From positions 1-25,170 of the IMG/VR virus record IMGVR_UViG_3300034374_001301: a DNA stretch of 25,170 bases. The stretch is one strand, 5' to 3'. Made by a program: the position numbers and the translations under genes. The DNA is from a virus. Below, one piece after another: positions 1 through 25,170 of this stretch (positions within the stretch are counted from its first letter, which is position 1; each line of letters starts with the position of its first letter). The notes beneath the pieces were generated by a model that was given only the letters and a program-made list of their open reading frames with translations, was not told the origin of the DNA and ran no database searches.

Positions 1-95
1 GTGTATCTGACACACTAACTTTATGTGCTAAAGGTGCATCCAATAATGATGGTGTTATTGGTTCAATAAAATGGTACGATACGACAAATGGCTAA
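1..95 (+). CDS. 3' end of an upstream virion/tail-type gene (partial)
   Basis: An open frame enters from the left edge (codons begin at base 3) and stops with TAA at 93-95. It encodes about 30 C-terminal residues, ending in IKWYDTTNG. Its last 8 nt (ATGGCTAA) overlap the start of the next gene, which is typical of genes co-transcribed in a phage late operon. The fragment is rich in Gly, Asn, Thr and Ser, as expected for a beta-rich virion or tail-fibre protein, but it is too short to name. The start and most of the gene lie outside the window. Confidence 0.6.
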   Translation, partial: VSDTLTLCAKGASNNDGVIGSIKWYDTTNG

Positions 96-426
96 TATAT
101 TTAAAAACGCATTCTATGATCCAACAACTACAGCAGTGCAGTCTGTATATACTACTCCTGCTGATTCAAGAGCTATTGTTCAAAACATACAATTAACTAA
201 TCAAGGCGGTAGTAAAAACGTTAAAGTATCTGTTACAGATAGTTCAGCATCCACTGATTATCAAATAGCGTATGCAGTTATTAGTGGCCCGACTATATGT
301 AACTTAGCTAAAGGCCCTATTGTATTACAAGAAAGCGATGTATTAAAAATTGAAACTTCAGATACAACAAATGTATCAGCTATCATATCTATAATGGAGA
401 TGAACAGAAACGACGAGAATGGCTAA
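88..426 (+). CDS. small beta-rich virion-associated protein, function unknown
   Basis: This frame encodes 112 aa beginning MANIFKNAFYDPTT. The sequence alternates hydrophobic and Ser/Thr residues (for example AIVQNIQLTN and VLKIETSDTTNVSAIISI), which predicts mostly beta strands. There is no signal peptide, membrane helix or catalytic motif. It overlaps the preceding partial gene by 8 nt and the following 44-aa gene by 8 nt, placing it in the late virion operon. Small beta-sandwich proteins at this position in marine podovirus-like genomes are usually tail or capsid accessory proteins; that role is inferred from position and composition. No clear Shine-Dalgarno sequence precedes the ATG, so translation is probably coupled to the upstream gene. 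Confidence 0.7.
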   Translation: MANIFKNAFYDPTTTAVQSVYTTPADSRAIVQNIQLTNQGGSKNVKVSVTDSSASTDYQIAYAVISGPTICNLAKGPIVLQESDVLKIETSDTTNVSAIISIMEMNRNDENG

Positions 427-553
427 AAAATCAGCAGTAGGACAAATAACTTTTTTTAAAGAAACACCAAAGAAACGTCCTGGTAGACATAGAAAAAAAA
501 TAAATAAACATCAAAAACGTAGGTATAAGAAGTATCGTGGACAAGGACGATAA
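419..553 (+). CDS. 44-aa highly basic conserved phage mini-protein
   Basis: An ATG at 419 overlapping the end of the previous gene opens a 44-aa frame ending at TAA 551-553. It begins MAKKSAVGQITFFKE, contains KKRPGRHRKKINKH, and ends KKYRGQGR. More than 40% of residues are Lys, Arg or His. The KRPGxH and YRGQGR pattern recalls tiny basic proteins that recur in the virion modules of marine cyanophages and pelagiphages (from memory). The charge suggests nucleic-acid binding or a packaged DNA-condensing role, which is inference. The gene is short enough to be missed by length-filtered gene callers. Tight overlap with its neighbour and absence of any other use for the 427-553 interval support it being real. 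Confidence 0.7.
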   Translation: MAKKSAVGQITFFKETPKKRPGRHRKKINKHQKRRYKKYRGQGR

Positions 554-566
554 TTAATGGTATAAA
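538..566 (+). promoter_or_regulatory. sigma70-like promoter immediately before the 572 gene
   Basis: TGGACA at 538-543 (5 of 6 matches to the -35 consensus) is followed after exactly 17 bp by TATAAA at 561-566 (5 of 6 to the -10). Only 5 nt separate the -10 from the ATG at 572, so a transcript would begin at or next to the start codon. No Shine-Dalgarno sequence precedes that ATG. Confidence 0.5.
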
Positions 567-571
567 TACAT

Positions 572-805
572 ATGTCACTAAAACAACCACCAAAGACAGT
601 AGTTATAAATGGACAAGAACTTCCAGTAATTCCTGCAGAGGCTGTTGAAACTATTAAGAATAAGAGAACAGGAAAAGTATATGATAGCAAAGCTCATTTT
701 GATTCTGATGTTGCTGATCCCAATACTGATACTGTGGCTGATGATTTTCAACAAGACGTAGGAATAAAGGTTGCATCTTTATCAGTTTTTGGTAAAACTA
801 AGTAA
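572..805 (+). CDS. conserved small phage protein, function unknown
   Basis: This frame encodes 77 aa, starting MSLKQPPKTVVINGQELP. It contains IKNKRTGKVYDS followed by DVADPNTDTVADDF, a pattern I recognise from small proteins near tail/structural genes in marine T7-like phages, without an assigned function. It is soluble, acidic in its second half, and has no membrane segment. Its stop codon TAA at 803-805 shares its last A with the ATG of the following glycosyltransferase. A good -35/-10 pair ends 5 nt before the ATG, and there is no ribosome binding site, so it may be expressed from a leaderless transcript as well as by read-through. Confidence 0.65.
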   Translation: MSLKQPPKTVVINGQELPVIPAEAVETIKNKRTGKVYDSKAHFDSDVADPNTDTVADDFQQDVGIKVASLSVFGKTK

Positions 806-1728
806 TGCTACCAAAAGGCGGAACTGAAATTCAATTAGACTACCTTAAAAAACACGTTAAAGCTGATCTCTTAAATAAGATTAGTTTAACCACTTCTATT
901 CCAGAAAAGAAACCAGTAGTCATAGATAAGCCAAATGTGCTTTGGGTACACAATAGCTATGACCAACCTAATTTAGCTCCTTGGTTTAAAAACAAATTTA
1001 ATCATAAGAAATATGATTGGTATGTATTTAATAGTCATTGGACTTATGAAAAGTATAGGTTATATTTTGATATTCCAACAGAAGCTTGTTTAGTTATTAA
1101 AAATGGATTTGATGATGATTTAATATTAAAAACTAACTTTGATCCTAAACCTAAAATAAAACTAATATACACATCAACACCTTGGAGAGGATTAGATGTA
1201 TTATTAATGGCTATGGAAGCCATACAAAAAAACCAACACGTAGAATTAGATGTATATTCAAGCACTCAAATATATGGAGATCAGTTTAAAGAACAGAATG
1301 ATAAACAATTTGAACCTTTGTATGAAAAAGCAAAATCTTTACCTAATGTAAACTACAAAGGATATATTGATCATAAAGAACTATGTAAAATATTACATAC
1401 TTATGATGCGTATGTGCATCCATCAACATTTGAAGAAACTTTTTGTGTAGCAGCTATGGAATCCTTAGCAGCAGGTTTAATTGTAGTGACAACTGACTTA
1501 GGAGCTTTACCAGAAACTTGTGGGGAATTTCCTATTTATGTACCTTATTTAAAAGATAAAAAACAACTGGCTCAAAAGTTTGCTTATACCATTAATATGT
1601 TACCTGCATTTGTAAATGCAGCTAATCCTGAAGCCTTGAAATTTCAACAAGATTACTATAAGAACTTTTATCATTGGGACGTAATAAAAGGTTATTGGGA
1701 AAGATTTTTAAATGGCATCAGAAGTTAG
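805..1728 (+). CDS. GT4-like glycosyltransferase (GT-B fold)
   Basis: This 307-aa protein should transfer a sugar from a nucleotide-sugar donor, with retaining chemistry expected for the family. The N-terminal donor/acceptor half starts almost directly with GGTEIQLDYL and has NVLWVHNSYD near residues 44-53 and NSHWT near 76-80. The C-terminal half has the linker region IKLIYTSTPWRGLD (118-131), then HPSTFEETFCVAAMES (205-220). The latter includes an EX7E motif (Glu211 and Glu219), the nucleotide-sugar binding signature of GT4 enzymes. It is shorter than usual (350-400 aa), mainly at the N-terminus. It overlaps its neighbours by 1 nt and 17 nt. Its position among virion genes suggests modification of virion proteins or host surface glycan; which one is not shown by the sequence. 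Confidence 0.82.
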   Translation: MLPKGGTEIQLDYLKKHVKADLLNKISLTTSIPEKKPVVIDKPNVLWVHNSYDQPNLAPWFKNKFNHKKYDWYVFNSHWTYEKYRLYFDIPTEACLVIKNGFDDDLILKTNFDPKPKIKLIYTSTPWRGLDVLLMAMEAIQKNQHVELDVYSSTQIYGDQFKEQNDKQFEPLYEKAKSLPNVNYKGYIDHKELCKILHTYDAYVHPSTFEETFCVAAMESLAAGLIVVTTDLGALPETCGEFPIYVPYLKDKKQLAQKFAYTINMLPAFVNAANPEALKFQQDYYKNFYHWDVIKGYWERFLNGIRS

Positions 1729-2500
1729 ATTATTTGTAGCAACACCTGTTCATTCAGACGTATCTATTCATTATTTTAAAGCTTGTTTAGAGTTTCAAAA
1801 AGAATGCTTTGTAAGAAAAATACCTTGTATGTTTCAAGTAATGAAATCATCCTTAGTAACACAAGGTAGAAATTTATGTGTGTCAGGATTTTTAGAATCT
1901 GATTGCACTCATATGTTATTCATAGATTCAGACATAGCTTTTCATTGGAGAATGGTTGAACGTATGCTTAATTATGATAAAGAAGTTGTTTTAGTGCCCT
2001 ATCCAGTAAAAACATTTGATGCTGCTAAAATAAGAAAAGAAATAGAATCGGGTAATCCGTTAAGTCCAGAGCTTTTAGGTAATCAATATACACTCTCAGT
2101 ATCTGATCCAAGAAACGTTAGAATTGAAAACGGTTTTATAGAATTAGATAGAGGCCCTACAGGTTGTATGTTAATTAGAAGAGATGTGTTTGATAAACTT
2201 AACAAAGAGTATCCTGAATTTACAATCAAACAAAAAACACTAATAGATGGTAAATTAGTAGATAGAAATCATTTTTATAACTATTTTGATACCTATTGGG
2301 ATAGCAAAAATAAGACCTATACAGGAGAAGATTTTTACTTTTGTAAGCTATGTAAACACGCAGGTATTAAAATGTATGGTTTAATTGATGAATACATAGA
2401 ACATTATGGAGAATTTGCTTACAGAGGTAGACTTTTAGACGATTTAAAGGTGGATCAGAATACAAAAAAGGTTGAACCTAATGTATTGAAGAAAGACTAA
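1712..2500 (+). CDS. GT-A-type glycosyltransferase-like protein
   Basis: This 262-aa protein begins MASEVRLFVATPVHSD, a typical first beta strand of a GT-A Rossmann-like fold. SLVTQGRNL lies around residues 47-55 and HMLFIDSDIAFH around 67-78. The DSD at 72-74 matches the metal/nucleotide-sugar binding DXD motif. LDRGPTGCMLIRRDVFDKL and GEDFYFCKL further on resemble the acceptor-site half of family 2-like enzymes found in phages. It overlaps the preceding GT4-like gene by 17 nt, so the two are probably translated together and may act on the same glycan. Donor and acceptor cannot be read from the sequence. A DXD-containing fold is well supported; activity is inferred. Confidence 0.78.
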   Translation: MASEVRLFVATPVHSDVSIHYFKACLEFQKECFVRKIPCMFQVMKSSLVTQGRNLCVSGFLESDCTHMLFIDSDIAFHWRMVERMLNYDKEVVLVPYPVKTFDAAKIRKEIESGNPLSPELLGNQYTLSVSDPRNVRIENGFIELDRGPTGCMLIRRDVFDKLNKEYPEFTIKQKTLIDGKLVDRNHFYNYFDTYWDSKNKTYTGEDFYFCKLCKHAGIKMYGLIDEYIEHYGEFAYRGRLLDDLKVDQNTKKVEPNVLKKD

Positions 2501-2549
2501 AAAGCCTTTAAAATAGTCAAAATAGAACAATTGGAGTTATTTATTACAG

Positions 2550-3479
2550 ATGGCTATTCAAGCTTTATTAATACCTGCATTAACATCATTTGCTATTAGC
2601 AAGTTAACAGGTTCAAGTACAAAATCAGCATTGCGAAATGCTTTATTAGCTGGTGCTACAGCAGGAATTACAGAAGGCTTTACAGCACAAAATGCAGCTA
2701 AAGATGCTACTATGTTACAAAAAGCAACTTCAGGTACTGGAGCAGTTTCTGAAGGTATTGCAGCAACTAAAGAATATTTAAAAAAACCAGCATTCGATTT
2801 ATTTGGTAAAACATTTACTGGTGGAGACGTATTAAAAACAGGCGTACCTGCAGCTATGATATACAAATCATATGCAGATGCAGCTAACAAACCAAAACAA
2901 ACTATGTTCTATGGTGCAAATATAAATTACGCAAATCCAGCAATTTATTCTCAAGTTGGCCCAGAAGGATTTAAAGTTGGTCAGTACGATGACCAAGGAC
3001 AAATGACAGCACAAAACATTCCAGGTTCAGAAGATTATGTTCCACCAGAAGCAGTATACGCTTCAGGTCAAGTACCTGCAGTACCATATGCTATGGGCAA
3101 ACAATTAATTACAGCTAAAGAAGGTGGATTAGCTACATTAAAAGGAATTAAAAAATATAACGAAGGAGGACAAGTTCTTCCTAGTAAAATGACTCACGAT
3201 GAAAATGATGCTAACAATTATGTTAGAGCAAATGGTCATATAGTTGATATGTCTTCAATGGCAGATAAAGATGAAGATACAGTTTTAGCTCAACTTGCAG
3301 ATGGTGAATTTGTAACTAGAGCTGATGGCGTGTTAGGAGCAGGAATACTAGCAGGTGCTAATCCTAAAAATATGAAAGATATGAGAAAAAAAGGTGCTAA
3401 GTATTTCTATGACCAACAAGCTAAATTTAAAAGGATTTTTGATTTGTTAAATGCAAACAGAGCTAGTCAACTTTCGTAA
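2550..3479 (+). CDS. virion structural / internal protein with C-terminal DGEFV region
   Basis: This frame encodes 309 aa. The first 60 residues are Ala/Gly/Leu-rich and could form amphipathic or membrane-interacting helices (ALRNALLAGATAGITEGF). A middle segment is Pro/Tyr/Gly-rich (residues ~115-185). The C-terminus has a conserved-looking block, LAQLADGEFVTRADGVLGAG (about 247-266), then KGAKYFYDQQAKFKRIFDLL. The ADGEFV block recurs in virion proteins of uncultured marine phages (recollection, no search). Its place just before the gp13-like and internal-virion-like genes suggests an internal core or tail-tip protein. The start is preceded by a GGAG that is rather far away (13 nt). The next gene starts 29 nt before its stop. 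Confidence 0.68.
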   Translation: MAIQALLIPALTSFAISKLTGSSTKSALRNALLAGATAGITEGFTAQNAAKDATMLQKATSGTGAVSEGIAATKEYLKKPAFDLFGKTFTGGDVLKTGVPAAMIYKSYADAANKPKQTMFYGANINYANPAIYSQVGPEGFKVGQYDDQGQMTAQNIPGSEDYVPPEAVYASGQVPAVPYAMGKQLITAKEGGLATLKGIKKYNEGGQVLPSKMTHDENDANNYVRANGHIVDMSSMADKDEDTVLAQLADGEFVTRADGVLGAGILAGANPKNMKDMRKKGAKYFYDQQAKFKRIFDLLNANRASQLS

Positions 3480-3864
3480 AGAGGAAGTTAGGAAGGTCTG
3501 GCCTTTAGCTAAATCTTTTATTGAGGAGGCGTGTAAAACAAATGATGGATTTAGTGCAGAACATATTTTGGACTTTTTGGAAAAAGGTACAATGCAGCTT
3601 TGGATGGCTGTGGGCGAAAACAACAAAGTTATTTGTGTTTGCGTTACAGAAGTTAGACAATACCCTAACTACAGGGTTTGCGATCTTAGGATCACAACTG
3701 GCGAAGATTATGAACGTTGGGTCGACTATATGGATGAAATCTGTAAGTGGGCTAAAGAAAACGATTGTAAAAAAATGGAAGTGTTTGCAAGACCTGGTTG
3801 GGAAAGGATTCTCAAGCATAAAGGATTTGTTAAAACGCACGTCCAAATAGAGAAAAAATTATGA
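3451..3864 (+). CDS. GNAT-fold protein, T7 gp13-like
   Basis: This 137-aa protein (MQTELVNFRKEEVRKVWP) has the order of elements of a GNAT acetyltransferase fold. An N-terminal helix pair comes first, then LWMAVGENNKVICVCVTEV (central strands), then a C-terminal helix with CKKMEVFARPGWERILKHKGFV, where the family usually ends with a Gly-Phe and a final strand. T7 gp13 (138 aa), placed just before internal core genes 14-16, belongs to a family related to GNAT proteins; length and gene position match here. The acetyl-CoA loop is not clearly conserved (no R/QxxGxG/A), so enzymatic activity is doubtful and a virion-assembly role is more likely. It overlaps the gene before by 29 nt and the next by 4 nt (ATGA). 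Confidence 0.66.
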   Translation: MQTELVNFRKEEVRKVWPLAKSFIEEACKTNDGFSAEHILDFLEKGTMQLWMAVGENNKVICVCVTEVRQYPNYRVCDLRITTGEDYERWVDYMDEICKWAKENDCKKMEVFARPGWERILKHKGFVKTHVQIEKKL

Positions 3865-4889
3865 ATTTAAAAGCTAAAATAAAACTATTTAAAAAATTAT
3901 ATAAAGAAATCTCTGGTAAAGGTATCAACGGAGATACTGAACTTGCACATATTAATAAAGCAGAAGCAGAACTACTAAAGAAACACGGTGGTGCAGGAAC
4001 AATTAACGAAGCTACAGGATTAAGACAATACTTTGGTGGTGGCGGATCAGGAGGTGGAGGATCGACTCCAGCGGTACAAACTCAAATTATTAGAGAAGCT
4101 CCAGGTATTGAAGAAAGAAAATTAGGATTAATGGACATTGGTCTACAACTAGGCCAACAACCTGTTAACATTCCAGCATTTCAAGTTGCACAACCTACAG
4201 CATTACAAACAGGTGCGTTTCAACAAGCTGGTCAAACTGGAATAGGAACAGCAGCACAACAAGCTGGTATTGCTTCTTTACAACAAGCTGCAGCTGGCCC
4301 ACAAATATCTCAATTCTTTAATCCATATCAATCATATGTAATTGATGAAATTAATAGACAAGCGGCTCAACAAAGAAATCAAGTTGCACAACAAGCTGTT
4401 CAAGCTGGTGCATTTGGTGGTGGTAGAGAAGGTGTACAATTAGCAGAATCTGAAAGAGCTAGATTAGGTATGGTTGGACAAGCACAAGCTGCAGGATTCC
4501 AATCGGCATTAACAGCAGCACAACAAGCTCAACAACAACAATTAGCTGCAGGACAAGCTTTAGGTGCAGCGGGTATGCAACAACAGGCTATGCAACAAGC
4601 TGATATTCAAAGTATGTTACAAGCAGGAGGCATACAACAACAATTAGCACAACAAGCTTTAGACGCTCAAAGAGCCACAGAATTACAAAGAGCTTATGAA
4701 CCGTTCCAAAGAGCAGAGTTTATTAAAAACATTTACGCAGCTGGCCCTACTTCACAATCAGGTATTACTGCGGCTACAACACCAACAGTTAACCCATTAG
4801 CACAAACGGTAGGTACAGGTATTGCTGCTTATCAAGCTTATGCAGCATCGCAGCCTAAAACCGTTATAAACAATCCACCAAAAGTATAG
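3861..4889 (+). CDS. Gln/Ala-rich internal virion-type protein with a natural (Gly4Ser)2 linker
   Basis: This frame encodes 342 aa. The N-terminal part (1-57) is lysine-rich and helical. Residues 59-68 read GGGGSGGGGS, after which the protein becomes Gln/Ala-rich up to about residue 270, with many QQ and AA pairs that suggest long helices. A recognisable block, NPYQSYVIDEINRQ with QAGAFGGGREGVQLAE (about 155-195), recurs in internal or DNA-ejection proteins of marine podoviruses (from memory). Position directly after the gp13-like gene and before two giant virion proteins matches T7 gp14-like internal core proteins. The start overlaps the previous stop as ATGA. Composition and position support a virion role; the exact function is inferred. 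Confidence 0.68.
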   Translation: MNLKAKIKLFKKLYKEISGKGINGDTELAHINKAEAELLKKHGGAGTINEATGLRQYFGGGGSGGGGSTPAVQTQIIREAPGIEERKLGLMDIGLQLGQQPVNIPAFQVAQPTALQTGAFQQAGQTGIGTAAQQAGIASLQQAAAGPQISQFFNPYQSYVIDEINRQAAQQRNQVAQQAVQAGAFGGGREGVQLAESERARLGMVGQAQAAGFQSALTAAQQAQQQQLAAGQALGAAGMQQQAMQQADIQSMLQAGGIQQQLAQQALDAQRATELQRAYEPFQRAEFIKNIYAAGPTSQSGITAATTPTVNPLAQTVGTGIAAYQAYAASQPKTVINNPPKV

Positions 4890-4898
4890 GAGACCTGA

Positions 4899-7166
4899 AT
4901 GGACGATCCAGTACTACATAGAAAGATGTTCAGGTACGCAGCACTTAGATCAGGTGCTTTAAAACCAAGAAGTTATCAAGTAGGTGCTCCTGAATTTGGA
5001 GTATCAACACAGGTAGCATCAAGAAATCCTGCTTACACTGCACCAACACAAGTATTTGAAAAAGATGGTGTGAGATATTTTGTTAATGCTGCAGGACAAA
5101 TCATAGGTACAGAAAGAACTACTCCATTACAAATTGAATACAAACCATCAATGGGAACTAGAATAAGTAACAAATTTTTTGATATTGCAGAAAGATTTGT
5201 TTCACCAGAGGGTTATTCAAAAAATATTCAAAGTCTAAAAAACATTGGTTCTGCTTTAACTAAGGGAGAAACATATGTTAAAGGAGCTAAAACAGTAGGT
5301 AGAGGAGTTAAATCTTTAGTTAATCCAGCTTACATAGCTCCAGCTTTAGCTGTTGAAAAAGGTTTAGAAGAAGCTGGTTTAGGAGAAGCATCTACATTAG
5401 CTTATTTAGGTTCTGAAGGTGCTAGAGCAGCAGGTAAAGCATTAACATCAAAACCAGGAGCAGTTAGAAGCACAATTGGTTACGGTCTTAGAGCAGCAGG
5501 TTTGCCTGCAAGTGTAAGAGCATTGGGAACAAGAGCTATGATGACTCCAGTAGGTATGGGTATAACAGCAGCAGCTGCCGTACCATATGGTATGTACAAA
5601 CTTGATCAATATTTAAGACAACCTAAAAAAGTTTATGACCCAGAGAAAAAAATATATGTTGATGTAGAATCTGATTTTGCTAAACAAGATAGATATATGA
5701 ATTCACCAGAAGGTAGAGAAATATTCACGCCTATGTCTCCTGATGATGCAATGTTAAGTTTTGATATGTCACAAAGAGCAAAAGAAACAGCTCCAACAGC
5801 TACAGCTAGTGCAATGCCTGGTTCTGATTTAGCAACTACAGGTGAGATACCTTCAGGCACAACGGATATGGGACAAGGGGCAAGCGGAGCAGGAACACCT
5901 CCAGGAGGACAACAAGTATCTCTTACAGGAGGAGCTGGTGGCCCTGAAAAAATAGGTAAGACTGAAGTGCCTACAAATGTAAATTCAGATTTAAATAAAA
6001 AAACTGACGAGTTAAACAAAGGTAAAAAGAAAACACCCGCTGAAGAAAATAAAAAAGGTTTGTTTGATAGACTATCTGAATTTTCTAGAACACAAGCTGG
6101 TAACTTATTTATGTTAAAGTTTGCTGCTGGTTTATTAACTGGTAAAGGTGGTTTTGGAGAAGTTGTAGGTAACGCATTAAATCCTGCTGTAGATGTATTA
6201 GCAGCGTATGATTTAAAACAACAAGAACTTGATAACAAATTATTAGTAGAACAATACAAAGCTTTAAAAGATAGAATTGGTACGCCTAAAACTGGAACAC
6301 TACCTATAGCTAGACCAGACGGAAGAATTTCATATGTACCTGCTGAGAGAGATGACAAAACAGGTAACGTAACTTACGTACAAACATTACCAGATGGCAC
6401 TAAACAAATTGTAACTGCAAATAGAGAATTACGTAGTTTGTATCTAGAAAAAGATATAAAAGCTGGCCCTAAACAACTAGAGCTTATTGGAAAACTTGGA
6501 GATAACACAGGTGCATCAGCAATCATTACAGACTTATTATTACAAAACCCACAAACTTTAGGTACGTCAGGTGCTGTTAAATTATTTGGTTCAAGATTAG
6601 CTTCAGTTGTAGGAGCAGTTAAAGATATTGGTAAAGATGTATCTTACAAAGACATCATTGATATTAATACAGGTAAAGTTGTTTCTGGTGAAGAGGCAGC
6701 TAGAATGCAAGGTTTAGAAAAATCAGTTGATAAAAACATTGAAGCAATGTTTGGTCAAATGGATGATAAGACTAGACAAACTCTTGCAGCTAATGGAGTT
6801 AGAGCTGAGACATTAAAATACTTCTTAGCAAACGCATTTAAATCAGAAGATAGATTAACCAACCGAGACTTAGAATTTATTGGTAAGATTACAAACGTAT
6901 TAGCATTTACTAAAGGTGGAGATTTAGTACAAGCTGAACTAAAAGAAATTCAAACTTACTTGGATAAAAAACGAGAGACATTTATTAGACAATTAAATAA
7001 CTCTGGATACAGTGATTTAGATGTTGCTACTAATATATTTGGTACAAGCGGTGGTGTAATTGCAGGTTCGATATATGGTTCACAAAAGAACATAGTACCT
7101 GATTTTAGAAATATGCTACCAGGAGATGTTAATAAAAAATTATTAGAGCAAAATATAAAAGGATAA
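4899..7166 (+). CDS. large internal virion / DNA-ejection-type protein
   Basis: This frame encodes 755 aa, starting MDDPVLHRKMFRYAALRSG, with an AGGAG 6 nt before the ATG that overlaps the previous stop. The N-terminal third has Ala/Gly-rich hydrophobic stretches (for example GMGITAAAAVPYGMY, about 219-233). The middle is a low-complexity Gly/Pro/Thr/Lys linker (about 300-390) that includes GAGTPPGGQQ. It is followed by a helical domain, GNLFMLKFAAGLLTGKGGFG, and a mixed alpha/beta C-terminal third. No enzymatic motif is evident; I do not see a transglycosylase Glu-Ser signature. Size, amphipathic segments and position correspond to the internal core proteins (gp15/gp16 class) that podoviruses eject into the host envelope. 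That role is inferred. Confidence 0.66.
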   Translation: MDDPVLHRKMFRYAALRSGALKPRSYQVGAPEFGVSTQVASRNPAYTAPTQVFEKDGVRYFVNAAGQIIGTERTTPLQIEYKPSMGTRISNKFFDIAERFVSPEGYSKNIQSLKNIGSALTKGETYVKGAKTVGRGVKSLVNPAYIAPALAVEKGLEEAGLGEASTLAYLGSEGARAAGKALTSKPGAVRSTIGYGLRAAGLPASVRALGTRAMMTPVGMGITAAAAVPYGMYKLDQYLRQPKKVYDPEKKIYVDVESDFAKQDRYMNSPEGREIFTPMSPDDAMLSFDMSQRAKETAPTATASAMPGSDLATTGEIPSGTTDMGQGASGAGTPPGGQQVSLTGGAGGPEKIGKTEVPTNVNSDLNKKTDELNKGKKKTPAEENKKGLFDRLSEFSRTQAGNLFMLKFAAGLLTGKGGFGEVVGNALNPAVDVLAAYDLKQQELDNKLLVEQYKALKDRIGTPKTGTLPIARPDGRISYVPAERDDKTGNVTYVQTLPDGTKQIVTANRELRSLYLEKDIKAGPKQLELIGKLGDNTGASAIITDLLLQNPQTLGTSGAVKLFGSRLASVVGAVKDIGKDVSYKDIIDINTGKVVSGEEAARMQGLEKSVDKNIEAMFGQMDDKTRQTLAANGVRAETLKYFLANAFKSEDRLTNRDLEFIGKITNVLAFTKGGDLVQAELKEIQTYLDKKRETFIRQLNNSGYSDLDVATNIFGTSGGVIAGSIYGSQKNIVPDFRNMLPGDVNKKLLEQNIKG

Positions 7167-7170
7167 AACA

Positions 7171-10100
7171 ATGGCTGAACCAACTCCACTAGAATCATTA
7201 CAGCAAAAGTTGGACACCAACTCTCTTAATCCAAGAGAGTACAATACAGAACAGCTTTCAACTATTGATAATCTTATAGAACAGGGCGTGCTTAAAGGCC
7301 CTCGTATGAGTGACATTGTACAGAACTTTAATGCTACAGCAGAAACATTAGCTGAAGAAAAAGAATTTGCAAAAGATCCATTAGCAGTAGCTTTAAAAGA
7401 TAAATCTATATTTCAAGGAGAGCTTACAGGATTAATTCCAACAAGACCAGGAGCAGAACTAGTAGGAGACCTTACAGGTTCTCTATTGCCTTATATTAGA
7501 AACAAAGATGTTTTAGTTAACTCTTTAAAATTACCTAAAGCTGCTCAAAGTAAATTGTTTACTCAAAAAGCAATTGAACTATCTAGATACTTAGAAAAGA
7601 TACCTAAGATAGGTAAAGCATTTAAATTTACTAGAGGTATACTTATGGGTGCGGCTAAAGCTGCAGACGTTGCAACAAGTGCAAGAATAAAACCATTAAT
7701 TGCAACTGAGGTACAGTCTGTACTAGGTGGTGCAGTTGGAGCTGGGCTTGGTACAGGGGCTTATGACTTAGTTAACAGAAACTTTGGTAAAGATTTAGCA
7801 ATAGCTATTAATCAAGATTTAGCTAACTTAAAAGATCAAGATGTTCAATCTGATACAGGAGCAGCAATGTTAGAAGCGGCTAAGAACTCTTTATATTGGG
7901 GTGCAGGAGCTTCTGCCTTATTACCTATAGCTGGGGGTTTTGCTAAGGGAGTTAAATCATTATTTGGTTTAAAAGGAGATAAGGCGTTAGAATTAGCACA
8001 ATTTGCTTATGACAAAGGATTACCTATTCCATTATTAGCAGCTATGAAAGATGGCCCTTTATCTGGTATTGGTCAATCATATTTTAAAACAGTTGGGGTA
8101 TTTCCATTCGTATCTAAAATTGGAGACCAAGCATTAAGAGATGCTGAATTAAAATATGGTAAAGCATTCTTAAGTGATTTAGCAGGACTAGCACCTATTA
8201 CAAGAACAAGTGCATTATCTGTAGCTTCGATGCAACAATTTAAAAAACAATTTGAAACATATGCAAACTTAATATCTGATGGCTATACAGATTTTATGAG
8301 ACACGTTGATGATGTAGGTAATCCTCAATTCATTAAATTAGACAAAGCTCAGGCAGCGGCAAAAGAATTTATGGATGAATGGTCACAACAAATACCTAGA
8401 TTAAAAGCTATGTCAGATTATGGTGATGATGCTATTAAATTTGCAGACTATAAAAAAATGGTATTCGAAGAATTATCAGATAACAATGATCCATTAGTAC
8501 AACTTATGGGGTACTTATCTTATGCTAAAGGTGACGTACAAATGACTGCTAAAGAGTTTGCAGGATTACAAAGACTAGCTACAAGAGCTATTGAAAAAAC
8601 AAATTTCTTTGATGCAAGAAAATCAATATTCAAGATTAAAGATGGATTTGATATGGACTTTGCAACCTCAGCAGCAAAATTAGATAAGAACGTATTACTA
8701 GGAGATACTGTAGTTAAAGCAGAATATGAAAAAGCATTAGCAGAAGGTGGTCAAGTAGCAGCTGACAGGTATTTAAATAATGCTTTAGAAAGAGTATCAG
8801 GATTAAATCAACAATTAAAATTAGCTAATACTAAATTTAATCAATTTTTAAAACCGTATGAAAAGAGTGCTGTAGCAGCAGCCATCAAAGCTGGAGATAA
8901 ATCTTTATTCACAAGCAAACAGTTGTACGGCATAGGTGGTAAAGAATCTATTCCAATGGAGCAAGTATTCACATCTATTGAAAAGGCTGCATTTAAATCT
9001 GGAAATCCTGGATCTATAGAAGAACTTAAACATTTCTATGGTTACAATACATCTAAAGCAGGTAAAGAAATGTTTGACAGAGCATTTAGCAGACACATCT
9101 ACGATGCATACTTAAAATCATTTAGTGAAGAAAGTTTAAAAACAGGAAGTGCTTTTGATTTATTAAAACAAATGCAAACAACTAAACCTAAAACTCATTC
9201 AATGGTAGACGATGTACTAGAACAAGGAGGAATGAGAGATTTATATGCTGCAAGAAACGTAACTGTTAAAGATGTATTATCGGGACAAGCAGATGAATCC
9301 ATTCAAATAACATTTGGTAAAGGAGACTTTGCAGAGTTTAGTGCAGATAAATTTAGAGCAGCATTAGGATTTGATGGCCCTGCAGGTCAAGAAGCTAGAC
9401 GAATGATGATACAAGCTTACGGTGGTGGTATGAAAGGTGCTCAAGCTTTAGATAATTTAGAAAAATTTATTAACTATACAAAAGCATTATCAGACGTACC
9501 TATTTCTGAAACATCAGCATTCTTACAAAGACGATTAACTTTATCTGGAGGAGCAGGTTTATTAGGAGGAGTTGTTATGGGAGGTGGTATGTTTGCTGCT
9601 AATCCATTAGCTCCATTAGTTTTCTTATATGCATCAAGAAAAATTGGTAAAGTATTAACTGATCCTGAAGCATTAAGACGTATGATGGATGTATTATCAC
9701 CAGCAGAAAGATTAGCTTTTGCTAAAAAAGAGGTTGGTGTAAAAAGTTTTGTTGGTATTCCTGTCACAGTTGGTGAAACCAAAGCTAGAGCATTTGCTAG
9801 ATTTGCAAACTATATGGCAGAAGAAGATGCAGATTTACCTAAAGTAGATCCTAGTAAGATTGACCCACAAGAGATCATTGACAGATTATCTAATATACCA
9901 ATGACCATACCTAAAAAAGGATTTAATTTTGACAGTCTTCCAAAAGAAGAAAGAGAACGAATTGCTCCTGAAAGAGAAATGGAGAAACAAATCCCAACAT
10001 CTTTATTGGTTGAAGCTACAGGATTTGCAGATGGATTTAATGTAGGAGAGAATCAAGCCATTCAAGCAGTTAATGTTGACTATGGTATACAACCATCACC

Positions 10101-10284
10101 TGAAGCAGAACAACAAGGACAACAAACTACTATTCCAGGTATAAATCAAATACCAACATTGCAAGCTCCAGCAGCACCTGAAGCACCACAAGTTAAACAA
10201 CAAAAATTTGAAACCTTATTTCCATTTGATGTAACTGGACAAATGATTGCTGGTCAAGGAGGCACTACTAACAATGCTATGTAA
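7171..10284 (+). CDS. giant (1037-aa) internal virion / DNA-ejection-type protein
   Basis: This is the largest gene in the window, starting MAEPTPLESLQQKLDTN 4 nt after the previous stop, with AAGGA upstream. The protein is mostly helical. A glycine-rich hydrophobic stretch, GGAVGAGLGTGAYDLV, lies near residue 190 and a longer one (LLGGVVMGGGMFAANPLAPL) near 796-815. Both could insert in a membrane. The C-terminus is Pro/Gln-rich and unstructured (about 970-1015), ending in GQGGTTNNAM. Large helical proteins with membrane-active patches directly downstream of a gp13/gp14-like pair fit ejected core proteins, analogous to T7 gp16. No lytic transglycosylase motif could be identified. It overlaps the following Cys-rich mini-gene by 11 nt. 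Confidence 0.66.
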   Translation: MAEPTPLESLQQKLDTNSLNPREYNTEQLSTIDNLIEQGVLKGPRMSDIVQNFNATAETLAEEKEFAKDPLAVALKDKSIFQGELTGLIPTRPGAELVGDLTGSLLPYIRNKDVLVNSLKLPKAAQSKLFTQKAIELSRYLEKIPKIGKAFKFTRGILMGAAKAADVATSARIKPLIATEVQSVLGGAVGAGLGTGAYDLVNRNFGKDLAIAINQDLANLKDQDVQSDTGAAMLEAAKNSLYWGAGASALLPIAGGFAKGVKSLFGLKGDKALELAQFAYDKGLPIPLLAAMKDGPLSGIGQSYFKTVGVFPFVSKIGDQALRDAELKYGKAFLSDLAGLAPITRTSALSVASMQQFKKQFETYANLISDGYTDFMRHVDDVGNPQFIKLDKAQAAAKEFMDEWSQQIPRLKAMSDYGDDAIKFADYKKMVFEELSDNNDPLVQLMGYLSYAKGDVQMTAKEFAGLQRLATRAIEKTNFFDARKSIFKIKDGFDMDFATSAAKLDKNVLLGDTVVKAEYEKALAEGGQVAADRYLNNALERVSGLNQQLKLANTKFNQFLKPYEKSAVAAAIKAGDKSLFTSKQLYGIGGKESIPMEQVFTSIEKAAFKSGNPGSIEELKHFYGYNTSKAGKEMFDRAFSRHIYDAYLKSFSEESLKTGSAFDLLKQMQTTKPKTHSMVDDVLEQGGMRDLYAARNVTVKDVLSGQADESIQITFGKGDFAEFSADKFRAALGFDGPAGQEARRMMIQAYGGGMKGAQALDNLEKFINYTKALSDVPISETSAFLQRRLTLSGGAGLLGGVVMGGGMFAANPLAPLVFLYASRKIGKVLTDPEALRRMMDVLSPAERLAFAKKEVGVKSFVGIPVTVGETKARAFARFANYMAEEDADLPKVDPSKIDPQEIIDRLSNIPMTIPKKGFNFDSLPKEERERIAPEREMEKQIPTSLLVEATGFADGFNVGENQAIQAVNVDYGIQPSPEAEQQGQQTTIPGINQIPTLQAPAAPEAPQVKQQKFETLFPFDVTGQMIAGQGGTTNNAM

Positions 10285-10429
10285 TAGTTGTGGTAATGAA
10301 GCTCATTGTGGAGAAAAACTAACTGATGAAGTTAATGGCATCAAGACAATTGAATGTAAAAAATGTACTTGTCAGGAATGCAAAGACTTTGAAAAATATA
10401 ACAAGGAAGATGAATTCAATGGAGCCTAG
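10274..10429 (+). CDS. 51-aa cysteine-rich putative zinc-binding protein
   Basis: The most likely start is the ATG at 10274, which begins MLCNSCGNEAHCGEK and lies inside the last codons of the preceding gene; a GTG-free extension to 10247 is possible but less likely. Seven cysteines (3, 6, 12, 28, 31, 33, 36) form CxxC and CxxCxCxxC clusters, suggesting one or two zinc sites of rubredoxin/zinc-ribbon type. The tail is charged (DFEKYNKEDEF). Its function is unknown. It overlaps the next gene by 11 nt, so three genes in a row are translationally linked at the end of the late block. Confidence 0.6.
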   Translation: MLCNSCGNEAHCGEKLTDEVNGIKTIECKKCTCQECKDFEKYNKEDEFNGA

Positions 10430-10622
10430 AAATACTAGAGAACATATTATAACTCTTCAAGGACACGTTACAGGTGTAAAGAGAGAACTATACCATATTA
10501 AAAAACAACAAGAACAAACACACGAACATATTGAAAAGACAGTTAAAAAGTTAGATTGGATATTAGGTCTTATTATAGCTGGACTAGCATTTTTTGCTTC
10601 TAAAGCCTTTGTTGGCTTTTAA
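10419..10622 (+). CDS. coiled-coil plus C-terminal transmembrane protein, holin-like (XhlA-type layout)
   Basis: The start chosen is ATG 10419, with AAGGAAG 8 nt upstream; the in-frame ATG at 10410 and a longer frame from 10326 are alternatives. The 67-aa protein begins MEPRNTREHIITLQGHV, runs through a charged helical or coiled-coil segment (VKRELYHIKKQQEQ), and ends with a single hydrophobic helix, WILGLIIAGLAFFASKAF, close to the C-terminus. That layout resembles XhlA-like holin accessory proteins and small lysis-cassette proteins at the end of phage late operons. No endolysin is next to it in this window, so the lysis role is an inference from topology and position. A terminator-like hairpin follows directly. 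Confidence 0.6.
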   Translation: MEPRNTREHIITLQGHVTGVKRELYHIKKQQEQTHEHIEKTVKKLDWILGLIIAGLAFFASKAFVGF

Positions 10623-10648
10623 AAAACCTCCTGAGAGGCCTCAGAATT
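10621..10648. terminator. hairpin between the late block and the replication block
   Basis: CTGAG (10631-10635) and CTCAG (10640-10644) pair around loop AGGC. CCTC/GAGG (10627-10630 with 10634-10637) is an alternative pairing. Read on the minus strand, the hairpin is followed by six T residues (opposite 10621-10626), so it looks like an intrinsic terminator for leftward transcription. On the plus strand no T run follows, so rightward termination would be weak. It sits exactly after the last late gene. Confidence 0.4.
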
Positions 10649-10691
10649 AACCGTTTGACATCTTTCCGATACTAGGGTACCCCTTGTTTTT

Positions 10692-11408
10692 ATGAGAATT
10701 ATTAGAAATGATAATAGTTTTACCGTTGATGATTTTGCCTGGAACAGGAATAAATATCAGTATAAGAAGTTTTCAAGACAAGAGGAAAACGGACAACGGA
10801 CATATAACGTAGATAATAAAAAAATACCTAGCGTTACAACAATACTATCAGCAACTAAATCCCAAGAAGATATTGATTCTCTTAGAAGATGGAGAGATAG
10901 AATAGGAGATGAAGCAGCTAGAAAAACTACTATTGATGCTGCTAGAAGAGGAACTGAAATGCATTATGTATTAGAACAATACATTAATGGTCAAGGTTAT
11001 TTTAACTTATCTGAAGAAGGTGCCAAGGCTAGATTGATGGCACATAAAATCATAGAGAATATGCAAGCTTTAGAAATCATATATGGTAACGAAGTATCCT
11101 TACACTATGAAGAACTATATGCAGGTGCAACAGACTTAATTGGTATACACGGAGGTAAGCCAACCATCATAGACTTTAAACAATCAAATAAATTAAAACA
11201 AAGAAACTACGTAGAAGATTATTATTATCAGATTGCAGCATATGCCTTAGCACACGAAAAGAATTACGGGCCAATTGATAAAGGTTTAATAGCTATCTGT
11301 ACAAAAGATTTAGTCTATCAAGAATTTATTTTAGATAAAGACGATTTAAAAAGATACAAAGATAAGTGGATTCAAAGAGTAGAACAATTTAACAGAGCCA
11401 AGCTTTAA
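10692..11408 (+). CDS. PD-(D/E)XK exonuclease (RecB/Cas4-like nuclease family)
   Basis: This 238-aa protein is likely a DNA exonuclease used in recombination or host-DNA degradation, comparable in role to T7 gp6. KIPSVTTILSAT (about 44-55) matches the N-terminal motif of this family. RRGTEMHYVLEQYI (about 85-98) carries a typical G-x-x-x-H helix. The catalytic core is visible as EELYAGATDLIGI (Asp of motif I), then TIIDFKQSNK (the D-x-K core) and YYYQIAAYALAH (the QxxxY helix motif). The length suits a stand-alone single-domain nuclease. No Shine-Dalgarno sequence precedes the ATG. Its 3' end overlaps that of the minus-strand helicase by 20 nt, so the two transcripts would be antisense to each other at their ends. 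Confidence 0.83.
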   Translation: MRIIRNDNSFTVDDFAWNRNKYQYKKFSRQEENGQRTYNVDNKKIPSVTTILSATKSQEDIDSLRRWRDRIGDEAARKTTIDAARRGTEMHYVLEQYINGQGYFNLSEEGAKARLMAHKIIENMQALEIIYGNEVSLHYEELYAGATDLIGIHGGKPTIIDFKQSNKLKQRNYVEDYYYQIAAYALAHEKNYGPIDKGLIAICTKDLVYQEFILDKDDLKRYKDKWIQRVEQFNRAKL

Positions 11409-12813
11409 CAGTTTCACCTAAAGTCTCAGCAGATAATTTAACTTTACCTTGTAAAGCTTTTAAAATGTGTTTGTCTATGGTTTTTTGTGCAACAAGATCA
11501 ATATAAGTGACATTCCGTTTCTGGCCGATTCGATGAGCCCTGTCTTCACTTTGTTGTCTGATTTCCAAATTGAAATTATTACTAAAGTATACCACATAAG
11601 AAGCTGCGGTAAGAGTAAGACCAAAACCACCAGTGGAAGGATTGCCAACAAAAAAACGACATTGAGGATCTTCTTGAAAACGTTTGACGGCTGTTTGACG
11701 ATCAGCTGTAGTAATCTCACCGTATATAGCCACAGTAGAGTTTTTCCCATATTTATCCTCCAACGTTTGCATAATTTTTTTAATATTATACACGTAGTTA
11801 GCCCAGATAATAACCTTAGCATCTGTATTTTCTATAATCTCTAGTAGCTCCTCCATCTTAGGACAATCTTTAAATTCGTGAATGTTACCAGCATCATCTT
11901 TAACAAACCCGCAAGTAACTTGATGGAGACGAAGTAATTCAGTAAGTTTATTATTATAACTAACGGTATCATCATTGATGACAGCTAAGGCACGTTCTTT
12001 TAATTCGTGATATGTTTGTCTCTGTTCTTTAGTTAATTCTACTTCGTGCTGTAAACGTATCTTGTCAGGTAAGTCTAAACAATCGTCTTTACGAACTCTG
12101 TAAGAGAAAGCTTTTAACTTAGCATCAAGCTCATCTAAGTTAATATAATATTTAGGAGCGTGTATATAACGATCATTACCTATTCTTATCTGATCCATAA
12201 CTGCATAACGTGCTCTAAACGTAAAGTAATTATTAAAACCAAGCAGGGCTGGACTTAAGAACTCGCATTGAGTATATAGATCCAATGGAGATTTTGTTAC
12301 TGGTGATCCTGTTAGTACTCTCTTGTACTTGGATTGTAGGCATACTTTTAAGATATTCTTTGTACGTGCTGCTGTTCTGTTTTTTATTGTCGTACTTTCA
12401 TCTAATATAACCATTGTATTTCTAAAACGAATCATAATCTTCTTTAAAAAATCTACACCGCTTTTGTGAGACAAAGCCTCTACGTTCATTAAAATGATTC
12501 CTAGTTTATTTTGTAATAAAAAATCAGTAGATAAATCTTTTATCTTAGGCCAACAAAACATTTCATATTGAACTTCATCTGATAAATGAGTTTCAATTTC
12601 AGTCTTCCAATTCATATAAACTGATTTAGGTGCAATAATAATTGCAAGATCAATTTCATTTTGTTCCTTTAGTATTCCCATATTATCTATGGCAACTTTA
12701 GTTTTACCTGTGCCCATCTCCATAAACAAAGCATAGTTATTTTTATTCCAAGATAAATCTAATGCTTTACGCTGATGGTCAAAAGGTTTTGTTTTAAAGT
12801 TATATTTTTTCAT
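11389..12813 (-). CDS. SNF2-family DEAD-like helicase / DNA translocase
   Basis: This 474-aa SF2 ATPase (start chosen at MKKYNFKTKPFDHQ, with an in-frame ATG 18 nt earlier) has the full motif set. The Q-motif-like FDHQRKALDL is at 11-20. Walker A MGTGKT is at 33-38. Motif Ia is APKSVYMNWK (61-70). The motif II DEST at 138-141 replaces the common DExH. Motif III is LTGSP. The second lobe has GGFGLTLTAASYVVYFSN (motif V) and QQSEDRAHRIGQ (motif VI). Length matches single-polypeptide phage SNF2 proteins without accessory domains. It likely remodels DNA-protein complexes or aids replication/recombination. It is the only large minus-strand gene here, lies inside the replication block, and has its own promoter overlapping the opposing one. 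Confidence 0.88.
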   Translation of the reverse strand: MKKYNFKTKPFDHQRKALDLSWNKNNYALFMEMGTGKTKVAIDNMGILKEQNEIDLAIIIAPKSVYMNWKTEIETHLSDEVQYEMFCWPKIKDLSTDFLLQNKLGIILMNVEALSHKSGVDFLKKIMIRFRNTMVILDESTTIKNRTAARTKNILKVCLQSKYKRVLTGSPVTKSPLDLYTQCEFLSPALLGFNNYFTFRARYAVMDQIRIGNDRYIHAPKYYINLDELDAKLKAFSYRVRKDDCLDLPDKIRLQHEVELTKEQRQTYHELKERALAVINDDTVSYNNKLTELLRLHQVTCGFVKDDAGNIHEFKDCPKMEELLEIIENTDAKVIIWANYVYNIKKIMQTLEDKYGKNSTVAIYGEITTADRQTAVKRFQEDPQCRFFVGNPSTGGFGLTLTAASYVVYFSNNFNLEIRQQSEDRAHRIGQKRNVTYIDLVAQKTIDKHILKALQGKVKLSAETLGETVKAWLC

Positions 12814-12842
12814 TTGACAAAATCTATACATTAATTTAAAAA
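12814..12842 (+). promoter_or_regulatory. rightward promoter of the replication operon
   Basis: TTGACA at 12814-12819 (perfect -35), 17 bp spacer, TAAAAA at 12837-12842 (4 of 6). Transcription would start near 12849, giving a short leader with a strong AGGAGG (12859-12864) before the ATG at 12869. It physically overlaps the leftward promoter of the helicase. Confidence 0.55.
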
Positions 12843-12850
12843 CGAATCAA
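12823..12850 (-). promoter_or_regulatory. leftward promoter of the SNF2 helicase gene
   Basis: On the minus strand TTGATT (12850-12845, 4 of 6) is followed after 16 bp by TATAGA (12828-12823, 4 of 6). Nine nt further on is the ATG at 12813. There is no Shine-Dalgarno sequence, so a nearly leaderless transcript is implied, and this supports the start at 12813. It is interleaved with the rightward promoter. Confidence 0.4.
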
Positions 12851-12868
12851 CTTAAAAAAGGAGGATCT

Positions 12869-13408
12869 ATGGATCTAGAAGCAATATCAACCACAATGAC
12901 GGTTGACGATAAAGAACTATCATCCCTATCTTCACTTTGTAAGGACTTACTAGAGCAACAAGAAATGATTGCTAATCTAGAGGAACAGTTAAAAACGATT
13001 AAAGAAAAAGAACGTGAACTGTCCGAAGATCGTATTCCTAACAAAATGAGTGAGTTAGGATATAGTAAGCTGACATTGAAAGATGGTCAAAAAATAGAGA
13101 TCAAACCTTTCTATGCAGCAAAGATTCCCTCAGAACGTGTACAGGAGGCATTTCAATGGCTCAGGGACAACGGTCACGGGGATCTAATCAAGAATAACAT
13201 TACCCTTACATTTGGTAGAAGCCAAGATAACGAGGCTAAAAATCTTGTTGACGAACTTCGACAAAAAGGGCATAATGTTAACCAAGTCGAAAAGGTAGAG
13301 CCGATGACTTTAAAGGCTTTCGTTAAAGACGAAATCACACAAGGTCGATCTGTTCCATCCGATTTATTCGGCGTATATATAGCGAACAAAACAAAACTAA
13401 CAACGTAG
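12869..13408 (+). CDS. conserved replication-module protein with N-terminal coiled coil, function unknown
   Basis: This 179-aa protein is preceded by an ideal AGGAGG 4 nt before the ATG. Residues ~15-55 form a charged heptad-like helix (LLEQQEMIANLEEQLKTIKE). They are followed by a compact domain with YSKLTLKDGQKIEIKPFYAA (about 65-84) and the conserved-looking LRDNGHGDLIKNNITLTFG (about 98-116). I recognise this domain arrangement from marine phages, where it sits just upstream of a putative ssDNA-binding protein, but I know no assigned activity. Being the first gene of the rightward replication operon with a strong ribosome binding site, it is probably abundant early. A DNA-binding or replication accessory role is inferred from context only. 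Confidence 0.7.
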   Translation: MDLEAISTTMTVDDKELSSLSSLCKDLLEQQEMIANLEEQLKTIKEKERELSEDRIPNKMSELGYSKLTLKDGQKIEIKPFYAAKIPSERVQEAFQWLRDNGHGDLIKNNITLTFGRSQDNEAKNLVDELRQKGHNVNQVEKVEPMTLKAFVKDEITQGRSVPSDLFGVYIANKTKLTT

Positions 13409-13416
13409 GAGGAAAA

Positions 13417-14235
13417 ATGTCTAAAGCACAAACGCAAACGACAAACGCAGTCGCTACAAAACAATCTTCTAGTGTAGCAACACTAGATGTAACTCAACTA
13501 GAAAATCTTGCAGGTTTAGGTGTCGAGAATGTAGGTCAAAGAGATTTGGCACTACCGTTCTTAAAGATACTATCTCAATTATCTCCGCAGGTAACTGCTG
13601 GTGATTCAAGATATATTGAAGAAGCCAAACCTGGTCAGATTTATAACTCTGTCTCAGATCAACTATACGATGGAAAAAAAGGAATAAGAGTTATTCCTTG
13701 TTTTTATAAGTTAGAGTATCTAGAGTGGAGAGATAGAGGTCAAGAAGGATCAGGAGCTCCAATAGCTATCTATGATTCTACATCTGACATATTATCAAAA
13801 ACTACTAGAGGGCCTGATAAAAAAGATAGATTACCAAACGGTAATTATATTGAAGAGACGGCTTCTCATTATGTAGTTTTAGTTGATGATAATGATCAAG
13901 CTACTGAGACAGCTTTAATTACAATGAAAGCTACTCAGAGAAAAAAATCTAGAAAATGGAACTCAATGATTATGACTCAAAGAGTTAAAGGCAAAAATGG
14001 TTTCTTTCAACCACCATCATTTGCTCAAATTTATAGATTGAAAACTACTCTTGAAAAGAACAATTTAGGTTCTTGGTATGGGTGGGATGTTGAGTTTGAT
14101 TCAAATGTAAACAATCCAACTTTACTTAAATCCGCTCAAGATTTTTACAACACTTGTAAACAAGGTGAAGTAAAAGTACAGCACGGAGAAGAGGAGCCAA
14201 CACAATCTGCAACTACTCAGAATAATCCATACTAA
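13417..14235 (+). CDS. putative ssDNA-binding / recombination accessory protein
   Basis: This 272-aa protein has AGGAGG 4 nt before the ATG. The N-terminal ~30 residues are Thr/Gln/Ser-rich and disordered. The core runs from LALPFLKILSQLSPQV (about 43-58) through a beta-rich middle (GIRVIPCFYKLEYLEWRDRG). KSRKWNSMIMTQRVKG and FAQIYRLKTTLEKNNLGSWYGW follow, a basic and aromatic-rich stretch suited to single-strand binding. The C-terminal tail is flexible and contains EEEP, as in many phage SSBs, though it lacks a run of acidic residues. Its position between the coiled-coil protein and primase in a replication operon, and the high expression implied by its ribosome binding site, favour an SSB-like role. 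The assignment rests on context and composition. Confidence 0.55.
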   Translation: MSKAQTQTTNAVATKQSSSVATLDVTQLENLAGLGVENVGQRDLALPFLKILSQLSPQVTAGDSRYIEEAKPGQIYNSVSDQLYDGKKGIRVIPCFYKLEYLEWRDRGQEGSGAPIAIYDSTSDILSKTTRGPDKKDRLPNGNYIEETASHYVVLVDDNDQATETALITMKATQRKKSRKWNSMIMTQRVKGKNGFFQPPSFAQIYRLKTTLEKNNLGSWYGWDVEFDSNVNNPTLLKSAQDFYNTCKQGEVKVQHGEEEPTQSATTQNNPY

Positions 14236-14238
14236 TCT

Positions 14239-15897
14239 ATGGATCTAAGTAGATTTTCAGAACTGTTCGATGGTTCTAAAAGAAAATACGGTACCTTCAA
14301 GCCTTCGGGCTTGAAGCGTGCCGACGGTAAGGTTGAGGGAGTTTACAATTGGGAATCCTTTCCTGCTGATGGCAATGAAGAGCCGATCTTTAAAGACCAT
14401 ATTGAAGGTGTACAATCCATTGGTATTGTACCAATTAGAGAAGATAACACTGTAAGCTTTGGTGTTATTGATGTAGATAAAATTAAATCAGAAGAAGAAG
14501 CTAATGAAGTATTAGACAAGATTAGATCTTGGAACTTACCTTTCGTACCATTTAGATCAAAGTCGGGAGGTGTACACGCATATTTATTTATAGATGGTTC
14601 AGCACCAGCTAACGAAGTTAAAAGAAGATTAACTGCATTATCATTAAAACTAGGAAGACCAAAAAGTACAATAGACATATTTCCTGTACAAACTAAATTA
14701 AATGCTGATGGTACAGGTAATCAAATCAACACACCTTATTTTAATTACAAAGACGAAACAACAAAACGTTGGGCAATAAGAAATTACAACATTAAAGACT
14801 TAATACCTTTAGAGGAATTTTTAACAATGAAAATTACTAAAGTTACTTTAAAGGAACTAGAATCTATTGGTATCAAAAAAGTTTCAGACTATCCGCCTTG
14901 TATGGATTATTATTTTGAGAATAAAGTTTACGAAGGTGAAAGAGATAAAGCTTTATTACAGTTTGGTTGTGTAGCTAGAAAGATGCACGGAGATAATGAA
15001 GATAAGGTTAGAGAAGAGATGGATAACTTTGTAACTAAGTTTTTTGCAACAGAAGAGGGTTTTGATAAAAATCAATTTGCTAAAAAAGTATCTCAGGTTA
15101 TGAAAAAGAGAGATAAAGCAGATCAAAAAGATGAAGAAGATGTTTGGTATGTTAGAAACAATTGTAGACAGATTGCTGACTTAGGTAGATGTGACAAGGT
15201 AGGTTGTAGAACTCGTAAGTTTGGCCTTGTTGAAAGAACTGTAATGGTTACAGATTATAGAATGCTTATGACTAATCCTAGAAGACATTTACTTACAATG
15301 GTTAATGAAAAAGGTGATGAAGTAATTATATCAATGACTACTGATCAACTATGGACACAAAATCAAATAGCTAAAAGATGTTGGGAAGAACAAATTAAAT
15401 GGACTTGGGTTGAGGCAGATGAGTTTACAGAGATGAAGGATAAATGGTTTGAAACTATGAAAGTTATTGATTCTTATAATGAAGGTGAGGAAAGATTATC
15501 TGAATTTAGTACGATACTGCACGCATTCATTGATGAGAAAAAAGGAGCTAATGATATTACACAGATTGATTATGGTTATGTTTATAAATGTGACAAGTTA
15601 AAAAGACATTTTTGGAATGCAACTTCATTTAAACACTATGCTAAATCTAAGTACAATAAATCTTATGAAACTACATTAGGAGAGATGTTAGCTAGGATGT
15701 GTGAAGAAGAAAAAATTAAATATCCTGAAAAGAAAGATGCAAGTAAAAGAATTATTCAACTACATAAAGGATATCAAGGATATAGCAAACGATGTTACTC
15801 CTCTATTATTTTAGATGACATAAAAGGTAGAGATAATACAAAAGAGATAAATAAATTTAAACAACAAATAGGTGATAATGAATTTAGTACAAACTAA
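14239..15897 (+). CDS. AEP-superfamily DNA primase with a C-terminal four-cysteine domain
   Basis: This 552-aa protein should synthesise primers for replication. The N-terminal archaeo-eukaryotic primase catalytic domain has VIDVD (Asp78, Asp80; metal-binding motif I), RSKSGGVHAYLF (His113; motif II) and TIDIFPVQ (Asp146; motif III). A second region has Cys221 (in YPPC), Cys309, Cys318 and Cys323, spaced C-x8-C-x4-C at the end. This recalls the PriL-type iron-sulphur or zinc domain. The final ~200 residues are mixed helical with no Walker motif, so there is no fused helicase. No Shine-Dalgarno sequence precedes the ATG, which lies 3 nt after the ssDNA-binding gene's stop. The helicase gene that follows begins 20 nt before its stop. 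Confidence 0.8.
   Translation: MDLSRFSELFDGSKRKYGTFKPSGLKRADGKVEGVYNWESFPADGNEEPIFKDHIEGVQSIGIVPIREDNTVSFGVIDVDKIKSEEEANEVLDKIRSWNLPFVPFRSKSGGVHAYLFIDGSAPANEVKRRLTALSLKLGRPKSTIDIFPVQTKLNADGTGNQINTPYFNYKDETTKRWAIRNYNIKDLIPLEEFLTMKITKVTLKELESIGIKKVSDYPPCMDYYFENKVYEGERDKALLQFGCVARKMHGDNEDKVREEMDNFVTKFFATEEGFDKNQFAKKVSQVMKKRDKADQKDEEDVWYVRNNCRQIADLGRCDKVGCRTRKFGLVERTVMVTDYRMLMTNPRRHLLTMVNEKGDEVIISMTTDQLWTQNQIAKRCWEEQIKWTWVEADEFTEMKDKWFETMKVIDSYNEGEERLSEFSTILHAFIDEKKGANDITQIDYGYVYKCDKLKRHFWNATSFKHYAKSKYNKSYETTLGEMLARMCEEEKIKYPEKKDASKRIIQLHKGYQGYSKRCYSSIILDDIKGRDNTKEINKFKQQIGDNEFSTN
14295..14316 (+). promoter_or_regulatory. perfect 9-bp RNA hairpin with UUCG tetraloop inside the primase gene
   Basis: CTTCAAGCC (14295-14303) and GGCTTGAAG (14308-14316) are exactly complementary around TTCG, giving a C(UUCG)G-capped stem, an exceptionally stable RNA fold. 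It lies 57 nt inside the coding region (codons 19-26), in a locally GC-rich patch, with no T run after it. It could affect ribosome progress, RNA processing or stability; none of these is demonstrated. Confidence 0.6.
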
Positions 15898-17530
15898 TAA
15901 ACCTAATGCAGCGGATAACATTCGTAATGACCCTGACGCATTAAAACAAATAGCAGATAAGACTTGGAAGATATATGGCCCTCCAGGTACAGGTAAGACT
16001 TGGACTTTGCTTAATATTGTTAAATATGGTGTAGGTAAGTTACACAAGGTTCCTGAGTATATAGGTTACTGTTCTTATACAAGAGCTGCTGCTAAAGAAG
16101 GTATGGATCGTGTACTAAAAGCCTTTCCAGGTAAATACAAAGAAGATTCTTTTGAACTATTTAAAACAATACACGCAATGTGTCTATCAAGAACAAGAGA
16201 TTCAGCATTAGAGATTATAGATCCACGTAAGCATTTAGCATCCTTTAGTTATTTAGAAAGAGGAGAAGAAGTTAATTTACAAATAGGACAAAGTGAAGAT
16301 GGTAAAATAGAAATACAAAACTATCCTATTGAATTATATGAAAGAGCAAGGAACTGTAAGATTTCATTGAAACAAGCTTATGATGAAGATAACTCTTTAA
16401 AGAAGACAAAGCATTGGGGAGACTTGGTTGATATCGTATCTAACTGGGTAAAGTTTAAAGAGAATTTATTTATGGATTACACAGATATGATCGAGAACTT
16501 TTTATTAAATGATTATTCATTTGGATTAGATTATTTCATAGTAGATGAAGCACAGGACTTAACACCTTTGCAATGGGACTTTGTTTATCTAATGGCTAGT
16601 AAAGCTCAAAAGGTATTTATTGCGGGTGATGATGACCAAGCTATACACGAATGGAATGGTGCAAGTGTAGAGGAGTTTTTAAAGTTTCCAGGTAAGGTAA
16701 AAGTATTACGTAAATCTAGACGTATGCCACGTGAGGTTCAGAAGTTTTCTAAAAATATAACTAACTTAATAAAAGTCAGACAACCAAAAGAATTTACTTC
16801 TACAGGATCTAAAGGATATGTAAACACAAATAACTTTAGACTTAGTCATATTAACTTTAATCAACACATAGATGATACTTGGATGGTATTAGTTAGAACA
16901 CGAACAGAGCTTATGGAAGTTAAAGCTGAAGCTAGAGATTTAGGAATATTCTTTAAGAACTCATCAGGTCAATCAGCAGTTAACCCTACTTATTGGAAAG
17001 CTATAAAGATATGGGAAAAATTAATGAAAGGTGAAGAGATAAACTTACAAGAAGTTAGTTTAGTTTATCATTACATCAAGGACATTCAACACGGTTGGAG
17101 AAGAACTGATAATAAGAAATGGTCTAGCGTGCCTCAACAAACATTTAATTATATGTATTTAAATGCTAAATGTGGTTTGTTACAGGATAAGGGATCGTGG
17201 ACAACGGCCCTAGACATAGATATGGCCAATAGAAATTATATAGAGAAGTTAATGGAGAAACATATAAATCCTGAAGAAGACCCTAAAATAATTATAGATA
17301 AAATACATCAAGTAAAAGGTAAAGAAGCAGACCACGTAGTTATATACGAAAAATGTCCAAAGATTTGTACTTTACAAGAAAAGACAAGTAAAGAACGAGA
17401 TGCTGAACTAAGAGTTTGGTATGTGGCAGTAACAAGAGCAAAAAAAGGAGTTGAGATAATTCAACTTAATAAACCTCACGGTCATTATATGCCACTAACG
17501 GCAATGGGGTATGGAAGATATAGGATGTAA
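15878..17530 (+). CDS. UvrD/Rep-type superfamily 1 DNA helicase
   Basis: This is a 550-aa 3'-5' type SF1A helicase. The start at ATG 15878 (MNLVQTNKPN) is favoured by AGGTG 4 nt upstream; the alternative ATG at 15872 adds two residues. Motif I is GPPGTGKT (34-41). Motif Ia is around YCSYTRAAAKEG (64-75). Motif II is VDEAQD (222-227). Motif III is AGDDDQAIHEWNGA (249-262). Motif IV lies near VLRKSRRMPREV. Motif V is in HQVKGKEADHVVIY, and motif VI in VWYVAVTRAKKGVEII. It is shorter than E. coli UvrD (about 720 aa), mainly in the accessory subdomains. It overlaps the primase gene by 20 nt, so it probably works with it at the fork. Confidence 0.88.
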   Translation: MNLVQTNKPNAADNIRNDPDALKQIADKTWKIYGPPGTGKTWTLLNIVKYGVGKLHKVPEYIGYCSYTRAAAKEGMDRVLKAFPGKYKEDSFELFKTIHAMCLSRTRDSALEIIDPRKHLASFSYLERGEEVNLQIGQSEDGKIEIQNYPIELYERARNCKISLKQAYDEDNSLKKTKHWGDLVDIVSNWVKFKENLFMDYTDMIENFLLNDYSFGLDYFIVDEAQDLTPLQWDFVYLMASKAQKVFIAGDDDQAIHEWNGASVEEFLKFPGKVKVLRKSRRMPREVQKFSKNITNLIKVRQPKEFTSTGSKGYVNTNNFRLSHINFNQHIDDTWMVLVRTRTELMEVKAEARDLGIFFKNSSGQSAVNPTYWKAIKIWEKLMKGEEINLQEVSLVYHYIKDIQHGWRRTDNKKWSSVPQQTFNYMYLNAKCGLLQDKGSWTTALDIDMANRNYIEKLMEKHINPEEDPKIIIDKIHQVKGKEADHVVIYEKCPKICTLQEKTSKERDAELRVWYVAVTRAKKGVEIIQLNKPHGHYMPLTAMGYGRYRM

Positions 17531-17531
17531 T

Positions 17532-17774
17532 ATGACAAGTAAAAATATGTTTGATAAATCGTTTCCACAAGATAGGCAGGTAGGCGGAAATCACTATAAA
17601 GATTTTCGCATACAACCTTATGAGTTTATTTCTAAAAATAATCTCAGCTTCTTTCAAGGGAACGTTGTGAAGTACGTTTGTAGGTACTTATCAAAAAATA
17701 AAATAGAAGATCTACAAAAGATAATTCATTATTGTGAATTAGAAATATTAAAATTAAAAGATGACAACAAGTAA
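17532..17774 (+). CDS. DUF3310 (SaV-like) small phage protein
   Basis: The start is placed at ATG 17532 (MTSKNMFDKSF), directly after the helicase stop; an in-frame ATG at 17511 inside the helicase gene is an alternative. The 80-aa protein carries the family signature in order: GGNHYKDFRIQPYEFI, then NNLSFFQGNVVKYVCRYL, then KIEDLQKIIHYCELEI. The family is widespread in phage replication modules and has no settled biochemical role, though it is often near nucleotide or polymerase genes. Its end overlaps the following Cys-rich mini-gene by 14 nt. Confidence 0.82.
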   Translation: MTSKNMFDKSFPQDRQVGGNHYKDFRIQPYEFISKNNLSFFQGNVVKYVCRYLSKNKIEDLQKIIHYCELEILKLKDDNK

Positions 17775-17892
17775 ATGTATTAGTTGCAATAGAAGAGATA
17801 TTGCATTTGATTGTCTTTATTATTGTGTTATCTGTTATTATGAATTATTAAAAAAGGAGCAAAATGAAAAAACCAAAACCAGTCGCAAATAA
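17761..17892 (+). CDS. 43-aa cysteine-rich mini-protein (CxxC pair)
   Basis: The ATG at 17761, overlapping the end of the DUF3310 gene, opens a 43-aa frame, starting MTTSKCISCNRR. It has CISC near residues 6-9 and CVIC near 22-25, the classic spacing of a small zinc ribbon, then a basic tail ending KTKTSRK. Its 3' end overlaps the next mini-gene by 29 nt. The length is below the cut-off of most gene finders. The paired CxxC motifs and tight chaining with both neighbours argue that it is real; its function is unknown. Confidence 0.55.
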   Translation: MTTSKCISCNRRDIAFDCLYYCVICYYELLKKEQNEKTKTSRK

Positions 17893-17962
17893 TTTTACAG
17901 TTGACGTATCAGCTTTAAATGCTGTAAACACCCATAACTTTGTAAACTATGAAAAACTGTAA
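17864..17962 (+). CDS. 32-aa mini-protein with a strong ribosome binding site, directly before polA
   Basis: AAAAAGGAGC ending 4 nt before ATG 17864 is one of the best Shine-Dalgarno sequences in the window. The frame starts MKKPKPVANNFTVDVSALNA and ends in NYEKL, 32 aa in all, with its TAA (17960-17962) touching the polymerase ATG at 17963. It may be a real peptide, or its main function may be to load ribosomes that re-initiate at the polymerase, which has no ribosome binding site of its own outside this coding stretch. No domain is recognised. Confidence 0.55.
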   Translation: MKKPKPVANNFTVDVSALNAVNTHNFVNYEKL

Positions 17963-19846
17963 ATGTCATACCAAATAAATGTAACTATGAAAAATACTGA
18001 ATGGGTTGCACCACAAGATTTTCCTGACTTATCAGAAGAAAAAGAAATAGCTATAGACTTAGAGACCAGGGATGAGAATATGAAAAAGCTTGGTACAGGT
18101 TGGGCTAGGCAGGATGGAGAGATTGTTGGTATTGCAGTAGCTGCAGGCTCTTTCAAGGGGTATTATCCTATTAATCATCAAGGCGGAGGAAATTTACCTA
18201 GAGGTAAGGTTATTGGTTGGTTTCAAGAAGTATTAAAGACAGATGCAGATAAAATCTTTCATAATGCTCAATACGATTTAGGTTGGATTAGATCACAAGG
18301 TTGGGAAGTTAGAGGTCGTATTATTGATACAATGATTGCAGCCGCATTGATTGATGAAAATAGATATAGTTTTTCTTTAAACTCATTAGGTTTTGATTAT
18401 CTTGGAGAAGTAAAAGCAGAAGATGAATTAAGAGAAGAAGCTGCTACAAGAGGATTAGATGCTAAGGCTGACTTATGGAAAATGCCATCAATGGCCGTAG
18501 GATTTTATGCAGAACAAGATGCTGCATTAACTTTAAAACTTTGGAATTATTTTAAACCTACATTAGTTAAAGAAAATTTATTAAAAGTATGGCAATTAGA
18601 AATGGAACTACTTCCTATTTTAATTAGAATGAGAGAAACAGGTATACGAGTAGATATATCAAAAGCAGAAGATTTAAAAAAACAATTAATTAAAAAAGAA
18701 AAAGATTTATTAAAGAAAGTTAAAGATTTAACTAACATTGATGTAGAGATATGGGCTGCAAGAAGCGTAGCTACAGCATTTGATCAGCAGGGTATTAAAT
18801 ATGAAAGAACTGCAAAGTCAAAAGACCCGTCATTTACTACTAATTGGTTAGAGAATTGTAATCACGATCTAGCTAAATGGATTAAAGATGCTAGAGAGAT
18901 TAACAAATTGCATTCTACCTTTATTGATAGTATATTAAGATATGAACATAAAGGACGTATACACGCAGAAATTAATCAGTTACGGGGTGATAATGGTGGT
19001 ACTGTATCTGGTCGTCTTAGTATGTCTAACCCTAACCTACAACAAGTGCCAGCAAGAAATAAAGAGTATGGTAAACTTATCAGAGGTTTATTTTTGCCAG
19101 AGGAAAGATGCAAATGGGGATCGTTTGATTATTCCCAACAAGAACCTAGACTTGTTGTTCATTACGCAGCAACTACAGATAAAGCATTAGGCGGTCTTAC
19201 AGGTTCAGATCAGTTAATAAAAGCATATCAAGATGATGATACAGACTTTCATCAAACAGTAGCACAGATGGCAGGTATACCTAGAGGACAAGCTAAAACA
19301 ATTAACTTAGGTATTTTCTATGGAATGGGTTCTAACAAATTATCTAAACAACTTGGTATTACCTTTGATGAAGCAAAAGCTTTATTAAGAGAGTATGATA
19401 ACAAAGTACCTTTTGTAAGAGAACTAGCTAATAGAGTTATGCAACAAGCTGACAAATCAGGTTCTATTAAAACAATAATGGGTAGAAGATGCAGGTTTGA
19501 TAAATGGGAGCCACGAGCTTATGGTTTACATAAAGCAATGACAGAAAAAGAATATATTGCAGAGTATGGTAGCTTAAACTCTGCTAAAAGAGCTATGACA
19601 TACAAGGCTTTGAATAGATTAATACAAGGATCAGCTGCAGATCAAGTTAAGGCAGCTATGGTTAAATGCGATAAGTTAGGTCATACACCAATGTTACAAA
19701 TACACGATGAACTTTGTTTTAGTGTAGAAACAGAGGATGATGAAGCAGAGATTAAAAAATATATGGAACACAACGATGATATAGATTTAATGGTTCCTTC
19801 TAAGGTTGATGTGGCCATAGGAGATAATTGGGGAGAAGCTACATAA
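17963..19846 (+). CDS. polA: family A DNA polymerase with 3'-5' exonuclease domain
   Basis: This 627-aa replicative polymerase is T7 gp5-like in layout and has no 5'-nuclease domain. The proofreading domain is intact: Asp32 and Glu34 (AIDLETRD), Asn101/Asp105 (HNAQYDLGW), Tyr182/Asp186 (YAEQDAALT). In the polymerase domain, motif A is DYSQQEPR (Asp389, Glu394). Motif B is RGQAKTINLGIFYG (Arg441, Lys445, Tyr453). Motif C is IHDEL (His581, Asp582). The residue equivalent to E. coli Phe762 is Leu449 (codon 19307-19309), a natural variant common in marine viruses and associated with slower or temperate replication. The start codon abuts the stop of a 32-aa gene with a strong ribosome binding site, suggesting coupled translation. 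Confidence 0.95.
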   Translation: MSYQINVTMKNTEWVAPQDFPDLSEEKEIAIDLETRDENMKKLGTGWARQDGEIVGIAVAAGSFKGYYPINHQGGGNLPRGKVIGWFQEVLKTDADKIFHNAQYDLGWIRSQGWEVRGRIIDTMIAAALIDENRYSFSLNSLGFDYLGEVKAEDELREEAATRGLDAKADLWKMPSMAVGFYAEQDAALTLKLWNYFKPTLVKENLLKVWQLEMELLPILIRMRETGIRVDISKAEDLKKQLIKKEKDLLKKVKDLTNIDVEIWAARSVATAFDQQGIKYERTAKSKDPSFTTNWLENCNHDLAKWIKDAREINKLHSTFIDSILRYEHKGRIHAEINQLRGDNGGTVSGRLSMSNPNLQQVPARNKEYGKLIRGLFLPEERCKWGSFDYSQQEPRLVVHYAATTDKALGGLTGSDQLIKAYQDDDTDFHQTVAQMAGIPRGQAKTINLGIFYGMGSNKLSKQLGITFDEAKALLREYDNKVPFVRELANRVMQQADKSGSIKTIMGRRCRFDKWEPRAYGLHKAMTEKEYIAEYGSLNSAKRAMTYKALNRLIQGSAADQVKAAMVKCDKLGHTPMLQIHDELCFSVETEDDEAEIKKYMEHNDDIDLMVPSKVDVAIGDNWGEAT

Positions 19847-20271
19847 TGTTTAAACCTATGAATAAAATATTATGGCCTAGATATATGATAATTGCCAAAA
19901 GAATAAAAACAATACCAATTGATAAAATTGAAAATATTTATGGAACTCACAATGATTTTTATCAATCCATAAAAAAAGATATTGAGAAAAAAGGAATGTT
20001 AAACCCACCTATAGTAGAAAAAATGGAAAATGGTAATTGGGTTTGTAGAAATGGTAATCACAGAATTAAATATGCAAGAAAAAACGGATATGATGGAGTT
20101 ATTTGTTACGAAGCTAATAATGATGATGAAGTAAAATTTTTATCTAGATTAAATGTTTTAGTTTGGGAAATTATTAAAAGGGGCGACGAAGTCCGTAGCT
20201 TTGAATTCATTTTTCAGGATCCAAAACTAAATACACTAATTGAGAAGTGTAAAACTCTGTTAGAACCTTAA
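19846..20271 (+). CDS. ParB/Srx-like domain protein
   Basis: The start is ATG 19846, sharing an A with the polymerase stop (TAATG); a TTG 18 nt earlier is less likely. The 141-aa protein has IPIDKIENI (23-31), DIEKKGMLNPPIV (45-57) and CRNGNHRIKYARKNGYDGV (67-85). This is the order of the ParB N-terminal domain: the dxI strand, the helix with GxxxPPIV, and the G-N/D-H-R box (His72-Arg73) that binds nucleotide in ParB and is catalytic in related nucleases. There is no C-terminal helix-turn-helix. It may be a nuclease, a nucleotide-hydrolysing switch or a DNA-modification partner; context (after polA) does not decide. Its stop is directly followed by the reversed stop codon of a minus-strand gene. 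Confidence 0.66.
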   Translation: MFKPMNKILWPRYMIIAKRIKTIPIDKIENIYGTHNDFYQSIKKDIEKKGMLNPPIVEKMENGNWVCRNGNHRIKYARKNGYDGVICYEANNDDEVKFLSRLNVLVWEIIKRGDEVRSFEFIFQDPKLNTLIEKCKTLLEP

Positions 20272-20481
20272 TTAACCAGCAAAAGAATGGTTTTCACCAT
20301 TATGCAAATTAACGTGTGCGTATCTAACACTATCTTCTTTTAACTGTCTAACAACAACTTTTAACTGATCTTGTATAGCTGCCATCTCAACAGTTACATA
20401 ACCGCCATTTTCTAAGAACTGTCTATTCCAAGCGTTCTCTAATTCAAGCTTCTTGGCGAATAGCTTGTTGGGTTGTATCAT
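20272..20481 (-). CDS. small conserved phage protein, function unknown
   Basis: The start is MIQPNKLFAKKLELEN at 20481, decided by AGGAGGTG 4-5 nt upstream; an in-frame ATG at 20496 lacks a ribosome site. The 69-aa protein is helical in the first half (KLELENAWNRQFLE) and contains VTVEMAAIQDQLKVVVRQL, then HNGENHSF at the C-terminus. No motif is recognised. It overlaps the upstream minus-strand gene by 38 nt and its stop abuts the convergent ParB-like gene's stop with no spacer and no visible terminator. Confidence 0.65.
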   Translation of the reverse strand: MIQPNKLFAKKLELENAWNRQFLENGGYVTVEMAAIQDQLKVVVRQLKEDSVRYAHVNLHNGENHSFAG

Positions 20482-20665
20482 TTGACACCTCCTCATAAGT
20501 TATAAAGATTCTACTATTTATGTAGAAACCTTCACCTGATGGTTTTAATGTTCCATCATTAACTTTTTTGATAAACAACATCGCAGCATCGTCTATGGAT
20601 TCGGCCTGGGTAGTAAAATCCCAGTATGAACCATCATATCTAACTTGTATACGATATGTTTTCAT
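20444..20665 (-). CDS. small protein of unknown function, leaderless start
   Basis: This 73-aa protein (MKTYRIQVRYDGSYWDF) is predicted as a beta hairpin followed by a helix (SIDDAAMLFIKKVNDG) and another strand pair, a small alpha/beta fold. No catalytic motif is seen. No Shine-Dalgarno sequence precedes the ATG; instead a perfect -10 box sits 5 nt upstream. It is the first gene of a two-gene minus-strand unit with the 69-aa gene. Confidence 0.68.
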   Translation of the reverse strand: MKTYRIQVRYDGSYWDFTTQAESIDDAAMLFIKKVNDGTLKPSGEGFYINSRIFITYEEVSNDTTQQAIRQEA

Positions 20666-20670
20666 AAGAT

Positions 20671-20699
20671 ATTATAGTAGTTTTTTTGTTAAGTTTCAA
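20671..20699 (-). promoter_or_regulatory. near-consensus sigma70 promoter, leaderless
   Basis: On the minus strand TTGAAA (20699-20694, 5 of 6), a 17-bp spacer, and TATAAT (20676-20671, perfect). Five nt separate the -10 from the ATG at 20665, so the expected transcription start is at or within 1-2 nt of the ATG. Its -35 overlaps the final codons of the upstream gene. This is the best promoter match in the window. Confidence 0.7.
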
Positions 20700-20943
20700 G
20701 CTTTTCTTGCTTATCTACTGGAATGCAAATAATGTCAAGACTCATAATTTTAACATTATCCTCAGTTAAGGTTTTCTTAATGTCTTCAGACATTTTTTTA
20801 GAAGCCTCTAGGCAGGCTGGTGTGGTAGGGTAATAAACTGCAGGTTTTTCCCAAAAATTTAAGCAACTATACCCAAAATCATTAGCGGGATCATAAACGC
20901 ATATGGTACCAAACATAACAAAAGAAGTAATTGCTGCAATCAT
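20689..20943 (-). CDS. small secreted or membrane-anchored protein
   Basis: This 84-aa protein begins with a hydrophobic segment, MIAAITSFVMFGTICVY, that could be a signal peptide or anchor. It is followed by an exported-looking region with cysteines at 15, 27, 44 and 72 (CLNFWEKP, ACLEASKKMSEDIKK, IICIPVDK) that could form disulphides in the periplasm. Small proteins with a leader and a C-x-x-A-S helix occur in marine phage early or accessory regions, with unknown function (from memory). Envelope action, for example superinfection exclusion, is a possibility only. The promoter lies immediately upstream with the -10 ending 6 nt before the ATG and no ribosome site. Confidence 0.62.
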   Translation of the reverse strand: MIAAITSFVMFGTICVYDPANDFGYSCLNFWEKPAVYYPTTPACLEASKKMSEDIKKTLTEDNVKIMSLDIICIPVDKQEKLET

Positions 20944-20949
20944 TAAATC

Positions 20950-20978
20950 ATTTTAACACTTGACAATACTCATTACAA
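20950..20978 (-). promoter_or_regulatory. leftward promoter of the 84-aa gene, leaderless
   Basis: On the minus strand TTGTAA (20978-20973, 4 of 6), 17-bp spacer, TAAAAT (20955-20950, 5 of 6), then 6 nt to the ATG at 20943. Its -35 lies in the spacer of the opposing plus-strand promoter. Confidence 0.5.
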
Positions 20979-20987
20979 TCTTATATC
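20960..20987 (+). promoter_or_regulatory. rightward promoter of the accessory operon
   Basis: TTGACA at 20960-20965 (perfect), 16-bp spacer, TATATC at 20982-20987 (4 of 6), then 8 nt to the ATG at 20996, which lacks a Shine-Dalgarno sequence. It is interleaved with the leftward promoter, so only one polymerase can bind at a time. Confidence 0.5.
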
Positions 20988-20995
20988 TAGATAAG

Positions 20996-21244
20996 ATGAC
21001 AACAAAAAGCAAAATGTGGAACGATATTGTTCGTAAGGTCAATGACGTACTATCAAGAATGTACGATACTGATGCAAATGGACACGAATTAACCGTAGAT
21101 AGTGTAGAACTTATTGATACTATCAATCGAATTAAATCTATAAGCATTGATATGTTTAATGGTACTTACAAGCATTATCCATTCCCTGAAGAAGTAGCTA
21201 GACAACTAGTAAATGATGAACTAACAAACAGGAGGACAAACTAA
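20996..21244 (+). CDS. small hypothetical protein opening the accessory operon
   Basis: The start is placed at MTTKSKMWNDIVRKVND (20996) because the -10 box ends 8 nt earlier; the frame extends upstream only through the promoter. The 82-aa protein is mostly helical, with ELTVDSVELIDTINRIKSI in the centre and PFPEEVARQLVNDELTNR near the C-terminus. No domain is recognised. Its TAA shares an A with the next ATG (TAATG), and the AGGAGG within its last codons (21230-21235) serves the next gene. Confidence 0.68.
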   Translation: MTTKSKMWNDIVRKVNDVLSRMYDTDANGHELTVDSVELIDTINRIKSISIDMFNGTYKHYPFPEEVARQLVNDELTNRRTN

Positions 21245-21363
21245 TGTTACCAGGTGAAAGCTTAAAGAAACATTTAACAGATCTTATATTTTTAATATTT
21301 ATTCTGTTTCCAAAATTAACCTTAATATTTGTAGGAGTATTCGTATGGCTATGGATGATCTAA
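21244..21363 (+). CDS. 39-aa hydrophobic membrane mini-protein
   Basis: AGGAGG 8 nt upstream and a TAATG junction define the start. The peptide begins MLPGESLKKHLTD, then is almost entirely hydrophobic (LIFLIFILFPKLTLIFVGVF and VWLWMI), forming one long or two short membrane segments broken at PK. With its charged head it could be a small holin or antiholin or a membrane-acting early toxin; the sequence alone cannot decide. Its end overlaps the next gene by 19 nt. It is below the usual size cut-off. Confidence 0.6.
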   Translation: MLPGESLKKHLTDLIFLIFILFPKLTLIFVGVFVWLWMI

Positions 21364-21689
21364 TGGAACACGATGAAAAAAAGTTTTTTAAGTTTCAAAG
21401 CGATTGGTATGCTGAACTAGAAAAATTTATTAAACGTGGCGATGTAATACAAGCCAAATTAAAAAAATCAGGAGCCATTGCTCCAACAGAAGTTTTAATG
21501 TTTTTATTATTTTGGGAAACTGTTAATAGAAAATTTAAAGAAAATGAAATTGATTTTATTAGATATATGTTAATTGATATCTTGGAAAATGACTCACGGT
21601 TCAGGGACAAACTTATGCAAGATGAAGATTTAGGTTTTAATGTAGCAGAGTTATTTATGAAATCTAAAAAGAAAACAACAATACATTAA
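21345..21689 (+). CDS. hypothetical helical protein
   Basis: This 114-aa protein (MAMDDLMEHDEKKFFKFQ) has an AGGAG 7 nt before its ATG, located inside the preceding mini-gene. It is predicted as all-alpha with amphipathic segments (WYAELEKFIKRGDVIQAKL, VLMFLLFWETVNRKF). It is charged, soluble and without cysteines or catalytic motifs. It is tightly chained to both neighbours (19-nt overlap, then TAATG). Its function is unknown. Confidence 0.7.
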   Translation: MAMDDLMEHDEKKFFKFQSDWYAELEKFIKRGDVIQAKLKKSGAIAPTEVLMFLLFWETVNRKFKENEIDFIRYMLIDILENDSRFRDKLMQDEDLGFNVAELFMKSKKKTTIH

Positions 21690-21982
21690 TGAATACTAAA
21701 CTATTAAAAATAAATGCAATGAAACGATTTACAAGGTGGTTAGACATAAACAATGTCGCAACTTATTTGTGGGATTTATATAACCCATTAGGTAAAATTT
21801 ATGCGGGATTAGAAAGAAGAGCAAAAGAAGCTCACGAAAGAGATATTTTTTGTGAGGAAAGAGGGAAAAAGAGACAAAAATGGTCAGGTGTATATTCAAG
21901 ACTACATCACTATTGTAAAGCAGAAATACTATTAGGTTACATAAAAAAAAGATACGAAAGGAAAAAAAATGGACATAAATAA
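21689..21982 (+). CDS. hypothetical basic protein
   Basis: This 97-aa protein starts MNTKLLKINAMKRFTRW at the TAATG junction with the preceding gene. It is rich in Lys, Arg, His and aromatic residues (ERRAKEAHERDIFCEERGKK, YSRLHHYCKAEILLGYI), which suggests nucleic-acid binding. No domain is recognised. Its last 14 nt overlap the ribbon-helix-helix-like gene, and its 3' end supplies that gene's AAAGGA ribosome site. Confidence 0.65.
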   Translation: MNTKLLKINAMKRFTRWLDINNVATYLWDLYNPLGKIYAGLERRAKEAHERDIFCEERGKKRQKWSGVYSRLHHYCKAEILLGYIKKRYERKKNGHK

Positions 21983-22178
21983 ATGGACAAGTGTAGCAAT
22001 TAGAAAACCAAAACATAAAATACTAAAAGCTATATGCGGAACTAAATACAGAGCACCTGGTGCAATGATAGAAAAACTCATTGATGACTATTGTGACTTT
22101 CAAGCTAAAAAAAGAAAAATAACAACTGAACAATTTATAAAGGAAATACTAAATGGAAAATATACAGATCAAGCCTAG
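21969..22178 (+). CDS. ribbon-helix-helix-like small DNA-binding protein (putative)
   Basis: The 69-aa protein (MDINKWTSVAIRKPKHK) starts with a short strand, WTSVAIRKP, followed by ILKAICGTKYRAPGAMIEKL and IDDYCDF. This strand-helix-helix order resembles CopG/Arc-type repressors and matches small phage proteins beginning KWTSVAIRKE (recollection). If it is an RHH dimer it could regulate the interleaved promoters nearby, which is inference. AAAGGA lies 6 nt before the ATG. It overlaps the methyltransferase gene by 26 nt. Confidence 0.55.
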   Translation: MDINKWTSVAIRKPKHKILKAICGTKYRAPGAMIEKLIDDYCDFQAKKRKITTEQFIKEILNGKYTDQA

Positions 22179-22815
22179 AAAAGGAGATAGTTTAGAATAT
22201 GGAATATTTGAAGAATGCTTTAAGTTATTGCAAAAACCAATTGGTGCAACTATGGAAATTGGTGTCAGAGACGGATTTGGGAGCACTGTTATTATTGATG
22301 CTTGGCGTACTTGCTTTCCTAATAATCCTCCTTTGGTACATATTGGTGTGGATCCTTTTGGAAACATTGAATACAATGGAGCGGATAATCTCAAAGGTGT
22401 GCGATATGATTATACCAACGAAATGAAACAAGATATGCTTGTTTATATGTCTAAGTTTTATCCTGAATTTAATTTTGTATGCTTAGATGACAAAGAATTT
22501 TTTCAAAAATTTCCTAATGGTTACCCTATCTACAAAGAGCAAAAAACCCTTATAAATCAATACGATTTGGTGCATTTGGACGGCCCACACGATACAGAAT
22601 CAGTAATTCAAGAAGTGGATTATGTGAGAGTAAGGGCAGCTGATCAATGCTTCATTGTCTTAGACGATTGCCAAACATACGATTTAAAAAAGGTAGCTGA
22701 ACTTGCTGGTCAGACAACTCCAGGGGTAATACCAAACAAAAGTCACATATTTAATCTTGTGTATGAAGGTGAAAGAAAAGCAGTTTTATCGAACTTTCAT
22801 ATTGACAAAAATTAA
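22153..22815 (+). CDS. class I SAM-dependent methyltransferase (Methyltransf_24-like)
   Basis: This 220-aa protein has the SAM-binding loop TMEIGVRDGFGST (33-45), an acidic residue at the end of the second strand in VHIGVDPFGN (62-71), and YDLVHLDGPHDTESVIQEVD (137-156). The last resembles the DG-x-H-x-Y/D-E motif IV of Methyltransf_24 and related O-methyltransferases or hydroxylases acting on sugars. IVLDDCQTYD (168-177) completes the fold. With two glycosyltransferases in this genome it might modify the same glycan; that is inferred. AAAGGA precedes the ATG by 8 nt. The size is normal for the family. Confidence 0.75.
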   Translation: MENIQIKPRKGDSLEYGIFEECFKLLQKPIGATMEIGVRDGFGSTVIIDAWRTCFPNNPPLVHIGVDPFGNIEYNGADNLKGVRYDYTNEMKQDMLVYMSKFYPEFNFVCLDDKEFFQKFPNGYPIYKEQKTLINQYDLVHLDGPHDTESVIQEVDYVRVRAADQCFIVLDDCQTYDLKKVAELAGQTTPGVIPNKSHIFNLVYEGERKAVLSNFHIDKN

Positions 22816-22836
22816 AATAATCAGTAGGTATTGAAG

Positions 22837-23031
22837 ATGGATACAAAACTAACAACTTGTCAGAACTGCCGTGGTAATGGTTACGTTCGACTTGCTCAAT
22901 ACGAAGAAACACAAACTTGTAAAGAGTGCGGAGGAGCTGGTTATTTTGGTTCAATATCCATCAACAAGGAAAAACGACTAACGGACAATCATTCTTTAAC
23001 AAAGGGTGATGATGACACAAGTCGATCCTAG
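22837..23031 (+). CDS. DnaJ-type CxxCxGxG zinc-finger mini-protein
   Basis: The start is ATG 22837 (MDTKLTTCQNCRGNGYV), preferred over a TTG at 22831. The 64-aa protein carries two CxxCxGxG repeats, CQNCRGNGY (8-16) and CKECGGAGY (30-38), as in the DnaJ cysteine-rich zinc domain; one pair of such repeats makes one zinc site. Stand-alone versions are frequent in phages and are thought to bind protein or nucleic acid. The C-terminal 25 residues are polar. The next gene starts within its last 20 nt in another frame. Confidence 0.72.
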   Translation: MDTKLTTCQNCRGNGYVRLAQYEETQTCKECGGAGYFGSISINKEKRLTDNHSLTKGDDDTSRS

Positions 23032-23269
23032 ACAAGCTTTTGTTGACACGTTAACTATTTTAGCGACAAAACTTAATAGAGAAGAATATACAAGAGTTAC
23101 TTCAACTCTGTATCAATTACATTGTGGCGTACCCTGCGGATTCGCAACAGCAGATCCAATGTTACTTCCAACTTTTGAAGAAGTTTGGAATAGAGCAAAA
23201 GATCAGCGAATAAAAAATAAGGCCAAAGTCAAGGTCTTTACGGTATACCAAAATGAAAATAAAAAATAG
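23012..23269 (+). CDS. hypothetical protein
   Basis: This frame encodes about 86 aa beginning MTQVDPRQAFVDTLTIL. Three possible starts (GTG 23006, ATG 23009, ATG 23012) are consecutive codons; AAAGGG at 23001-23006 best serves 23012. The protein has an N-terminal helix, HCGVPCGFATADP (a CxxxC pair) and TFEEVWNRAKDQRI. No domain is recognised. It overlaps neighbours on both sides by about 20 nt. Confidence 0.6.
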   Translation: MTQVDPRQAFVDTLTILATKLNREEYTRVTSTLYQLHCGVPCGFATADPMLLPTFEEVWNRAKDQRIKNKAKVKVFTVYQNENKK

Positions 23270-23504
23270 TCTCACAAGATTGAATTCTTGCATCCCATTG
23301 AATTATCATAGAAGAATGGACAGCTATGATATTTTAATCGAGGACTCATTACAAAGTAAAAAAAGGGTTGAGCCAGAACTACAAAACGAGTTTTTTGAAA
23401 AAGCTTGGGTATGTTTTGATGTATGTATGGCCAAACAAAATTTGGAGGATGCAAAATATTATCGTGAGTTACTCAGTAGAATTACTAAAACTTATGGGCA
23501 CTAA
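23253..23504 (+). CDS. hypothetical protein
   Basis: This frame encodes 83 aa from ATG 23253, or 62 aa from an in-frame ATG at 23316 (MDSYDILIEDSLQSKK), which is the more family-like beginning. The start is undecided because neither has a strong ribosome site. The C-terminal half is helical (NEFFEKAWVCFDVCMAKQ, DAKYYRELLSRITK). It overlaps the next gene by 11 nt. Its function is unknown. Confidence 0.55.
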   Translation: MKIKNSLTRLNSCIPLNYHRRMDSYDILIEDSLQSKKRVEPELQNEFFEKAWVCFDVCMAKQNLEDAKYYRELLSRITKTYGH

Positions 23505-23910
23505 GCTAGCGACGCAAATCGTAACGGAAGCTCATTCAACACCTAGCGAAACAAAGCTATGGCAGGCCGTAGTTATGATGGCCTTTGAGGATTGTGTTTG
23601 TAATCTAAACGATAAAAAATCTTCTATTGCAAAATGGGACGCATTTAAATGGTTTCATCAAAAAGATGATTTTGAAAATGTTTGCTATCTTGCAGAATTT
23701 GAACCTGAATACGTTTTAGAAAGATTTCATTTAGCTATTGATAATGAAGTTATTAAATTTAATCAAAGACAAATTGCTTGGGCTAAATATCACGAAGCTT
23801 TAAAAGCTTATCAAGAAGAAACGGAAGATAAGAAAAAAAGAAAAGAACTTAGAATGGAATTAGAAAAACAAAGAAAGAATTTGGCTTTTTCAACACTAAA
23901 ATATGATTAG
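23494..23910 (+). CDS. conserved phage protein of unknown function
   Basis: The start is placed at MGTKLATQIVTEAHSTP (23494), overlapping the previous stop; the open frame continues upstream without a better start. The 138-aa protein contains KLWQAVVMMAFEDCVCN, KWDAFKWFHQKDDFENVCYL and AEFEPEYVLERFHLAI. I recognise this order (W-Q-A-V, D-A-x-x-W, FEPEYV) from small proteins of marine phages with no known role. The C-terminus is a long charged helix (EETEDKKKRKELRMELEKQ). It is possibly a DNA- or RNA-associated helical protein. Confidence 0.65.
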   Translation: MGTKLATQIVTEAHSTPSETKLWQAVVMMAFEDCVCNLNDKKSSIAKWDAFKWFHQKDDFENVCYLAEFEPEYVLERFHLAIDNEVIKFNQRQIAWAKYHEALKAYQEETEDKKKRKELRMELEKQRKNLAFSTLKYD

Positions 23911-24073
23911 TTGTCACAAATGCACAGAAAAGGCAGTAATATTGCAAGATAATAATTATTGGTGTGCACCTTGTAGGCTCAATTACGTAGGTATAAAATG
24001 GCCTCCTAACCAACAAGGAGAATCCTATGCCAAAGAAAAAAAAGAACGAAACTATCCAAGACATCCTAGATAG
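23903..24073 (+). CDS. 56-aa putative zinc-ribbon mini-protein
   Basis: The ATG at 23903 overlaps the previous stop. The frame starts MISCHKCTEKAVILQDN and has CHKC (4-7) and CAPC (21-24), a two-knuckle zinc-ribbon spacing, then a basic tail (KEKKERNYPRHPR). The design is similar to the 43-aa protein at 17761. Its last 47 nt overlap the following acidic-tail gene in another frame, so a shared regulatory or translational link is likely. Its function is unknown. Confidence 0.55.
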   Translation: MISCHKCTEKAVILQDNNYWCAPCRLNYVGIKWPPNQQGESYAKEKKERNYPRHPR

Positions 24074-24161
24074 AATTGAAGAAGATTTAAATCTTGTCAG
24101 AGAGAAAGCTGATGAGATGGATGAGGTTGCTGATATTGACGAAGATGAGGATGAGGAGTAA
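24027..24161 (+). CDS. 44-aa protein with basic head and acidic tail
   Basis: AAGGAG 6 nt before ATG 24027 is a very good ribosome site. The protein starts MPKKKKNETIQDILDRIEED, continues as an amphipathic helix, and ends with an acidic run after EVADIDEDEDEE. The bipolar charge resembles small DNA-mimic or histone-chaperone-like phage proteins, or a partner-binding tail. This is the last gene of the accessory operon; terminators follow. No family is recognised. Confidence 0.62.
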   Translation: MPKKKKNETIQDILDRIEEDLNLVREKADEMDEVADIDEDEDEE

Positions 24162-24172
24162 TATATAATTAA

Positions 24173-24206
24173 TCTAATGTTTCTATATCATTAGACCTTT
24201 CTTTTT
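24173..24206 (+). terminator. weak hairpin after the accessory operon
   Basis: TCTAATG (24173-24179) pairs with CATTAGA (24189-24195) around a 9-nt loop, followed by the T-rich stretch to 24206. The AT-rich stem makes it a weak first element of a tandem terminator. Confidence 0.4.
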
Positions 24207-24220
24207 GTTTAAGTTGTTAT

Positions 24221-24260
24221 GAGCCCCTGAGCTATCATAGTTTGGGGGCTCTTTTATTTT
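24221..24260 (+). terminator. strong intrinsic terminator of the accessory operon
   Basis: GAGCCCC (24221-24227) pairs with GGGGCTC (24245-24251). The loop contains a further small palindrome (CTATCATAG). TTTTATTTT follows at 24252-24260. This is a textbook Rho-independent terminator for rightward transcription ending the operon from 20996. Confidence 0.85.
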
Positions 24261-24262
24261 AT

Positions 24263-24290
24263 GGGGAACAATGGGAGACTGGCGTTCCCC
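24263..24290. repeat. 7-bp inverted repeat in the non-coding block
   Basis: GGGGAAC (24263-24269) and GTTCCCC (24284-24290) are perfectly complementary with a 14-nt loop. This is the first of a series of GC-rich inverted repeats that set the region apart from its AT-rich surroundings. Confidence 0.55.
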
Positions 24291-24315
24291 TTACCAAAGA
24301 CAGCCAAAGACATCT

Positions 24316-24355
24316 CTGGGACAGCCAAAGACAAAACCTTTGTCCCAGCTTTTTT
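24316..24355 (+). terminator. hairpin A of the mirrored pair, terminator-like
   Basis: CTGGGACA (24316-24323), 17 nt, TGTCCCAG (24341-24348), then CTTTTTT to 24355. The 8-bp stem and T run make a plausible rightward intrinsic terminator backing up the one at 24221. It also carries a heptamer repeat in its loop. Confidence 0.55.
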
Positions 24356-24516
24356 ATCGTAAACCATTGAATTTATTAGGTATTTTTTTAAAAAACCTTT
24401 CAAAGACACAAAGACATATAAATTACCCTTTTTAAATGATGAAAAAAAAATTTGGGGCTGTCTTTGCGTCCCAGAGGCCATTTTTGGCTTAAAACCATTG
24501 GTATTATTGAATAATC

Positions 24517-24549
24517 CTGGGACAGCGTGTCTGTCTTTGCGTGTCCCAG
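24517..24549. repeat. hairpin B of the mirrored pair
   Basis: CTGGGACA (24517-24524), 17 nt, TGTCCCAG (24542-24549): the same arms and the same loop length as hairpin A, with the AAAGACA heptamer in its loop on the opposite strand, so B is an inverted copy of A about 200 bp away. No T run follows. Confidence 0.65.
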
Positions 24550-24562
24550 CGTGTCCGTGCGT

Positions 24563-24590
24563 TTGTCGCACCCCCCTTGGTACATATAAT
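24563..24590 (+). promoter_or_regulatory. putative promoter toward the terminase genes
   Basis: TTGTCG (24563-24568, 4 of 6), 16-bp spacer, TATAAT (24585-24590, perfect). Transcription would start near 24597 and run through the AT-rich repeat and the direct repeats into the gene at 24808, giving a long untranslated leader of about 210 nt. Confidence 0.45.
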
Positions 24591-24630
24591 CGTTTAAGTT
24601 TAAGTTATGCTAAGTGTATGGGGTATATAT

Positions 24631-24658
24631 AATAAATAATAAATAATAAATAATAAAT
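24631..24658. repeat. four tandem AATAAAT heptamers in an AT-only tract
   Basis: AATAAAT repeats exactly four times without gaps, flanked by TATATAT (24624-24630) and by TTTATATATA on the other side (about 24657-24666). The whole tract lacks G or C for more than 40 bp. Tandem AT-rich repeats next to oriented heptamers resemble a DNA-unwinding element. Confidence 0.7.
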
Positions 24659-24685
24659 TTATATATACAAATTAGGAATAATAGC

Positions 24686-24767
24686 GGACAACGGACAAGG
24701 AACCTGTAATGCTATCTCATCCTCCCGAGTACAAGCTCATCTTCCCGAGTACACGGGACAACGGACA
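24686..24767. repeat. GGACAACGGACA boxes enclosing two 20-bp tandem repeats
   Basis: The 12-mer GGACAACGGACA occurs at 24686-24697 and again at 24756-24767. Between them an 18-bp unit, CTCATCyTCCCGAGTACA, occurs twice in tandem with a 20-bp period (24716-24733 and 24736-24753), differing at one position. CCCG (24744-24747) and CGGG (24754-24757) form a further short inverted repeat. The structure lies about 175 bp before terS and is a candidate terminase recognition (cos/pac) site or operator. Confidence 0.65.
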
Positions 24768-24794
24768 GGTGTAGATTTAGGCAAGGTCTTGGTT

Positions 24795-24800
24795 TATAGT
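24795..24800 (+). promoter_or_regulatory. -10-like box 7 nt before the 24808 gene
   Basis: TATAGT (5 of 6) ends 7 nt before the ATG at 24808, with no good -35 at 16-18 bp and no Shine-Dalgarno sequence. Spacing fits the leaderless pattern seen elsewhere in this genome. Confidence 0.3.
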
Positions 24801-24807
24801 AGTTGCT

Positions 24808-24957
24808 ATGAAAAAGCGGCACGAGCAATACATCAATTTGTTAATTAAGATAGCGGATTGGGTTAAAGACAAGGCTTGGAACAAACTGCATAAGACTTCA
24901 CATAAAGATTGGTTAAAAGGATACAAGAAATGGAAAGACAATGCCAAAATTACCTAA
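24808..24957 (+). CDS. 49-aa basic protein before terS
   Basis: ATG 24808 opens a 49-aa frame starting MKKRHEQYINLLIKIADWVK and ending KKWKDNAKIT. It is lysine- and tryptophan-rich with an amphipathic helix, and it overlaps the terminase small-subunit gene by 17 nt, so the two should be co-translated. No domain is recognised; a DNA-binding or packaging accessory role is suggested only by charge and position. No Shine-Dalgarno sequence is present. Confidence 0.55.
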   Translation: MKKRHEQYINLLIKIADWVKDKAWNKLHKTSHKDWLKGYKKWKDNAKIT

Positions 24958-25170
24958 TGTTTTAAAAACAACAGACCAGTTGACTGCAAAGCAACGTAAG
25001 TTTGTTGATATCTATGTTTCAAATTATGGAAAGATAAATAAAGCAGATGCGGTAAGAGAAGCTGGTTATAATCCCAAAAGAGTGAATGGTGCGTCAGAGA
25101 TTGGTAGCAGACTTACTAACCCAAACCTAAACCCACACGTAGTTAGATACTTAGAAAAGAAATTAAATGC
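24941..25170 (+). CDS. terS: terminase small subunit (partial, runs off the right edge)
   Basis: The first 76 residues are visible. MPKLPNVLKTTDQLTAKQRK begins the Terminase_2-type N-terminus, followed by FVDIYVSNYGKINKADAVRE and AGYNPKRVNG. LTAKQRKFVDIY and the KADAVREAGY helix-turn-helix (about 33-43) are the recognised DNA-binding signature of small terminase subunits, which recognise the packaging site. SRLTNPNLNPHVVRYLEKKL continues the expected pattern. The gene marks the beginning of the packaging and head module that should continue right of the window, and it makes the repeats just upstream attractive packaging-site candidates. Confidence 0.88.
   Translation, partial: MPKLPNVLKTTDQLTAKQRKFVDIYVSNYGKINKADAVREAGYNPKRVNGASEIGSRLTNPNLNPHVVRYLEKKLN

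Follow-up and report, generated by a model that had tools for sequence, protein, structure and literature searches.

A turnover-prone word array upstream of terS as a putative packaging-initiation site in HTVC023P-like phages

What kind of element occupies the non-coding DNA between the replication operon and the small terminase gene (terS) of HTVC023P-like phages, an abundant marine group, and which protein reads it? The question is raised here by a viral DNA stretch of 25,170 bases (hereafter, the window), which judging by its encoded proteins is a contig of such a phage: its DNA polymerase shares 56% identity with the enzyme of Pelagibacter phage HTVC023P, and its small terminase (TerS) has its sole match in the phage collection in the same phage (58%; gp21). 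A gap at 24160-24940 parts the replication operon, lying upstream, from terS (24941-25168, plus strand; Terminase_2/phrog_51), which is cut by the contig end. The upstream operon is closed by a strong intrinsic terminator at 24221-24251 (plus strand; 14-bp stem and T tract, z -5.1). The gap is non-coding except for a 49-aa ORF (24808-24957), whose end overlaps the start of terS and which is missing in the relatives L083 and L084, where terS begins at that place; a TATAGT a few bases 5' of its ATG suggests a near-leaderless transcript. Other features of the gap are a 20-bp tandem repeat, CTCATCYTCCCGAGTACA(AG), at 24716-24753, and strings of ACGG-type words at 24686-24697 and 24756-24767, of a kind (GGACAACGGACA; ACACGGAACACGG; CACGGCTCACGG) that is met again upstream of terS in L101, L098, L161 and L110. 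A DNA-level search of isolated phages gave no match, and a site of the kind analyzed below is not described for these phages in the open-access literature searched, an absence which is no proof of novelty.

A preliminary description of the gap had reported two mirrored hairpins with identical arms and identical loops. The arms, CTGGGACA...TGTCCCAG, do occur twice (24316-24323/24341-24348 and 24517-24524/24542-24549), separated by 17 nt both times, and the 168 bp between the two units (24349-24516) contain further word copies, as had been stated. The loops are identical in length and not in sequence (GCCAAAGACAAAACCTT vs. CGCAAAGACAGACACGC, the second copy reverse-complemented, with 10 of 17 bases equal); the AAAGACA reported for both is indeed present from the fourth base past the arm, once one copy is reverse-complemented. 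The hairpins are pieces of a word array, not the unit itself. The array extends over about 24295-24559, beyond the 24316-24549 originally delimited, and comprises some 13 eight-base words, namely seven copies of CAAAGACA, four of CTGGGACA and two degenerate copies. Read directly from the sequence, the plus strand carries CAAAGACA at 24295-24302 and 24305-24312, CTGGGACA at 24316-24323 (left arm of the first hairpin) and CAAAGACA again at 24326-24333, within the first loop; CTGGGACA on the minus strand (24341-24348, i.e., TGTCCCAG) completes this hairpin and is followed by CTTTTTT. A tandem pair, CAAAGACA CAAAGACA, with 8-bp spacing lies at 24401-24416 (plus strand), where L083 has CTAGGACGCTAGGACA, and 58 bp past it there is another tandem pair, TGTCTTTG CGTCCCAG (24459-24474, minus strand). 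Between the word groups sits an AT-rich core, AAACCATTGGTATTATTGAATAATC (24492-24516), kept within the window's clade. The second hairpin consists of CTGGGACA as left arm (24517-24524, plus strand), CAAAGACA within the loop (24532-24539, minus strand) and CTGGGACA as right arm (24542-24549, minus strand), and a degenerate word, TGTCCGTG (24552-24559, minus strand), aligns with TGTCCCAG/CGTCCTAG in L084/L083.

Chance was assessed with 2000 shuffles of 24165-24940 that kept the dinucleotide composition. Of these, 167 contained an 8-bp arm pair (GC >= 4) and none the same arm pair twice (0/2000); no shuffle held an 8-mer seven times, the maximum being four copies against the seven of CAAAGACA observed. 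Furthermore, CTGGGACA has no copy outside the array in the 25,170-base window. The hairpins are most simply taken as a by-product of oppositely oriented words.

Arrays of the same kind lie upstream of terS in the relatives, and their words are lineage-specific: CTRGGACR (CTRGGACA) in L083/L084, CWAAGACA in L013, CTAGGAGT in clade B (e.g., L106), CTAGGAAA and variants in clade C (including HTVC023P), CTRGGAAA in clade D, CTGACAnnnGTGACA in clade E, TGGTGTATC in clade F (e.g., L143), CTAGTTTT in L077, CTAAGAAA in L267/L268, and CGCTGAA in L179 and L182. Between the window and L084 the word differs and the positions coincide, with spacings of 60, 50 and 50 bp in both; CAAAGACACAAAGACA of the window is aligned to CTAGGACGCTAGGACA of L083. 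Carrying two word types, the window looks like a phage in mid-switch. As a separate observation, in L267/L268 every array word, about 210 to 110 bases before terS, has become CTAAGAAA with the core TCAACACTTCTAGAGCA and the spacing kept, and the TerS of these phages is about 90% identical to that of relatives bearing CTAGGAAA.

The words are largely confined to their arrays. Copies near terS account for 12 of the 12 present in the 48.8-kb record of L084, 6 of 6 in the 60.9 kb of L106, 6/7 and 5/6 in further genomes, and 5/10 in HTVC023P, the count for L126 being uninformative on account of a loose search pattern. In IMG/VR, all 36 contigs matching the clade B array pattern CTAGGART (36/36) carry the array 100-250 bp before terS. 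These matches were HTVC023P-type phage contigs with terS only, and a satellite reading (an array without phage genes) was discarded; the extra matches of a weaker TGACA pattern are apparently due to chance, the two inspected falling in coding sequence. Clade E also shows a second word cluster (AACGGGA, AACGAGA, ACGAGGA), which lies 1.3-1.8 kb past the start of terS (L087:9311-9583, L090:9373-9652, L124:9398-9669 and L131:9669-9793). No recognizable array was found in HTVC027P, whose TerS is distant (30%), nor in the upstream regions of CRP-901 and CRP-810; CRP-901 has a related TerL and a different replication module.

Geometry, measured over 37 loci, is more stable than the words. Clades B, C, E and F open with a plus-orientation tandem pair spaced by 8, 8, 9 and 9 bp, respectively; the distance from first to third word is 51-52 bp in B and in C, and 62 bp in E and in F, the difference between 62 and 51.5 bp being about one helical turn, and words past the third reach 82-103 bp. 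The third word is on the minus strand in B and E and on the plus strand in C and F. The layout is constant to about 1 bp in these four clades, although words and third-word orientation differ; in the window's clade, successive word groups are 58-60 bp apart instead. AT-rich DNA sits between left and right words, and a core motif, GTTGATATACAACACTTCTAGA, is common to members of clades C, E and F (17-21 of 22 bases; L223, L251, L096, L143), being unrecognizable in the window. An inverted repeat flanks the array in several clades, though not in the window's, and its individual scores exceed the shuffled maxima only partly. In L106 this imperfect repeat lies at about -240..-193 and -61..-9 from terS, with similar ones in L032, L094, L161, L087 and L124; its sequence is clade-specific, and its right copy falls at the putative terS promoter (e.g., TTCTAAGGAAGAGGTATAT). 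From the array to the first ATG there are 70-175 bp in most clades (about 70 to 250 bp overall), and in clade F the array lies 0.8-1.2 kb from terS, staying with the start of the operon.

With words that turn over in concert at spacings constant almost to the base, the array is better understood as a protein landing site than as a folded RNA. On comparative sequence grounds we regard it as a real, conserved recognition site, at which protein binding is predicted. The preliminary description had proposed a protein-binding structure next to terS, such as a packaging site or an origin, or else a structured RNA; the first part is sustained by the lineage-specific, largely array-confined words and their base-exact geometry, and the second is not. 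A structured RNA or hairpin element, including an intrinsic terminator, does draw on folding: on either strand the predicted fold of 24280-24580 is much more stable than in shuffles (z -5.1 and -6.1), double changes are seen at 15 of 44 predicted pairs within the window's clade, and the first hairpin (24316-24348) precedes a T tract, its L083 form being a textbook terminator with a tight hairpin, GCTGGGACAGACCCCCTGTCCCAGC-TTTTTT. However, DNA words arranged as a quasi-palindrome will by themselves fold well on either strand, and the double changes are what concerted word turnover would also give. Compensatory pairs reported by RNAalifold amount to 0/8 in clade E and 1/14 in clade B, loop lengths differ in relatives (6-7 nt in L084) and, like the hairpins, are not conserved between clades, the hairpin layout is missing in clades E and F, and words without a local pairing partner (e.g., the tandem pair at 24401-24416) change like paired ones. 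An Rfam search gave best matches far below gathering scores. Since loops and hairpins are not conserved and the words change whether or not they can pair, a structured RNA is very improbable as the main identity of the element, with the first hairpin perhaps doubling as an intrinsic terminator.

Which protein, then, would land there? The reading that we favor, while giving it somewhat less than an even chance, is a multi-site pac-like packaging-initiation site, whose reader would be a TerS with a DNA-binding domain of the SF6/SPP1 type. TerS of the window scores 31.3 bits against Pfam Terminase_2 (cut-off 26.1), and the model of a close homologue (L084 TerS) superimposes on the DNA-binding domain of SF6 G1P (2cmp) with a Z of 7.6, 1.7 Å over 56 residues and 34% identity; the mean pLDDT of this model is 74, higher in the DNA-binding domain, and a Z under 8 is modest alone, sequence identity and Pfam agreeing with it. 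The position in a non-coding gap before terS is comparable to that of the pac of SPP1 (PMC6316719, PMC4737164). SPP1 and SF6 TerS are exchangeable despite their differing pac repeats (PMC4737164), and words here likewise differ between phages with near-identical TerS DNA-binding domains. Mechanistically, an oligomeric DNA-binding protein, most likely TerS, would grip the words and wrap or bend the core, the site acting like the SPP1/SF6 pac region (pacL - pacC - pacR); TerS would thereby mark the concatemer, TerL would make its first cut nearby, and headful packaging would follow, with terS possibly being repressed by its own product. Regarding genome ends, 81 HTVC023P-type genomes were circularized through terminal overlaps (PMC9599517), and the 60,868-base G002 contig (L106), probably a complete, circularly assembled genome, shows a 93-bp direct terminal overlap with its ends 19 kb from the array; circular assemblies and this overlap are consistent with permuted ends and headful packaging.

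Several results bear less kindly on the pac reading. Contig ends show no pile-up at a single base that could mark a cut site or physical end; in some groups they are more frequent around the array, but the same holds for a group that has no array at that place, so that this density is not diagnostic. Coevolution of TerS and words was not supported, as the recognition helix of TerS has no clear change to go with a word switch: examples are L268 (CTAAGAAA vs. its CTAGGAAA relatives) and L182 (CGCTGAA vs. CTGGGAA in L180/L181). Residues of TerS or gpU (see below) were considered as the cause of the switches and dismissed, the few candidates (TerS E31Q and K39E in L268) being inconsistent across independent switches. 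The distance of the array from terS in clade F and the lack of an array in HTVC027P also count against this reading. DNA binding by purified TerS proteins of the pac type is mostly weak and shows no sequence preference (PMC9611059), in contrast to which words this exact suggest a specific reader.

A second candidate reader is gpU, a conserved helical protein of about 150 aa with an HTH-like segment, encoded where the replication operon of HTVC023P-type phages ends (23464-23907, plus strand, in the window; annotated CDS 10226-10666 in HTVC023P) and with homologues in more than 100 loci; an operator or an origin bound by this neighbour is the chief alternative to the pac reading. If gpU, or another phage regulator, bound the words, the array would be an operator switching transcription from replication to packaging and structural genes, which we consider rather unlikely, yet worth weighing. 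gpU occurs in all array-bearing clades, its gene often lying immediately upstream; CRP-901 and the examined parts of DSL-LC04 and 023Pt yielded no gpU, HTVC027P has a truncated one, and in none of these four is an array recognizable before terS. The nearness of the array, in most clades, to the operon's first ATG, its staying with the operon rather than with terS in clade F, and the flanking inverted repeats that reach the promoter region in some clades point in the same direction. Nevertheless, the TerS subfamily fits the same pattern of presence and absence, the varying distance to the first ATG does not track the promoter, clade D has its gpU gene at a distance of 5-7 kb, and gpU is near-identical in L028 and L179 though their words differ in part, so gpU does not track the words. 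Its model is confident and helical (pLDDT 95), but comparison of gpU with Pfam, NCBIfam, PDB and viral structure libraries returned no informative match, structural or by family, that gives a function; a weak "transcriptional regulator" PHROG match of one member was not reproduced in ten members rescanned. Independently of this, Phage DSL-LC04 (L164) carries a non-coding GGTGCGGTTAGG-like array at 15575-15798, ahead of an annotated HTH-regulator gene and not before terS.

The location at the end of the replication operon, with repeated words on both sides of an AT-rich core, would also suit a replication origin, in which an initiator binds iteron-like words and the core melts, and the core motif GTTGATATACAACACTTCTAGA is found, for instance, in L223/L251 as well as in L143, whose words are quite different. 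However, no initiator gene was recognized, and the GC-skew inflection that the preliminary description had suggested looking for is lacking at the array in six genomes, among which no extreme of cumulative GC or AT skew recurs there; an AT-skew minimum at the array of HTVC023P was not reproduced in the five others. An origin is an unlikely identity for the array, yet like the operator it stays in contention. Packaging, operator and origin functions are not mutually exclusive, given that SPP1 TerS, according to the title of a paper cited in PMC6316719, is reported to be a repressor of its own synthesis.

Known systems help to place the putative packaging site. The iteron origins of lambda and of plasmids share with the array tandem short words next to AT-rich DNA; unlike them, it has words in both orientations and adjoins a packaging operon. 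In P1, pac has groups of short words to either side of the central region where cleavage takes place. The array resembles it in that short words flank a central region, but P1 pac lies inside the terminase gene and its words are hexamers whose Dam methylation matters, whereas the present array occupies the non-coding gap before terS. In lambda-type cos regions (cosN and the R-sites of cosB), several words for the small terminase surround a core that precedes the gene of this protein. The array has a similar layout; in contrast, no fixed genome ends are seen at it, contigs cross it, near-complete contigs end elsewhere and the published genomes circularize by overlap. The closest resemblance is to the pac of SPP1/SF6, situated at the start of terS and overlapping its promoter region (at or just upstream of terS in our case), with several repeat sets on both sides of a central region, a Terminase_2 TerS with a similar DNA-binding-domain model, and repeats that are not the same in related phages whose TerS proteins are alike (PMC4737164, PMC6316719). 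Unlike in SPP1/SF6, the words here are more numerous, in both orientations, short, largely array-confined and spaced base-exactly, and the site stops short of terS.

Taken further, the array may belong to a fast-evolving recognition system, in which all word copies change at once and outpace the DNA-binding domains of the candidate readers, with spacing and helical phase kept, and whose reader may be an undescribed HTH-like family (gpU) instead of a terminase or initiator of a known class; we hold this to be doubtful, if conceivable. How terminases tell phage from host DNA is an open problem (PMC9611059). For these phages, the array provides an exact, testable address for DNA marking or for a late-gene switch, and its concerted words at fixed spacing, changing even between phages with near-identical TerS DNA-binding domains, constitute a natural variant series on the discrimination of phage from host DNA by terminases.
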